NCBI GenBank assembly: GCA_010206265.1
Contig: VIQV01000023.1
Coordinates: 62,001-126,000, forward strand
DNA: 64,000 nucleotides
From: Lachnospiraceae bacterium MD329
GTDB taxonomy: Bacteria > Bacillota > Clostridia > UBA1381
Direction of reading: 5' to 3'
The notes under the pieces: generated by a model
The model's database searches: none
Seen by the model: the letters and a program-made list of their open reading frames with translations, nothing else
Told to the model about the DNA's origin: nothing
Position numbers and translations under genes: made by a program
In this document: in pieces, positions 1 to 64,000 of the stretch
Layout: every line of letters starts with the position of its first letter
Position numbering within the stretch: position 1 is the first letter of the stretch

Positions 1-1
1 T

Positions 2-1204
2 GACCGTGTGATGTTTCCTATTATTGATGTAAGAGGCAATGTAATAGGTTTTGGCGGAAGAATTTTGCACGATAGCAAAGAAATAAACGGATATAAAATT
101 CCCAAATACTTAAATTCACCTGAAACAGCGGTGTTCGATAAGGGAAAAAATTTGTTTTCGCTTAATCTTGCCAAAAATGCTAAATCAACAGAAATTATTC
201 TTTGTGAGGGCTATATGGACGTTATATCCGTATATCAGGCAGGAATACACAATATTGTAGCAACTCTCGGTACTGCAATAACAGAAAATCAGGCAAAGCT
301 GATGATGAGGTATGCAACTGAAATTCTTATTTGTTATGATAGTGACGAGGCGGGCACAAAAGCCGCACTTCGCGCAATTGATATTATAAACGAGGTCGGA
401 GGAAGGTCCAGAGTAATTCGTCTGAAAAACGCAAAAGACCCTGACGAATACATAAATAAGAATGGGATTGAAAAATTTAAAGAAACGGTTAAAAAAGCAA
501 TGCCGTCTACAGAATTTAAAATTTCACTTATAAAAAAGCAATATGATTTGACTGATACAGACAGTAAAATTTTGTTTATAAATGAAGTTGTTAATGTATT
601 TGTAAGTATTAAAGACGCGGTAGAAGTAGACGCATATATGACTAAAATATCAGAGGATACCGGAATAAGCCGTGACGCGATAGTAAGTAAATATCGGGAG
701 AAAACCTCAAAAGGCACATATAAACGGATACCCGATAAAACAGAGTATCAGAAAAAGTCGGCTCAGAGGCAGCGCAGCGCTGAAAAAAATAACTGTGTTT
801 CAAGCGGACTTTTGGAGGCAGAGAAAAGACTGCTGGGCCTTATTTCACAAAGTAAAAAGCTGTATAAAATAGCTTTTACGCAAATAAGGGCTGAGGAGTT
901 TTCAACGCCTGTTTACCGACATCTTGCGGATAGTATATATAATTGTTATGAAAATGGACTGGTGCCGGAGCCTGCAATGATACTTAATTCATTTAATGGT
1001 GAGGATATAAGCGAGGCGTCGGAAGTTTTTTATAATCTGGAAATCTACAGCGGTGACGAGGCAACCGTCAGAGAGCTTTTATATACAATTAAACTTGAGA
1101 GAATGAATATCCGAATAAATTCGGAAACTAATGCAGCTATTCTCGCTCAGCTTTTTACAGAGCGTCAAAAGTTGATTGATGAAAAAAACACTTGGGAGGA
1201 ATAA
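2..1204 (+). CDS. dnaG: DNA primase DnaG, C-terminal part (cut by the window edge)
   Basis: DNA primase makes RNA primers at the replication fork and binds the DnaB helicase through its C-terminal domain. The reading frame is open from the left edge, so the zinc-binding domain and the start of the catalytic core lie outside the window. Visible are the end of the core ([18 protein letters not shown]), the TOPRIM glutamate motif CEGYMD near residue 67, the metal-binding DSDEAG near residue 112 and KDPDEY near residue 144. The last 150 or so residues match the helical helicase-binding region. rpoD starts 5 nt after the stop, which is the classical macromolecular-synthesis operon order dnaG-rpoD. 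The internal GTG and ATG at 8-13 are not the true start. Confidence 0.95.
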
Positions 1205-1209
1205 AAATA

Positions 1210-2367
1210 ATGCTTGAAAAGAAAAAAGCTATAAAAAAAGAGCTTATGGAAAAGGGCAGGAAAAAAGGGGTTCTTGCTTATAAAGAAATTACCGAGGCAT
1301 TTGATGAAATTGAAATAAATGCCGAAGAAATGGAACAGCTTTGTGATAAATTTGAAAAAGAGGGTATAGAGCTAGTAGAGGATTTAGACAAGGAGCTTGA
1401 AGAAATTGAGGTTTCAAAGGAAGAGCTTGAGGACTTGTCTGTTCCGGAAGGCGTTAATATTGATGACCACGTTAAAATGTACCTGAAAGAAATAGGCAAG
1501 GTAAATCTTCTTACGGCTGAAGAGGAAATGTCATTAGCCAAAAGAATGGTTGACGGTGAAGAGGCGAAAACACAAATTGAAGAAATGGGCGAGGATATAA
1601 CAGAAGAAACTACTGAACAGCTCAATCTCCTTATTGCCGATGGTGAGCAGGCGAAAAAGAGTCTTGCCGAGGCAAATCTCCGTCTTGTTGTAAGTATTGC
1701 AAAGCGTTATGTAGGAAGAGGTATGATGTTTCTTGATCTTATTCAGGAAGGAAATCTCGGTCTTATTAAAGCAGTGGACAAGTTTGACTATACAAAAGGA
1801 TATAAGTTCTCAACATACGCGACTTGGTGGATAAGACAAGCAATAACACGTGCCATAGCGGATCAGGCAAGAACTATACGAATACCTGTTCATATGGTTG
1901 AAACGATTAATAAACTTGTAAGAGTATCGCGTCAGCTTGTTCAGGAACTTGGAAGAGAACCGACTCCTGAGGAATTGGCAAAAGAGCTTAATATGCCTGT
2001 TGAAAAAGTACGTGAAATTTCTAAAATATCACAAGAACCTGTTTCTCTTGAAACACCTATAGGCGAGGAGGAAGACAGTCATTTGGGTGATTTTATTCCT
2101 GATGATGACGCCCCTGCTCCAAGCGAGGCTGCAAGCTTTGTTTTGCTGAAAGAACAGCTTGGTACTGTTTTGAATACACTTACACCGCGTGAGGCGAAAG
2201 TGTTAAGACTTCGTTTCGGATTGGACGACGGACGTGCCAGAACATTGGAAGAAGTAGGCAAGGAATTTGAAGTTACCAGAGAAAGAATACGTCAGATAGA
2301 GGCAAAGGCTTTAAGAAAGCTGCGCCATCCAAGTAGAAGTAAGAAGTTGAAAGACTTTTTGGATTAA
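1210..2367 (+). CDS. rpoD: Primary (housekeeping) RNA polymerase sigma factor, sigma-70/SigA
   Basis: This is the principal sigma factor, which directs RNA polymerase to TTGACA/TATAAT promoters such as those in this window. It has 385 residues. Region 1.1 is acidic and at the N-terminus, and region 1.2 contains [13 protein letters not shown]. Region 2 carries [38 protein letters not shown] and the melting segment [14 protein letters not shown]. Regions 3 and 4 end in the -35-binding helix [19 protein letters not shown]. The ATG at 1210 is chosen because GGGAGGA lies 9 nt upstream; a TTG at 1192 falls before that site. It is transcribed with dnaG and ends at a strong terminator. Confidence 0.97.
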
Positions 2368-2372
2368 CAGAT

Positions 2373-2402
2373 AAAAAGCAATATCACCGATATTGCTTTT
2401 TT
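2373..2402 (+). terminator. Rho-independent terminator after rpoD
   Basis: A perfect 13-bp stem (2373-2385 with 2389-2401, core GCAATATC/GATATTGC) closes a 3-nt loop and ends in a run of T. It begins 5 nt after the rpoD stop and separates the dnaG-rpoD operon from prmA. Confidence 0.9.
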
Positions 2403-2432
2403 AAGGATAAGTATAGTAATCGGAGGAAAAAT

Positions 2433-3398
2433 ATGAACTGGATAAAAGTATCGGTTTTTACTACATCAGAAGGTATAGAACCTGTAAGCGGACGTCTTTA
2501 CCAGCTTGGTATTTCAGGACTTGAAATTGAAGATGAACAGGATTTTAAGGATTTTCTTGAAAACAACAAACAATATTGGGATTATGTAGATGAAGAGCTT
2601 GTAAAAAAGATGGAGGGCGAAACCAAGGTAAAAACATATGTAAGTGACGATACCGAGGGACGTGAACTTCTTATTGCAATTAAATCTACTCTTTCCGAAT
2701 TAAAACAGCTTGATGTAAATAATGAATTTGGAAGGCTTGAAATTGAACTTGATAATATGACAGAGCAGGACTGGGCAAATAACTGGCGTCAGTATTTTCA
2801 TCAGATGGAAATAGGAGAGAAAGTAATGATAAAGCCGGAATGGGAAGAATTGAATAAACCTACTGATAGAGTTGTATTTAATATAGAACCTGGAATGAGC
2901 TTTGGGACAGGTTCGCATTATACAACACAGTTGTGTATTGAATCACTCGAAAAGTACATAACTCAGGGAGTTAAAATGCTTGACCTTGGCTGCGGCAGCG
3001 GTATTCTCTCGATAATTTCATTGCTTTTAGGAGCTGATATGGCAGTCGCGGTAGATATAGATCCAAACGCGGTAGATACTGCCTACCAAAATGCTGATAG
3101 AAACGGTGTTGACCGCAGTAAATATAAAGTGCTTTCAGGTAATGTTCTGACAGACAGTGATATTCAAGCGGAGATTTCAAAAAATAAGTATGAGGTTGTA
3201 GCGGCGAATATTGTAGCTGATGTTATAATAGGACTGGCTCCTAAAGCTAAGGAATATATGGCTGAGAACGGAGTGTTTATTACTTCCGGTATTATTTCAG
3301 ACAGGCTTGATGATGTAAAAAATGCGCTGTATGAAAATGGATTTAATATCGTTTCAATAAATCAGCGTAAAGATTGGGTATCAATTGTATGCAGATAA
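2433..3398 (+). CDS. prmA: Ribosomal protein L11 methyltransferase PrmA
   Basis: PrmA is an S-adenosylmethionine-dependent lysine methyltransferase acting on ribosomal protein L11. The 321-residue length is normal. The N-terminal substrate-binding domain runs to about residue 130, with the family signature TEQDWANNWRQYFHQ. The class I methyltransferase fold follows, with MLDLGCGSGILSI as the SAM-binding glycine loop near residue 183 and the catalytic-loop signature ANIVADVI near residue 258. GGAGG lies just upstream of the ATG. The following flavodiiron-like gene starts inside the last codons, so the two are probably co-transcribed. Confidence 0.95.
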   Translation: MNWIKVSVFTTSEGIEPVSGRLYQLGISGLEIEDEQDFKDFLENNKQYWDYVDEELVKKMEGETKVKTYVSDDTEGRELLIAIKSTLSELKQLDVNNEFGRLEIELDNMTEQDWANNWRQYFHQMEIGEKVMIKPEWEELNKPTDRVVFNIEPGMSFGTGSHYTTQLCIESLEKYITQGVKMLDLGCGSGILSIISLLLGADMAVAVDIDPNAVDTAYQNADRNGVDRSKYKVLSGNVLTDSDIQAEISKNKYEVVAANIVADVIIGLAPKAKEYMAENGVFITSGIISDRLDDVKNALYENGFNIVSINQRKDWVSIVCR

Positions 3399-4588
3399 TA
3401 GAAAAAAAGATGATTGAAGTTACAAACAATATATTTTGTGCGAGAGTTATTGCAAATAATGTAAGAAGTGATTTTTTTTATAACAAACCTGTTGACACTT
3501 CTTATAATTCATATCTTGTAAAAGGTAAAAAAAATGCACTTATAGGGGTGGTGCATAATGATTGCTGTAAGGAATTTTTTAGTATTCTTGAAGATACGAT
3601 ACCTGTTTCAGATATTGATTATTTGGTTATGAACTGCACCGGAACAGAATATTCTGACAGCATTAATGAAATATTAAATAGGAATCCCAATATACAGGTT
3701 GTAGGAACTATTCCTGCCATTAAAAATTTAAAAGAGATAACAAATGTAAAATTTAATGAACATATCACAAAAAATGGTGATGTATTAGATTTAGGAGGTA
3801 AGACTATTGAATTTATGGTTGCTCCGTGTCTGCCTTGGCAGGATACTATGATTACATATGTGTCTGAGGATAAAGCTGTATTTTCGGGCAGGTTATTTTC
3901 ATCAAATTATGTATCTGAAGATATTTTTGATACAGATTATGACGGATATAAAACGGCTTTAGAAGACTATTATAAACACATATTTTTGCCTTATGGGGGT
4001 TTTGTGAAAAAGGCTTTAAACTTAATCAAAAGCAAAAATACTGAATTTATAATTACATCCAATGGAGCTGTTATCAAAAATAATATTATACAAAAAATTA
4101 ACGATTATTTAAAATTAGCTAAAACAAACGATACAGCAGAGGTGGCAGTATTTTGTCCAAAGCACTATAAAAACACTTTAAAAATAGCAAATGTAATTGC
4201 AGATACTCTGAAAAAATGTCATATAAACGTATGCATATATGATGTATGCAATATTTCAGAAAATACGATAAATGCAATGAACAGTGCTAAAGCTGTTATA
4301 TTCGGAACTCCAACAATAAATAAGAATGCGGCAAAAGAAATTTGGCATTTGCTTTCAGAGCTTGATGCTGTAAATGCTAAGAATAAACCTTATTTTGTAT
4401 TTGGTTCATACGGTTGGAGCGGAGAAGGTACGGAGCTTGTTCACAGATATTTGCTGCAATTGCGGCTAAAACCTTTTGCAAAGCCCGTATCTACAGTTTT
4501 TACGCCTTCAGAAACGGATATTAACGACATTTCAGAATATACCCGTCGTTTTGCTGAAAGTATTGAAAATAATTGGAAGGAAAATTGA
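3389..4588 (+). CDS. Flavodiiron-type protein (FprA-like) lacking all diiron ligands
   Basis: The protein has about 399 residues and the flavodiiron layout: an N-terminal metallo-beta-lactamase-like domain (about 1-245) and a C-terminal flavodoxin domain (about 255-399). The flavodoxin part keeps FGTPTINKN and FGSYGWSGEGTE, typical FMN-binding segments. In normal family members the first domain holds a diiron centre that reduces O2 or NO. Here the H-x-E-x-D-H motif reads CTGTEY, the LHWPD histidine is a proline (LPWQD), the bridging aspartate is an arginine (FSGRLF) and the last histidine is an asparagine (TSNGAV). The protein therefore probably cannot carry the normal diiron site. It overlaps the end of prmA. 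An ATG at 3410 is an alternative start; neither has a good ribosome site. Confidence 0.82.
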   Translation: MQIIEKKMIEVTNNIFCARVIANNVRSDFFYNKPVDTSYNSYLVKGKKNALIGVVHNDCCKEFFSILEDTIPVSDIDYLVMNCTGTEYSDSINEILNRNPNIQVVGTIPAIKNLKEITNVKFNEHITKNGDVLDLGGKTIEFMVAPCLPWQDTMITYVSEDKAVFSGRLFSSNYVSEDIFDTDYDGYKTALEDYYKHIFLPYGGFVKKALNLIKSKNTEFIITSNGAVIKNNIIQKINDYLKLAKTNDTAEVAVFCPKHYKNTLKIANVIADTLKKCHINVCIYDVCNISENTINAMNSAKAVIFGTPTINKNAAKEIWHLLSELDAVNAKNKPYFVFGSYGWSGEGTELVHRYLLQLRLKPFAKPVSTVFTPSETDINDISEYTRRFAESIENNWKEN

Positions 4589-4596
4589 AATATCTA

Positions 4597-4625
4597 TTGA
4601 CCTATTGGGTAAAATAGTATAAAAT
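4597..4625 (+). promoter_or_regulatory. Sigma-A promoter for pgi
   Basis: TTGACC at 4597-4602 and TAAAAT at 4620-4625 are separated by 17 bp, a near-consensus housekeeping promoter about 33 nt before the pgi start codon. TATAAA at 4618 would give a less favourable 15-bp spacer. Confidence 0.65.
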
Positions 4626-4657
4626 AGATATAAGAAAAAATTTCAGGAGGTATTATA

Positions 4658-6010
4658 ATGAGCAGTATTAGTTTTGACTATTCAAAGGCGTTGCCGTTTG
4701 TAGGACAACACGAGCTTGATAATATGGCTTCTTATGTAAAAGAGGCACATAATATGATTCATAACAGAACAGGTGCGGGAAATGATTTTCTTGGTTGGGT
4801 GAATCTTCCGACTGAGTATGATAAAGAGGAGTTTGCGAGAATCAAGAAGGCTGCGGAGAAAATACGTTCTGATTCTGATGTTCTAATAGTTATAGGTATC
4901 GGCGGTTCATATCTTGGTGCAAGAGCTGCTATAGAGATGCTTCAGCATTCATTCTATAATGCACTTGACGCGGATAAAAGAAAAAGTCCTGCTATTTTCT
5001 TTGCAGGAAACAATATCAGCTCAACATATATGGCAGATTTACTTGAAACAATTGACGGCAAAGATATTTCGGTAAATGTGATTTCAAAGTCAGGTACAAC
5101 AACCGAACCGGCAATTGCTTTCAGAATATTTAAGGATTTGCTTGAAAAGAAATATGGTAAAGATGGTGCCAAAGAGCGTATTTATGCTACAACAGATAAG
5201 GCACGCGGCGCTCTTAAATCATTGGCAGACGAAGAGGGATACGAAACTTTTGTTATTGCCGACGATATAGGCGGAAGATATTCTGTCCTTACAGCGGTTG
5301 GTTTACTTCCTATCGCTGCTGCCGGAATAGATATAGATAAAATGATGCAGGGTGCAAAAGACGGGCAGGAGGAATATTCAAATCCAAACCTTGTTGAAAA
5401 TCAGTGTTATCAGTATGCAGTTGTAAGAAACGCACTTTCAAGAAAAGGTAAAACTGTTGAAATGATGGTTAATTATGAGCCTGCACTTCATTATTTTGGT
5501 GAATGGTGGAAACAGCTTTACGGTGAAAGTGAAGGCAAGGATAACAAGGGGATTTTCCCTGCGGCAGCTGATTTTTCAAGTGACTTGCACTCAATGGGAC
5601 AGTATATACAGGAAGGTCAGAGAATATTATTTGAAACTGCATTGCTGGTTGAAAGCCCGAGAAAAGACATTACAATTGAGGCAACAGACGATAATATAGA
5701 CGGTCTTAACTTCCTTGCAGGAAGAACTATTGATTATGTGAACTCAAAAGCAGCTCAGGGAACGGCACTCGCTCATACAGACGGTCAGGTTCCAAACTTA
5801 GCAGTAAAAATACCTGCACTTGACGCGTATAACTTCGGTAAGCTTGTATATTTCTTTGAAAAAGCTTGCGGATTGTCGGGTTATCTTCTTGGTGTTAATC
5901 CGTTTGACCAGCCGGGTGTTGAGGCATATAAAAAGAATATGTTTGCGCTTTTGGGAAAACCCGGATATGAAGATGCAAAAGAAGAACTTGAAAAAAGACT
6001 TGCTGAATAA
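4658..6010 (+). CDS. pgi: Glucose-6-phosphate isomerase
   Basis: This enzyme interconverts glucose 6-phosphate and fructose 6-phosphate in the cytosol, in glycolysis and gluconeogenesis. The 450-residue length fits the shorter Gram-positive form. Visible signatures are [14 protein letters not shown] near residue 74, the phosphate-binding [11 protein letters not shown] near 146, [14 protein letters not shown] near 206 and the catalytic region [15 protein letters not shown] near 288. AGGAGG precedes the ATG. It has its own promoter, so it is likely a separate transcription unit from the flavodiiron-like gene. Confidence 0.97.
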
Positions 6011-6041
6011 TATTTTCGGCGCTATTCAATTCTGAATAAGC

Positions 6042-6066
6042 AAATTGTTCGTGTTGAGAACAATTT
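6042..6066 (+). promoter_or_regulatory. Perfect 9-bp inverted repeat between pgi and the P-loop gene
   Basis: AAATTGTTC (6042-6050) and GAACAATTT (6058-6066) form a perfect palindrome around a 7-nt loop. No T-run follows, so it is a poor terminator. TTGTTC inside the left arm, followed 18 bp later by TATATT (6069-6074), could be a promoter, in which case the palindrome may be an operator. This is inference from position and symmetry only. Confidence 0.4.
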
Positions 6067-6107
6067 CCTATATTATAAAAATTTAATTTAAAGGAGGAAG
6101 ATTAACA

Positions 6108-6518
6108 ATGGTTGAACTTCTTATTGGCAAAAAAGGAACCGGAAAAACAAAGGCACTTATTGACAAGGTAAACACAGCTCTTACTGTAGCAAAGGGAAAC
6201 GTTGTATATATCGGCAGTACGGGCGAAAATATGTTTGACATTAAATCGAAGGCAAGAATGGCAAATACATCTGAATTTGATATAGAGTCATACAGTGAAT
6301 TTCTCGGCTTTATTTGCGGTATTGTAAGCAGGGACTTCGATATTACAAATATTTTTGTAGACAGTATATTTAAAGTTGTGGGAACTACGGAACTTGATGG
6401 TTTTGAAGCATTTCTTTCAAGACTTGAAAGTATGAGTCAAAAGTTTAATATTGACTTTGTAATCTCTGTTAGTATAGATGCTGAAACAGCACCTGACTAC
6501 ATAAAGAGGTTAGCGTAA
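6108..6518 (+). CDS. Small P-loop protein of unknown function
   Basis: A 136-residue soluble protein with a Walker A motif at the very N-terminus (GKKGTGKT, residues 7-14) and a hydrophobic strand ending in aspartate (TNIFVDS, near residue 85) that fits Walker B. The rest is an alpha/beta fold with no recognisable effector domain, so it looks like a minimal single-domain NTPase. The ATG has AAAGGAGG upstream. I do not recognise a specific function. It lies alone between pgi and thrC, bounded by a palindrome on each side. Confidence 0.75.
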   Translation: MVELLIGKKGTGKTKALIDKVNTALTVAKGNVVYIGSTGENMFDIKSKARMANTSEFDIESYSEFLGFICGIVSRDFDITNIFVDSIFKVVGTTELDGFEAFLSRLESMSQKFNIDFVISVSIDAETAPDYIKRLA

Positions 6519-6525
6519 AATAAAT

Positions 6526-6555
6526 TGTCTGCACAGTTTTAGGATTGTGCAGACA
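6526..6555 (+). terminator. Strong hairpin just upstream of the thrC ribosome site
   Basis: TGTCTGCACA (6526-6535) and TGTGCAGACA (6546-6555) form a perfect 10-bp stem with a 10-nt loop. There is no T-run. The hairpin ends 10 nt before the thrC GGAGG. It may be a weak terminator, an mRNA-stabilising 5' hairpin or a processing site. Confidence 0.5.
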
Positions 6556-6577
6556 TATCTATGTGGAGGTTTATCAG

Positions 6578-8080
6578 ATGAATTATCAAAGTACGAGGGA
6601 TAAGAGCATTTCAGTAAGCTCGGCACACGCAATAAAGACAGGACTAAGCGCGGAGGGCGGACTTTTTGTGCCCGAATCATTCCCTACAGTATCATTGAAA
6701 GAGATTAAGGAATTATCGTCAAAATCGTATAATGAAAGAGCTTATTTTGTATTAAGTAAATTCCTTACTGATTTTACAGAAGAGGAGCTTAAAGACTGTA
6801 TTGAGAAAGCTTATAAAAAAGAAAAGTTCGGTACAAGCAGTATCGCGCCGTTATATAAGCTGAGTAATACGACATATTTTCTTGAATTGTGGCACGGTCC
6901 TACCTGTGCATTTAAGGATATGGCGCTGCAGATTCTGCCGCATCTCCTTACTACATCAATGAAAAAAACAAAAGAGGATAAGGAAATAGTAATTCTTGTG
7001 GCAACTTCGGGAGATACAGGTAAGGCAGCATTGGAAGGTTTTAGAGATGTAAATGGTACGCGTATTATAGTATTCTATCCTGATAACGGAGTAAGTGAAA
7101 TACAAAAGCTGCAGATGGTTACTCAGGAAGGAAATAACGTAAATGTTGCCGCGGTCCGCGGAAATTTTGACGACGCTCAGAACGGCGTGAAAAAAATATT
7201 TACTGACAACGAATATAAAAGTCTTCTGGATAGAAACCATTTTAAGCTGTCGTCAGCAAATTCAATCAACTGGGGCAGACTTGTTCCGCAGATTGTATAC
7301 TATTTCTCGGCATATGCTGAGTTGTTAAAGAATAATGAAATTACAGCAGGCGATAAAATTAATGTAGTAGTTCCTACAGGTAATTTCGGTAACATTCTGG
7401 CAGCATATTATGCTAAAAAAATGGGACTGCCTATTGCAAAATTTATATGTGCGTCCAACGAGAATAATGTATTGACAGACTTTATCAATACCGGTATATA
7501 TAATAAAAACAGAGATTTTCATACGACTATTTCGCCGTCAATGGATATTCTTATTTCAAGTAATCTTGAGCGTTTTCTTTATGACCTTACAGAACGTGAT
7601 GATAAGGTGATAACTGATTTAATGAACTCACTCAATACAAAAGGTTCATATGAAATACCTGAGAATATAAAGCAAAAAATGCAGAGTGAATTTTACGCCG
7701 GATGCTGTGACGACGCAGAAACAATGGCAACAATCAAAAAGTGCGCGTCTGAATATGACTATGTAATTGATACTCATACAGCGGTTGCAAAGTTTGTGTA
7801 TGATAAATATGCGTCTGAAACTGGCGATAAAACTAAAACTGTTATTGCGTCTACTGCAAGTCCGTTTAAGTTTAATCAAAGTGTATTAATTGCCTTAAAG
7901 GATCATACCGCAGTAGTAGGAAAAGACGAGTTTACACTTCTCAATGAACTTTCAGAAGAAAGTAATATGCAGATTCCGAAATCACTGTATGAATTAAAAG
8001 ACAAATCTATTGTTTTTGACCTCGTATGTGATAAAGATGAAATGCATCAGATAGTAAGTGATTTTCTTATGGTTGAATAA
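6578..8080 (+). CDS. thrC: Threonine synthase
   Basis: A PLP enzyme that converts O-phospho-L-homoserine to L-threonine. The 500-residue protein is of the longer threonine-synthase class. TCAFKDMALQ near residue 112 contains the PLP-binding lysine, ATSGDTGKAAL near 140 is the cofactor phosphate loop and the N-terminal domain begins NYQSTRDKSIS. GTGGAGG lies 8 nt before the ATG at 6578; an earlier TTG at 6545 falls inside the upstream hairpin. No homoserine pathway genes adjoin it; galK follows after 12 nt. Confidence 0.95.
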   Translation: MNYQSTRDKSISVSSAHAIKTGLSAEGGLFVPESFPTVSLKEIKELSSKSYNERAYFVLSKFLTDFTEEELKDCIEKAYKKEKFGTSSIAPLYKLSNTTYFLELWHGPTCAFKDMALQILPHLLTTSMKKTKEDKEIVILVATSGDTGKAALEGFRDVNGTRIIVFYPDNGVSEIQKLQMVTQEGNNVNVAAVRGNFDDAQNGVKKIFTDNEYKSLLDRNHFKLSSANSINWGRLVPQIVYYFSAYAELLKNNEITAGDKINVVVPTGNFGNILAAYYAKKMGLPIAKFICASNENNVLTDFINTGIYNKNRDFHTTISPSMDILISSNLERFLYDLTERDDKVITDLMNSLNTKGSYEIPENIKQKMQSEFYAGCCDDAETMATIKKCASEYDYVIDTHTAVAKFVYDKYASETGDKTKTVIASTASPFKFNQSVLIALKDHTAVVGKDEFTLLNELSEESNMQIPKSLYELKDKSIVFDLVCDKDEMHQIVSDFLMVE

Positions 8081-8092
8081 TTAGGAGGTTTT

Positions 8093-9382
8093 ATGCGCTC
8101 TGTAAATGATACAAAAAATGCCCTGAAAAATGGTGAGTACAATGAAAAATTAGCATATCTTTATTCCTGTAATAACGACAAGGCACAAAGATATGCTGAA
8201 AGGTACATAGATGTAATTGACGGATTTATTGAAACGTTTGGAGAATCAGAGGATATTGCGTTGTTTTCAGCTCCCGGACGTACAGAAATAGGCGGAAACC
8301 ATACAGACCATCAACACGGTTGTGTGCTGGCAGGAAGTATAAATCTTGATATAATAGCGGCTGCGCGTCCGAACGGAACAAATACGGTAAGAATACAGTC
8401 GAGAAACTATCCTCTTGATGTTATTGAGCTTGATGACCTTGAAGTCCGCGAGGAGCAGTATGACAAGGCAATATCCCTTATACGCGGTGTTATACGCAGA
8501 TTTGCGGATATGGGATACAAGATTCAGGGCTTTGATGCCTATACAGTTTCAAATGTGCTGAAAGGCTCGGGACTGTCTTCATCTGCTGCATTTGAGGTGC
8601 TTGTAGGCACTGTTATAAACGGTCTTTTTGCAAATAGTGAAGTTGATGCTGTAGAAATTGCAAAATTTGGACAATTTGCAGAGAATGTATATTATAATAA
8701 GCCAAGCGGATTGATGGATCAGATGGCATCGTCAGTTGGAGCTGTTGTGGCAATTGATTTTAACGATACAGAAAAGCCTGTTATTAAAAAAGTTGAATTC
8801 GACCTGCAAAAGCACGGTCACGCACTATGTATAATAGATTCAGGCGCAGATCATGCTGATTTAACAGATGAATATGCAACTATTCCTGCAGATATGAAAG
8901 AAGTTGCGGCATATTTTGGTAAAGAATATCTCAGACAGGTAGATAAACAGGAATTTTTTGATAATATAAAGCTTATCAGAGAAAAAATATCAAATGATAG
9001 GGCAGTTTTGCGCGCAATTCATTTTTTTAACGAGAATGAACGCGCTCAGTTTGAGGCTAAGGCTATAGAAGATGATAATTTTGAAAAGTTTAAGTCTCTT
9101 GTAAAAGAGTCTGGACGTTCTTCATATATGTATCTTCAGAATGTTTTTGCGTCAAGTATGCCTAAAAATCAGGCAGTTTCGCTGACTCTATCTCTATGCG
9201 ATGAAATCCTTGGAGATAAAGGTGCATATCGTGTACACGGCGGAGGTTTTGCAGGAACGGTACAGGCTTTTGTTCCTTTTGAGATGCTTGATGAGTTTAA
9301 AACCAAAATTGAAAATGTTCTTGGCAAAGATATGTGCCATATACTTTCTATTCGTCCTGTAGGCGGATATGAATTAAAGTAG
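8093..9382 (+). CDS. galK: Galactokinase (GHMP kinase)
   Basis: Phosphorylates galactose to galactose 1-phosphate with ATP, the first committed step of the Leloir pathway. The galactokinase signature APGRTEIGGNHTDHQHG is near residue 61, the GHMP ATP loop GSGLSSSAAF near 162, GLMDQMASSVG near 203 and the C-terminal GHMP motif HGGGFAGTVQAFVP near 383. At 429 residues it has roughly 35 extra N-terminal residues compared with typical bacterial enzymes. GGAGG is 6 nt from the ATG. No galT or galE adjoins it; the partner thrC, 12 nt upstream, is metabolically unrelated. Confidence 0.93.
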   Translation: MRSVNDTKNALKNGEYNEKLAYLYSCNNDKAQRYAERYIDVIDGFIETFGESEDIALFSAPGRTEIGGNHTDHQHGCVLAGSINLDIIAAARPNGTNTVRIQSRNYPLDVIELDDLEVREEQYDKAISLIRGVIRRFADMGYKIQGFDAYTVSNVLKGSGLSSSAAFEVLVGTVINGLFANSEVDAVEIAKFGQFAENVYYNKPSGLMDQMASSVGAVVAIDFNDTEKPVIKKVEFDLQKHGHALCIIDSGADHADLTDEYATIPADMKEVAAYFGKEYLRQVDKQEFFDNIKLIREKISNDRAVLRAIHFFNENERAQFEAKAIEDDNFEKFKSLVKESGRSSYMYLQNVFASSMPKNQAVSLTLSLCDEILGDKGAYRVHGGGFAGTVQAFVPFEMLDEFKTKIENVLGKDMCHILSIRPVGGYELK

Positions 9383-9394
9383 TATTTTAAGATT

Positions 9395-9423
9395 GCTGCT
9401 GCGATTGTGCGGCAGCTTTTTTT
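9395..9423 (+). terminator. Terminator after galK
   Basis: An 8-bp GC-rich stem, GCTGCTGC with GCGGCAGC (one G-U pair), closes a 6-nt loop and is followed by seven T. It isolates galK from the sporulation cluster. Confidence 0.88.
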
Positions 9424-9424
9424 G

Positions 9425-9471
9425 TGTCGAAAATTTGAGGGCGCGTGTCGAAATGTTTTTTTTATTCGACA
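9425..9471 (+). promoter_or_regulatory. Cluster of three Spo0A boxes upstream of spoIIGA
   Basis: The perfect 0A-box sequence TGTCGAA occurs at 9425-9431 and 9446-9452 in direct orientation, 21 bp apart, and a third copy lies inverted (TTCGACA) at 9465-9471. The cluster ends 8 bp before the -35 element of the spoIIGA promoter. In Bacillus subtilis phosphorylated Spo0A activates the spoIIG operon from such boxes; the same regulation is inferred here. Confidence 0.85.
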
Positions 9472-9478
9472 ACAGTGT

Positions 9479-9511
9479 TTGACATTTTTCTTTCGGTACA
9501 AGGAGTATAAT
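9479..9511 (+). promoter_or_regulatory. spoIIG-type sigma-A promoter with a 21-bp spacer
   Basis: Perfect TTGACA (9479-9484) and perfect TATAAT (9506-9511) are 21 bp apart instead of 17. The spoIIG promoter of Bacillus subtilis is known for a similarly overlong spacer that makes it depend on Spo0A. The element combination and its position before spoIIGA make this assignment strong. Confidence 0.85.
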
Positions 9512-9531
9512 ACATCTTAGAGGTGATGAGA

Positions 9532-10371
9532 ATGGTTATATATGCAGATGTAATTTTTATAATAAATTTTATTTCATCATATATACTTCTGTACCTTCTT
9601 GACAAGTTCATTCTTAAGGTATCATCTTCTCGGAAGCGATTACTAATATCAGCGCTTACAGGCGCGGTAACTGCGGCAGTGGTGTTTTGCACCGAAATTC
9701 CTGTCTGGGCGGCGTATATACTGCGTATCAGCTCGGTTTTTGCAATGCTTTTAATATCATTTTTCAAGTTAAAACAGAGAATTTTAATGCAGCTTGCGTG
9801 GTTTCTGATTCTAAGCGGAATTATAACTTTTTCAATGATTTTCATTGTATCGCTTGCAAGCAAACCTATGCAAATAGTTACCAAGGCAGGAATTGTGTAT
9901 TTTGATATATCTCCGAAGATATTTTTACCGTTGCTTGCTGTTTCATACTTTATTATGATTTTATTCATAAAAATGTTTAAAAACAGAAAGAATAAAAAAT
10001 ATTATATAATGTCTGTGACACATAATGACAAAACAGTTACAGTTTCGGCTTTGTTTGACAGCGGAAATCAGCTAAAAGAGCCGATTACAGGTAAATATGT
10101 AAGCATATTGGAGTGGGAAAGTGTCAAAGAATTATTTGAGCTTAACTGCGGATTTTCTGAAATATCAGATTATGCGGAGGAAATAAAACTTTGGGCCGTA
10201 CCGTTTAAATCGCTGGGCAATCCTAGCGGAATACTGTTTGCTTTTCTTGCAGACCGTGTGGAAATTCCCGAAGAAAAGAAATGTTATAATAAAAGTTTTA
10301 TCGGGATTTATGAGAAACAGTTATCCAAAAATAAAGAATATAATGCTCTTATAAATGCGGGCTTGTTGTAA
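9532..10371 (+). CDS. spoIIGA: Sigma-E processing peptidase SpoIIGA
   Basis: A membrane aspartic protease that removes the pro-sequence of sigma-E in the mother cell after polar septation. The N-terminal half has about five hydrophobic membrane segments. The C-terminal cytosolic part contains the catalytic FDSGNQLKEP, with the aspartate at residue 176, as in SpoIIGA proteins. The ATG at 9532 is preferred because GAGGTG lies 6 nt upstream; GTG 9523 and ATG 9526 are too close to that site. Its substrate gene sigE follows after 12 nt, the conserved spoIIG operon order. Confidence 0.95.
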   Translation: MVIYADVIFIINFISSYILLYLLDKFILKVSSSRKRLLISALTGAVTAAVVFCTEIPVWAAYILRISSVFAMLLISFFKLKQRILMQLAWFLILSGIITFSMIFIVSLASKPMQIVTKAGIVYFDISPKIFLPLLAVSYFIMILFIKMFKNRKNKKYYIMSVTHNDKTVTVSALFDSGNQLKEPITGKYVSILEWESVKELFELNCGFSEISDYAEEIKLWAVPFKSLGNPSGILFAFLADRVEIPEEKKCYNKSFIGIYEKQLSKNKEYNALINAGLL

Positions 10372-10383
10372 AGGAGAATAGAA

Positions 10384-11091
10384 ATGGAACTATTAAGAAA
10401 GTTAAGTGCAAAATTTATCTTTACCGCGCCAATCCAATGTGACGAGGTGTTTTATATAGGAGGCAGCGATACCCTTCCTCCGCCTTTAAGTAAAGAAGAG
10501 GAAGCTGAGCTTATCGGCAAACTTGCAGAAGGAGATTTATCAGTTAAGTCTACGCTCATAGAAAGAAATTTGCGTTTGGTAGTGTATATAGCGCGTAAGT
10601 TTGAAAATACCGGTATTTATGTTGAAGACTTGATTTCAATAGGAACAATTGGTCTTATAAAAGCAATAAATACATTTAACCCGTCAAAAAATATAAAGCT
10701 TGCAACATATGCTTCAAGATGTATAGAAAATGAAATACTGATGTATCTGAGAAAAAATTCCAATATGAGAAGTGAAGTTTCAATAGATGAACCTCTTAAT
10801 GTAGACTGGGACGGAAATGAGCTTTTGTTATCTGATATTTTGGGTACTGATAACGATATTATATGCAAAAATATTGAAGATGAGGTTGACAAAACCCTGC
10901 TTGCCGACGCGTTGTGTAAGTTATCAGGACGTGAACAGCAGATTATGCGGCTGCGGTTCGGACTTGGGAGCGAGAAGGAAAAGACTCAAAAAGAGGTGGC
11001 GGATATGCTTGGTATATCGCAGTCATATATATCGCGTCTTGAAAAAAGAATTATAGGAAGATTAAAAAAAGAAATAGCGAAAATGTGTTAA
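10384..11091 (+). CDS. sigE: Sporulation sigma factor SigE (pro-sigma-E)
   Basis: The early mother-cell sigma factor, made as an inactive precursor. The 235-residue protein starts with a pro-sequence of about 25 residues, followed by [19 protein letters not shown], the conserved region around the SpoIIGA cleavage site. Region 2 contains [16 protein letters not shown] and [17 protein letters not shown]. Region 4 ends in [25 protein letters not shown] precedes the ATG. It is co-transcribed with spoIIGA, and sigG lies 65 nt downstream. Confidence 0.96.
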
Positions 11092-11156
11092 TACATAAAC
11101 AGTCATATCTTGTACATAACCGCTGACACGGCGGCTTTAAAAGGAGGAAAGAAGAT

Positions 11157-11927
11157 ATGACGAATAAAGTAGAAATATGTGGTGTCAACACATCTAAACT
11201 ACCTGTTTTATCAAGAGAAGAAAAGGATAAATTATTTGTAAAAATAAAAGCGGGCGATATGGAGGCAAGAGAAACCTTTGTAAAAGGTAATTTAAGACTT
11301 GTCCTTAGCGTAATACAGCGCTTTAACAATAGAGGCGAAAATGTAGACGATTTATTTCAGGTGGGCTGTATAGGGCTTATAAAAGCTATTGACAATTTTG
11401 ATTTAAGTCAGAATGTACAGTTTTCAACGTATGCCGTACCTATGATTATAGGTGAAATTCGAAGGTATTTAAGAGATAATAATTCGATAAGAGTAAGCCG
11501 TTCATTAAAGGATATAGCATACAAGGCAATGCACGTCAAAGAAAAACTTATGAGTACCAATTCAAAGGAACCGACCATATCTGAGATTGCAAAAGAACTT
11601 AACTTGCCGAAGGAAGATGTTGTATTTGCGCTTGACGCAATCGCTGATCCGGTATCGCTTTTTGAGCCTATTTATCACGACGGAGGCGAGGCAATATTTG
11701 TTATGGATCAGGTGAAAGATACTCAAAATATAGATGAAAACTGGCTTGAGAGTATAGCTTTAAGCGAGGCAATGAAACATCTTGATGATAGAGAAAAGCA
11801 TATACTCAATTTAAGGTTTTTCCAAAGCCGAACTCAAATGGAGGTTGCGGAAGAAATCGGTATATCGCAGGCTCAGGTTTCACGTCTTGAAAAGAGCGCG
11901 TTAAAGCAGCTTAGAAAATATATTTAA
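11157..11927 (+). CDS. sigG: Sporulation sigma factor SigG
   Basis: The late forespore sigma factor, active after engulfment. The protein has 256 residues and starts with the SigG-specific NKVEICGVNTSKLPVL. Region 2 contains NLRLVLSVIQRFNNRGENVDDLFQ (split here as NLRLVLSVIQRF and NNRGENVDDLFQ) and region 4 ends in EIGISQAQVSRLEKSALKQL. AAAGGAGG is 8 nt from the ATG. The order spoIIGA-sigE-sigG matches other spore formers, where sigG also has its own forespore promoter; I could not recognise that promoter in the 65-nt gap. Confidence 0.96.
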   Translation: MTNKVEICGVNTSKLPVLSREEKDKLFVKIKAGDMEARETFVKGNLRLVLSVIQRFNNRGENVDDLFQVGCIGLIKAIDNFDLSQNVQFSTYAVPMIIGEIRRYLRDNNSIRVSRSLKDIAYKAMHVKEKLMSTNSKEPTISEIAKELNLPKEDVVFALDAIADPVSLFEPIYHDGGEAIFVMDQVKDTQNIDENWLESIALSEAMKHLDDREKHILNLRFFQSRTQMEVAEEIGISQAQVSRLEKSALKQLRKYI

Positions 11928-11932
11928 CATCT

Positions 11933-11965
11933 ATTCGGAGTTTCTTACTCCGAATTTTTCTTTTT
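11933..11965 (+). terminator. Terminator after sigG
   Basis: A perfect 9-bp stem ATTCGGAGT/ACTCCGAAT (11933-11941, 11947-11955) with a 5-nt loop and a T-rich tail. It ends the spoIIG-sigG cluster. Confidence 0.9.
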
Positions 11966-11998
11966 ATGAAAATTATAATAAAAAATATAAATGTTCTA

Positions 11999-12027
11999 TT
12001 GCATTTATATAAAAAATAATGTATAAT
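11999..12027 (+). promoter_or_regulatory. Sigma-A promoter for the CdaR-type regulator
   Basis: TTGCAT (11999-12004) and a perfect TATAAT (12022-12027) are 17 bp apart, about 45 nt before the start codon. Confidence 0.65.
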
Positions 12028-12071
12028 AAATGTATATAATATCGTATTTTAAAATAAATGGAGGAATGAAA

Positions 12072-13157
12072 ATGATAAGCAAAGCGTTTCAAAATATTGT
12101 AACTCAGATGGCTGACGTATATCCCCAAAAATTTGGTATAATTGATTCACACGGTTTAGTTTTAGCAAGTAACGGAAATGAACCGACAGAGGAAACTGTT
12201 GAGGCAATTATAAACGCGGCCGCAAATAGTGACAAGCTATTATTCAAAGATGGATATACCATACGCGCAATGTCAACAAAGCCGCATATGGAATATGTTG
12301 TATATGCTGAAGGTACAGATGAAATTTCAAAGCTGTGCTGTAATTCAATTGTTGTTACTGCAAACAATGTACGTCACTATTATGATGAAAAGTACGATAA
12401 AAATAATTTTATGCAAAACATCATTTTCGATAATCTTCTTCCGTTTGACCTGCACCAAAAGGCAAGGGAACTTCACGTTGATATAGATACTCCGAGAGCA
12501 GTTTTTTATATAAAGGTGCTTGAAAATGGAGATAATGTGGTTTTTGACGTTTTAAGAAATATGTTCCCTGATAAAGAAAAAGATTTTGTTGTCAACATAG
12601 ATGCAAATAATCTCGTACTTATAAAAGAGCTTAAAGAAGTCGAAACATCAGATGCATTAGAGGAGATGGCTCAGTCTATAGTTAATACAATGAGTGCAGA
12701 AACTATGCTTACTGTATCTGTCGGTTTAAGTACGGTTGCACTTAATATTGACCAGATAAATAACGCATATAAAGAAGCTCAGATTGCTCTTGAAGTCGGT
12801 AAGGTATTTGATGAGGAAAAGTATATTTTAAATTATGACAGTCTTGGTATTGGCAGACTTATTTATCAGCTTCCTATCAAATTGTGCGAACTGTTCCTTC
12901 AGGAGGTATTTAAAAAAGGAGATATTTCAACTCTTGATGATGAAACAATTCTTACGATAAATAAATTCTTTGAAAATGATTTAAATGTCAGTGAAACATC
13001 AAGACAACTGTTTGTTCATAGAAATACGCTTGTGTACAGACTGGAAAAGATATATAAGCTTACCGGTCTTGATTTAAGAAAATTTGATCAGGCTATTGTA
13101 TTTAAGGTTGCAATGATGGTTCATAAATATCTCGAATCTAATTCAATGAAAATATGA
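12072..13157 (+). CDS. CdaR/PucR-type transcriptional regulator
   Basis: A 361-residue regulator with a sugar-diacid-recognition-like N-terminal domain (about 1-130, including KFGIIDSHGLVLASNG), a middle GGDEF-like PucR segment and a C-terminal PucR helix-turn-helix (NVSETSRQLFVHRNTLVYRL) near residue 320. The family regulates uptake or breakdown of diacids, purines or amino acids, usually of neighbouring genes. No such target adjoins here, so the signal is unknown. GGAGG at 12060-12064 is 7 nt from ATG 12072 but only 1 nt from ATG 12066, so 12072 is chosen. The gene has its own promoter and terminator, so it is monocistronic. Confidence 0.88.
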   Translation: MISKAFQNIVTQMADVYPQKFGIIDSHGLVLASNGNEPTEETVEAIINAAANSDKLLFKDGYTIRAMSTKPHMEYVVYAEGTDEISKLCCNSIVVTANNVRHYYDEKYDKNNFMQNIIFDNLLPFDLHQKARELHVDIDTPRAVFYIKVLENGDNVVFDVLRNMFPDKEKDFVVNIDANNLVLIKELKEVETSDALEEMAQSIVNTMSAETMLTVSVGLSTVALNIDQINNAYKEAQIALEVGKVFDEEKYILNYDSLGIGRLIYQLPIKLCELFLQEVFKKGDISTLDDETILTINKFFENDLNVSETSRQLFVHRNTLVYRLEKIYKLTGLDLRKFDQAIVFKVAMMVHKYLESNSMKI

Positions 13158-13200
13158 AAATACATTGCGGGGGTATGAAAAATGCCCCCTGTATTTTTTT
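13157..13200 (+). terminator. Terminator after the CdaR-type regulator
   Basis: A long hairpin pairs AAAATACA...GGGGGTAT with ATGCCCCC...TGTATTTT around GAAAA, ending in seven T. Confidence 0.9.
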
Positions 13201-13235
13201 GATTATCGGTTCAGACAGAAAGGCTGTGGATATAA

Positions 13236-14447
13236 ATGACTGAAAAAAAGAAAATATTTTTAACTGCTTTGATTACGGCTATAACAACGGCAATTGTGAC
13301 ATGCGGAATCACTTTGGTGGTAAAAGATATTGCGTCTGTAATGATTTTTGGAAACAGTGAGCAGGTTTTTTTGAAAAAGATTAAAGCTGTTGATACCGTT
13401 CTGGGTAAAAAATATTTATATGATTATGATAAAGATGAGCTTCGAGAAAAGGCGGTAAAAGCATATGTAGATGGACTTGAAGAACCGTATACTCATTATT
13501 ATTCATCTGCTGAATTTTCTTCGTATATAGATAATATTCAGGACGGATATGTAGGAATAGGTGTGATAGTAGGCGTTAATGATAATAATCAGATAGAAGT
13601 TGTCGCTCCGTTTGAAGGCAGTCCTGCATATGAGGCAGGTGTTTTGCCGGGAGATATTTTAAAATCTGTAGACGGTGAGGAATACAGCGGTGACAAACTT
13701 TCTGAAGCAGTTGATGCAATAAAAAGCGGTAAAGAGGGGACATCCGTAAATATAGTGTTTGTGAGAAACGGTGAAGAAATTAATGTAGATATTGAACGCG
13801 GAGATATTTCTTCCGATTCGGTAAAAGCTGAAATGCTTGATGATAAGATTGGGTATATAAGAATAACCGGTTTTAATGCGGCATTTGAAGAGGGAGAGCA
13901 TAGCACCTCTTCAGAGTTTAATACAAAACTGACAGAACTACAGGGGCAGGGAATGGAAAAGCTTATTATTGATTTGCGTGATAATCCGGGCGGAGTACTG
14001 ACAGAAGTATGCAATATAGCGGATATGCTTTTACCCGAAGGAACAATAACCTATATAGAGAATAAAAACGGTGACAGAAAATATTATAGCTCTGATGAGG
14101 AAAGTATAGATATACCTATGGCGGTTCTTATTAACGGAAACAGTGCCAGTGCGTCTGAGGTGCTTACAGGAGCGCTTAAAGATTACGAAAAAGCAGTAGT
14201 TGTAGGAGAAAGAAGTTATGGCAAAGGACTTGTTCAAGACGTATATCCGTTTTTTGACGGCTCGGGAATTTCTATTACCTCAGCTAAATACTACACACCT
14301 AATGGAATATGCGTTCAGGGAACAGGAATAGAACCTGATTTTACAGTAAAAATGCCGGAAGAACTTAATGACACCTATACATTTGAAATACCACATTCAG
14401 GGGATGTACAGCTGCAGAAAGCAATAACGCTTATTAAGGAGAAATAA
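13236..14447 (+). CDS. C-terminal processing peptidase, S41 family (CtpA-like)
   Basis: A membrane-anchored serine protease facing the outside. Residues 8-30 form one transmembrane anchor. A PDZ domain with GYVGIGVIVG and GSPAYEAGVLPGDILKSVDG spans about residues 100-185. The catalytic domain follows, with the nucleophile serine in NGNSASASEVLTGAL near residue 305 and the general-base lysine in GERSYGKGLVQ near 330. In spore formers this family includes CtpB, which cleaves SpoIVFA to regulate SpoIVFB; a SpoIVFB-like gene lies at 21.4 kb, but a link is inference. The 3' end is 3 nt from the LTA-synthase-type gene, so the two form an operon. Confidence 0.9.
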   Translation: MTEKKKIFLTALITAITTAIVTCGITLVVKDIASVMIFGNSEQVFLKKIKAVDTVLGKKYLYDYDKDELREKAVKAYVDGLEEPYTHYYSSAEFSSYIDNIQDGYVGIGVIVGVNDNNQIEVVAPFEGSPAYEAGVLPGDILKSVDGEEYSGDKLSEAVDAIKSGKEGTSVNIVFVRNGEEINVDIERGDISSDSVKAEMLDDKIGYIRITGFNAAFEEGEHSTSSEFNTKLTELQGQGMEKLIIDLRDNPGGVLTEVCNIADMLLPEGTITYIENKNGDRKYYSSDEESIDIPMAVLINGNSASASEVLTGALKDYEKAVVVGERSYGKGLVQDVYPFFDGSGISITSAKYYTPNGICVQGTGIEPDFTVKMPEELNDTYTFEIPHSGDVQLQKAITLIKEK

Positions 14448-14450
14448 ACT

Positions 14451-16391
14451 ATGGTTTCAATAAAAAAGTGGCCTTGGATAGTGTTAGCAAGCGTACTTGC
14501 AATAGCACTGTGGACGTTTATAAGTGTCAACACACATATATTCGTTTCAGAGGACGACGTTTTTGATTATTTTATGTATTACACTTCATATATACTCTCT
14601 GTAGGAGTATGGGTACTGACTGCAATAGAGTTTAAACTTTCGGAAAAGGTGTATAAAACTATTTCGATAGCAGTTTTTGCGCTTGCGCCGTTTTTCTGTA
14701 TGCAGATAGCTATGATTTTGTCGGGCGAGGCTGAATATTCATTTAGCATATACTTTATAAATCTTATGTTTTATGTGTCAATTATGGCTATCATTTTTGC
14801 CGTGACACGCAGTATGAGATGGTCTGCAATAGCAACTGTAATGATTGGATTCGTGTTTAATCTTACAAGTTACATTGTGAATATTCTAAGAGGAACACCG
14901 CTAATCCCAAGCGATTTTCTGGCGGTAGGTACTGCAGCTCAGGTGGCTGAAAATTATACATTCCAAATGGAGTATCCGATTGTTGCCGCAACTGTTATAA
15001 CAGCTCTCGTTGTGGCAATGACAGTAAAGTTTTCATTTAAACCAGATTTTAAATTTAAAAATATTATTTTGCCGTCAAGCAGTGCTGCGGTAGCGCTTGT
15101 TTTCTTTATAAGCCTGTCCTGCGTTGACTATTCATATGTCGATATGGATGTTTTTGACCAGCGTCACGCAAATAATACCCACGGCACTATTTATAGTTTT
15201 TATATCAATGTAAGAAAAATGATGCTTTCACGCCCTGAAGGATATACTGAAGAAGGTGCGCGTGAACTGTTGAATATATCAGCTGCAGAACAAGAAATAA
15301 CACAAAAACCAAATATAATCGTAATAATGAATGAAAGTCTTGCTGACTTAAAAACAGTAGGAGAATTTAAAACTAATGAAGATTATATGCCGTTTATGCG
15401 CAGCCTTAAAAAGAATGTAATTAAGGGGGAACTTCTTGTTTCTCCGTTTGGCGGATATACCTGTAATACGGAATTTGAGTTTCTTACGGGGTTGTCAATG
15501 GGCTTACTGCCGCCGGGTTCTACACCGTATTTACAGTATGTGTCAAAACCTTTTGCATTTGCTCTTCCGTCGCAGCTTGCTGAAATGGGATATAAAACAG
15601 CTGCAATTCATCCATATCTGGGACGGTGCTGGAACAGAAATAAGGTGTATGATTTGCTTGGTTTTGACGAATTTGTAAGTCTGGATAACGGTTTTGACAA
15701 ATATGTTGATGAAAGTGACTGGGAATACGTACGAAACTATATAAGCGACAGAACCTCCTACAGAGCGATTTTAAATATGCTTGAAAAGAAGAAAAAAGAC
15801 GACAGAATGTTTATATTCAACGTTACAATGCAAAATCACGGCGGATATACATATGAAAGCGCAGAATTTCCGACTATTACAATATCGGATATGCATGGAC
15901 GATATAAGGAAACAGAACAATATTTGTCCCTTGTTAAAGAGAGCGATAATGCCTTCCGTGAACTTGCAGAATATTTGAAAAGTTATTCTGAGCCGACAAT
16001 TGTGCTTATGTTTGGTGATCACCAGCCTGCAGTAGAACAGGAATTTTTCGAGGAGCTTTACGGTAAACCGCTGTCAAAACTATCACTTGAAGAATTACAG
16101 CAGCGTTATAAGGTTCCATTCCTTGTTTGGTCGAATTACGATATGCCGTCAGAAAGTGATGTGCTGACAAGTACAAATTATTTATCGAATATTTTGCTTG
16201 ACGCGGCTAAACTTCCCAAAAGCGAGGTCGGCGAATTTACGTCATCTATACGTTCAGATATACCTCAGATAAATGCTATGGGGCATTATGACAGTAATGG
16301 TGTATGGAATAGAAATGATATTTCTGATTCGGATAAGCTCAAAGATTATGAGTGGATTGAATATTATATGCTTACGAATAAAGATAAATAA
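14451..16391 (+). CDS. LTA synthase family membrane sulfatase-fold protein
   Basis: A 646-residue protein with a membrane-spanning N-terminal part (hydrophobic helices up to about residue 225) and a large extracellular alkaline-phosphatase/sulfatase-type domain. Metal and catalytic residues typical of LtaS-type phosphoglycerol transferases are visible: E295 in IVIMNESLADL, the nucleophile T337 in GGYTCNTEFEFLTG and D523-H524 in FGDHQPAVEQ. These enzymes move glycerol phosphate from phosphatidylglycerol to teichoic acid or to other envelope acceptors; the exact acceptor here is unknown. AAGGAG precedes the ATG. It is the second gene of the operon with the S41 protease. Confidence 0.9.
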   Translation: MVSIKKWPWIVLASVLAIALWTFISVNTHIFVSEDDVFDYFMYYTSYILSVGVWVLTAIEFKLSEKVYKTISIAVFALAPFFCMQIAMILSGEAEYSFSIYFINLMFYVSIMAIIFAVTRSMRWSAIATVMIGFVFNLTSYIVNILRGTPLIPSDFLAVGTAAQVAENYTFQMEYPIVAATVITALVVAMTVKFSFKPDFKFKNIILPSSSAAVALVFFISLSCVDYSYVDMDVFDQRHANNTHGTIYSFYINVRKMMLSRPEGYTEEGARELLNISAAEQEITQKPNIIVIMNESLADLKTVGEFKTNEDYMPFMRSLKKNVIKGELLVSPFGGYTCNTEFEFLTGLSMGLLPPGSTPYLQYVSKPFAFALPSQLAEMGYKTAAIHPYLGRCWNRNKVYDLLGFDEFVSLDNGFDKYVDESDWEYVRNYISDRTSYRAILNMLEKKKKDDRMFIFNVTMQNHGGYTYESAEFPTITISDMHGRYKETEQYLSLVKESDNAFRELAEYLKSYSEPTIVLMFGDHQPAVEQEFFEELYGKPLSKLSLEELQQRYKVPFLVWSNYDMPSESDVLTSTNYLSNILLDAAKLPKSEVGEFTSSIRSDIPQINAMGHYDSNGVWNRNDISDSDKLKDYEWIEYYMLTNKDK

Positions 16392-16426
16392 AAATTAAGA
16401 CTCCCTTAAACGGGAGTCTTAATTTT
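16391..16426. terminator. Bidirectional terminator; the stop codon of the leftward gene lies in its loop
   Basis: A perfect 15-bp stem (16391-16405 with 16412-16426, core GACTCCC/GGGAGTC) has A and T runs on both outer flanks, so it can end transcription from both sides. The loop (16406-16411) contains TTA, which is the TAA stop of the leftward deacetylase gene. Confidence 0.92.
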
Positions 16427-17281
16427 TGCGAAAAAGTCGCCTGTATTTATATCGCTCGGTCGATTGTATCTTTTAAGCATAAACAGACATTCGGGGTCGC
16501 GAGTGATTAAATTCACTCCTTCATTACAGCTCAAGCTTGACTTAAATCCCATTTCCTTTAGAACCTCTTCGCTTTCAGGACAGGCAGAACCGAATGGATA
16601 TGTGTATATATACGGTGTAAATCCTGTTTTTTCCATGCATCGATTCTGCATTTTTTCAGTGTCAGCACGGAATATATTTTTATAGCTTTCAGAATCTTCT
16701 CCGCTTTTTTTTGTCGCGCCGTTTCTTCCTTTATCATTTGAATGGAAGTCGTATGAATGATTTCCTACTTCAATACGACTTGACAAAAACAGGTCGTATA
16801 TATCTGTCCAGCGCATATACCCATATGTCATATTTGCAATATTGCTTTTGGAATATTCATCGGTATAACTTCCGACAATTGAGAATACCGCTTTGGCGTC
16901 ATATTTTTCAAGGATAGGTTTTATATATCCGTAATTGTTGTAGCAGCCGTCATCGAAGGTCAGCATAACCGGCTTTTCAGGAAGTTCACCCTGCGACATA
17001 GTATAATTAATCAGCTCCTCTACAGAAACAAAGGTATAACCGTTTGCTTTTAAGTATTTAATATCATTGGTCACAGTAGAAGGAGTAACAATATATTTAC
17101 CGGAACGTGAAGTATCTTTTAATATACTATGATACATTATTATAGGAACTTCAACTGCCTCCGCGGTTTGATTGGAAAGTACGGGAACGGCTGAAATGCC
17201 ATTAAAAATCATTACAAAAATTCCGCAGTATAATAATGCTGTAAATGCGGCAACAGAAAGTTTTTTTAAATATTTAATCAT
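16406..17281 (-). CDS. Polysaccharide deacetylase (NodB domain), membrane-anchored or secreted
   Basis: A 291-residue carbohydrate esterase family 4 protein. Residues 9-30 are a hydrophobic signal or anchor. The NodB domain starts at VPIIMYHSIL and carries the metal-binding LTFDDGCYNN near residue 112, the HS-x3-H-like motif GNHSYDFHS near 175 and YPFGSACPE near 230. Family members remove acetyl groups from peptidoglycan or other N-acetylglucosamine polymers outside the cell. The ATG at 17281 is preferred: AAGGGGTG lies 6 nt upstream, and a GTG at 17290 would fall inside that site. The ribosome site is part of the terminator hairpin of fba, 55 nt upstream. Confidence 0.9.
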   Translation of the reverse strand: MIKYLKKLSVAAFTALLYCGIFVMIFNGISAVPVLSNQTAEAVEVPIIMYHSILKDTSRSGKYIVTPSTVTNDIKYLKANGYTFVSVEELINYTMSQGELPEKPVMLTFDDGCYNNYGYIKPILEKYDAKAVFSIVGSYTDEYSKSNIANMTYGYMRWTDIYDLFLSSRIEVGNHSYDFHSNDKGRNGATKKSGEDSESYKNIFRADTEKMQNRCMEKTGFTPYIYTYPFGSACPESEEVLKEMGFKSSLSCNEGVNLITRDPECLFMLKRYNRPSDINTGDFFAKIKTPV

Positions 17282-17288
17282 AAAAAAC

Positions 17289-17316
17289 ACCCCTTATCAG
17301 TTTTATGACAAGGGGT
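17289..17316 (-). terminator. Terminator of fba that contains the next gene's ribosome site
   Basis: Read on the minus strand, an 11-bp stem (ACCCCTTGTCA with TGATAAGGGGT, one G-U pair) closes a 6-nt loop and is followed by GTTTTTT. Its 3' arm AAGGGGT is also the ribosome site of the deacetylase. Confidence 0.8.
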
Positions 17317-17335
17317 GGATAATAATGACAAAAAT

Positions 17336-18199
17336 TTATGCCTTGTTGACAGAACCAAAAAGTTCCATCTTTTCTTTTACAATTACCTTTATTGCCTCGT
17401 AGCCCGGAGCAAGAAGTTTTCTTGGGTCAAAGCCTTTGCCCTGAAGGTCTTTGCCTTCTTCAATGTATTTTCTTGTAGCTTCCTGGAAATAAAGCTGACA
17501 TTCAGTATTTACATTGATTTTAGCAACGCCCAAAGAAATTGCTTTTTTTATCATATCTGCAGGAATACCTGTGCCGCCGTGAAGAACAAGAGGAAGGTCG
17601 CCGATAAGTTCTTTTGTTTTTGCAAGAGCGTCAAAATCAAGTCCCTGCCAGTTATCAGGGTATTTGCCGTGGATATTGCCGATTCCTGCTGCAAGAAAAT
17701 CAACGCCTAAGTCAGCAATTTTTTTACATTCGTTAGGGTCTGCTATTTCACCTGCACCGACAACGCCGTCTTCTTCGCCGCCGATTGAACCTACTTCTGC
17801 CTCAATAGAGATTCCTTTTTCGTGACAAGCTTTTACAAGCTCTGATGTTTTTTCAACGTTTTCATCGATAGGGAAGTGTGAACCATCAAACATTACTGAC
17901 GAAAAGCCTGCCTCAATACATTTATAGCAGCCGTCGTATGTACCGTGGTCAAGATGAAGAGCTACAGGTACAGTAATATTCAGTTCTTCAATCATAGCGC
18001 TAACCATAGCAGCGACAGTTTTGTATCCTGTCATATACTTTCCTGCGCCTTCTGATACACCTAAAATAACAGGTGAATTGTTTTCCTGAGCGGTGTTAAG
18101 AATAGCCTTTGTCCATTCAAGGTTGTTAATATTAAACTGACCTACGGCATACTTACCCTTAACGGCATCATTTAACATTTTTGTTGCTGAAACTAACAT
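17336..18199 (-). CDS. fba: Class II fructose-bisphosphate aldolase
   Basis: Zinc-dependent aldolase that splits fructose 1,6-bisphosphate into dihydroxyacetone phosphate and glyceraldehyde 3-phosphate. The 287-residue length is normal. Visible are the zinc-site motif ALHLDHGTYDG near residue 80, IEAEVGSIGGEEDG near 132, GNIHGKYP near 173, LHGGTGIP near 205 and KINVNTECQ near 225. GGAGG lies upstream of the ATG. It has its own promoter and a terminator that overlaps the next gene's leader, so it is mostly monocistronic. Confidence 0.97.
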   Translation of the reverse strand: MLVSATKMLNDAVKGKYAVGQFNINNLEWTKAILNTAQENNSPVILGVSEGAGKYMTGYKTVAAMVSAMIEELNITVPVALHLDHGTYDGCYKCIEAGFSSVMFDGSHFPIDENVEKTSELVKACHEKGISIEAEVGSIGGEEDGVVGAGEIADPNECKKIADLGVDFLAAGIGNIHGKYPDNWQGLDFDALAKTKELIGDLPLVLHGGTGIPADMIKKAISLGVAKINVNTECQLYFQEATRKYIEEGKDLQGKGFDPRKLLAPGYEAIKVIVKEKMELFGSVNKA

Positions 18200-18233
18200 T
18201 TCAAAATCCTCCTTAAAATTAAATAGAATAAAT

Positions 18234-18262
18234 ATATTAAATTATTTATTTTCAGTTATCAA
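18234..18262 (-). promoter_or_regulatory. Possible sigma-A promoter for fba
   Basis: On the minus strand TTGATA (+ coordinates 18257-18262) is followed after 17 bp by TAATAT (18234-18239), about 35 nt before the fba start. The -35 lies in the end of the zinc-ribbon gene. Confidence 0.45.
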
Positions 18263-18866
18263 TAATTATAGCGTTTGTATTTAAAATTCTTGTAAGCGTT
18301 TCTTCAGAAACCTTGATTTTTTTTGTTCTTCCGCAGCGACAGCACCGCATAATTATATCGCCTTGTTCTATATCAAATTCAGCATCAGTACTTCCGCAAA
18401 CACAGGAAATAAGATGTTTCTCCTGTAAACGGTTAAGCCGTTCAAGAATTGCAAATACCATATTAAACGGGTCATTCTCGTTTAAAAAGTCCTCGGATTC
18501 ATCAATAATATCGGAATAAATATCTGAATATTCATCAAGAGCCTGTTCAACACGGCGCGGTTCTCCTGCAAAAAAAGTTTCAATTCCGGATACAGGACAT
18601 TTATAGGATATAAGAGGCTTTTGCCAAAAAGTTTCCTTAGACACCGTATATAAATGTGTTCCGCCGCAAAGCGGACATTCAATGTTGATTTTATATTTAG
18701 AATTTTTAGGCGTGATAGTCACGCAGGTTTCGTGGCAGCCGTGTGTCGGGCATATAAGATTTACTTTGTCAGTGCCTGAAAACCGAAAAATTGAAAGCAT
18801 TTTTGTTGAAATATTTGAACAGAACGGACATATATAAGCAACCATTCTTTTTAAATCTACCAACAC
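18252..18866 (-). CDS. Uncharacterised multi-zinc-ribbon protein
   Basis: A soluble protein of about 200 residues with several cysteine pairs: CPFC near residue 14, CPTHGCH near 39, CPLC near 65, KCP near 89, and CVC with CCRCG near 155-180. Paired cysteine knuckles suggest two or three zinc ribbons joined by an acidic helix. No catalytic motif is seen and I do not recognise a named family. The ribosome site is weak; GTG 18866 and ATG 18845 are both possible starts. It lies 52 nt upstream of fba and downstream of the leftward glycosylase gene. Confidence 0.7.
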   Translation of the reverse strand: MLVDLKRMVAYICPFCSNISTKMLSIFRFSGTDKVNLICPTHGCHETCVTITPKNSKYKINIECPLCGGTHLYTVSKETFWQKPLISYKCPVSGIETFFAGEPRRVEQALDEYSDIYSDIIDESEDFLNENDPFNMVFAILERLNRLQEKHLISCVCGSTDAEFDIEQGDIIMRCCRCGRTKKIKVSEETLTRILNTNAIIIDN

Positions 18867-18928
18867 TATTAATTCCCGTGCCTTTCTGCCCGATTAATAT
18901 AAATAGTCTAAGACGGGCCGATTGAAGA

Positions 18929-19801
18929 CTATTTTGTTCCTATTTTATTTTCTCTGGCGTAAAAGAATAAATACTGCTGGGCGAATCCTCCAAGACTGCC
19001 AAAGCGTTTATCGGCAAAATCTGATACTGTTTCAATATTTTGTTCAGAATCAAAATAACAATATTCCATTATTCTTTTTATCCAAACGTCAACCGGGAAT
19101 GAATCGGTTCTTTGCAGTCCAAACAAAAGAATACAATCGCTTACTTTGTTTCCGATACCGTTTATTTTCATCAGTTCATTCTTTGCCTGTGCAGTGCCCA
19201 ATGAACGAAGAGTTTTTTCTGAAATTATTTTTGAGCGGAATTTTTGAGCGGCGTCTATAATATATTTATCACGATAGCCTGCTCTTATTACTGCCAAATC
19301 TTCCCTTGAAAGGTCAGCGACTGTTTCAACGGAAGGGAAGGAGTAGTATGTATGTCCCATATAATCTATTTTTTCGCCGTATGCGGTGCAAAAACGCTCA
19401 ATAATACCCTTGATTCTGGGAATATTGTTACTTGCCGAAATTATAAAGGAAACAACCGCTTCCCATAAATCCTGATTAAGTATTCGGATTCCTTCACCGT
19501 ATGTTATTGCGGTTTTCATAACACTGTCATTTGCAAGTGTCTGCTTTATTTCGCCATAGTCACGTCCAATGTCAAAGAAATCAAACCAGACATTATTCCA
19601 GTCGTCCTCTGTAGTGTCAAACAGAATAATGGTGTCGCCTGTCTGCGATATTTTAAGAGCTTTGTTTTTTGCAATACCAAAGTATGTATTTTCTTCTGTT
19701 TCATTAAAACGAAAGCACTGACCGCAGTCAAATATATGTTTGAGATTGAAGTCTTTAAGACCTGATACTTGTAAATTATTGTTAATATATTTTATATCCA
19801 T
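18929..19801 (-). CDS. 8-oxoguanine DNA glycosylase, OGG1 type
   Basis: A base-excision repair enzyme of the HhH-GPD superfamily that removes 8-oxoguanine and cuts the strand through a lysine Schiff base. The N-terminal OGG domain contains FDCGQCFRF near residue 28. The HhH segment KINGIGNKVSDCILLFG carries the catalytic lysine near residue 237, and DSFPVDVWIKRIM carries the catalytic aspartate near 256. The 290-residue length fits bacterial OGG1-type enzymes. The start at 19801 matches the family N-terminus (MDIKYINN). It has no ribosome site, and its promoter ends only 6 nt upstream. Confidence 0.88.
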   Translation of the reverse strand: MDIKYINNNLQVSGLKDFNLKHIFDCGQCFRFNETEENTYFGIAKNKALKISQTGDTIILFDTTEDDWNNVWFDFFDIGRDYGEIKQTLANDSVMKTAITYGEGIRILNQDLWEAVVSFIISASNNIPRIKGIIERFCTAYGEKIDYMGHTYYSFPSVETVADLSREDLAVIRAGYRDKYIIDAAQKFRSKIISEKTLRSLGTAQAKNELMKINGIGNKVSDCILLFGLQRTDSFPVDVWIKRIMEYCYFDSEQNIETVSDFADKRFGSLGGFAQQYLFFYARENKIGTK

Positions 19802-19807
19802 ACCAAC

Positions 19808-19836
19808 AGTATACCACAATGATATAAATTTATCAA
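19808..19836 (-). promoter_or_regulatory. Sigma-A promoter giving a probably leaderless glycosylase mRNA
   Basis: On the minus strand TTGATA (+ coordinates 19831-19836) and TATACT (19808-19813) are exactly 17 bp apart. The -10 is followed by only 6 nt before the ATG at 19801, so the expected +1 falls on or next to the start codon. Confidence 0.65.
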
Positions 19837-19927
19837 TCAATTTAAATAAGTTTGTATAAAATGTGGACTAATTTGAGAATATGTGGTAGAATGTATGTTA
19901 ATAATAAGTAAACGGAGGTTAATAGTA

Positions 19928-21334
19928 ATGACAAATAAAGAATTATTTGATGAACTCAGCTACGAAAGAAAAAATGTATACGAAGTGATTAACGACAGTC
20001 AAAAGCAGGAAATGTTTACACTGTGCGACGAATACCGTATATTTCTTGATGAGGGCAAAACTGAAAGAGAATGTGTAAATAAGGCGCTGGAAATGGCAAA
20101 AAAACACGGTTTTACGGATATTGCTTCAAAATCACAGTTAAAAGCAGGAGATAAGGTATACAAGGTAAACCGTAATAAAAATATTTTGCTTGCAGTAATC
20201 GGAAGTGATGATATAAAAAACGGTATCAACCTTGTAGGCGCACATATAGATTCACCAAGGCTTGATTTAAAGCAAAATCCATTATATGAAAGCGATGATA
20301 TGGCGTTTTTAAAGACACATTATTACGGCGGCTTGAAAAAATATCAGTGGACTGCAATTCCGTTGGCAATTCACGGTATAATATTCACTAAAGAGGGAAA
20401 ACAGGTAACTCTGAATGTTGGCGAAAATGATTCGGACCCCGTATTTTGCATAACAGACCTTCTTCCGCACCTTGCCAAAGACCAAATGGCAAAAAAGATG
20501 ACGGAAGGCATAGAAGGTGAAAAACTTAATGTTTTAATAGGAGGTATGCCAATAAAGGCAGATGATGTTAAAGAAAAGGTTAAATTTTCTGTCTTAAAGC
20601 TTCTTAATGAACGTTATGGTATTACAGAAAGAGATTTTCAGAGCGCAGAAATAGAAATTGTTCCTGCTTTTAAAGCGCGTAATATAGGTTTTGACGAGAG
20701 CTTTATCGGTGCATACGGTCAGGACGACAGAGTTTGTGCATTTACTACATTAAAAGCTATATTTGATATTAAGGAACCTAAAAAAACTGCGATTGCTATA
20801 CTGGTGGATAAAGAAGAAATCGGTTCTACAGGTAATACAGGTATGTTAAGTGCGTTTTTTGGAATGACTGTAGCAGAAATTATTGAAAAAATCAAAGGCG
20901 TATGTTCGATGGTTGATTATAATAATGTTATTGAAAATTCTGCGTGTATGTCTTCTGATGTCAGTGCGGCAGTTGACCCGAATTACGAGAGCGTATTTGA
21001 AAAGAAAAATTCTACGTTTGCGGGATATGGTATGGCGCTTGTTAAATATACAGGATCAAGAGGCAAATCTTCATCATCTGACGCGAATGCTGAGTTTGTA
21101 TACAATATTTGTAAGATTATGGATGATAATGATGTTATATGGCAGTCGGGAGAACTTGGTAAGGTTGATCAGGGCGGAGGCGGAACAATTGCCCAGTATG
21201 TTGCAAATCTTAATATGGACGTTATAGATTGCGGAGTGCCTGTACTTTCGATGCATTCTCCGTTTGAGGTGACAGCGAAAAGCGATATTTATATGGCATA
21301 TAAATCATATATGGCATTTTATAATAACAGATAA
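19928..21334 (+). CDS. M18 family aminopeptidase
   Basis: A cytosolic dizinc aminopeptidase of the tetrahedral M18 family, releasing N-terminal amino acids from peptides. The 468-residue protein contains GAHIDSPRLDLK near residue 104 (zinc histidine), YGQDDRVCAF near 263 (bridging aspartate), DKEEIGSTGNTGM near 298 (catalytic glutamates), SSDVSAAVDPN near 344 and SMHSPFEV near 438 (last zinc histidine). GGAGG at 19914-19918 selects the ATG at 19928; an earlier TTG/ATG region has no site. A possible promoter is TGGACT (19864) with TAGAAT (19887), 17 bp apart. It ends at a terminator. Confidence 0.93.
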   Translation: MTNKELFDELSYERKNVYEVINDSQKQEMFTLCDEYRIFLDEGKTERECVNKALEMAKKHGFTDIASKSQLKAGDKVYKVNRNKNILLAVIGSDDIKNGINLVGAHIDSPRLDLKQNPLYESDDMAFLKTHYYGGLKKYQWTAIPLAIHGIIFTKEGKQVTLNVGENDSDPVFCITDLLPHLAKDQMAKKMTEGIEGEKLNVLIGGMPIKADDVKEKVKFSVLKLLNERYGITERDFQSAEIEIVPAFKARNIGFDESFIGAYGQDDRVCAFTTLKAIFDIKEPKKTAIAILVDKEEIGSTGNTGMLSAFFGMTVAEIIEKIKGVCSMVDYNNVIENSACMSSDVSAAVDPNYESVFEKKNSTFAGYGMALVKYTGSRGKSSSSDANAEFVYNICKIMDDNDVIWQSGELGKVDQGGGGTIAQYVANLNMDVIDCGVPVLSMHSPFEVTAKSDIYMAYKSYMAFYNNR

Positions 21335-21343
21335 GTATATGAG

Positions 21344-21378
21344 GCAGTACACAATGGTGTACTGCTTTTCCTTTTTGT
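21344..21378 (+). terminator. Terminator after the M18 aminopeptidase
   Basis: A perfect 9-bp stem GCAGTACAC/GTGTACTGC with a 4-nt loop is followed by TTTTCCTTTTT. Confidence 0.9.
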
Positions 21379-21379
21379 A

Positions 21380-21388
21380 CATAGTATA
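21380..21388 (+). promoter_or_regulatory. Candidate sporulation sigma -10 element (CATAGTATA) for the spoIVFB-like gene
   Basis: CATAGTATA fits the sigma-K -10 pattern CATAnnnTA and resembles that of sigma-E. An AC dinucleotide lies exactly 17 bp upstream, as in sigma-K sites. The implied +1 near 21392 leaves a leader of about 15 nt that just keeps the GGGGGTG ribosome site. The element overlaps the preceding terminator tail, so it remains a candidate. Confidence 0.4.
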
Positions 21389-21406
21389 GTATGGGGGTGC
21401 TTTTAA

Positions 21407-22231
21407 GTGATAAGAATAAGTAAATACCTGAGAATTCATATTCTGACAATCGCAATGCTTGTACTTTGTACTGTGTTTAAGACATATAAAGGCTTTTTTA
21501 TACCATATCTTGTAATGTTCCTGCACGAGCTATGCCATACGGCAGCTGCAATGTGTATAGGGCTGAAAATATCTCATATAACATTTTATCCGTTTGGTGT
21601 GAATTTAAAGTTAAAAAATAAGATGATATATTCTCTTTCGGACGAAATTATACTATATGCGTCAGGACCACTGTTTAACGCGGCTGCCGCATTTGTTTCC
21701 ATATTGATATACCGCTCGTATCCGTCAGAAGAGTTAAAGTATTTTTATATCTGCAATATAATGCTGTTTTTGATGAATATGCTGCCCGCGGTACCGCTTG
21801 ACGGCGGTATTATATTAAAGCGGATATTGTCGCATAAACTTGGTTCCAAAGCGGCTTCTGTGATTATGATTATAATTTCAGCGGCAATTGCGGTTCTGGA
21901 AATGTTTTTAGGAATATATGTTATATATAAAACCAGAATGAACTTTTCAATATTGCTGTTTTCAGCACTTATGATTGGAAATATTTTTACACAAAAGGAA
22001 AAATACGATACTGATTTTTTAAAAGAGCTGATGTTTCACGAAAAAAAGAATAAAAAACGTATACGTCATATAGTAGCTGACAGCAACGAAAGCTATGAGG
22101 ATATAGCGAAAAAATTTAATATTGGCGGCTACGGTATAGTTTACATTACAAATTCTGACGGAAAAATACTGAATACGCTTACTGAAACAGAGATAATAAA
22201 AAAACTTGTTGACACTAATGTTACAGTTTGA
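21407..22231 (+). CDS. SpoIVFB-like intramembrane metalloprotease (site-2 protease, M50)
   Basis: A polytopic membrane zinc protease. The HExxH motif is FLHELCHTA (H40, E41, H44) in a membrane segment, and the second zinc motif is NMLPAVPLDGG with D132. Four to six hydrophobic segments cover residues 10-200. The last 60 residues (SYEDIAKKFN, GIVYITNSDGKIL) look like half of a CBS pair, as in SpoIVFB, where this domain senses ATP and binds pro-sigma-K. The 274-residue length matches SpoIVFB. The GTG start has GGGGGTG 7 nt upstream. SpoIVFA and sigK are not in the window, so the substrate is inferred. Confidence 0.85.
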   Translation: MIRISKYLRIHILTIAMLVLCTVFKTYKGFFIPYLVMFLHELCHTAAAMCIGLKISHITFYPFGVNLKLKNKMIYSLSDEIILYASGPLFNAAAAFVSILIYRSYPSEELKYFYICNIMLFLMNMLPAVPLDGGIILKRILSHKLGSKAASVIMIIISAAIAVLEMFLGIYVIYKTRMNFSILLFSALMIGNIFTQKEKYDTDFLKELMFHEKKNKKRIRHIVADSNESYEDIAKKFNIGGYGIVYITNSDGKILNTLTETEIIKKLVDTNVTV

Positions 22232-22308
22232 TAACAATTGTAGAAATTTTCTTTTAAGTATGCTATAATTAATGTATATGAATACTTTTAAAGAAAGGCA
22301 AAGGTTTT

Positions 22309-24708
22309 ATGGCTACGAAAAAGAAAAAAACATCAGGAAAGCGCACAACAAAAGCAAAAAACTATGTTCTTACTTACATAATATCAACACTTGTTATTAC
22401 TGTTCTTCTCTCTGTTTTTATGTATATTGATTACGGAGAAGGAGGAATGGTTAATAAATGGATAAAAATCGTGTTTTGCGGTCTTTTTGGCGTATGCGGT
22501 TATTTTATACCTTTGGTTATGGCAGGTATGTCCGCCTATATTATAAAGACAAAAAACACTCAAGAATATTGGATTAAACTTGCTTTTGCACTGTTAGCGT
22601 TGGTGAATGTCAGTGCTCTTGTAAATCTTCCCTCTGGTAATGATATATCAATCTCATTTTTTCTTGGGTATACCGATTTCAGCGGCGGCGGTCTGTTAGG
22701 CGGCTGCGTATCGGTGTTTATGGTGAAAATGGTTCAGACTATAGCGTCATATATAATTTTGTCGCTGACGCTTATTATTCTTGCGAGTCTTATAACGGGA
22801 GTTTCAATATTCAGGGAACTTGCAAAATGGATTAGAAGTACCTTTTTAGACGCAAAAGAGCGTTATTATGAGTTTATGGACGAACGAGAACAGCAGTTGG
22901 ACGAGCAGTATGAACAGGAAGAAATCTATTTTAATGAACCAATAAACGAAGGCAATATTCTTGACGCGGCAAATTCGTTTGACGCGGAAATAGAAGGCGA
23001 AACAAAAAGTAAAAATAAAAAAATTGCAAAAGTACCCAAAAAAGAAACAGCTAATAATGTCGATGACTTCTCGAACGGTATTGATGCTATTTTCGGCAAA
23101 ATGCCGGAGGAACCTGAACAATTAGAACCAGTAAATGAGGCGCAGGAAACAAAAAATATTGAAACTCCTGAAAAAGCCGAAAAAATATCAGATAAAGAAA
23201 AGCAGGACTTTAATGATGAATTTAACAAAGCAATCGAACAGCCTGCGGTTGAATATGTATATCCCAAAATCACGCTGCTTAATAAGCCGAAGCCTGCCTC
23301 CGGTGATAAACGTGATGAAATGCGAAGAACAGCTGAAAAACTAATATCGGTATTAGATAATTTCGGGGTTAAGGCTAAACTTTTGCAGGTAACACAGGGA
23401 CCGACCGTAACACGATATGAGATACAGCCCGATACAGGAATTAAGCTGTCGAAAATAGTTGGACTGGCAGATGATATTGCATTAAACCTTGCAGTTTCAA
23501 CTGTTCTTGTTGCGCCAGTTCCTGGTAAGGCGGCAGTTGGGATAGAAATTCCAAATAATAAAGTAAGCGCTGTTTCAATCAGAGAGATACTTGAATCAGA
23601 CGCGTTCAAGAAAGCAAAATCAAAGCTTACGGTTGCGCTGGGAAAAGACATAGGCGGTAACGTGGTTGTGGGGGATATTGCAAAAATGCCTCACGTTCTT
23701 ATTGCAGGTGCTACCGGTTCAGGTAAGAGTGTATGTATAAATACTATTATAACAAGTATTTTGTATAAGGCGTCGCCTGATGAAGTAAAATTGATTATGG
23801 TAGATCCTAAGGTAGTAGAGTTGGGAGTTTATAACGGAATACCGCATTTGCTTGTTCCGGTTGTTACCGACCCGAAGAAAGCGGCAGGCGCGCTTAACTG
23901 GGCTGTAACTGAAATGATGCGCCGTTATGAGCTTTTCAAAGATACCGGCGTCAGAAAACTGGAATCATATAATAAGCTTATGGAGAGCGAGGGCGGCGAA
24001 AAAATACCGAATCTTGTTATAATAGTGGACGAGCTTGCGGATTTGATGATGGTTGCTGCGAAAGAAGTAGAAGACTATATTGTACGTCTTACTCAGCTTG
24101 CCAGAGCTGCCGGAATACATTTAATTATTGCAACTCAAAGACCGTCTGTGGACGTTATCACAGGTCTTATTAAAGCTAATGTGCCGTCACGAATTGCATT
24201 TGCTGTTTCCAGTCAGGTAGACAGCCGCACAATTCTGGATAAGGGCGGTGCGGAAAAACTTCTTGGTATGGGAGATATGTTGTATTATCCTATGGGAGCG
24301 CGTGCTACAACGCGTGTACAGGGTGCATTTGTATCAGATCAGGAAATAGAAAAAATACTTGACTTTATAAAAGAAAATGTTGGTGAAACGCATTACAGCG
24401 AGGACTTGGCAGAGGAAATAGAACGTCACGCTACAGGTGAAAATGGTGTAACTCCTGATACGGATGATGACGGTGACGAGCTTTTGCCTGAGGCGATTGA
24501 ACTTGCATTAAGTCAGGGTAAAATATCAACTTCAAGTATACAGCGTAGGTTAAGCGTAGGATATTCGCGCGCAGGAAGAATTATTGACCAAATGGAGGCG
24601 CGAGGAATAATTTCAGGTGCAAACGGTTCAAAGCCGCGGGATGTACTTGTGACACGTGCGGACCTTGAACCGCCTGTCATAAACGACGAGGACGAACAGT
24701 ATGAATAA
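22309..24708 (+). CDS. DNA translocase FtsK/SpoIIIE
   Basis: A septal DNA pump that clears chromosome DNA through the division or sporulation septum. The 799-residue protein has a basic N-terminus, four transmembrane segments (about residues 20-185), an acidic low-complexity linker (about 195-310) and the motor: Walker [10 protein letters not shown] near residue 467, Walker [15 protein letters not shown] near 567, and [15 protein letters not shown] near 610. The C-terminal winged-helix gamma domain ([32 protein letters not shown]) reads KOPS-type sites; it is split here as LALSQGKIS and [16 protein letters not shown] -10 TATAAT at 22264 precedes it. The ygiQ start overlaps its stop. Confidence 0.95.
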
Positions 24709-26650
24709 AAAAGATTTTCTTCCTATTTCGAGGGAAGATATGCAGAAACGCGGTTGGGAAGAGCTTGACTTTTTATATATTGTCGGTGACGCATATGTAG
24801 ACCACCCAAGTTTCGGACACGCTATAATTTCCCGTGTACTGGAAAAACACGGATATAAGGTAGGTATTTCGGCGCTGCCTGATTGGCGCAGTACAGACGA
24901 CTTTATTCGTATGGGCAGACCAAAACTGGGAGTATTGGTATCGGCAGGGAATATTGACAGTATGGTAAATCATTATACTGTTAACAAAAAGAAACGTCAC
25001 GACGACTCATATGCCCCCGAAAATCGAGCAGGTATGCGTCCTGACAGGGCGACAATAGTTTATTGTAACAGAATTAAAGAGGCTTTTGGGAATATACCAA
25101 TTCTTATCGGAGGTGTAGAGGCGAGTTTAAGGCGTTTTGCTCATTATGATTACTGGGACGATAAAATAAGACGTTCTATACTTCTTGACAGCAGAGCAAG
25201 TATTTTGATGTATGGAATGGGTGAGAAACAAATTGTTGCAATTGCGGATAAACTTCGTGATGGCATACCGATAAATGAGATTACAGACGTTGCAGGTACT
25301 TGCTATATAGCCTCGGATTATGATACTGATAATTCGGTACTTTTGCCGAGTTTTGAGGAATGTATTGATAGTAAGAAATTATATGCGGATTCCTGCAGGA
25401 TTCAATATTATGAACAAAATCCATATATCGGCAAGGTGCTTGTACAAAAGCACGGCGACAAATATTTAATACAAAATCCTCCTATGCAGCCGCTTGAAAC
25501 GGACGAGCTTGACGAGGTATATGCGCTGCCGTATATGAAAAATTATCATCCTGTTTACGAAAAAGACGGCGGCATACCTGCAATACAGGAGGTTAAGTTC
25601 TCTCTTGCGGCTAACCGTGGCTGTTTTGGGAGTTGTAACTTCTGTGCGTTAGCTTTTCATCAAGGCAGAATTGTTACATCAAGAAGTGATGAATCGCTTG
25701 TTACGGAGGCAACGGAAATGGTTAAGGATAAAGACTTTAAAGGATATATACACGACGTTGGCGGACCTACCGCAAATTTTCGAGGACCTGCCTGTAAAAA
25801 GCAGCTGAAAATGGGTGCCTGCAAGGACAAACAGTGCTTGTTCCCTGAACCTTGCAAAAATATGGAGATTTCGCATAAAACATATCTTAATCTTTTGCGT
25901 AAACTCAGAGCTATTAAAGGAGTGAAAAAAGTTTTTATACGTTCAGGCATACGTTTTGACTATTTAATTAACGATAACGACGACACATTTTTTTATGAAT
26001 TGTGCAAACACCATATAAGCGGACAATTAAAGGTTGCTCCTGAGCATATAAGCGATAATGTTTTAAAATATATGGGTAAACCGCAAAACAGTGTTTTTAA
26101 CAGGTTTTCCGAGAAGTTTTATAAAATTAACGAAAAAATCGGTAAAAAACAGTATCTTGTACCATATTTAATGTCAAGTCATCCGGGGAGTACACTGCAC
26201 GACGCAGTTAAATTGGCAGTATATCTTAAAGAACATAATATAAACCCACAGCAGGTACAGGATTTTTATCCAACTCCCGGAACAATTTCAACGTGTATGT
26301 TTTATACAGGGCTTGACCCGTTCACAATGAAAAAAGTATACGTTCCTAAAACACCGAAAGAAAAACATATGCAAAGAGCTCTTTTGCAATTCAGAAATCC
26401 TGAGAATTATAAATTAGTATACGAGGCACTTCAAAAAACAGGACGTACCGATTTAATAGGTTATCAAAACAGATGTCTTATAAAACCGCCTAAGGGCAAT
26501 ATTTTAAATGAACAGAGGAGGAATAAAAATGGCTCAGCTTTTAAAGGGAAAGGAAGTTTCGGCAAGGATAAAATCGGAATTAAAAACAGAGGTCGAAAAG
26601 CTAAAGGAAAAGGGAATATGTCCGGGGCTTGCAGTAATCATAGTAGGTGA
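24701..26650 (+). CDS. YgiQ family radical SAM protein
   Basis: A radical S-adenosylmethionine protein of unknown substrate. The N-terminal B12-like/UPF0313 domain contains [14 protein letters not shown] near residue 28 and [16 protein letters not shown] near 140. The Fe-S cluster motif is [19 protein letters not shown] near residue 307 (CxxxCxxC). [15 protein letters not shown] and [14 protein letters not shown] follow. The start overlaps the ftsK stop by 8 nt. The last 41 codons are read out of frame over the start of folD and give a lysine- and glycine-rich tail; basic variable tails are common in this family, so the long overlap appears real. Confidence 0.9.
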
Positions 26651-27383
26651 TGACCCTGCCAGTCAGGTTTATGTGCGCAACAAAGAACGTGCGTGTGAAG
26701 AATGCGGAATTTATTCGGAAAAATATGAGCTTTCAGCAAAAACGTCTAAGGAAGAACTGTTAAGCCTTATAGAAACGTTGAATAAGAAAAACAGTATTTC
26801 GGGTATACTTGTTCAATTGCCTATACCCAAACATATAGACGAGGAAACAATTATAAATGCAATTGCCCCACAAAAGGACGTTGACGCATTTCATCCTGTA
26901 AACGTAGGTAAAATTATGGTTGGCAACTATGATTTTGTGCCGTGTACTCCTGCAGGTGTTATGGAGCTTATAAAGGAGTCTGGAATTGATGTGAGCGGTA
27001 AGGAATGCGTGATTGTAGGCAGAAGCAATATTGTAGGCAAGCCTCAGGCAATGCTGCTTTTACACCAGAATGGAACTGTTACGATATGTCATTCAAAAAC
27101 AAAGAATCTTGAAGAAAAGACAAAGCAGGCGGATATTCTTGTGGCAGCCGTAGGTATCCCTAATTTTATAAAAGGTAATATGATAAAAGAAGGTGCAGTG
27201 GTAATAGATGTCGGCATTAACCGTATGGATAATGGTAAGCTTTGCGGTGATGTTGAGTTTGAAACTGCTGAAAAGGCTGCAGGTGCAATAACTCCTGTTC
27301 CTGGCGGAGTAGGACCTATGACAATAGCAATGCTTATGAAAAATACTGTAAAAGCTGCAATTTTAAATAAGACTCAACAATAA
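26529..27383 (+). CDS. folD: Bifunctional methylenetetrahydrofolate dehydrogenase/cyclohydrolase FolD
   Basis: Converts 5,10-methylene-THF through methenyl-THF to 10-formyl-THF, feeding purine and formyl-methionine synthesis. The 284-residue length is standard. [14 protein letters not shown] near residue 48 holds the catalytic lysine, VQLPIPKHI is near 93, [13 protein letters not shown] near 115, the NAD(P) loop [14 protein letters not shown] near 163 and [13 protein letters not shown] near 256. GAGGAGG at 26514-26520 is 8 nt from the ATG at 26529. The site and first 41 codons lie inside ygiQ. It is the last gene of ftsK-ygiQ-folD. Confidence 0.96.
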
Positions 27384-27415
27384 AAAAATCCACTCTTAAA
27401 AGAGTGGATTTTTTT
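27382..27415. terminator. Bidirectional terminator between folD and the flippase gene
   Basis: AAAAAAATCCACTC and GAGTGGATTTTTTT pair perfectly around TTAAAA. A-runs and T-runs on both sides allow termination in both directions. The first A belongs to the folD stop codon. Confidence 0.92.
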
Positions 27416-27419
27416 ATTG

Positions 27420-29135
27420 TTATTCTGCACTATAAAGACCTATCTTTATAAGTCCTCGGTAAATCTTATTGCCTGCCGGCAGTTGTTTAACTTCATCAGC
27501 AGACAATATACGCAGACGAAAAACAGACAAGAAATACACTATTACAGCGACTGCAATGCTGATTATGGTTGCAGTAAGATTTTGAACAAATCCATCTTGA
27601 ATTACAAACATAATAGCTTTGTATACGGCAATTGCCGCAATACCCATTAAACCTCCGCATATAAGTGGTTTTACAATGTATTTTAAAGGTGTTATACGCA
27701 AACGGCAATTTTTTGCCAATACGATAAAACATATAGTACAGGATATAAACTGACACGCAATAGAGCTTATTGCCGCTCCGTAAATATTTACGGAAGGAAT
27801 TCTGATAAGTAAAATGTTTAATATTATTTTTGCCGCACAGCCAAATAACAGGCTTATTGCAGGAACAAAGACTTTTCCGATACCTTGTAGTGAACCTGTC
27901 ATAGTCTGAGCAAGCGCGGCAAATATAAGTGATACAGAAACAAGTTGTAACAATTCAAAACCGCTTGGAGCATTGAAATATATTATCTTATATATTGGTT
28001 CAGCGAGAACAATAAGCCCTATTGCGCAAGGCAATATTATAAGTATGGATACAAGCAATGAATAATTAATTTTAGACGCTGCCTCAGTATAATCCTTTAT
28101 TTTCAGAGCACTTGCCACATACGGAACAAGAACTGTTGCAAATGCAAAATTTACGGCAAGCGGCATATTGTAAAGAATATCACTTTTTGAAAGCAGTCCG
28201 GATAAACGTTCTATTTCAAGTGTGAGCTGATACTGAGTTGGGTTTATAATTGCTTCTGTTGCACCGTGAGCGGGAATAAGTGACCCGAAAGCTATTTCAA
28301 TTCCCCTGCTTATTGTAGCAGTGTCAACCACTCTGTTTATAGCAGTAATAACAGAACCGAGAGAAATAGGAATACTAATCATAAGAATACCTATAATAAG
28401 ACGGCGTTTTGAAATTGAAAGCGTTTCACCGTCCGAGTTTTTGATTTTTTCTTCCAGTCCGCTCTTTCTTTTATAGTAAAAGTATATCAGATACAACATA
28501 CTAATGATTGTGGCTGCGGAGGTTGCAAAATTTGCCCAAGCTGCCATTAACGGTGTTTTATCTGCGTTTGTATCAGAAATAAGAAGGGAAGTTGCATATA
28601 CAAATACAATGGTAAGAGTACATTTAAATATTTGTTCAAGTACTTGTGAATAGCTTGTTGCCTTCATATTTTTCATACCTGTAAAATAACCGCGTATTAC
28701 AGATGACACGCATACAAATAATAATGACGGTGCAAGCGCCTGCATTACATATACAGAACGCGGATAATGTATTGCATTTGCAAAAAACTCCGCACCGAAG
28801 AACAGTATCATTGATGAAACAGCGCCTATTACGGAAAACAGCAGCAGTGCGGTTTTAAATATTTTATGAGCGCCTTTATAGTCATTTAATGCAATACGCT
28901 CTGATGTCATTTTTGATATGGCATTAGGAATACCAACAGAAGATATTGCCAGAAGTAGTGTGTAAATCTGGAATCCAACATTATAAATACCGTTTCCGGC
29001 ATCACCAAAACCGTCAATGTTTGTAATTACCATTCTGTAAGCAGCACCGAGAATTTTAACAAGTATCTGTGAAATCAGAATTACAGTCACATTATTCATA
29101 AATGACTGAGTCGATTCCTTTTTCGTGTTTTCCAT
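27420..29135 (-). CDS. MOP-superfamily lipid flippase (SpoVB/YtgP/MurJ-like)
   Basis: A 571-residue polytopic membrane protein with about 14 hydrophobic helices across the whole length. The N-terminus (NVTVILISQILVKILGAAYR, then GIYNVGFQIYTLLLAISSVGIPNAISK, here split) is characteristic of the polysaccharide-export branch containing stage V sporulation protein B and lipid II flippase YtgP. Such proteins move lipid-linked cell-wall precursors across the membrane. Whether this copy serves vegetative wall or spore cortex cannot be read from the sequence. AAGGAG precedes the ATG; it has its own promoter and is divergent from aspS. Confidence 0.88.
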   Translation of the reverse strand: MENTKKESTQSFMNNVTVILISQILVKILGAAYRMVITNIDGFGDAGNGIYNVGFQIYTLLLAISSVGIPNAISKMTSERIALNDYKGAHKIFKTALLLFSVIGAVSSMILFFGAEFFANAIHYPRSVYVMQALAPSLLFVCVSSVIRGYFTGMKNMKATSYSQVLEQIFKCTLTIVFVYATSLLISDTNADKTPLMAAWANFATSAATIISMLYLIYFYYKRKSGLEEKIKNSDGETLSISKRRLIIGILMISIPISLGSVITAINRVVDTATISRGIEIAFGSLIPAHGATEAIINPTQYQLTLEIERLSGLLSKSDILYNMPLAVNFAFATVLVPYVASALKIKDYTEAASKINYSLLVSILIILPCAIGLIVLAEPIYKIIYFNAPSGFELLQLVSVSLIFAALAQTMTGSLQGIGKVFVPAISLLFGCAAKIILNILLIRIPSVNIYGAAISSIACQFISCTICFIVLAKNCRLRITPLKYIVKPLICGGLMGIAAIAVYKAIMFVIQDGFVQNLTATIISIAVAVIVYFLSVFRLRILSADEVKQLPAGNKIYRGLIKIGLYSAE

Positions 29136-29172
29136 AGTATTTCTCCTTAAATTTAAGTATCTACAATATACT

Positions 29173-29201
29173 ATTATAAAACTAATTTACAATTTAATCA
29201 A
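29173..29201 (-). promoter_or_regulatory. Sigma-A promoter for the flippase gene
   Basis: On the minus strand TTGATT (+ 29196-29201) and a perfect TATAAT (+ 29173-29178) are 17 bp apart, about 38 nt before the start codon. Confidence 0.7.
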
Positions 29202-29252
29202 GGCTTGTAGCAAAAAAATGTATTTTAATGTAGCAAATTTAGGCATTTTGAC

Positions 29253-29281
29253 TTGACATAATGTGGATATAAGCGTAAAAT
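29253..29281 (+). promoter_or_regulatory. Sigma-A promoter for aspS
   Basis: Perfect TTGACA (29253-29258) and TAAAAT (29276-29281) with a 17-bp spacer. The space to the start codon (about 45 nt) is too short for a T-box leader. A second TATAAT at 29295 has no partner -35. Confidence 0.72.
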
Positions 29282-29325
29282 AAAATAAATATGTTATAAT
29301 TTTGAAAGGAGATATTATAAATATT

Positions 29326-31104
29326 ATGGATACAATGCAGGGCTTAAAAAGAACACATTACTGCGGAGATGTTGAAGGTATAGGAAACGAGGTTGTTGTA
29401 GGAGGTTATGTACAGAAAGTAAGAGATTTGGGAAATCTTATTTTTATAGACCTTCGTGACAGGACAGGCATAGTTCAACTTGCTTTTGACGATTCGACAG
29501 ACAGAGAAATATTCAGTAAGGCGTCAGGCTGTCACGCGGAATATGTGCTTATGGCTAAGGGCGTTGTCCGTGAACGCGAGAGTAAAAATGATACAATTAA
29601 AACGGGACATATTGAAATAGATGTAAAAGATTTGCGAATACTTGCAAAGGCACAGACGCCGCCTTTTGAAATTGTGGACGATACAAATGTAAATGAGGAA
29701 TTGAGATTAAAATACCGTTATCTTGATTTAAGACGTAACGTATTACAGCAAAATCTGATTATGCGAAGCAAGATAGCAAAGGTTGCGCGCGATTATTATT
29801 ACGAGAACGGTTTTATAGAAATAGAAACACCTATGATGATTAAATCAACTCCCGAGGGAGCGCGTGATTATCTTGTTCCTTCAAGAGTTCATCACGGAAA
29901 ATTCTATGCTCTTCCGCAGTCGCCGCAGATGTACAAGCAGCTTTTGATGATTTCGGGCTTTGACAGATATATTCAGCTTGCGCGCTGTTTCCGTGACGAG
30001 GATTTAAGAGCGGACAGACAGCCCGAATTTACGCAAATTGACCTTGAAATGTCTTTTGTTGATGTTGAGGACATACTTGAGATGAACGAGGGCTTTATAA
30101 AAAGATTATTCAAGGAAATTCTTAATGTTGATATTCCGACACCACTGCCGCGCCTTACTTATAAAGAGGCTATGGAGCGTTACGGCTCTGACAAGCCTGA
30201 TACGCGTTTTGGAATGGAAATTCAGGATATTTCAGACCTGGTTCAGAATAGCGGATTCGGTGTATTCTCATCGGCTGTTGATGCAGGCGGTTCTGTAAGA
30301 GCTATTGTTGCAAAAAATGCCGCGACTGTGCTTACAAGAAAAGAAATTGACAAGCTAACCGAATATGTACGCGGAATCGGAGCTAAAGGACTTGCATTTA
30401 TACGCTGGGTTGAGGACGAGCCCTCCTGCGGATTTGCAAAATTCCTCGCAGACGGTGAGTTAGATGCTATTTTATCACGTTTAAATGCTGAAAAAGGTGA
30501 CGTTGTATTGTTTGTTGCCGATAAAAACAAGGTTACTCTGCCTGTTTTGGGCGCGCTGCGCTTAAAGGTTGCCAAACAGTTGGATATAATACCTGAGGGG
30601 TATAATTTCTTGTGGATTACGGAATTTCCGTTCTTCGAGTATGACGAAGACAGCGATTCGTGGATTGCTATGCACCACCCGTTTACAATGCCTATGGACG
30701 ATTGTATTGAATATCTGGATTCTGACCCTGGTAAAGTTACTGCAAAGGCATACGACCTTGTATTGAACGGCACGGAGCTTTCAAGCGGTTCTATCAGAAT
30801 TACAGATTATGAGCTGCAGCAAAAAATGTTTAGAGCTCTTGGACTTACAGATGAAGAAATAGAGGCTAAATTCGGGTTCCTTGTTGAGGCTTATAAGTAC
30901 GGAGCCGCGCCTCACGGCGGAATGGGCATTGGTCTTGACAGACTGGCAATGCTTATGTGCGGAACTGACAGCCTGCGTGACGTAACTGCATTCCCGAAGG
31001 TGCAGAATGCCTCAGAGCTGATGTCGGGAGCGCCTAATGTTGTTGACGGTGAACAGCTTAACGAGCTTTCTATAAGCATTATACCTGACAAAAAAGAAAA
31101 CTGA
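29326..31104 (+). CDS. aspS: Aspartyl-tRNA synthetase
   Basis: Class II synthetase charging tRNA-Asp. The 592-residue length includes the bacterial GAD insertion domain. The N-terminal OB-fold anticodon-binding domain contains LIFIDLRDRTGIVQLAFD near residue 41. Motif 1 is around YYENGFIEIETPMM, motif 2 is FRDEDLRADRQPEFTQID near residue 222 and motif 3 is GAAPHGGMGIGLDRLAML near 527. The ATG at 29326 is chosen; AAAGGAG lies 13 nt upstream, slightly far, and ATG 29335 would be farther. A bacterial enzyme of this kind may be Asp-specific or Asp/Asn non-discriminating. Confidence 0.96.
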   Translation: MDTMQGLKRTHYCGDVEGIGNEVVVGGYVQKVRDLGNLIFIDLRDRTGIVQLAFDDSTDREIFSKASGCHAEYVLMAKGVVRERESKNDTIKTGHIEIDVKDLRILAKAQTPPFEIVDDTNVNEELRLKYRYLDLRRNVLQQNLIMRSKIAKVARDYYYENGFIEIETPMMIKSTPEGARDYLVPSRVHHGKFYALPQSPQMYKQLLMISGFDRYIQLARCFRDEDLRADRQPEFTQIDLEMSFVDVEDILEMNEGFIKRLFKEILNVDIPTPLPRLTYKEAMERYGSDKPDTRFGMEIQDISDLVQNSGFGVFSSAVDAGGSVRAIVAKNAATVLTRKEIDKLTEYVRGIGAKGLAFIRWVEDEPSCGFAKFLADGELDAILSRLNAEKGDVVLFVADKNKVTLPVLGALRLKVAKQLDIIPEGYNFLWITEFPFFEYDEDSDSWIAMHHPFTMPMDDCIEYLDSDPGKVTAKAYDLVLNGTELSSGSIRITDYELQQKMFRALGLTDEEIEAKFGFLVEAYKYGAAPHGGMGIGLDRLAMLMCGTDSLRDVTAFPKVQNASELMSGAPNVVDGEQLNELSISIIPDKKEN

Positions 31105-31128
31105 TTACAGAAACGGAGATTATTATAA

Positions 31129-32088
31129 GTGATTACCATATCCAATCTTACAAAAAAATACGGTGATAAGCTTGCTTTGGATAATGTCAGTTTTGATGTT
31201 AAGCAAGGTGAAATTTTAGGGTTCCTCGGTCCGAACGGCGCAGGAAAATCTACGACAATGAATATTATTACAGGATATATTTCTTATACAGACGGTGCGG
31301 TAACAGTAGATGGTTATGATATTCTGGAAAATCCGATTGAAGTAAAAAAACATATCGGATATTTGCCTGAAATACCTCCGTTATACGTTGATATGACTGT
31401 AACTGCTTATCTTGAATTTGTATATGATTTGAAAAAAATAAAGTCCGGAAATAAAACAGGACATATACAGGAAATCATAAATCTTGTTAAAATTGATGAC
31501 GTGAAAAACAGAAAAATCGGTAATCTGTCAAAAGGATATCGTCAGCGTGTCGGACTGGCAGGCGCGCTGATAGGGAATCCTGATGTGCTTATACTCGACG
31601 AGCCTACAGTAGGTCTTGACCCGAAACAAATAATTGAAATACGCAACGTAATAAAAAATCTCGGTAAAAAGAAAACCATTATTCTGAGTTCGCATATATT
31701 AAGCGAAATAAGCGCAGTATGCGACAGGGTTATTATTATCAGCCAAGGAAAACTTGTTGCAGAGGATACACCTGCCAATTTATCAAAAAAGCTCGGAAGT
31801 TCTAAGAGAATGATGTTCACAGTATCGGGGGATAAGGAAAAGGCAGAAGAAATACTAACTTCATTTAACAAAATATCAAATGTTATTTGTACGTCAACAG
31901 ACGGCGATACACATACATTTGAATTTGACACTGAACTGGACTCCAATGACCGAAAACAGTTGTTTTTTGCTTTTGCGGAAAATGAAATACCAATTCTTGA
32001 ACAAAAGGATACGGAAGTATCTCTTGAAGATATATTTTTAAAACTAACAGATGATATAAAGGAGGATAAGAATGAAAGCGATATTTAA
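31129..32088 (+). CDS. ABC transporter ATPase, GldA/CcmA type
   Basis: ATP-binding subunit of an ABC-2 exporter, 319 residues. Walker A GPNGAGKST near residue 37, Q-loop region IGYLPEIPPLY near 80, signature LSKGYRQRVGLAGAL near 133, Walker B VLILDEPTVGLDP near 155 and switch SSHILSEI near 190 are all intact. The extra C-terminal 90 residues match GldA-like proteins. It starts with GTG, weakly preceded by GGAG. It overlaps the permease gene by 17 nt and heads an operon of ATPase, permease, GldG-like protein, DUF4340-like protein and esterase. Confidence 0.92.
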   Translation: MITISNLTKKYGDKLALDNVSFDVKQGEILGFLGPNGAGKSTTMNIITGYISYTDGAVTVDGYDILENPIEVKKHIGYLPEIPPLYVDMTVTAYLEFVYDLKKIKSGNKTGHIQEIINLVKIDDVKNRKIGNLSKGYRQRVGLAGALIGNPDVLILDEPTVGLDPKQIIEIRNVIKNLGKKKTIILSSHILSEISAVCDRVIIISQGKLVAEDTPANLSKKLGSSKRMMFTVSGDKEKAEEILTSFNKISNVICTSTDGDTHTFEFDTELDSNDRKQLFFAFAENEIPILEQKDTEVSLEDIFLKLTDDIKEDKNESDI

Positions 32089-32779
32089 CAGAGAATTCAA
32101 TTCGTATTTTACATCGCTCTTAGGCTATGTCTTTCTTACAATATTTGTTCTGCTTACGGGTGCAATGTTTTGTCTGGTGAATATTTTTCAATATCAAACG
32201 GCAAATATGACGTACTTTTTTGCGTCAATAAACAATATTGCAGTATTTTTTCTTCCGCTTTTAACAATGCGTTTATTTTCAGAAGATAAAAAACTGAAAA
32301 CAGACCAGTTACTTATGACTGCTCCCGTTTCATTGGGGGATATAGTTTTAGGTAAATTCTTTGCGGCACTTGGAGTATTTTTGCTTGGCGCATTAATAAC
32401 CGTTATATATCCCATAACGCTTGCCTTTTATGGAGAATTGCCTATTGCCGAAACTATAAGCTGTTATATTGGATTTATACTTTTATGTTCGGTTATTCTG
32501 GCAATCGGTGCATTTATGTCGTCTTTAACCGATAGTCAGATTGTTGCAGCTGTCACAACCTACGGAATAATTATTTTTATATTGTTACTCGGCACTGCGG
32601 CGCAGTATATTCCAAATGAAACTATTTCAAGTGTTCTGTTGTGGTTATCGCCGATACAGCGTTTTTCGGATTTTACACTCGGAATGTTGAATTTTGAACC
32701 TGTAATTTATTATTTATCACTTACAGGAATGTTATTGTTTCTTACAATGATGGTGTTTGAACGACGTCGTTTGAGATAG
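32072..32779 (+). CDS. ABC-2 type permease, GldF-like
   Basis: A 235-residue integral membrane protein with six hydrophobic segments. The start KAIFNREFNSYFTSLLGYVF and the segment AVFFLPLLTMRLFSEDKKLKTDQLL (here given as FLPLLTMRLFSEDKK) are typical of GldF/ABC-2 permeases. It would form the membrane pore with the upstream ATPase. GGAGG lies just before the ATG, inside the end of the ATPase gene, indicating translational coupling. Confidence 0.9.
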   Translation: MKAIFNREFNSYFTSLLGYVFLTIFVLLTGAMFCLVNIFQYQTANMTYFFASINNIAVFFLPLLTMRLFSEDKKLKTDQLLMTAPVSLGDIVLGKFFAALGVFLLGALITVIYPITLAFYGELPIAETISCYIGFILLCSVILAIGAFMSSLTDSQIVAAVTTYGIIIFILLLGTAAQYIPNETISSVLLWLSPIQRFSDFTLGMLNFEPVIYYLSLTGMLLFLTMMVFERRRLR

Positions 32780-32790
32780 GAGGAGTGAAT

Positions 32791-34188
32791 ATGAATAATA
32801 TAAAAAAATATAAGGTAAACTCTTCCATAACAATAATCATTGCTGTTGTTATAGTGATTTTGCTTAATGTATTTGTAACGGTTCTTGGAACAAAAGTACC
32901 TCTTAAAATTGATATGACAACAAACAAGATGTTTGAAATATCAGAAAAAACCAAGGAATATCTAAAGAATTATGAAACTCCGGTAGATATATATGTACTT
33001 GCGGGAAACAGTGAAAAAGATGAGCGTATTAATGCGGTATTACGAAAATATTCGGAATCCAACAGTAACATAAAGATTACTAACATTAATACAGCCGAAA
33101 ACCCGACATTCGGACGCAAATATGCAAATGACGGAATAAAGCTTACGGCAAATTCAGTAATTGTTGATTCAGGCAATAAATATAAGCTGTTATCTCTGAG
33201 CGACCTTTACGGAATAAATGCCCAGACGGGAAGTTACACTTCGCTTAACGTCGAGAATAAAATCACTTCTGCGCTTAAATATGTTTCAAGTGACAATCAG
33301 CTTAAAGCATATGTTGTACAGGGACATAACGAGCTTGCTGTTTCAGGCGCTATGGCTAAATTGGAGGACGAAAATTACAGCGTAGCAGAACTGAATACTT
33401 TAACAGAAGAAATACCAGCGGATACGTCACTTCTTATGATAGTCAGACCGACCGCAGACTTCTCAAAAGATGAAATTTCAAAGCTTGACTCGTATTTATT
33501 ATCAGGCGGTAATATGCAGGTTTATTTTGATGTGGACAGCAAAGGACTTACTAATTTATATGATTATTTAAAATCCGTCTGGGGAATAGGTGTGGAAGAT
33601 AATATGGTTATAGAAACCGATACTTCACATTCCGTAATGATTGGCGGTAACGGAGTAACTCTTGTTGTACCGGAAATACGCGAAACTGAATTTACATCAA
33701 GCTTATTAAAGAATAAGCGTACAATTGCATATTTCCCATACTCGAAAGAACTCAGACAGGAATTTGAGCATAATGGTGATATTTCGGTAGAACCTGTTCT
33801 TTTAAGTTCTGACAAGGCATATGTAACTACAAGTAATATTGCAGAAAAGACGGGGGCTGAAAGTCAATTTATTGTTGGTGCGCTTGCTGCGGATAATAAA
33901 CATAATTCATCAGTATATGTTTCGGGTAATACAATGCTGCTTACGCGTGACGCGTCGATTTTGTCAAATGATTATGGTCTGGCAAATTACGATTATTTTA
34001 TGAATTTGATAAATTACACACTTAATAATGACGAAAGCTTTACAGTTGATGAAAAAACGCTTGTAAACAACAGTATTTCAATGTCATTATCAAGCGCAGT
34101 AACAATCTTTATACTTGTGGTCATAATAATACCGCTGATTATACTTGTATGCGGTCTGGTTATATGGTTCAGAAGGAGAAATCTATGA
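32791..34188 (+). CDS. GldG-like auxiliary protein of the ABC exporter
   Basis: A 465-residue protein with one N-terminal membrane helix (about 12-34), a large external domain and a C-terminal helix (about 435-458) followed by RRRN. The N-terminal pattern (LKIDMTTNKMFEISEKTKEYL) and the DUF4350/GldG-like domain with AYVVQGHNELAV near residue 172 match GldG/IFT52-like proteins that accompany GldA and GldF. In Bacteroidetes these three are linked to gliding; in Clostridia the cargo is unknown. AGGAGG is 7 nt from ATG 32791; a GTG at 32785 is less likely. Confidence 0.85.
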   Translation: MNNIKKYKVNSSITIIIAVVIVILLNVFVTVLGTKVPLKIDMTTNKMFEISEKTKEYLKNYETPVDIYVLAGNSEKDERINAVLRKYSESNSNIKITNINTAENPTFGRKYANDGIKLTANSVIVDSGNKYKLLSLSDLYGINAQTGSYTSLNVENKITSALKYVSSDNQLKAYVVQGHNELAVSGAMAKLEDENYSVAELNTLTEEIPADTSLLMIVRPTADFSKDEISKLDSYLLSGGNMQVYFDVDSKGLTNLYDYLKSVWGIGVEDNMVIETDTSHSVMIGGNGVTLVVPEIRETEFTSSLLKNKRTIAYFPYSKELRQEFEHNGDISVEPVLLSSDKAYVTTSNIAEKTGAESQFIVGALAADNKHNSSVYVSGNTMLLTRDASILSNDYGLANYDYFMNLINYTLNNDESFTVDEKTLVNNSISMSLSSAVTIFILVVIIIPLIILVCGLVIWFRRRNL

Positions 34189-35552
34189 CGAAAAATGGAA
34201 GAAAGATGTGCATAGCCTCAGCGCTTGTACTGGTATTAACAGCAGGTATAATTATTGCGGCAAATATAGATACTGCGGAAACAAATCATATAAATACGGA
34301 AAATGACACCTATACGATTTATTCCGAAGATGCAAACAATATTTCATATATCGATGTTATCGGAGGGCAGGACGAAATCAGAGCAGTAAATCTCGGTGAT
34401 TCGGTATGGACCATAAATGATTTCACTCCCGATGAAGTTGATACTGCAAAGGCATATGGTATTGCAGGTACTGTAGCGCAGATGATTTCAAAAAACAAGA
34501 TAGCGGAAAATCCGTCTGATTTATCGCAGTACGGATTGGATACTCCGTCATTGACCGTTGTTATAACAAAAAAGAACGGTGATTCCGATACATTTTATAT
34601 AGGCGACCAAAGTCCGACTTTGGGAGAATATTTTATAATGCGTGACGGTATCAATACTGTATATACAATTTATGAATTTAAAGTAGACACACTGTGTAAG
34701 CCTGTTTCGTATTATAGGGAATTCAATCGTTTTAATGTGAATATTGATGATATTACAAATATAAAAATTATACGTCAGGACGAGTCTGTTGAAGTTAAAA
34801 TTGTTGATAAAATTGATGAAAATACTAATAATGTCTGGGAAATGGTGTCGCCGTATGCCTGCGGAGCAAATGATGATTATATAGATAATAAAATCCTTGA
34901 ACCGATTAGGAATATTAATTTAAGTACGCCTATTTCTGATACTGACGGCGGAATTACTGATAAATCTCCTATACTCACTCTAAAAATAAAGCCTTACGAT
35001 GAAATTATGGGTAAATATGGTGATGAATATACCGAAACTTTGACAGTAGGAAGTACAATAAACGGAAAAACATATGTGAAATACAAAGAAAATATTTATT
35101 CGTCAGATTCTGAAAGTCTAAGCTTTGTAAATGAATCGTCGTTTAATATTGTCAGCAAACTGCAGGCTCTTGTTGATATTTCAAAGGTGAAACGCGTTAT
35201 GTTGGAATATAATGGCGAATCACATTCAATTGATATAAGTCGTTCAGGCAATGCATATAACTTTAAAGCAGATGGTGACAATGCAGATGAACGATTATCT
35301 AAAACGATGTATCAGGCAATTATTTCGCTTGCGGTGGATGGGGTTTATAACGGTGAAACTTTAGGTGACGTTATTTTTCGCCTGACATACGAAGGGAATA
35401 ATTCAGCAGATAATACTATTGTTGAGTTTTCCTCAATAAATGATTTAAGCTGCGCTCTTACTCGTAACGGAAAAACGGAATTTACAATTAGAAAAAATAA
35501 GGTGAATGAACTTATAGACGCATTTACATCGTATCTAAAAAATTATAAATAA
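34185..35552 (+). CDS. DUF4340-like extracytoplasmic protein of the Gld-type operon
   Basis: A 455-residue protein with an N-terminal membrane anchor (about residues 7-27) and a repetitive beta-rich external region. Segments such as WTINDFTPDEVDTAKAYGIAGT and PSDLSQYGLDTPSLTVVI (YGL-x2-P) are typical of DUF4340 repeats. The domain commonly occurs beside GldG-type genes and is thought to be an accessory of the exporter; its function is unknown. The ATG at 34185 overlaps the gldG-like stop in the ATGA arrangement, and AAGGAG is 6 nt upstream. Confidence 0.82.
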   Translation: MTKNGRKMCIASALVLVLTAGIIIAANIDTAETNHINTENDTYTIYSEDANNISYIDVIGGQDEIRAVNLGDSVWTINDFTPDEVDTAKAYGIAGTVAQMISKNKIAENPSDLSQYGLDTPSLTVVITKKNGDSDTFYIGDQSPTLGEYFIMRDGINTVYTIYEFKVDTLCKPVSYYREFNRFNVNIDDITNIKIIRQDESVEVKIVDKIDENTNNVWEMVSPYACGANDDYIDNKILEPIRNINLSTPISDTDGGITDKSPILTLKIKPYDEIMGKYGDEYTETLTVGSTINGKTYVKYKENIYSSDSESLSFVNESSFNIVSKLQALVDISKVKRVMLEYNGESHSIDISRSGNAYNFKADGDNADERLSKTMYQAIISLAVDGVYNGETLGDVIFRLTYEGNNSADNTIVEFSSINDLSCALTRNGKTEFTIRKNKVNELIDAFTSYLKNYK

Positions 35553-35568
35553 AAGGGAGGAATAAAAA

Positions 35569-36366
35569 ATGGAAAACTTATGGGGAAAGGTTATACCGTA
35601 TTGGAATGACGAATTTATTGAGAGCGAGGAAACAGCACCGAGAATACCGACTATTACAGCCTATCCGTCGAATTCGCGCGGAGCAGTTGTTGTGTTCGCA
35701 GGCGGCGGCTATGTAATGCGCGCTGAACATGAGGGCGACGGTTACGCAAAATGGCTGCAGGAAATAGGTATAACAGCTTTTTTAGTAGATTATCGAGTTG
35801 CGCCGTATAAGCACCCCGCCCAAATCAGCGACGCTATGCGTGCAGTTCGTTATGTAAGACATTATGCTGATAAATACGGTTATGATAAGGATAAAATAGC
35901 AGTAATGGGTTCAAGCGCCGGCGGTCATCTGGCAGGCTCAGTATCAGTACACTTTGATAAGAAAATGTATGATGAAACAGATGAAATTGATAAAGAAGAT
36001 TGCCGTCCAAATGCGTCTGTTTTATGTTATCCTGTAATTGATATGTTTGAATACCGTCACGACGGTTCACGTCAGAACTTGCTCGGTGAACGTACTTTGC
36101 ACGAAATGAAAGAGCTTATGTCCTTATATAAGCACGTTTCATATGATACACCTCCTGCATTTATCTGGCATACTTCTTCAGATCAGGCAGTACCGACAGA
36201 AAATTCTCTTTTATATGCCGACGCGCTGTCCAAAAAACAAATACCGTATGAGTTGCATATTTACCCGTATGGGCGTCACGGTCTTGGACTTGCTGAGGAA
36301 ATGCCTCACGTTGCGCAGTGGACAAAATCACTTGAAAACTGGCTTATTTTAATGGGTTGGAAATAA
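35569..36366 (+). CDS. Alpha/beta-hydrolase, acetyl-xylan-esterase-like
   Basis: A 265-residue cytosolic hydrolase without signal peptide. The oxyanion region is VVVFAGGGYVMRAEHEG near residue 41, the nucleophile is in MGSSAGGHLAG near 123, the acid aspartate fits HTSSDQAVPTENS near 205 and the catalytic histidine is in YGRHGLGLAEE near 228. Such enzymes often deacetylate sugars or xylan fragments; the substrate here is unknown. GGGAGG precedes the ATG, 16 nt after the DUF4340-like gene, so it is probably the last gene of the Gld-type operon. Confidence 0.88.
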   Translation: MENLWGKVIPYWNDEFIESEETAPRIPTITAYPSNSRGAVVVFAGGGYVMRAEHEGDGYAKWLQEIGITAFLVDYRVAPYKHPAQISDAMRAVRYVRHYADKYGYDKDKIAVMGSSAGGHLAGSVSVHFDKKMYDETDEIDKEDCRPNASVLCYPVIDMFEYRHDGSRQNLLGERTLHEMKELMSLYKHVSYDTPPAFIWHTSSDQAVPTENSLLYADALSKKQIPYELHIYPYGRHGLGLAEEMPHVAQWTKSLENWLILMGWK

Positions 36367-36374
36367 ATAGCATA

Positions 36375-36403
36375 CAAAAACGGCATATATTATGCCGTTT
36401 TTG
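36375..36403. terminator. Bidirectional terminator between the esterase gene and spoVM
   Basis: A perfect 13-bp stem (CAAAAACGGCATA with TATGCCGTTTTTG) and a 3-nt loop. A- and T-runs lie on both arms, so it can serve the rightward esterase operon and the leftward spoVM pair. Confidence 0.9.
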
Positions 36404-36406
36404 CTT

Positions 36407-36475
36407 TTACATTTTAAACATTGTCTTTACGATACCTCTGAGCATTTTGGGGACTTTAAGAACTACGATTTTCAT
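36407..36475 (-). CDS. spoVM: Stage V sporulation protein SpoVM
   Basis: A 22-residue peptide, MKIVVLKVPKMLRGIVKTMF plus two residues. SpoVM is an amphipathic helix that recognises the convex outer forespore membrane and anchors the SpoIVA coat base. Compared with the 26-residue Bacillus subtilis peptide it keeps M1, K2, K7, P9, K10, L12, G14, I15, V16 and M19; P9 is the residue important for curvature recognition. Basic residues line one face of the helix. AAAGGAG lies about 9 nt upstream of the ATG. It is the second gene of a leftward pair and ends 4 nt from a terminator. It is too short for most gene finders. Confidence 0.92.
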   Translation of the reverse strand: MKIVVLKVPKMLRGIVKTMFKM

Positions 36476-36498
36476 AATAAAATTACTCCTTTCTATTC

Positions 36499-36663
36499 TT
36501 ACCACTTGAATAAACACAGATATCCCAAGAGGATAAGCATCAGCATCTCAACTACGGCGACTACCGCGATGGGCAAAAATGCACCTGCAAGAACGCCCAG
36601 ACAAAACGAAAGTGACGCCAGCCCGACTGCTTTTGAGCACCCTCTCATACAGAAATTAAGCAT
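36499..36663 (-). CDS. 54-residue membrane protein paired with spoVM (unknown)
   Basis: A small open frame of 54 residues starting MLNFCMRGCSKAVGLASLSF and ending in CLFKW. A hydrophobic span (about residues 13-37) rich in A, G, V and L is followed by a second (about 39-51), so it probably makes two membrane helices or one hairpin. A CMRGC cysteine pair lies near the N-terminus. A perfect AGGAGG is found 15 nt upstream of the ATG, rather far. spoVM starts 24 nt downstream of the stop. I do not recognise a family. Context suggests a sporulation membrane protein; this is inference. Confidence 0.7.
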   Translation of the reverse strand: MLNFCMRGCSKAVGLASLSFCLGVLAGAFLPIAVVAVVEMLMLILLGYLCLFKW

Positions 36664-36725
36664 TTTAATATTAACAAACCTCCTTCTATAAGTATCGTCG
36701 ACGCTGCGGGTTCTTTGTTTTAATA

Positions 36726-36734
36726 TATAGTATG
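36726..36734 (-). promoter_or_regulatory. Candidate mother-cell sigma -10 element (CATACTATA) for the spoVM pair
   Basis: On the minus strand CATACTATA fits CATAnnnTA (sigma-K) and seven of eight positions of CATACAnT (sigma-E). An AC dinucleotide is 16 bp upstream. The implied +1 near 36721 gives a leader of about 58 nt before the 54-residue gene. The same nine bases occur before yunB. Confidence 0.55.
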
Positions 36735-36788
36735 CAAACCCTTAAAAGGTGTGATTAAGTTAGGGAATTTATTTTGATTTAAACGTAC

Positions 36789-36817
36789 TTGACACAGCAA
36801 GAATTTAATGGTATATT
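36789..36817 (+). promoter_or_regulatory. Sigma-A promoter for the nfeD-SPFH operon
   Basis: Perfect TTGACA (36789-36794) and TATATT (36812-36817), 17-bp spacer, 22 nt before the start codon. Confidence 0.7.
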
Positions 36818-36839
36818 TAAAATAGAGGAGGTTATTGTT

Positions 36840-37280
36840 ATGATAGATGTATCTCTATGGATATGGATTGTCGGAATAATTGCTTTTGTTGTTCTTGAGG
36901 CAGTAACATATCAGCTTGTCAGCATATGGTTTGCTGTAGGAGCAGTCGGCGGACTTATTGCCGAAATTCTCGGAGCACGTTTTAATATTCAAATGTCGGT
37001 GTTCCTTGCAATATCGGTTATTCTTCTGTTATGTCTGCGTCCAATCTCAAAAAGGCTTATAAAAACCAAAAATGAGCGTACAAATGTGGATAGTTTAATT
37101 GGAGAAGATGTGCTTATAACCAAAGAGGTAAATAACCGAGAGGGAACAGGTGAAGGGAAGGTAAACGGTATGATTTGGTCATTAAAAAGCGTTGATGATA
37201 CTGTCATTCCCGCAAACGAAACTGCAACAGTTGAGTACGTTAAAGGCGTAAAGCTTGCAGTAAAAAGAAAAGGAGAATAA
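36840..37280 (+). CDS. NfeD family membrane protein
   Basis: A 146-residue short NfeD protein: two or three membrane helices in residues 5-75 (WIWIVGIIAFVVLEAVTYQL) and a C-terminal OB-fold (about 82-146) with SLIGEDVLITKEVNNREGTG and GMIWSLKSVDD. Short NfeD proteins are partners of SPFH/flotillin-type proteins and their genes are usually adjacent, as here. GGAGG is 8 nt upstream of the ATG at 36840. An upstream TTG in frame at 36789 is part of the promoter -35 and cannot be the start. The SPFH gene begins 2 nt after the stop. Confidence 0.88.
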   Translation: MIDVSLWIWIVGIIAFVVLEAVTYQLVSIWFAVGAVGGLIAEILGARFNIQMSVFLAISVILLLCLRPISKRLIKTKNERTNVDSLIGEDVLITKEVNNREGTGEGKVNGMIWSLKSVDDTVIPANETATVEYVKGVKLAVKRKGE

Positions 37281-37282
37281 TT

Positions 37283-38170
37283 ATGCCGATAGCAATTATA
37301 ATCGTATTACTTATAGTTTTAATAATCTTAATCTCAAATATCAAAATAGTTCCGCAGGCTTATTCATATATAATTGAACGTTTCGGCGGCTATCATACGA
37401 CTTGGGGAGTAGGACTTCATTTTAAAATTCCGTTTGTTGACAGAATTGCAAAAAAAGTAAATTTGAAGGAACACGTTGTTGACTTTCCGCCTCAGCCTGT
37501 TATTACAAAGGATAATGTAACAATGCAGATTGATACTGTTGTTTATTATCAGATAACGGACCCTAAACTGTTCGCGTACGGTGTTGAACGTCCAATGATG
37601 GCTATTGAAAATCTTACTGCCACAACACTGAGAAACATTATTGGTGATTTGGAACTTGATGAAACATTGACTTCACGTGATACTGTTAATACAAAAATGC
37701 GTTCAATTCTTGATGAGGCAACAGACCCTTGGGGTATTAAGATTAACAGAGTTGAGCTTAAAAATATTATGCCGCCAAAAGAAATTCAAGACGCTATGGA
37801 ACGTCAGATGAAGGCTGAAAGAGAACGCCGTGAGAGTATTTTGAAGGCAGAGGGTGAAAAGAAATCAGCGATTCTTTTGGCAGAAGGTGAAAAAGAATCG
37901 GCGATTCTCCGCGCAGAGGCAAAGAAACAATCGGCAATACGCGAGGCAGAAGGTCAGGCAGAGGCTATTATAACGGTTAGAACTGCTGTTGCAGAGGGTA
38001 TTAAAAAGATTAACGAGGCTGCTCCGTCTAACGAATATATTGCAATAAAATCACTTGAAAGCTTTGAAAAAGCTGCTGACGGTAAGGCTACAAAAATTAT
38101 TATACCGTCTGAAATACAGTCGCTTGCAGGGCTTGCCTCTTCACTGAAAGAAATTATAAAGAATGATTAA
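37283..38170 (+). CDS. SPFH-domain (stomatin/paraslipin-like) membrane protein
   Basis: A 295-residue protein with a single N-terminal membrane helix (residues 2-18), an SPFH/band-7 domain (about 19-185, with AYSYIIERFGGYHTTWGVGLHF and PPKEIQDAMERQMKAERERR, both shortened by family convention) and a helical, A/E-rich C-terminal stretch (KAEGEKKSAILLAEGEKESA) that drives oligomerisation. Such proteins form ring-like membrane scaffolds and pair with NfeD. It is translationally close to nfeD (2-nt gap, GGAG upstream). It ends at a bidirectional terminator. Confidence 0.92.
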   Translation: MPIAIIIVLLIVLIILISNIKIVPQAYSYIIERFGGYHTTWGVGLHFKIPFVDRIAKKVNLKEHVVDFPPQPVITKDNVTMQIDTVVYYQITDPKLFAYGVERPMMAIENLTATTLRNIIGDLELDETLTSRDTVNTKMRSILDEATDPWGIKINRVELKNIMPPKEIQDAMERQMKAERERRESILKAEGEKKSAILLAEGEKESAILRAEAKKQSAIREAEGQAEAIITVRTAVAEGIKKINEAAPSNEYIAIKSLESFEKAADGKATKIIIPSEIQSLAGLASSLKEIIKND

Positions 38171-38172
38171 TA

Positions 38173-38206
38173 AAAAAAACTCCCGATTATGATTCGGGAG
38201 TTTTTT
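38173..38206. terminator. Bidirectional terminator; stop codon of the leftward gene in its loop
   Basis: ACTCCCGA (38079-type core at 38179-38186) pairs with TCGGGAGT (38194-38201) and the stem is extended by A/T runs on both sides. The 7-nt loop (38187-38193) starts with TTA, the stop codon of the leftward small gene. Confidence 0.92.
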
Positions 38207-38486
38207 GCTGTATATGAACACGCTCATAATCAAATGAAAGATGCTTTAAAATTTTACTGATTTCATCATTTCCGCTTTTGTCTATTATAACAATGTCGCT
38301 TGCCGGATTTGCGGCAAGCGCGTGACGGACTGCATTTTCAACACCGTCGGCATTGTCGTTGATTTCCAGTACAACCTGTGAACCTATGTTGTTTTTCAGT
38401 ATAAGTGACGTTAGTTCTTTGACAATACAATAAATTCCGATTACGCTTAATGTCATAATTGACAGCAAAAGATACATATTGAGCAT
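38187..38486 (-). CDS. Small membrane-anchored protein of unknown function
   Basis: A 99-residue protein with one hydrophobic helix (about residues 4-24, YLLLSIMTLSVIGIYCIV) and a soluble alpha/beta segment (VVLEINDNADGVENAVRHAL, then SDIVIIDKSGND). The soluble part is outside or inside depending on topology, which cannot be decided here. GGAGGTG is about 5 nt upstream of the ATG. I do not recognise the family. It is divergent from aconitase, and its stop codon lies in the shared terminator loop. Confidence 0.7.
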   Translation of the reverse strand: MLNMYLLLSIMTLSVIGIYCIVKELTSLILKNNIGSQVVLEINDNADGVENAVRHALAANPASDIVIIDKSGNDEISKILKHLSFDYERVHIQQKTPES

Positions 38487-38544
38487 TTATCACACCTCCG
38501 TTTCGGTAATTATCCACTAATTTAATATATGCTTAACATATTGG

Positions 38545-38563
38545 TTGTGTTATCGCTTGACAA
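38545..38563 (+). promoter_or_regulatory. Imperfect dyad over the aconitase -35, possible Rex site
   Basis: TTGTGTT-ATCGC-TTGACAA resembles the Rex operator pattern TTGTTAA-n4-TTAACAA, with a one-base longer centre and two mismatches. It covers the -35 element, a good place for a repressor, and rex is the next gene. Inference only. Confidence 0.3.
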
Positions 38564-38585
38564 ATCGGGACTAATTGTATAAAAT
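38557..38585 (+). promoter_or_regulatory. Sigma-A promoter for the aconitase-rex operon
   Basis: Perfect TTGACA (38557-38562), 17-bp spacer, TAAAAT (38580-38585), about 47 nt before the start codon. Confidence 0.7.
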
Positions 38586-38632
38586 ATAGTAGTATATTAT
38601 TACTTTACAGAGATATTATTGGAGGGATTATT

Positions 38633-40564
38633 ATGGGACAGACTTTAACAGAAAAAATTTTATCGGCTCATCTTGTTGAGGGTGAAATGATAAAAGGTTC
38701 TGAAATCGGTATAAGAATTGATCAGACGCTTACGCAAGATGCTACAGGAACAATGGCGTATCTTGAATTTGAGGCAATGGGAGTGCCGAGAGTAAAAACG
38801 GAACGTTCTGTTGCATACATTGACCACAACACACTTCAGAGCGGATTTGAAAATGCCGACGACCATAGATTTATAGGAAGTGTCTGCAAAAAGCACGGTA
38901 TTTATTTTTCAAGACCGGGTAACGGTATCTGCCATCAGGTACATCTTGAACGTTTCGGAATTCCAGGTAAAACGCTTATAGGTTCCGACAGTCATACTCC
39001 TACAGGCGGAGGAATAGGAATGATTGCAATTGGAGCCGGCGGTATGGACGTTGCAGTAGCAATGGGCGGAGGTACATATTATATTACCTGTCCAAAGGTT
39101 GTAAAAGTAAATCTTACAGGCGCACTTCGTCCGTGGGTAGCGGCAAAAGATGTTATTCTTGAAGTGTTAAAGCGATTGTCTGTAAAGGGTGGTGTAGGAA
39201 AAGTTATCGAATACTGTGGTGACGGAGTAAAGACACTTTCGGTACCTGAACGTGCTACTATTACCAATATGGGCGCAGAGCTTGGTGCAACAACCTCAAT
39301 ATTCCCTTCAGACGAAATAACACGCGAATTTTTAAAGGCACAGGGAAGAGAACAAGACTATACACCGCTTGCTGCCGATAGTGACGCGGTATATGACGAA
39401 ATAGTTGAAATAAATCTAAGTGAGCTTGAACCACTCGCAGCCTGTCCTCATTCTCCTGATAATATTAAGTCAATAAAAGAACTTGAGGGTCAGAAAATAG
39501 ATCAGGTTTGTATAGGTTCTTGTACAAATTCATCACTTCTTGATATGATGAAGGTTGCACATATATTAAAGGGAAAAACTGTACACCCTGACGTTTCACT
39601 TGCTATTGCTCCGGGTTCAAAGCAGGTTCTTAATATGCTCGCAAATAACGGTGCACTGGCAATAATGATTGACGCAGGAGCAAGAATATTGGAAAGCGCT
39701 TGCGGACCGTGTATAGGTATGGGACAGTCGCCTAATTCAAAGGGAATTTCACTGCGTACATTTAACAGAAACTTTGAAGGCAGAAGCGGCACAAAGGACG
39801 GTCAAATTTATCTTGTATCGCCTGAAACCGCTGCAGTTTCGGCACTTACAGGTGTATTTACTGACCCGACAACCCTTGGTAAAATGCCTAATATAAAACT
39901 TCCTAAAAAGTTTACAATTAACGACAATATGATAGCCGCTCCTGTACCTGCGGAAGATATGGACAGCGTAGAAGTATTAAGAGGCCCTAATATTAAGCCG
40001 TTTCCTGTATCACAGCCTCTTGCGGATACAATAAATGCAGGTGTGAGTCTTAAAGTTGGCGATAATATTACTACCGACCATATTATGCCGGCAGGCGCAA
40101 AAATTCTGCCGCTGCGTTCAAATATTCCAAAAATATCAGAGTATTGTTTTGCAGTATGTGACGAAAAGTTCCACGACAGAGCGCTTGAAATGGGTAAAAG
40201 CATTATTATCGGCGGTTCAAACTACGGACAGGGTTCATCAAGAGAACACGCTGCGCTTGCACCTTTATATCTTGGCGTTAAAGCGGTAATTACAAAATCA
40301 TTTGCAAGAATACATATGGCAAATTTGGTTAATGCAGGTATTATTCCTATGACTTTTGCCAATGAAAACGATTATGATAAAATTGACCAGAATGATGAAT
40401 TAAAGATTGAAAATGTTAAGGAACAGCTTTCATCAGGCAATACTGTAAATGTAACAAACATAACAAAAGGCTTTGATTTTGAAGTGAATGTTGAAGTATC
40501 TGCACGTCAGAAAGAAATGCTTTATGCTGGCGGACTTCTTAACTATACAAAACAAAACGCGTAA
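38633..40564 (+). CDS. Aconitate hydratase
   Basis: A [4Fe-4S] enzyme isomerising citrate and isocitrate. The 643-residue protein has the shorter, mitochondrial-like/IPM-isomerase-related layout. The cluster cysteines are C297 (GSCTNSS), C357 and C360 (SACGPCIGMG). GSDSHTPTGGGIGM near residue 122 and NYGQGSSREHAALAPLYLG near 524 are substrate-site motifs. The swivel domain is C-terminal. GGAGG precedes the ATG. rex follows after 24 nt, so the two are likely one operon, linking the step before 2-oxoglutarate with redox sensing. Confidence 0.95.
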   Translation: MGQTLTEKILSAHLVEGEMIKGSEIGIRIDQTLTQDATGTMAYLEFEAMGVPRVKTERSVAYIDHNTLQSGFENADDHRFIGSVCKKHGIYFSRPGNGICHQVHLERFGIPGKTLIGSDSHTPTGGGIGMIAIGAGGMDVAVAMGGGTYYITCPKVVKVNLTGALRPWVAAKDVILEVLKRLSVKGGVGKVIEYCGDGVKTLSVPERATITNMGAELGATTSIFPSDEITREFLKAQGREQDYTPLAADSDAVYDEIVEINLSELEPLAACPHSPDNIKSIKELEGQKIDQVCIGSCTNSSLLDMMKVAHILKGKTVHPDVSLAIAPGSKQVLNMLANNGALAIMIDAGARILESACGPCIGMGQSPNSKGISLRTFNRNFEGRSGTKDGQIYLVSPETAAVSALTGVFTDPTTLGKMPNIKLPKKFTINDNMIAAPVPAEDMDSVEVLRGPNIKPFPVSQPLADTINAGVSLKVGDNITTDHIMPAGAKILPLRSNIPKISEYCFAVCDEKFHDRALEMGKSIIIGGSNYGQGSSREHAALAPLYLGVKAVITKSFARIHMANLVNAGIIPMTFANENDYDKIDQNDELKIENVKEQLSSGNTVNVTNITKGFDFEVNVEVSARQKEMLYAGGLLNYTKQNA

Positions 40565-40588
40565 TATAAACGAGAGGTTTTTAATACA

Positions 40589-41230
40589 ATGAACGAGAAT
40601 GCGAAAAAAGTACCGTCCGTTGTGATTAAGCGTCTTCCGAGGTATTACAGATACCTCGGAGAGCTTATAAAACAGGACGTTAAACGTATTTCTTCAAATG
40701 CGTTAAGCAAAAAAATGAATGTTACTGCCTCGCAGATACGTCAGGATTTCAATTATTTCGGCGGTTTCGGTCAGCAGGGATACGGTTATAATGTAGAACA
40801 TCTGTATAATGAAATAGGTGATATTTTAGGTCTTAACGACGGTGATACAACAGTTATAATCGGAGCGGGAAATCTGGGCAGAGCTTTGGCAAATCATAAC
40901 GCGTTTGAAAAACGCGGATTTCGTCTTGTAGGAATTTTTGATAATGACGAAAATGTTATTGGAACTTTGATAAACGGTATTGAAGTTATGTCTGTTAATT
41001 CGCTTGAGTCGTTTTTGCAGCAACACCGTGTTGATATAGGTATTCTTACAGTACCTAAATCGGCTGTATTTGATACGGCTGAAAGGCTTGTAAAATGCGG
41101 AGTTAAGGGGCTTTTAAATTTCGCTTATACTGAGCTTAATTTCGATAAGAATGTGGCAGTGGAAAATGTACATTTGTCCGACCCTCTTATGACATTATCA
41201 TATAAGATTAAGCAAAATAACAGGGAATAG
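40589..41230 (+). CDS. rex: Redox-sensing transcriptional repressor Rex
   Basis: Rex binds DNA when NAD+ is high and releases it when NADH rises, derepressing fermentation and reductive pathways. The 213-residue protein has the N-terminal winged helix (VVIKRLPRYYRYLGEL, SNALSKKMNVTASQIRQDF, FGGFGQQGYGYNV) and a Rossmann domain with IIGAGNLGRALANH near residue 91 and GIFDND near 115. The C-terminal domain-swap helix is present. It lies between aconitase and a P-loop/Asp23 fusion gene. A dyad in front of aconitase could be its own target. Confidence 0.96.
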   Translation: MNENAKKVPSVVIKRLPRYYRYLGELIKQDVKRISSNALSKKMNVTASQIRQDFNYFGGFGQQGYGYNVEHLYNEIGDILGLNDGDTTVIIGAGNLGRALANHNAFEKRGFRLVGIFDNDENVIGTLINGIEVMSVNSLESFLQQHRVDIGILTVPKSAVFDTAERLVKCGVKGLLNFAYTELNFDKNVAVENVHLSDPLMTLSYKIKQNNRE

Positions 41231-41243
41231 TCAGGTGGATATA

Positions 41244-42059
41244 ATGAAAGTAATTGCATTTGTCGGTCCGAGCGGCACAGGTAAAAGCTACAGAAGCGTT
41301 ATGGTATCGCAGAAATACGGCGCTGACGCTATAATTGACGATGGACTTTTAATTTCTCACGGTAAAGTTATTGCAGGAAGTTCTGCAAAGCGTGAGCCTA
41401 CAAAAATTGCGTCAGTAAAACACGCTCTTTTTATGCGCTCACATCAGTCGGAAGAAATTCGCATAGCATTAAAAAAACACAATGTAAAATGTCTGATGAT
41501 TCTTGGTACATCTGACGGTATGGTGCATAAAATTGCGCGTAATCTCGGAGTGGGAAATATAGAGGAAATCATACGGATTGAAGATGTTGCAACTCCTGAA
41601 GAAATGCAGATGGCATTGCGTATGCGGAGAGTTGAAGGTAAACACGTTATTCCCGTACCGACATTTGAAATAAAAAAAGAATTTTCAGGATTTTTTATCC
41701 ACCCTCTAAGACGATTTCAGAAAAATCTCGATTCTGAAATACCTACCGCAGCAGCTGATAAATCAATAGTACGTCCGACTTTTAGTTATATGGGCGATTA
41801 TGTTATTTCGGACAACGTAATTAACGAAATTGCAATACACGAGGCAGGTAAAATTGACGGACTGATAAAAGTACAAAATATAAATCTTAGAAAAACAAAA
41901 CATGGCGTACATATAGATATGACTGTAATTCTTCGTTATGGCTGTAATGTGTTTGACGTATGCCGTACTATACAATATGCAGTTAGAAATAATGTTGAAA
42001 GATACACGTCAGTAAATGCAAGACGGGTAAATATAATGATTAGAAATCTAAGAAAATAG
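41244..42059 (+). CDS. P-loop ATPase fused to an Asp23/YloU-like domain
   Basis: A 271-residue protein with an intact Walker A at the N-terminus (VGPSGTGKSYRS, residues 8-18) and a P-loop domain to about residue 145 that resembles small kinases. The C-terminal part (about 178-271) resembles Asp23/Gls24/YloU: DYVISDNVINEIAIHEAGK, GLIKVQNINL and a strand with VILRYGCNVFDVCRTIQYAV. Asp23 proteins associate with envelope stress and membrane scaffolds; the fusion's function is unknown. ATG 41244 has AGGTGG 5 nt upstream; GTG 41235 is inside that site. It follows rex by 13 nt. Confidence 0.78.
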   Translation: MKVIAFVGPSGTGKSYRSVMVSQKYGADAIIDDGLLISHGKVIAGSSAKREPTKIASVKHALFMRSHQSEEIRIALKKHNVKCLMILGTSDGMVHKIARNLGVGNIEEIIRIEDVATPEEMQMALRMRRVEGKHVIPVPTFEIKKEFSGFFIHPLRRFQKNLDSEIPTAAADKSIVRPTFSYMGDYVISDNVINEIAIHEAGKIDGLIKVQNINLRKTKHGVHIDMTVILRYGCNVFDVCRTIQYAVRNNVERYTSVNARRVNIMIRNLRK

Positions 42060-42085
42060 GCTGTTTGGATTTATTCGGACAGCCT
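42058..42085 (+). terminator. Weak hairpin between the P-loop/Asp23 gene and uvrB
   Basis: AGGCTGTTTG (42058-42067) pairs with CGGACAGCCT (42076-42085) with two G-U pairs and an 8-nt loop. No real T-run follows, so termination may be partial. Confidence 0.5.
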
Positions 42086-42107
42086 GCTTAATTAAGAGGA
42101 TAACCGT

Positions 42108-44066
42108 ATGAATAAATTTGAACTTGTATCAGAATTTACACCGCAGGGCGACCAGCCAAAGGCAATTCAAACTCTCGTAGACGGAGTGAATAAAGGCGAA
42201 AAATTTCAGACACTTCTCGGAGTAACAGGATCGGGAAAAACTTTTACTATGGCAAACGTAATTGCACAGGTAAATAAACCAACAATAGTCCTTGCACACA
42301 ATAAAACGCTTGCCGCTCAGTTATGCAGTGAATTTAAAGAGTTTTTTCCAAATAACTGTGTTGAATTTTTTGTATCGTATTATGATTATTATCAGCCTGA
42401 GGCATATATTCCTCAAACAGACACATTTATTGAAAAAAATGCTCTTACAAATGAAGAGATTGATAAGCTTCGTCACAGTGCCACATTCGCATTGTTGGAA
42501 CGTAAAGACGTTATAATAGTTGCAAGTGTATCGTGTATTTATGGCTTGGGTGACCCTGAAGATTATAAAAATTTAATGCTGTCGCTCAGAGTGGGAATGG
42601 AAAAGGACAGAGATGAACTGTTAAAAAAGCTTGTGGCTATGCAATACGAACGAAACGATTTGAATTTTGTCAGAAATAAATTCAGGGTACGCGGAGATGT
42701 TGTAGAGATATTTCCGTCTAATAACGGTGAGAATGCTATACGAGTTGAGTTTTTTGGCGACGAAATAGAACGTATATGTGAAGTTAATGTTGTGACGGGA
42801 GAAATAATTGGTATACGTCAGCACGCTGTAATTTCGCCTGCGTCGCATTATGTTACGACTAATGAAAAAATGCTTGTCGCAATGGCAGGAATTGAGGCAG
42901 AAATGCGTGAACAGGTGCGTTATTTTAAAGAGCGCGACCTTTTGATAGAAGCACAGCGCATTGAGCAACGTACTTTATATGACCTTGAAATGATGCAGGA
43001 GATTGGTTTCTGTCAGGGTATAGAGAATTATTCACGTCATATAAGCGGACGTGAACCCGGCAGTGCGCCGTATACGCTGCTGGATTATTTTCCTGAGGAC
43101 TATTTAATGATAATTGATGAATCCCACGTTACAGTGCCACAAGTAAGAGGTATGTACAACGGCGACAGGGCACGAAAGGAAACTCTTATCCGATTCGGAT
43201 TCAGACTTCCAAGCGCCGCCGATAACAGACCTCTAAAATTTGAAGAATTTGAGTCGCGTCTTAATCAAGTTATTTTCACAAGCGCGACACCTGCTGACTA
43301 TGAAAAGGAACATTCCGATATAATTGCAGAGCAGGTAATACGTCCTACAGGTCTATTAGACCCTGAAATATTTATTAAACCAACAGAGCACCAAATTGAC
43401 GATTTAATCGGTGAAATAAATAAACGAACAGAAAAAGGATTCAGAACACTTGTGACAACGCTTACAAAGCGTATGGCGGAGGATTTAACAGACTATCTGA
43501 CGGGAATAGGTATTCGTGTGAGATATATGCATTCAGACATATCAACAATTGAACGAACTGAAATTATTAAGGATTTGAGAACAGGCGAATTTGATGTTCT
43601 TGTCGGAATAAACCTTTTAAGAGAAGGTCTTGATATTCCTGAAGTGGCTCTTGTTGCGATACTTGACGCTGACAAAGAAGGCTTTTTAAGAAGTGAAATG
43701 TCGCTTATTCAGACGATAGGACGAGCTGCGCGTAACAGTGAAGGACAAGTAATAATGTATGCAGATACAATTACACGCTCAATGAAAAAAGCTATAGATG
43801 AAACCGAACGCCGAAGAAAATTACAGCAGGAATTTAATGCTGAACACGGTATTATACCTCGTACTATTAAAAAAGAAGTCAGAGATATAATAGAGTCATT
43901 AAAACCTGTTGAATCAGAAGAAAGTACGGAAACAATTATAAATTACGAAAAGGAAATAGCTGAATTGGAGGCTAAAATGATAAAAGCGGCTGAAAACCTT
44001 GAATTTGAGGAGGCTGCCGTACTGCGTGACAGAATACGCAAATTGGAAAAGGAAATGAGTGAATAA
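42108..44066 (+). CDS. uvrB: UvrABC excinuclease subunit B
   Basis: Damage-verifying helicase of nucleotide excision repair. The 652-residue length is standard. Walker A GVTGSGKT is at residues 38-45, the beta-hairpin region [20 protein letters not shown] near 92-111, DEAD-like [11 protein letters not shown] near 337, motif V/VI with [16 protein letters not shown] and QTIGRAARN, and the C-terminal UVR motif ([20 protein letters not shown]) that binds UvrC. No LexA-like GAAC-n4-GTTC box is visible upstream. The next gene starts 2 nt after the stop. Confidence 0.97.
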
Positions 44067-44068
44067 TA

Positions 44069-44449
44069 ATGACAGACGAACAGACAAATTACATTGTAAA
44101 TATTGTGTCAGAGAATATTTTAACGCCTATTATATATATGCTTGAACAGGAAGATTCTATTGATTTAATTTGTTTTTGTGACAGAAAAATCACGGCTCAG
44201 GTATTATATAATGCAGAATTTAAAATAAGTGAAATCACAGGAAAACACACAGAAATTCTTGATATACGCGAATTCAGTGAATTTGAACGTCTTGATATTA
44301 TCAGCCGAGCAAAACTGATTCACGCAGAATATCCTATGGTTGAACAAATTTTTGCACAGTCAATGGCGGCAGATTTAAAAATAGTGATGGAGGAGAGGAA
44401 AAGCATACTGGAACGGTACAAGGCTTCGGGGACGTGCTTTTTACAATAA
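44069..44449 (+). CDS. Uncharacterised protein between uvrB and uvrA
   Basis: A 126-residue soluble, acidic protein without cysteine motifs, membrane helices or a visible nucleotide-binding loop. The segment [21 protein letters not shown] followed by [13 protein letters not shown] resembles the C-terminal helices of small nucleotidyltransferase-fold proteins, but the catalytic G-S and D-x-D residues are not seen, so this similarity is weak. It begins 2 nt after uvrB and ends 4 nt before uvrA, so all three must be co-transcribed. A role in repair is inferred only from position. Confidence 0.75.
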
Positions 44450-44453
44450 AATT

Positions 44454-47276
44454 ATGGATAAAGATATTAGAATTAAAGGCGCAAGAGAACATAATTTAAA
44501 GAATATTGATGTTACCATACCTCGCGATAAGTTGGTAGTTCTTACAGGACTTTCAGGTTCAGGCAAGTCCTCGCTTGCTTTTGATACGATTTATGCTGAA
44601 GGACAAAGACGATATGTTGAGTCGCTTTCATCTTATGCGAGAATGTTTTTAGGACAAATGGAAAAACCGGATGTGGACTATATAGACGGACTTTCTCCTG
44701 CTATTAGTATAGACCAGAAAACAACTTCAAAAAATCCGCGTTCCACCGTAGGAACAGTGACTGAAATATACGATTATCTTCGTTTGCTATACGCGCGAAT
44801 CGGTATTCCGCATTGTCCCAAATGCGGTAAAGAGGTAAAAAGACAGAGTATTGACCAGATTGTGGATAAGGTGATGTCTTTGAAAGAAGGAACAAAAATT
44901 CAGGTTTTGGCGCCTGTTGTACGAGGAAAAAAAGGCGAGCATAAAAAGGTGTTTGAAAATGCCCGTAAAAGCGGTTATGTGCGTGTAAAAGCTGACGGGA
45001 TTCAATATGATTTGAGCGAAGATATTGAACTGAAAAAAACTCAAAAACACAGCATAGAAATTATTGTCGACCGTCTGGTTATACGTGATAATATTATACA
45101 GCGTCTTACAGATTCGCTTGAAACTGCAATCTCTCTTACAGGTGACGTTGTTTTGGTTGAAATAATTGATGGTGAAACTATGTCTTTCAGTCAGAATTTT
45201 GCTTGTGATGACTGCGGAATAAGTTTGCAGGAACTTGCGCCAAGATTATTTTCTTTCAATAATCCATACGGAGCCTGTTCGCATTGCGACGGTTTGGGAT
45301 CACTGGCAAAAATTGACCCTGACCTTGTTATAGCTGACGACAGTCTGAGCCTTATCGAAGGTGCAATATCTGCTACGGGCTGGGCAAGTGCAAACAAAAC
45401 CGATTCAATGGCATATATGTATTTTACAGGGCTTGCCAATCATTATGGATTTGATATAAATACTCCATTTAAGGATTTGTCCGAAGATATTAAAAATAAG
45501 GTTCTGTATGGTACGGGTGATGAAAAAATAAAGCTCAATTATGACAGAGGCTACGGAGGCGGTACTTACTCAAGACCGTTTGAAGGAGTTATAACTAATC
45601 TGGAAAGACGTTATAACTCAAATACGTTTGATTATGCGAAAAATGATATTGAAAAATATATCAATGACGTATCTTGTCCAAAGTGTCACGGAGCAAGACT
45701 AAGCGATGAAGTACTTGCGGTGACAATAAACGGTTTAAATATATATGATTTTACGCAAATGCCGATACGAAGGGAAATGGAGTTTATAAACTCCATAACG
45801 CTTACAGAACGTGAAATGATGATTGTATCACAGGTAGTAAAGGAAATCAAAGCACGTCTGCAATTCCTGCTTGATGTAGGACTTGATTATCTTACACTGT
45901 CGCGTTCGTCCGGAACACTTTCAGGCGGTGAAGCTCAGCGTATACGACTTGCGACACAAATAGGTTCAGGACTTATGGGTGTATTGTATATACTTGATGA
46001 ACCGAGTATAGGTCTTCATCAGCGTGACAACGACCGACTGATAGGGACACTAAAACATCTTCGTGATTTAGGAAATACTGTAATTGTCGTTGAACACGAT
46101 ACCGATACAATGTATGCTGCCGACCATATAGTTGATATTGGTCCCGGTGCAGGAATCCACGGCGGTGAGTTGGTGGGAGAGGGAACAGTAGATGATATAA
46201 TAGCGTCACCAAAGTCAATTACAGGAAAATATCTCAGCGGAGAACTGGAGATTGGCGTTCCGAAAGAACGACGTAAACCAACCGGCTGGCTTGAAATCAG
46301 AGGTGCAAGGGAAAATAATCTGAAAAATATAAACGTCAAAATACCTACAGGGGTTATGACGTGCGTTACAGGTGTATCGGGTTCAGGTAAATCTTCTCTG
46401 ATAAACGAAATACTTTATAAAAAGCTTGCTCACGTTTTAAATCGCGCACGCACACATTCAGGAGAGCATAAGGAAATAAAAGGACTGGAACAGCTTGATA
46501 AAATTATAGCTATAGACCAATCTCCTATTGGACGTACTCCTCGTTCAAATCCTGCAACCTATACAAATGTTTTTAATGACATAAGAGAGGTATTTGCAAC
46601 AACAAATGAGGCGAAAATAAGAGGTTACAAGGCAGGGCGTTTTAGTTTTAACGTCAAAGGCGGACGCTGTGAGGCCTGTGCCGGTGACGGTATAAAAAAG
46701 ATTGAAATGCATTTTCTTGCAGATATATTTGTACCGTGTGAAGTATGTAAGGGTAAGAGGTATAACAGAGAAACTCTTGAGGTAAAATATAAAGGTAAAA
46801 ATATATATGAAGTGCTTGATATGACAGTTGATGAAGGTGTAGAATTTTTCGTTAATCTACCTAAAATTCACCGTAAACTGCAAACACTTCAGGAGGTTGG
46901 TTTAGGTTATATTAAACTCGGACAAAGTTCAACAACTCTTTCGGGCGGTGAGGCTCAGAGAGTCAAACTTGCAACCGAACTTTCAAAACGCGGAACAGGA
47001 AAAACAATTTATATATTGGACGAGCCTACAACAGGACTTCATACAGCCGATGTACACAAGCTTACAGAAGTTTTAAATAAACTTGTGGAAGGCGGTAATA
47101 CAGTCGTTGTAATTGAACATAATCTGGACGTAATTAAAACGGCAGATTATATAATTGATATGGGTCCTGAAGGTGGAGATAACGGAGGTACTGTAATAGC
47201 TAAAGGCACTCCTGAAGAGGTTGCTCGGACAAACGGCTCTTATACAGGACAATATTTGAAAAAAATGCTTAAATAA
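44454..47276 (+). CDS. uvrA: UvrABC excinuclease subunit A
   Basis: DNA-damage recognition ATPase of nucleotide excision repair. The 940-residue length is standard. The first ABC half has [19 protein letters not shown] near residue 31 with the CPKCGKEV insertion and zinc cysteines CDDCG...CSHCDG; the second half has [16 protein letters not shown] near 640 and the zinc finger CEACAGDG...CEVCKGKRY near 740. Signatures [16 protein letters not shown] and [15 protein letters not shown] and the Walker B motifs ([28 protein letters not shown]) are intact. It closes uvrB-unknown-uvrA; a T-box operon follows. Confidence 0.97.
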
Positions 47277-47280
47277 CTGC

Positions 47281-47309
47281 TTGACAAATTATAAAAATGG
47301 TGATAAAAT
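47281..47309 (+). promoter_or_regulatory. Sigma-A promoter for thrS
   Basis: Perfect TTGACA (47281-47286), 17-bp spacer and TAAAAT (47304-47309), 4 nt after the uvrA stop and directly before the T-box leader. Confidence 0.75.
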
Positions 47310-47317
47310 GCAATATA

Positions 47318-47573
47318 GAGTGATGACGAAGACAGTAGTCTTGGTAAAAAAGTTACAAGAGAGAGAACGTCATAGGCTGTAAACGTTCTTTAACTGTATC
47401 AAGATGAATACCACTTCTGAGCTGTAATGCTGAACGATTTTCTATTAAGCGTTACCGTTTCCCTACGATACAGGGCAACTAAGTGACAGTGATTTCACTG
47501 TAATTAGGGTGGAACCGTGCGAATTTTTGCACCCCTAAGCTACGGGTAACCGTGCTTTTGGGGTGCTTTTTAT
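47318..47573 (+). promoter_or_regulatory. T-box riboswitch (tRNA-Thr) of thrS
   Basis: A leader that senses uncharged tRNA-Thr. AGAGA-rich bulge bases lie near 47358 and a long Stem I follows (arms AGAACGT and ACGTTCT visible). The specifier is read as ACC at 47410-47412, a threonine codon, followed by a purine. The T-box consensus AGGGTGGAACCGTG is at 47506-47519; its UGGA can pair with the UCCA end of tRNA-Thr. The competing terminator is GCACCCC/GGGGTGC (47529-47535, 47560-47566) plus T5. thrS begins 27 nt later. The specifier assignment is by position, not by folding software. Confidence 0.92.
47529..47573 (+). terminator. Regulated terminator of the thrS T-box
   Basis: GCACCCC and GGGGTGC pair across a 24-nt loop and are followed by TTTTTATTTT. 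The left arm overlaps the antiterminator region, as in T-box leaders. Confidence 0.88.
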
Positions 47574-47599
47574 TTTAATTATGAAAGGAAGTTATTACA

Positions 47600-49348
47600 A
47601 TGGAAATGAACGAATTACAAACATTACGACATTCAGCCTCTCACGTTCTTGCGCAGGCTGTAAAAAGACTTTATCCCGACACTAAATTGGCGATAGGACC
47701 TGCTATTGATACAGGTTTTTACTATGATTTTGATACTGAGCATACTTTTACAAGAGAAGACTTGGACGCAATTGAAAATGAAATGAAAAAGATTGCTAAA
47801 GAAAATCTTAAAATTGAGCGATTTGAATTGTCCAGAAATGAGGCGCTTGAGCTTATGAAAGATGAGCCTTATAAGGTGGAACTTATAAACGAACTGCCTG
47901 ATGACGCTGTAATATCATTCTATAAGCAGGGAGAATTTACAGACCTTTGCGCAGGTCCGCATATTAACTATACAAGTAAGGTAAAGGCATATAAGCTGCT
48001 GAGCGCAACAGGTGCATATTGGCGCGGAGATGAAAAAAATAAAATGCTGCAGCGTATTTACGGTACTGCGTTTACAAATAAAGACGAACTTGCCGAATAT
48101 CTTGAAAAACTTGAAGAGGCAAAAAAGCGTGATCATAACAAACTCGGACGCGAATTAGAGCTTTTTACAACTGTTGACTATATAGGACAGGGACTTCCGA
48201 TAATGCTGCCAAAGGGAGCAAGAGTTATTCAGACCTTACAGCGCTGGGTAGAGGACGAGGAAGAAAAACGAGGCTGGCAACTTACTAAAACGCCTCTTAT
48301 GGCAAAAAGTGACCTGTATAAGATTTCCGGTCACTGGGACCATTATCAGGACGGTATGTTTGTTCTGGGTGACGAAAACAAGGATAAAGAAGTATTTGCT
48401 ATGCGCCCTATGACGTGTCCGTTCCAGTATCAGACATTCCTTAACAGAGGACGTTCTTACAGAGATTTGCCAATGCGTCTTAACGAAACTTCAACGCTGT
48501 TTAGAAATGAGGCGTCAGGAGAAATGCACGGACTTATCAGAGTTCGTCAGTTTACCATTTCAGAAGGACATTTGATGTGTACTCCTGAACAGCTTGAATC
48601 TGAATTTAAAGGCTGTCTTGAGCTTACAAATTATATGCTTGATACTCTGGGACTTAAAGAAGATGTTTATTACCGTTTCTCTCAGTGGGACCCAGATAAC
48701 AGAGAAAAATATATAGGTACAGAAGAACAGTGGAATGAGGCTCAAAGCGTAATGAAAACAATATTAGACGACCTCGGAATAGAGTATTATGTGGGTATAG
48801 GTGAGGCAGCGTTCTACGGACCAAAACTGGATATTCAGATTAAGAATGTTCACGGCAAGGAGGATACTTTGATTACAATACAGGTTGACCAAATGCTTGC
48901 CGAAAAATTCGGAATGGAATATGTGGATAAAGACGGAACAAAGAAAAATCCGTATATTATTCACAGAACTTCAATTGGATGTTATGAAAGAACCCTTGCA
49001 CTTCTTATTGAAAAATATGCAGGCGCATTTCCAACGTGGCTTGCTCCGGTACAGATAAAACTGTTACCAATTGCAGACAGACATCTTGACTATGTATATG
49101 AAGTGAAGAAAAAATTAGAGGAAAAAGGTATAGTCCGTATTGAAATTGATGACAGAAGTGAAAAACTCGGATATAAACTTCGTGAAGCACAGCTTGAAAA
49201 AGTTCCGTATATGCTTGTAATAGGCGATAAGGATATAGAAAACAAAACAGTATCTGTACGTTCAAGAAAAGAAGGAGATAAGGGCGCTATAGCTCTTGAC
49301 GAATTCATTACAATTATCAAAGACGAAATTGATACTAAGAAAAGATAA
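47600..49348 (+). CDS. thrS: Threonyl-tRNA synthetase without TGS domain
   Basis: Class II synthetase charging tRNA-Thr. The protein begins directly with the editing domain (LQTLRHSASHVLAQAVKRLYPDTKLAIGPAIDTGFYYD, here noted by HSASHVLAQAV and GPAIDTGFYYD); the editing cysteine fits DLCAGPHI near residue 115. The catalytic core has MRPMTCPFQY near residue 271 and EASGEMHGLIRVRQFT near 305; the anticodon-binding domain is C-terminal. At 582 residues it lacks the roughly 60-residue N-terminal TGS domain of longer ThrRS. The T-box terminator ends 27 nt upstream, so there is no room for one. ATG 47606 is an alternative start. Confidence 0.95.
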   Translation: MEMNELQTLRHSASHVLAQAVKRLYPDTKLAIGPAIDTGFYYDFDTEHTFTREDLDAIENEMKKIAKENLKIERFELSRNEALELMKDEPYKVELINELPDDAVISFYKQGEFTDLCAGPHINYTSKVKAYKLLSATGAYWRGDEKNKMLQRIYGTAFTNKDELAEYLEKLEEAKKRDHNKLGRELELFTTVDYIGQGLPIMLPKGARVIQTLQRWVEDEEEKRGWQLTKTPLMAKSDLYKISGHWDHYQDGMFVLGDENKDKEVFAMRPMTCPFQYQTFLNRGRSYRDLPMRLNETSTLFRNEASGEMHGLIRVRQFTISEGHLMCTPEQLESEFKGCLELTNYMLDTLGLKEDVYYRFSQWDPDNREKYIGTEEQWNEAQSVMKTILDDLGIEYYVGIGEAAFYGPKLDIQIKNVHGKEDTLITIQVDQMLAEKFGMEYVDKDGTKKNPYIIHRTSIGCYERTLALLIEKYAGAFPTWLAPVQIKLLPIADRHLDYVYEVKKKLEEKGIVRIEIDDRSEKLGYKLREAQLEKVPYMLVIGDKDIENKTVSVRSRKEGDKGAIALDEFITIIKDEIDTKKR

Positions 49349-49362
49349 GTAACAAAATTTTA

Positions 49363-49392
49363 CTCCCCGACATACTATACAGTGTCGGGGAG
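49363..49392 (+). terminator. Hairpin between thrS and yunB that contains the yunB ribosome site
   Basis: CTCCCCGACA (49363-49372) and TGTCGGGGAG (49383-49392) form a perfect 10-bp stem with a 10-nt loop. The right arm begins the GGGGAGGGG ribosome site of yunB. No T-run follows, so it may control translation as well as separate the genes. Confidence 0.6.
49371..49379 (+). promoter_or_regulatory. Candidate mother-cell sigma -10 element (CATACTATA) for yunB
   Basis: CATACTATA lies in the loop of the hairpin above and fits CATAnnnTA; an AC dinucleotide is exactly 17 bp upstream. A start near 49383 would give an 18-nt leader with an intact ribosome site but without the left arm of the hairpin. 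In Bacillus subtilis yunB belongs to the sigma-E regulon. Confidence 0.55.
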
Positions 49393-49400
49393 GGGTTTAT

Positions 49401-50051
49401 ATGAGACTTGGTTTATCACGTTCACGCAAACATTATGGCTTGAAGGTAGTTTTTTATTTGTGTTTGCTTGCTGCTGCAATATTGTTTTATATCTGTACGA
49501 GCAGATTACAGCCTGCCTTTATTGATTGTGCGTCCTCATACGCAAACAATATGGTAAACAGGGTTGTAAATAAAGCTGTTACTGATGTTTTTTCATCAGA
49601 TAATTATAGTTCAATGTCCGATATAAAAACGCGTGACAAAAGCTCAATACAGACAATTGAAACCGATACTGCTAAAATAAACGTACTTAAAGCACGTTTA
49701 AACGACAGTATACAGGATAATATTAAGAACGCGCAAACTGAAACTGTCCGCATACCGTTGGGCAGCGCTACGCATTTTTACTTTTTTTCAGGTCTGGGAC
49801 CCTCAATACCCATAAGAATATATCCTGTAAGTATTGTTAATACAGATATTGAAGAGAAACTTGTATCAGCAGGGATAAATCAGGTAAATCACAGATTATA
49901 TTTAAATGTATCTATCGACGTTTCTTTTGCCGGACTTACTTTTGTGGAAACACAAACGGTTGAAACAAAAGTTCTTTTGACAGAAACTCTTGTTGTAGGT
50001 GAAACACCTGAGTATTACGGGAATGGAAATATCAGTGCTGCTGTAAAATAG
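49401..50051 (+). CDS. yunB: Sporulation protein YunB
   Basis: A 216-residue membrane-anchored sporulation protein. One N-terminal helix (about residues 15-33) follows a basic start, and the rest is a mainly beta external domain. Family signatures are VRIPLGSATHFYFFSGLGPSIPIRI (here by RIPLGSA and GPSIPIRIYPVS) near residue 118 and SAGINQVNHRLYLNVSIDV near 162. YunB is needed for normal sporulation in Bacillus, molecular role unknown. GGGGAGGGG is 5 nt from the ATG. It sits between thrS and ligA. Confidence 0.92.
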   Translation: MRLGLSRSRKHYGLKVVFYLCLLAAAILFYICTSRLQPAFIDCASSYANNMVNRVVNKAVTDVFSSDNYSSMSDIKTRDKSSIQTIETDTAKINVLKARLNDSIQDNIKNAQTETVRIPLGSATHFYFFSGLGPSIPIRIYPVSIVNTDIEEKLVSAGINQVNHRLYLNVSIDVSFAGLTFVETQTVETKVLLTETLVVGETPEYYGNGNISAAVK

Positions 50052-53206
<3,155 letters not shown>

Positions 53207-53211
53207 TGGTG

Positions 53212-53239
53212 AGTTTACCATAACTATATTATGTAAACT
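53212..53239 (+). terminator. Possible weak terminator after the amidohydrolase
   Basis: AGTTTAC (53212-53218) and GTAAACT (53233-53239) form a perfect 7-bp AT-rich stem with a 14-nt loop. No T-run directly follows. Confidence 0.35.
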
Positions 53240-53269
53240 AAACCGAATTTTTAGGTAGGATTTGGAAAT

Positions 53270-53980
53270 ATGAACGTTGCAATAGTAGACAAGAGAGCAG
53301 ATGAAAAAACCATATACAGTCTTGAAAAAGCAGGACTATATGTTATACCAACAACCGTAATTAAGGGTCTGTATGATTCTGTAGCAACTCACGCAGATAT
53401 GCAGATTCATTATCTCGGCAGTAATAAATTTATATGTGCACCTGAAACGTTTTTGCATTATAAGAAACTGTTGCCAGATGAATTTACATTGTTAACAGGC
53501 TCTGTACAAGTGGGTTCTGAATATCCTCACGATATTTCATACAATGCGGCAGTCTTAAATGATTTTGTGATTTGTAATGCTGCTTATACGGCGATAGAAA
53601 TTCTTTCAGAGTATAAATGTATGAATAAGAATATTCTGAACGTCAGACAGGGATACAGTAAATGCAATACAGCCATTGTAACAGGTAATTCAATAATAAC
53701 GTCTGATATCGGTATTTATAAAAAATCTGTTGAGAATGAAATTAATGTATTGAAGATTACCTCAGGAAATATAAAATTACGAGGTATGGAATATGGATTT
53801 ATCGGGGGCGCCACAGGGCTGATAGCTGAAAATGTGCTGGGTGTAAACGGAAATATACATACACACATTGATTCGGACGAGATTAAAACATTTTGCAGTA
53901 AGCGTAATGTAGAGATAGTACCGCTTAAAGATGGCATTTTAGAAGATATAGGTACTATTATAACTAATATACAGTCTTAA
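53270..53980 (+). CDS. Uncharacterised protein, GME-fold (arginine-deiminase-like) candidate
   Basis: A 236-residue soluble protein. The segments KADMQIHYLGSNKFICAPET near residue 45 (by MQIHYLGSNKFICAPE), VRQGYSKCNTAIVTGNSIITSD near 126 (by VRQGYSKCN and GNSIITSD) and the glycine stretch FIGGATGLIAENVLGVNGNIHTHID suggest repeated beta-beta-alpha units like guanidino-modifying-enzyme folds. I would connect it to the DUF6873 GME-fold group, which is uncertain. A catalytic Cys-His-Glu triad cannot be assigned. The ribosome site is weak (TAGGA). It converges on the mmcQ operon. Confidence 0.6.
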   Translation: MNVAIVDKRADEKTIYSLEKAGLYVIPTTVIKGLYDSVATHADMQIHYLGSNKFICAPETFLHYKKLLPDEFTLLTGSVQVGSEYPHDISYNAAVLNDFVICNAAYTAIEILSEYKCMNKNILNVRQGYSKCNTAIVTGNSIITSDIGIYKKSVENEINVLKITSGNIKLRGMEYGFIGGATGLIAENVLGVNGNIHTHIDSDEIKTFCSKRNVEIVPLKDGILEDIGTIITNIQS

Positions 53981-54002
53981 GTATAATAAAGAGTGATTTA
54001 TA

Positions 54003-54356
54003 TTACTTGGATTGGTTTACTTTTATTTTCTTGTTTGTTATGTTATAACTATCCCTAATCATTCCCTGTATTTTATCAGAGGGTACAGTTCCGTTAAGAA
54101 TAATTGAATTCCAGTATGTTTTATTCATATGATACGCCGGAATAACAGAATCATATTCAAAACGCCAGAAATCGCACCATTCCGGCGAACCTTTTACATT
54201 TACCCACATATTATTGTTGCGTTTAAAAATCCACGCAAAAACTTTATGATTACGCTTATGCCTCATTAATGTCCAGTTCTTATCCTGAAACGGATAATCC
54301 TCATATGTATCTTCTAAACTCAAACAAAAATCAATTACGTCTTTTCGTGTTTTCAT
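54003..54356 (-). CDS. MmcQ/YjbR family protein
   Basis: A 117-residue small CyaY-like-fold protein. The family start MKTRKDVIDFCLSLEDTYED, the middle FAWIFKRNNNMWVNVKGSPEW and PAYHMNKTYWNSIILNGTVP (by AYHMNKTYWNSI) are typical. Members are often annotated as DNA-binding but their function is not established. AAGGAG lies 5 nt before the ATG. It is the last gene of a leftward operon with rnr and the THUMP methyltransferase (17-nt gap). Confidence 0.88.
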   Translation of the reverse strand: MKTRKDVIDFCLSLEDTYEDYPFQDKNWTLMRHKRNHKVFAWIFKRNNNMWVNVKGSPEWCDFWRFEYDSVIPAYHMNKTYWNSIILNGTVPSDKIQGMIRDSYNITNKKIKVNQSK

Positions 54357-54373
54357 TTTAATCTCCTTCGTAA

Positions 54374-55507
54374 TTATTTTTTTGGAGGACGTTGTCCAAA
54401 GAACTGATAAAGATTACATTTTATCATACCGTTATAAAGCTTGCGTTTCTTATTTGCGGTCTTTCCAAATAATTTCTCGAAATTTTCATTTGATGTAATA
54501 ATATAATATGACCATTTATCAAACTTTTTAAAGTTTTTTCCTATCTCTTTATATAATTGTTCACATTCTTTAATTTCTCCGATACGTTCACCATAAGGAG
54601 GATTGCATATAATAGTTCCATATGAAATATTAAATTCAATATTCCGTGCATCACCTGTCTGAGGAGTTATAAACTCCCCTACCCCTGCTTTTTGTGCATT
54701 ACTGCGCGCTATATCGACAGTATCACTGTCAATATCAAACGCGTAAATTTCCAAAGGTACATTTTTTATTAAAGATTTTGCCTCTTCACGGGCATTATCC
54801 CACAAAGTATTATCAATCTGAGAAAATTGCTGAGCTGCAAAAGTTCTGTTTAATCCGGGAGCTATATTACGCTTAATCATAGCAGCTTCAATAGGAATTG
54901 TTCCGCTGCCGCAAAACGGGTCGCATAATGGATATTCATATTTCCAATGACTTAACTCAACCATAGCTGCTGCAAGAGTTTCTTTTAATGGAGCAATGTT
55001 GGACACCTGACGGTAGCCTCGTTTATGCAGCCCCTCACCTGAGGTATCTATCATAAGAGTCACTTTATCTTTAAATATGGAAAACTGAATTTGATATGTT
55101 GAACCACTTTCTTCAAACCACGATATTCCATAACGATTTGAGAGGCTGTCAGCTATCGCTTTTTTTATAATGGATTGACAATCTCTTACACTCGCAAGAG
55201 TAGATTTTAATGAATAACCTTTTACCGGAAATGCATCTGTTTTGTTAATCCATTTGTACCATTCTATCTTTTTGGTATGTTCAAAAAGTTCATCAAAAGT
55301 TACAGCAGTAAATTCATCTATTTTTATAAGAATTCTTTCAGCTGTCCTTAACCATATGTTTGCGCGGCAAACCGCTGCTGAATCCCCCATAAAACATACT
55401 TTTCCGTCCTCCACAGAAGTAGTTTCATATCCTAAACGTCGTATTTCTCTTGCAGCAAGCGCCTCAAGACCAAATAAAGTTGTTACAATAATTTCAAATT
55501 TATCCAT
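54374..55507 (-). CDS. THUMP-domain class I RNA methyltransferase (RlmL/YpsC-like)
   Basis: A 377-residue S-adenosylmethionine-dependent N2-guanine RNA methyltransferase. The N-terminal ferredoxin-like/THUMP part covers about 1-160 (LEALAAREIRRLGY). The Rossmann domain contains LCDPFCGSGTIPIEAAMI near residue 195, AFDIDSDTVDIARSNA near 262 and the catalytic IICNPPYGERIG near 305. YpsC-type proteins modify 23S rRNA; the exact site is inferred from the family. The ATG at 55507 overlaps the rnr stop by 8 nt; AAGGAAAAG lies upstream. Confidence 0.9.
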   Translation of the reverse strand: MDKFEIIVTTLFGLEALAAREIRRLGYETTSVEDGKVCFMGDSAAVCRANIWLRTAERILIKIDEFTAVTFDELFEHTKKIEWYKWINKTDAFPVKGYSLKSTLASVRDCQSIIKKAIADSLSNRYGISWFEESGSTYQIQFSIFKDKVTLMIDTSGEGLHKRGYRQVSNIAPLKETLAAAMVELSHWKYEYPLCDPFCGSGTIPIEAAMIKRNIAPGLNRTFAAQQFSQIDNTLWDNAREEAKSLIKNVPLEIYAFDIDSDTVDIARSNAQKAGVGEFITPQTGDARNIEFNISYGTIICNPPYGERIGEIKECEQLYKEIGKNFKKFDKWSYYIITSNENFEKLFGKTANKKRKLYNGMIKCNLYQFFGQRPPKK

Positions 55508-57719
55508 TTCTTCTTTTCCTTCTATAATATTTTCTTTTTGGTTTTTCAACAGTTTTTTTTACTTCTTTCTTAGTAAAATTATTTAACAATTTTGATGAAC
55601 AATCTTTTTCAAGTACAAAATCAATTTGCCTCAATAAGATATTAGTATTTGCAAGAACAATCTTTACTGTATTTCCTACCGTATATATACGTTTTTTTCG
55701 CCTTCCAATAAGAGCAGATGTCTTTTCATCAAATTCATAATAATCATCTGTCATATTCTCTAAACGAATCAATCCTTCAACTGAATTGTCCAGTTCCACA
55801 AACATTCCAAATGAAGTCACACCTGACACTACCCCTTGAAAAACTTCTCCTATAAAATTGCTCATATATGCAGTTTTCATTAAATCATCGGTATCACGTT
55901 CAGTTTGTTCCGCATTAACCTCACATTCACTTGAATTTAATGCAGCAGAAGCAGTATATCCTTTTAGACGTTTCTGTGTATTTTCATCAAGTCTGCCGTC
56001 AATTAAAAGCTTTAAAATCCTATGAATAGCTAAATCAGGATAACGGCGTATCGGCGAAGTGAAATGACAATAGTATTTTGATGATAGTCCAAAATGCCCC
56101 AGACACTCGTCACTATATTTTGCTTTCATCAGTGATTGAAGCATTGTTCTTGAAATTATTCTTTCTTCCGGAGTATCAGTAACCTGTTCAAGTATTTTCT
56201 GCAATGCCTTAGGATGTACAGGATTATCACGGTCAATTTTGCCTTTTAAAGATAATCCGAATTGCAGCAAAAAACTATTAAACGCTTTGATTTTTTCGTC
56301 TGACGGTGCTTCGTGATTTCGATATATAAACGGTATCTCAGCCCAGAATGCGTATTCTGCTACAGTTTCATTTGCTATAAGCATAAACTCCTCAATCATC
56401 TTATTAGAAATACCGCGTATTTCCCGTTCAATTGAAACAGGCTTACCATTATCATCAACAATTATATGGCTTTCAGGAAATTCAAACTGGATTGCTCCGC
56501 GTTTTATACGCTTTTCACGAAGTATCTCCGCAAGATTTTTCATGTTTTTTAAAGTTGGCAAAAGTTTTTCATAACGATTGCAAAGCTCTATATCATTGTC
56601 TTCAAGGATAGAATTTACATTATTATATGTCATACGTTCTACAGAACGGATGACTCCTTTGACAAGTTGATGATTTAAAACATTTCCTTCACTTGATATT
56701 TCCATAAACAAGCTTAATGTAAATCTGTCAACATTTGGATTAAGACTGCATATTCCGTTTGACAGTTTTTCAGGCAGCATAGGAATTACTCTATCAGCAA
56801 GGTATACGCTTGTTCCGCGCTCATAAGCCTCAGTGTCAAGATGACTTCCCTCTGTTACATATTCTGTTACATCAGCAATATGAACTCCCAAGTGATAATT
56901 ATTATTACTATCAATAGTCAATGATACTGCATCATCAAAATCACGCGCGTCATCACCGTCTATTGTAAAAACAAGCATATCACGAAGGTCTTCCCTGCCC
57001 TTAATATCATTTATTTTATCTGGTATAAGTTCAGACTCTTTCAACGTTTCAATATCAAACTCCTGCTTTATATGATTTTCCAGTATAATACCTTCGATAC
57101 AGCTTTTCAAATCATCTTCATTACCAAGTATATTTGTAACTTCACCAAACACCATTCCCGTACTGCTGTACTTGGTTATCTCCGCAGATACTCTGTCACC
57201 TATTTCAGAATTCATCATCTTATCAAGTGAAATGCTTATTTTTGTATAAATTTTACGGTTATCTGGTCGTAAGTAAAAATAGCCGCCCTTTTCCTTATAT
57301 ATAACACCGACTACAGTTGAATTTCTTCTTTCCAAGACTTTGATAACTTTACCTTGACGCTTATGTTTCGTATCACCAATGTTTATCAAACGTACAAGTA
57401 CCTTGTCACTGTTAAGTGCATCCGCCATATCATCTCCGGATACAAATACATCTTCTCCCTCACATTCTATAAATCCAAAATATCCTTTAGCATTGCAGTT
57501 AAGTATCCCTGCGACCGTAGATGATTTATTATCAACTGCCGTATATCGGTTTTTCTTTGTGAGATAAATTTCTCCCTCCAAGCATAATGAATTTAAAATA
57601 TCGGCAAGAATTGGAATATCTTCTTTGGGTACGTCAAGAAACACTGACATTTCCTCCAGTGTTAAGGGAATATATTCTTTCGAGTTAATATAAGCAAGTA
57701 TTTTTTCTTTTCTGTTCAT
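55500..57719 (-). CDS. rnr: Ribonuclease R
   Basis: A processive 3'-5' exoribonuclease of the RNB family that degrades structured RNA and, with SmpB/tmRNA, defective mRNA. The 739-residue protein has an N-terminal winged helix, cold-shock domains (GYFGFIECEGEDVFVSGDDM, by GFIECEGEDVFV), the RNB catalytic core with DGDDARDFDDAVSL near residue 258 (metal aspartates) and HYCHFTSPIRRYPDLAIHR (by TSPIRRYPDL) near 555, and an S1 domain (GVVSGVTSFGMFVELDNSVEG, by VTSFGMFVELDNS). The C-terminus is basic (KRKYYRRKRRNG). AGGAGA is 7 nt from ATG 57719. It heads rnr-methyltransferase-mmcQ. Confidence 0.95.
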   Translation of the reverse strand: MNRKEKILAYINSKEYIPLTLEEMSVFLDVPKEDIPILADILNSLCLEGEIYLTKKNRYTAVDNKSSTVAGILNCNAKGYFGFIECEGEDVFVSGDDMADALNSDKVLVRLINIGDTKHKRQGKVIKVLERRNSTVVGVIYKEKGGYFYLRPDNRKIYTKISISLDKMMNSEIGDRVSAEITKYSSTGMVFGEVTNILGNEDDLKSCIEGIILENHIKQEFDIETLKESELIPDKINDIKGREDLRDMLVFTIDGDDARDFDDAVSLTIDSNNNYHLGVHIADVTEYVTEGSHLDTEAYERGTSVYLADRVIPMLPEKLSNGICSLNPNVDRFTLSLFMEISSEGNVLNHQLVKGVIRSVERMTYNNVNSILEDNDIELCNRYEKLLPTLKNMKNLAEILREKRIKRGAIQFEFPESHIIVDDNGKPVSIEREIRGISNKMIEEFMLIANETVAEYAFWAEIPFIYRNHEAPSDEKIKAFNSFLLQFGLSLKGKIDRDNPVHPKALQKILEQVTDTPEERIISRTMLQSLMKAKYSDECLGHFGLSSKYYCHFTSPIRRYPDLAIHRILKLLIDGRLDENTQKRLKGYTASAALNSSECEVNAEQTERDTDDLMKTAYMSNFIGEVFQGVVSGVTSFGMFVELDNSVEGLIRLENMTDDYYEFDEKTSALIGRRKKRIYTVGNTVKIVLANTNILLRQIDFVLEKDCSSKLLNNFTKKEVKKTVEKPKRKYYRRKRRNG

Positions 57720-57748
57720 AAATTTCTCCTGTTCATTCAATTACTAAT

Positions 57749-57776
57749 ATTTTATAACAAATACTTCATATGTCAA
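57749..57776 (-). promoter_or_regulatory. Sigma-A promoter for rnr
   Basis: On the minus strand perfect TTGACA (+ 57771-57776) is followed after 16 bp by TAAAAT (+ 57749-57754), about 30 nt before the rnr start. Confidence 0.6.
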
Positions 57777-57905
57777 GACTAAATTTCTACAGCATATTAT
57801 TGTTATGTTCTGGAAATACTGTATTTACACATATTATTTATGTAAAAAACTGTCTGAATAACTATTTTGTAATCTTTTTGTTACACTATAGTAATAAAAA
57901 TTTTA

Positions 57906-57934
57906 TTGACGAACACAAGATATGGAGGTATAAT
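57906..57934 (+). promoter_or_regulatory. Sigma-A promoter for secDF
   Basis: TTGACG (57906-57911), 17-bp spacer and perfect TATAAT (57929-57934). The GGAGG in the spacer is therefore not a ribosome site. The leader to secD is about 68 nt and contains a possible leaderless 11-codon frame. Confidence 0.75.
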
Positions 57935-58008
57935 AACTTTATGCTATTTTACTATGGATTTTTATGGTTAAAATAGAAATCCAAACAAAGAAAGGAATGG
58001 AAACGCAA

Positions 58009-59307
58009 ATGAGAAAAAAAAGCGTAATTACTCTTTGTTTCGTTGTAGCAATTGCAGTAATCCTTAATATTGTTGCCTTTTATGGTTTCAATCTGGCAGG
58101 ATTTTCATACGGCGGTATGTTCGACGAAGAAAAGGGTATCAGAAAGGGTATTGATATTGCCGGCGGTTCAGTTATAACTTTCCAGGCTAATACCGATGCA
58201 CCGACAGAAGATCAGATGAAGTCTGTTGAATCAATATTCCAGACTCGTATGACAAATGCAGGTTACACAGAAGCTCGTATTTCACAGGGTGAAAACGGTA
58301 AAATAACCGTTGAAATCCCATCAGTTACAAATACTGATGAAGCTGCTGAACTTCTTGGTAACACAGCAAAACTTACTTTTAATGATGCTGACGGAAACAT
58401 TGTTCTTGACGGAGCAACAGATATAAAGGACGCATCATACGAGTACGGACCTATTGACCAGAACGGTCCTTCTATCCCCCACGTTAAAGTTGAATTCAAT
58501 ACTGAGGCACAGCAGAAATTTGCTGAGGCAACAAAGAATGCAGCCGCTCGTTCGGGAGAAAACAAGAACTTTATAGCAATACAAATGGACGGTGAAAACA
58601 TTTCAACTCCAAGCGTAAGTCAGGAAATCAATTCTGCGTCTTGCGTAATTTCAGGAAGTTTTACTCCTGAAACAGCTGAAATGCTTGCAAGCCAGATTAA
58701 ATCAGGTCAGCTGCCTTTTGACTTAACTGTTATTTCAAAAGAAACAGTTGGTGCAGAGCTTGGTCCAGAAGCATTAAAAATGAGTCTTATTGCTGCTGCA
58801 ATCGGTATTCTTCTTATAATGCTGTTTATGGTTATTATGTACAGAATCCCCGGACTTATTGCAGATATTTCTCTTGCAATTTATGTCGGACTTATCGGTT
58901 TGGCTATGGGAGTATTTCACGTTAATCTAAGTCTTTCGGGTATTGCAGGTATTGTGCTGTCCATTGGTATGGCGGTTGATGCCGACTGTATTATATTCGA
59001 AAGAATGAAAGAGGAACTGAGAATAGGAAAAACAATTAAGGCATCTGTTTCATCAGGTTTTGACAAAGCATTCTCAGCTATTCTTGACTCAAATGTGACA
59101 ACAATTATTTCCTGTGTAGTTCTTTATATTTCAGGTATAGGCGCTGTAACAGGCTTTGCAACAACTCTTGGTATAGGTGTTGTATTAAGTATGTTTACTG
59201 CTATCGTTATCACAAAGTTCCTTTTAAAGCAGCTTGTTGGTATCGGTATCGAAAACAGAAGCTTATTCTATAGTACAAAGGCTAAAAAAGGAGGTGCGGA
59301 AGAATAA
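58009..59307 (+). CDS. secD: Protein translocase subunit SecD
   Basis: A proton-driven membrane factor that aids late steps of Sec export. The 432-residue protein has a first membrane helix (about residues 5-27), the family motif GGMFDEEKGIRKGIDIAGGSVI (by RKGIDIAGGSVI) near residue 45, a large external P1 region, and five further helices in the C-terminal 190 residues containing GIVLSIGMAVDADCIIFERMKEEL (by GMAVDADCIIFERMKEE). The ATG at 58009 is chosen (AAGGA 12 nt upstream, family-like MRKKSVIT start); ATG 57997 abuts the ribosome site and ATG 57964 has none. Its stop overlaps the secF start (TAATG). Confidence 0.93.
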   Translation: MRKKSVITLCFVVAIAVILNIVAFYGFNLAGFSYGGMFDEEKGIRKGIDIAGGSVITFQANTDAPTEDQMKSVESIFQTRMTNAGYTEARISQGENGKITVEIPSVTNTDEAAELLGNTAKLTFNDADGNIVLDGATDIKDASYEYGPIDQNGPSIPHVKVEFNTEAQQKFAEATKNAAARSGENKNFIAIQMDGENISTPSVSQEINSASCVISGSFTPETAEMLASQIKSGQLPFDLTVISKETVGAELGPEALKMSLIAAAIGILLIMLFMVIMYRIPGLIADISLAIYVGLIGLAMGVFHVNLSLSGIAGIVLSIGMAVDADCIIFERMKEELRIGKTIKASVSSGFDKAFSAILDSNVTTIISCVVLYISGIGAVTGFATTLGIGVVLSMFTAIVITKFLLKQLVGIGIENRSLFYSTKAKKGGAEE

Positions 59308-60224
59308 TGAAAGAATTGACTAAAAACAGATGGAAATTTGTGCTTATCCCCGCACTTGTTATTGCAATCGGTATTATAATGTATATTGTCCACGGTGGAT
59401 TTAACTTTGACGTTGAATTTATGGGCGGTGTAAGAATGCAGGTTAATATGCATTCTGAGTTTGATAACAAAGAAATCGTTGATTTAATTCAGACTAATAC
59501 AACGGATACAGTGTCCGCAACAGTTCAGAAAGGTTCTACAAATGAAATCGCCGTTATTAAGACACCTCCTGTTGAGGATAATGTGAAAACCGAAATTTTC
59601 AATGCTATAAAGGACAAGTATTCACTTCAGGATTCTGATTTAATCAGTGAATCGTCTGCGTCAGCAAGCTTTGGTTTGGAAACACAAAGAAAAGCGTTAA
59701 TGTATACTCTTCTTGCTATCATATGTATATTGATTTATATAGCAATAAGATTCGAATGGCGCAGTGCCGTTATGGCTGTAGTCGCATTAGCAATAAATGT
59801 TGTGGTTATGGCTGCGGTTTATACAATTACAAATATTCCGCTTAATACCACCTTTATTGCGGCAATGCTTACGGTTATCGGATATTCTATCAATAATACA
59901 ATCGTTATATTTGACAGAATACGCGAAAATCAGAAAATGCGTAAAAAGGACGAAACAATATCTGCAATGGTTGATAGAAGTATTTTTGAAACAATGGGGC
60001 GTACCATTAATTCAACTATTACAACACTTATTACAATCGTTCTTATATATATCTTGGGTGTATCTACAATAAAAGATTTTTCACTTCCTCTTATAGTAGG
60101 TATTATCGCAGGTGCATACACTTCAATATTTATTGCAAGTACCTTCTGGGCTGCTTGGAGAGAATCAGAAATGAAAGCTAAAGCCGCTGCTGCTCAGGAA
60201 AGAAAATCTAAAAAGAAAAAATAA
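59307..60224 (+). CDS. secF: Protein translocase subunit SecF
   Basis: Partner of SecD in the translocase accessory complex. The 305-residue protein has an N-terminal helix (about residues 9-29), GGFNFDVEFMGGVRMQVNM near residue 30 (the FxGG motif), an external P4 domain and five membrane helices, with TVIGYSINNTIVIFDRIRENQ near residue 190, matching the conserved SecF VIGYSxNDTVVxFDRxRE motif except that D is N. The C-terminus is lysine-rich (ERKSKKKK). AGGAGG lies in the end of secD; the start overlaps the secD stop. Confidence 0.94.
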   Translation: MKELTKNRWKFVLIPALVIAIGIIMYIVHGGFNFDVEFMGGVRMQVNMHSEFDNKEIVDLIQTNTTDTVSATVQKGSTNEIAVIKTPPVEDNVKTEIFNAIKDKYSLQDSDLISESSASASFGLETQRKALMYTLLAIICILIYIAIRFEWRSAVMAVVALAINVVVMAAVYTITNIPLNTTFIAAMLTVIGYSINNTIVIFDRIRENQKMRKKDETISAMVDRSIFETMGRTINSTITTLITIVLIYILGVSTIKDFSLPLIVGIIAGAYTSIFIASTFWAAWRESEMKAKAAAAQERKSKKKK

Positions 60225-60245
60225 TGGTTATGGTATAGACCATTA
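60222..60245 (+). terminator. Weak hairpin at the secF stop codon
   Basis: TAATGGT (60222-60228, including the secF stop) and ACCATTA (60239-60245) pair perfectly with a 10-nt loop. It lacks a T-run, so termination is doubtful. Confidence 0.35.
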
Positions 60246-60251
60246 ATAATG

Positions 60252-60299
60252 TAGACAAACATCTCCTTTTGTGATATAATATATGTATCTCAAAAGGAG
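60252..60299 (+). promoter_or_regulatory. Promoter of the AraC-type regulator with an operator-like inverted repeat
   Basis: TAGACA (60252-60257) and perfect TATAAT (60275-60280) are 17 bp apart. The -10 is enclosed by a perfect 9-bp inverted repeat, CTCCTTTTG (60263-60271) and CAAAAGGAG (60291-60299). The repeat could be an operator for autoregulation. Confidence 0.6.
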
Positions 60300-60343
60300 T
60301 GTTTTGTTATAATCGGTTTATGGATATGAAAGGAAACTGAATT

Positions 60344-61210
60344 ATGCGTCTTAGCGAAGACGAGATAGAAATATCTTATGGAAAAACTATATTATTTTAT
60401 CAGTCAATAACAGAATCAGGTAAACGCCGTGGAATATATGAGCACCATCATACAGCTATTGAAATTTCTCTTTGCTGTAAGGGGAGCGGTGCATATATAA
60501 TAAACGGTAAAGAGCATCCTATTTCGCCATATGATATTATTATTCACGCCAGTGATGAACCTCATTATCTGACTAAAATAATAGAAGGTGAAGCCATTGA
60601 AATGCTTAATATCCGTTTTGAACCAATGCTGTTATGGTCTGATAAGGAACTGTCGTGGCTTATGCAGTTTTTTATGAAAGAAAATCGCTGTCGAAAAAAT
60701 AAGATTAGTTCTTCAAATCCTATTGCTTCGGAAATAAGCCGACTTTTTCTTGAAATCAAAAAAGAAGTAGATACAAAAGACGTAGGATATGAACTTATGG
60801 TAAAAACACTGTTGATAAATATTCTTGTTATTATTAACAGAGCATATACAAGTATTCCTGAGAATTATCAGATTGAAGGTGTTTCCCATACATCAAAACA
60901 GCTGGAGAAAGCGCTGATGTTTATAAATGAGAATATAGAAAATAAGCTTACTCTTGATATTATTGCACAAAGTGCGGCAATGAATAAAACTTATTTTTCA
61001 AGTTGTTTTAAAAAATTAAACGGAATCAGTTTATGGGACTATATTACGATTAAACGAGTTGAAAAAGCAATTGAATTATTAAAGACAACAAATCTTACAA
61101 AAATAGATATTGCAATGAAATGCGGTTTTAACAGTTCCGCAAACTTCTATAAAGCTTTTAGACGTGTTACTGGCAAGAATCCAAGTTTCTTCTCACGCGG
61201 CAACAATTAA
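60344..61210 (+). CDS. AraC-family transcriptional regulator, probable hexuronate regulator
   Basis: A 288-residue regulator with a cupin sensor domain (about residues 10-120: YEHHHTAIEISLCCKGSG, IHASDEPHYLT) and a C-terminal AraC double helix-turn-helix (about 185-285: LTLDIIAQSAAMNKTYFSSCFKKLNG, by IIAQSAAMNKTYFSSCF; then IDIAMKCGFNSSANFYKAFRRV). It converges on a hexuronate degradation operon, so control of that operon by a sugar-acid ligand is inferred. AAAGGA is about 10 nt from the ATG. Its stop codon lies in the loop of its own terminator. Confidence 0.9.
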   Translation: MRLSEDEIEISYGKTILFYQSITESGKRRGIYEHHHTAIEISLCCKGSGAYIINGKEHPISPYDIIIHASDEPHYLTKIIEGEAIEMLNIRFEPMLLWSDKELSWLMQFFMKENRCRKNKISSSNPIASEISRLFLEIKKEVDTKDVGYELMVKTLLINILVIINRAYTSIPENYQIEGVSHTSKQLEKALMFINENIENKLTLDIIAQSAAMNKTYFSSCFKKLNGISLWDYITIKRVEKAIELLKTTNLTKIDIAMKCGFNSSANFYKAFRRVTGKNPSFFSRGNN

Positions 61211-61230
61211 TAGCCGCGTGAGAAGTTTTT
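61189..61230 (+). terminator. Terminator of the AraC gene; its stop codon lies in the loop
   Basis: A perfect 13-bp stem CTTCTCACGCGGC/GCCGCGTGAGAAG with an 11-nt loop is followed by TTTTT. The left arm is the last coding sequence and the TAA (61208-61210) is in the loop. The opposite strand lacks a T-run, so it works for one direction. Confidence 0.92.
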
Positions 61231-61232
61231 AT

Positions 61233-62189
61233 TTAATCAAATTTAATATTTAATGTTTCTGCTATACCTCGTATATATCCTGCCGCAAACAGATTACCTA
61301 ATACAGCATAGCCAAGATTACTGTTATCTTCACCTGCCATAGATGGTGTGTGGTCTGCGCGGACAACGCAATCAGGAGCGTATTTAGCCGCATATTTCAT
61401 TAATTTAACCATATCAGTAGGTCCATTATCGTGAAATGTTTCTCTAAAATTGTATCTCTCCCCTTCTACATCACGAAAATGCAGAAATTCAATTCTATTA
61501 CCAAACTCCTTTATAAGTTCAAATACATCACAACCCATAAGAGAAAAACAGGACTGACAAAAAGTAATCTTATGAGATGGGCTGTCTGACATTGACAGTA
61601 TTCTTCTGTATGCGTCTGCACTTATTACTATTCGTGAATATCCAAGCAGCAGCGGAATTGGAGGATCGTCAGGGTGAAGACACATTACAACACCTGCTTT
61701 TTCTGCTACAGGAATAACAGTACGAAGAAAATATTCATAATTATCCCACATCTGTTCAGCTGTAACTTTGACAGGCAGTTTTTCAGAATTATCTATATTA
61801 AATCCGCAGGTTACTGCATTTCCACGTTCTTTTAAGTCAGTATCGGTTCTGTACCAGCCCACACCGCCCATAAAATTATAGCATAGCATTTTAATTCCGA
61901 GTCTACCCATATTTTCAAGCATTCTGCAATATTTCTTTAAATCCTCATCCCTGCCGTCAAGACCGAGTTTTATTCTATCCATATTAAACTCGTCCCCCTC
62001 CAGACCATATAAGGTTAAACCCGTTTTTTCAAAAGAATCACGCACTTTTTTTAGGGATTCGTAGTCAGACGGGTCATTTAAGCCTGTAATCTCCGGAGCT
62101 GCTTTTGTAATTGCATATTTTATGCCTAACTGCGCGGCTAAATTCCATTGTGTACTCTCTTTTGCCGGCAGCATCATTGCCATTTTCAT
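61233..62189 (-). CDS. uxuA: Mannonate dehydratase
   Basis: Dehydrates D-mannonate to 2-keto-3-deoxygluconate in hexuronate breakdown. The 318-residue TIM-barrel protein is a short member of the UxuA family. Visible are YNFMGGVGWYRTDTDL near residue 104, CLHPDDPPIPLLLGYSRI (metal histidine) near 170, TFCQSCFSLMG near 210, EFLHFRDVEG near 234 and VRADHTPSMAGED near 273. GGAGG lies about 9 nt before the ATG at 62189. It is the last gene of the leftward uxaC-SDR-uxuA operon. Confidence 0.93.
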   Translation of the reverse strand: MKMAMMLPAKESTQWNLAAQLGIKYAITKAAPEITGLNDPSDYESLKKVRDSFEKTGLTLYGLEGDEFNMDRIKLGLDGRDEDLKKYCRMLENMGRLGIKMLCYNFMGGVGWYRTDTDLKERGNAVTCGFNIDNSEKLPVKVTAEQMWDNYEYFLRTVIPVAEKAGVVMCLHPDDPPIPLLLGYSRIVISADAYRRILSMSDSPSHKITFCQSCFSLMGCDVFELIKEFGNRIEFLHFRDVEGERYNFRETFHDNGPTDMVKLMKYAAKYAPDCVVRADHTPSMAGEDNSNLGYAVLGNLFAAGYIRGIAETLNIKFD

Positions 62190-62210
62190 TTTTAAATTCC
62201 TCCGTAAAAT

Positions 62211-63056
62211 TTATACTCCGCTGCGTGTCAGAAAACCACCGTCAACAGGAACGGTGATACCGCTGACAAATGCAGATTTTTCGTCATTTAATAGCCATTC
62301 TGCTGTTCCAAGCAAATCATCTGCTTTGCCAAAACGTTCCATAGGAGTATGGTCAATAACGCTTTGTCCACGAGGTGAAAGACCTGTTTCGGGTGTGCCA
62401 AGAAACTTTTCACTGCGTTCATTTGCAAAAAAACCTGGGGCAATCGCATTAACTCTTATTCCTGCAGGCGCAAGATACGCAGCAAGCCATTTTGTAAGGG
62501 CCATAACCGCTGATTTGCTCATCGCATATGCAGGTACTTTAGTAAGCGGACAATAACTGTTCATCGACGCAAAATTTATAATTGAACCACCGCCGTTTTG
62601 AGCCATCTGACGTCCAAAAATTCGAGATGGAATTACACTGCCTATAGTGTTTATTTTCAATACATCCTCAAAAGCATTCATATCAATATTAAAAAAGCCT
62701 TTAAATTCTGTACTATTATCCAGCTCTAATTCTCCCTGCTCAAAGCATTTGTTTGTAGTCATAACCTTTCCGTTGTTTCCGCCTGCTCCGTTTACAAGAA
62801 ATTTGCAAGGTCCAAAACGCTCGCCGATTTTTTTTGCAATTTCACACATTCTTTTTTCATCGGTAACATCACACGCCGCAATCATACTTTCTCCGCCAAA
62901 ATCATCTATCACATTTTTTACAGCTTTGAGTTTTTCCTCAGTTCTGCCTATAAGTACAACACGAGCTCCTTTTCGAGCTAAATCAACTGCAATTGCAGAA
63001 CAAAGTGTACCGCCTGCGCCTGTTACTACAGCTGTTTTACCTTTAAAATAATCCAT
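62211..63056 (-). CDS. SDR oxidoreductase, probable D-mannonate oxidoreductase/fructuronate reductase
   Basis: A 281-residue short-chain dehydrogenase. TGAGGTLCSAIAVDL near residue 13 binds NAD(P), NGAGGNNGK near 88 follows, the catalytic set is S (INFASMNSYCP), Y and K (YAMSKSAVMALTKW) near 150-175, and APGFFANERSE is near 200. Between uxaC and uxuA, the step it most likely supplies is reduction of fructuronate to mannonate, as done by SDR-type UxuB proteins in other Firmicutes. GGAGG is 5 nt from ATG 63056; the uxaC stop lies 1 nt upstream of the start. Confidence 0.88.
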   Translation of the reverse strand: MDYFKGKTAVVTGAGGTLCSAIAVDLARKGARVVLIGRTEEKLKAVKNVIDDFGGESMIAACDVTDEKRMCEIAKKIGERFGPCKFLVNGAGGNNGKVMTTNKCFEQGELELDNSTEFKGFFNIDMNAFEDVLKINTIGSVIPSRIFGRQMAQNGGGSIINFASMNSYCPLTKVPAYAMSKSAVMALTKWLAAYLAPAGIRVNAIAPGFFANERSEKFLGTPETGLSPRGQSVIDHTPMERFGKADDLLGTAEWLLNDEKSAFVSGITVPVDGGFLTRSGV

Positions 63057-63057
63057 T

Positions 63058-64000
63058 TTATGCCTCCATTCCTGCAGCTGACGCCGCATTTAAATAACAT
63101 ATACGTTCAATCATTTCACCCAGAAAGTTAAGGTCTGCGTCAAATTCACCGCTTTTAACTTTTCTGCCAATCCATACGCATAATACACGTCTAAAATATT
63201 CGTGTCTGACAAACGATAAAATACTTCGTGAGTCAGTTGTCATTCCTATAAATTCATACAGCAATCCAAAAGAACTGATACTGTCCAGCATACCGTATAT
63301 TCCCTGATAATGGTCACACCACCACCAGGCAGGTCCCTGCTGAATTAACGCCGATACACCATCACGGCTATATGAGCCTTCCAGAATTGCTATTTCAGCA
63401 TTGCTGGCAGGATTCAATGTAAACAATATTGTTCTTGGAATGCCATTTTCACCGTGTTCAATATCATCCAAAAGCTGTGCAATATGTCGGGTATCCACCC
63501 TGCCTATTCCTGCAAAGCCTCCTGCCGCACCTACAGCATTTCTTAAGCGTGTGCTTGTATATCTCATTGCTCCGATATGAAGTTGCATAACCCAGCCTTG
63601 CAGTGCATATTCGTTTCCTGCTATTCTTAAAAGCTCGGAATTAAGATATGCCATATCCTCAACATTCAGTTCTTCTCCTTGAATAATTTTTTGCAACCTT
63701 TTATTATTGTTACCATCGTCGCACTTATAATAAAAATTATAGTCAAGCGCGTGGTCAGCGAAACGACAACCGGCAAGATGAAATACCTCACAACGTTTGT
63801 GTATTGCTTTTTTCAGACTGTCAAGAGAACTTATTTGAACACCTGTATTGTCTTCAAGTTCTCTTATAAATTCAGCTGTTATGTTATTCATATCATCACC
63901 GCGCAATGACGGAGAGTGTATTTTATTTTTCTCAAATTGAGATATATCACTGTTAATCGTCATACAAGGGGCGCAATACTCAATATTAAATCTTGACAGT
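63058..64000 (-). CDS. uxaC: Glucuronate isomerase UxaC, C-terminal part (cut by the window edge)
   Basis: Isomerises glucuronate to fructuronate (and galacturonate to tagaturonate), the first step of hexuronate breakdown. The frame is open to the right edge; 313 of about 465 residues are seen. Family motifs include HLAGCRFADHALDYNFYY (by CRFADHALDY), ALQGWVMQLHIGAMRYTSTRL (by WVMQLHIGAMR), GGFAGIGRVDTRHIAQLLD (by GIGRVDTRHIAQL), AWWWCDHYQGI and GMTTDSRSILSFVRHEYFRR (by TDSRSILSFVRHEYFRR). The ATG at 63963 is internal. It is the first visible gene of the leftward operon; any promoter is outside the window. Confidence 0.95.
   Translation of the reverse strand, partial: LSRFNIEYCAPCMTINSDISQFEKNKIHSPSLRGDDMNNITAEFIRELEDNTGVQISSLDSLKKAIHKRCEVFHLAGCRFADHALDYNFYYKCDDGNNNKRLQKIIQGEELNVEDMAYLNSELLRIAGNEYALQGWVMQLHIGAMRYTSTRLRNAVGAAGGFAGIGRVDTRHIAQLLDDIEHGENGIPRTILFTLNPASNAEIAILEGSYSRDGVSALIQQGPAWWWCDHYQGIYGMLDSISSFGLLYEFIGMTTDSRSILSFVRHEYFRRVLCVWIGRKVKSGEFDADLNFLGEMIERICYLNAASAAGMEA

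Follow-up and report, generated by a model that had tools for sequence, protein, structure and literature searches.

A small protein family of spore formers, predicted to form a membrane hairpin and encoded as the first gene of the spoVM operon

The window, the whole 64,000-nucleotide stretch of DNA that was analysed, carries at positions 36407-36734 two small frames on the minus strand, a 54-codon frame followed after a gap of 23 nt by a 22-codon spoVM frame (Table 1). The ribosome sites, shared terminator and upstream CATACTATA element that had been claimed for these frames in a preliminary description are all present. The site AGAAAGGAG stands 10 nt from the spoVM start, a good spacing, and AGAAGGAGG stands 15 nt from the ATG of the 54-aa gene, a distance longer than usual. 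The flanking nfeD, SPFH and esterase genes were considered as part of the unit and rejected, being present in 12, 10 and 6, respectively, of 30 loci (the window counted) from the window's bacterial family. A copy of some 53 bases of the operon's terminator region (36357-36409), 80% identical, lies elsewhere in the genome (L002 1501-1555, G000:C56).

Table 1. Features of the spoVM operon and its surroundings in the window
Feature	Position	Strand	Basis
54-aa CDS, predicted two-helix membrane hairpin protein	36499..36663	-	homologues, selection, AlphaFold2 model
SpoVM CDS, 22 aa	36407..36475	-	SpoVM profile, conserved residues
Likely ribosome binding site of the 54-aa gene, AGAAGGAGG	36679..36687	-	sequence
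spoVM ribosome binding site, AGAAAGGAG, within the 23-nt gap	36486..36494	-	sequence
-10-like element CATACTATA, resembling the mother-cell (sigmaK/sigmaE) type	36726..36734	-	motif statistics; sigma-factor consensus
-35-like element TCACACC, recurring here in loci of the window's bacterial family	36748..36754	-	motif statistics; sigma-factor consensus
Intrinsic terminator hairpin, usable on both strands	36374..36404	.	end of spoVM operon and of convergent esterase gene

The 22-aa frame scores 16.8 bits (E 0.0051) against the NCBIfam SpoVM model (NF033436), for which the cut-off is 31, and the 54-aa protein gave nothing above the curated cut-off in Pfam-A or NCBIfam and a best match at E 0.03 in PHROGs. 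Since neither scores above a curated cut-off alone, the case for both frames rests on their relatives. Members of a set of 21 SpoVM frames (A3, window included) all match the NCBIfam model at E<=0.1, the best at 3.4e-7, and in their alignment M1 and P9 are invariant and K10 and K17 nearly so. The genome of the window also encodes SpoIVA (E 1.2e-227).

Matches to the 54-aa frame were found in 58 of 70 genomes of the window's bacterial family, all at E<=2e-8; two of the 12 genomes that gave no match are good genomes. Among 30 homologues (the best 30 of the 58 matches, window included), pN was lower than pS in 435 of 435 pairs (median ratio 0.31); in two of these pairs the proteins are identical, and their genes show 8 and 15 silent changes and no replacement. 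Across the 54 codons, 13 first, 21 second and two third positions are invariant. Loss of conservation or frameshifting in relatives that keep spoVM, named beforehand as the outcome that would speak against the frame, did not occur: 24 of 26 good genomes carry the protein, and there are no internal stops among the 30 homologues. The 54-aa frame is thus a real gene under purifying selection. On the plus strand, a 99-codon open frame (36392-36691) runs antisense to both operon genes; over the 54-aa gene it is stop-free in just 22 of the 30 homologues, and is therefore best regarded as a by-product of the coding sequence opposite.

Conserved linkage to spoVM, the synteny by which the preliminary description had proposed to judge the frame, was evident in all 50 loci first examined. 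In the window's bacterial family SpoVM lies 12-43 nt downstream of the 54-aa gene in 30/30 loci, again the top-scoring 30 of the 58 matches; at 20/20 further loci, four of them from the same bacterial family, the distance is 4-103 nt. The description of a spoVM micro-operon in which a membrane protein is the partner is upheld, and the partner is conserved. A sample of 391 genomes of the class was then searched with a profile of 31 sequences (A2) and with a SpoVM profile, using the 88 A2 matches at E<=0.01 (weaker ones, up to 0.1, were left out) and comparing the SpoVM places of 150 of the 200 genomes with a SpoVM match. Among the matches listed, 59 of the 88 lie 7-109 nt upstream of SpoVM, including all 39 at E<=1e-10; two, with E above 0.001, have SpoVM elsewhere, and 27 have no listed SpoVM. 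When these 27 were read by eye, 21 proved to be followed directly by a SpoVM-like frame; the six that were not all belong to a clade designated f23.

With an iterated profile, a diverged copy of the upstream gene was recovered in 35 of 91 further genomes with a listed SpoVM, including every such genome of families f19 (12/12), f60 (10/10) and f40 (3/3). By the same profile no copy was found at the SpoVM loci of f10 (0/18), f28 (0/7), f56 (0/5), f62 (0/5), f17 (0/4) and f32 (0/4), and because it is absent at whole groups of SpoVM loci, the protein is either dispensable in some lineages or changed there beyond recognition. What stands 17-26 nt upstream of SpoVM in f62 (L186, L191, L197) is another small hydrophobic frame, 56-63 codons long, with neither the proline turn described below nor a profile match, and in f56 (L157, L172, L182) an 87-residue hydrophobic frame occupies the gene's place 86-114 nt upstream of SpoVM.

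The widest profile (A4, 59 sequences) was run on 80 genomes of the class chosen to span families, from 136 considered, and gave 29 matches at E<=0.01: 18 with SpoVM downstream, five from f23 without it, and six with no SpoVM beside them that were not counted as members (G396, G135, G327, G102, G205, G152). SpoVM downstream was judged by eye, from motif and position, in these 18 loci as in the 21 above. The pair, with the 54-aa-type gene directly upstream of SpoVM, is thereby found in at least 133 of the 391 genomes. SpoIVA is present in 123 of these 133; the other ten gave no SpoIVA match, and some of them are >90% complete. A phylum sample of 149 genomes, at least four of which (the window's own included) come from the class itself, gave A4 matches at E<=0.001 in 14 genomes from outside it. 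In eight of these a SpoVM-like frame follows; the remaining matches (G527, G571, G599, G603, G560, G597) were not counted as members. In family f150 (L324/G549, L326/G584), thiN and the hairpin gene are followed by a 30-residue SpoVM-like frame with an N-terminal extension, and the hairpin gene may be a signpost to strongly diverged SpoVM frames such as this one. Altogether, the protein family to which the first gene of the spoVM operon belongs is real, widespread among spore formers and as yet uncharacterised.

Proteins of the family are about 47-64 residues long, with start codons as chosen by us, and share a layout of a basic, often cysteine-bearing start, a helix with G23, a turn at P31 and a second helix with G47. 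P31 is kept in 59/59 A4 members, and at least 90% of them keep G23 and G47. All 31 A2 members have E39, a position at which many distant members carry another residue. Distant A4 members are 17-42% identical to the window protein. AlphaFold2 run on A4 gave helices at 5-27 and 32-53 with a mean pLDDT of 76.8 and a pTM of 0.46, pLDDT 90 being reached at no residue, and on this model the 54-aa protein is predicted to be a two-helix membrane hairpin. Comparison of A4 with the PDB by sequence gave no relative at E<=1, and the matches of its 59 members to Pfam and NCBIfam are scattered, the best at E 4.7e-5, with at most two members per family. YtaF, the cytochrome oxidase small assembly protein (one member, E 4.7e-5), SepX/GlpR, DUF3784, DUF6249, TauE and DUF7670, each matched by at most 2/59, were rejected as identities and read as hydrophobic chance. 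The CMRGC cysteine pair, to which attention had been drawn at the outset, does not hold up as a functional motif: C5 is nearly invariant in the 30 members from the window's bacterial family, but C9 is A, S or another residue in many, and both positions vary in the wider protein family.

In Bacillus the gene order is thiN-spoVM-rpmB. Nearness of spoVM to rpmB is described as common in the available part of PMC5607322, and thiamin pyrophosphokinase (thiN) and ribosomal protein L28 (rpmB), as defined by Pfam, served as neighbour queries. An upstream thiN together with a convergent downstream rpmB was found at 34 loci in 32 genomes, 11 of them f23. Neither gene was found at the 30 loci of the window's bacterial family, within about 1.5 kb on each side (less in L016, L017, L018, L024 and L029). 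Because the pair is still together at loci that lack thiN and rpmB, we read it as having apparently moved as a unit in that bacterial family.

The f23 genomes present a different arrangement. In 11 of the 17 f23 genomes that bear SpoIVA, two hairpin genes stand in tandem with no SpoVM at the site, in the order thiN, hairpin A, hairpin B, rpmB, and SpoIVA is encoded in all 11. Copy A was found by script in ten genomes and by reading in the eleventh (L285); it passes the iterated profile in L118, L122, L125, L126 and L129, and was judged by resemblance elsewhere. The other six SpoIVA-bearing f23 genomes (G221, G305, G324, G359, G407, G457) gave no match at E<=0.01 to A2, the profile with which they were searched in place of the wider A4. 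No SpoVM frame was found between hairpin B and rpmB in f23, and a SpoVM search of 11 f23 genomes (ten with tandem hairpins, and G457) gave a best E of 0.186; the remaining tandem-hairpin genome, G424, has a SpoVM match at E 0.029 whose place is not listed. A very diverged SpoVM elsewhere in the f23 genomes is possible. As the f23 site holds hairpin genes but no SpoVM, the hairpin must have some job there besides SpoVM contact. Across the class, SpoIVA is encoded in 281 of 391 genomes, 147 of which show neither the linked pair nor this arrangement, many of them having been searched with profiles narrower than A4. It has been reported, in the portion of PMC3533761 that was accessible, that spoVM could not be found in several clostridia. 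In family f25 (L156), two hairpins precede a SpoVM. Two of the SpoVM-less species named in that report are presumably Lachnospiraceae, and f23 may, as a guess made on this ground, belong there as well.

Elements upstream of the operon were evaluated by motif counts. CATAN3TA occurs within 130 nt upstream in 26 of the 30 loci of the window's bacterial family, against 4.2 expected and at most 10 in 500 resamplings, and in 47 of 123 upstream regions of the wider protein family, against 11.4 expected. One of TCACA, GTAAC, GTCAC or ATAAC, a motif set chosen after the loci had been seen, precedes it by 10-24 nt in 24 of the 26, against 1.3 expected. The sigmaK consensus consists of AC followed by CATAnnnTA, which the promoter elements of the spoVM operon resemble, suggesting a mother-cell type. 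Upstream regions of spoIVA were judged in four genomes of the window's genus (L259-L262, of 20 retrieved), three of which have CATATACAT and one CATATAAAT, elements that we take to be nearer the sigmaE type. The promoter elements of spoIVA thus seem sigmaE-like and those of the spoVM operon (36726-36754) sigmaK-like, although the contrast is not clean, as L260 also contains CATATTATA; if true, SpoVM would be made later than SpoIVA in the clade of the window's genus. The C. difficile spoVM locus depends on sigmaE, as far as the available text of PMC5607322 describes it, so that clades may differ in the sigma factor used, or the sigmaK assignment made here may be in error.

The pairing of hairpin and spoVM in many different spore formers suggests a shared job in building the spore surface. 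It is proposed, with moderate confidence, that the hairpin is a membrane protein made in the mother cell and that it works at the outer forespore membrane, either together with SpoVM or next to it. This is the best explanation of the linkage, the changes of neighbours, the protein-level selection, the hairpin model, the promoter elements and the co-transcription of CD25622 of C. difficile, an uncharacterised 50-aa protein whose gene immediately precedes spoVM and is transcribed with it (PMC5607322, as partly available). A two-gene sporulation operon, hairpin gene first and spoVM second, would be transcribed in the mother cell, and the 54-residue product would form a membrane hairpin of helices at about 5-27 and 32-53, with the turn at P31 and both ends probably on the mother-cell side. 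The hairpin and SpoVM would be made together and would enter the outer forespore membrane. There the hairpin may help SpoVM, or work in parallel with it, in attaching to the forespore surface SpoIVA, the coat and, by way of the coat, the cortex, and it may contact SpoVM or SpoIVA.

Three facts speak most strongly against a role that depends purely on SpoVM: f23, the SpoVM-bearing families without hairpin, and the C. difficile mutant, which showed no additional phenotype. The first and the third lend weight to the possibility, less probable but to be taken seriously, that the hairpin, as a membrane protein of sporulation, has a separate task (in membrane shape, lipids or cortex precursor enzymes, for example) and shares just a promoter with spoVM: the 11 f23 genomes have tandem hairpins and SpoIVA with no SpoVM frame at the thiN-rpmB site, and a CD25622 insertion, polar on spoVM, produced a small heat-resistance defect that was the same as for a spoVM insertion alone, with no defect beyond spoVM loss, the authors concluding that CD25622 has little impact (PMC5607322, within the portion available). 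However, the pair stays together despite differing neighbours and across at least 133 genomes of the class, which is more than a shared promoter needs. A part in forespore membrane recognition, as suggested in the preliminary description, is conjecture in view of this single published mutant.

It is unlikely that the 54-aa frame is mainly a leader whose translation sets the level of spoVM by coupling, the peptide itself doing little. The short gaps (mostly <50 nt), the constant upstream position of the frame in the counted loci and the fast divergence between families, down to the 17-42% identity of distant A4 members, would all fit such a leader, but selection acts on the residues in every one of the 435 pairs, the proline turn is kept throughout 59 diverse members and the two glycines nearly so, spoVM has its own ribosome site, and in f23 hairpins occur where the site has no spoVM. 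It is highly improbable that the protein is a small membrane toxin from a type I toxin-antitoxin system, or a holin-like peptide, that happens to lie beside spoVM. Size and hydrophobicity alone agree with this, and against it stand the stable linkage to spoVM, the predominance of SpoIVA genomes (123/133), the weakness of second matches per genome (E 0.0067 or worse) and of the best PHROGs match.

The proposal that the hairpin works at the outer forespore membrane, together with SpoVM or next to it, may be extended, speculatively and with more doubt than conviction, from the tandem hairpins of f23: the hairpin would be an ancient second anchor of the coat base, and in f23, if it lacks SpoVM, tandem hairpins encoded at the thiN-rpmB site would take over the work of SpoVM and tie SpoIVA to the outer forespore membrane. 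If true, this would account for the way SpoIVA locates the forespore in those clostridia for which no SpoVM was found, and it might help to explain why SpoVM is largely dispensable in C. difficile, as it is according to the accessible part of PMC5607322. A family that travels with spoVM, and is paired where SpoVM is missing from the site, is in any case a concrete candidate for the attachment of SpoIVA and the coat in clostridia.

Three known systems invite comparison. SpoVM is one short amphipathic helix. The operon's second gene corresponds to it (NF033436), and the two genes go together, but the 54-aa protein has two long hydrophobic helices and no match to the SpoVM model. ShfA/YabQ of B. 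subtilis is a membrane protein that the mother cell produces and that travels to the forespore surface, as is proposed for the hairpin, but it is multi-pass (PMC13232292, in its available part); neither the window protein nor A4 matched a YabQ model in Pfam or NCBIfam. In literature drawn mostly from outside subscription journals and in part accessible only as extracts, CD25622 (PMC5607322) was the one spoVM-linked small protein found. Like the window protein, it is small and encoded directly upstream of spoVM on the same strand; it differs in length (50 against 54 aa) and in lying near rpmB, whereas the window protein has E39 and its operon stands away from rpmB. A small upstream protein, a SpoVM with Ile6 and a convergent rpmB are the features given for C. 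difficile in the available text of PMC5607322, and genome G382 (L294) combines a 50-aa member of the hairpin family, matching A4 at E 6.7e-6, with a SpoVM bearing Ile6 and a convergent rpmB. CD25622 is probably a relative of the window's 54-aa protein, a likeness drawn from its description and from G382 rather than from its own sequence. The partner of SpoVM, initially taken to be unrecognised, is without a Pfam or NCBIfam family but probably not wholly undescribed. CD25622 has been called unique to Peptostreptococcaceae (PMC5607322, as far as its accessible text goes); with G382 both showing the C. difficile features and matching A4, CD25622 is held to belong to a much wider family, and the restriction looks wrong, for the protein family spans the class and beyond.
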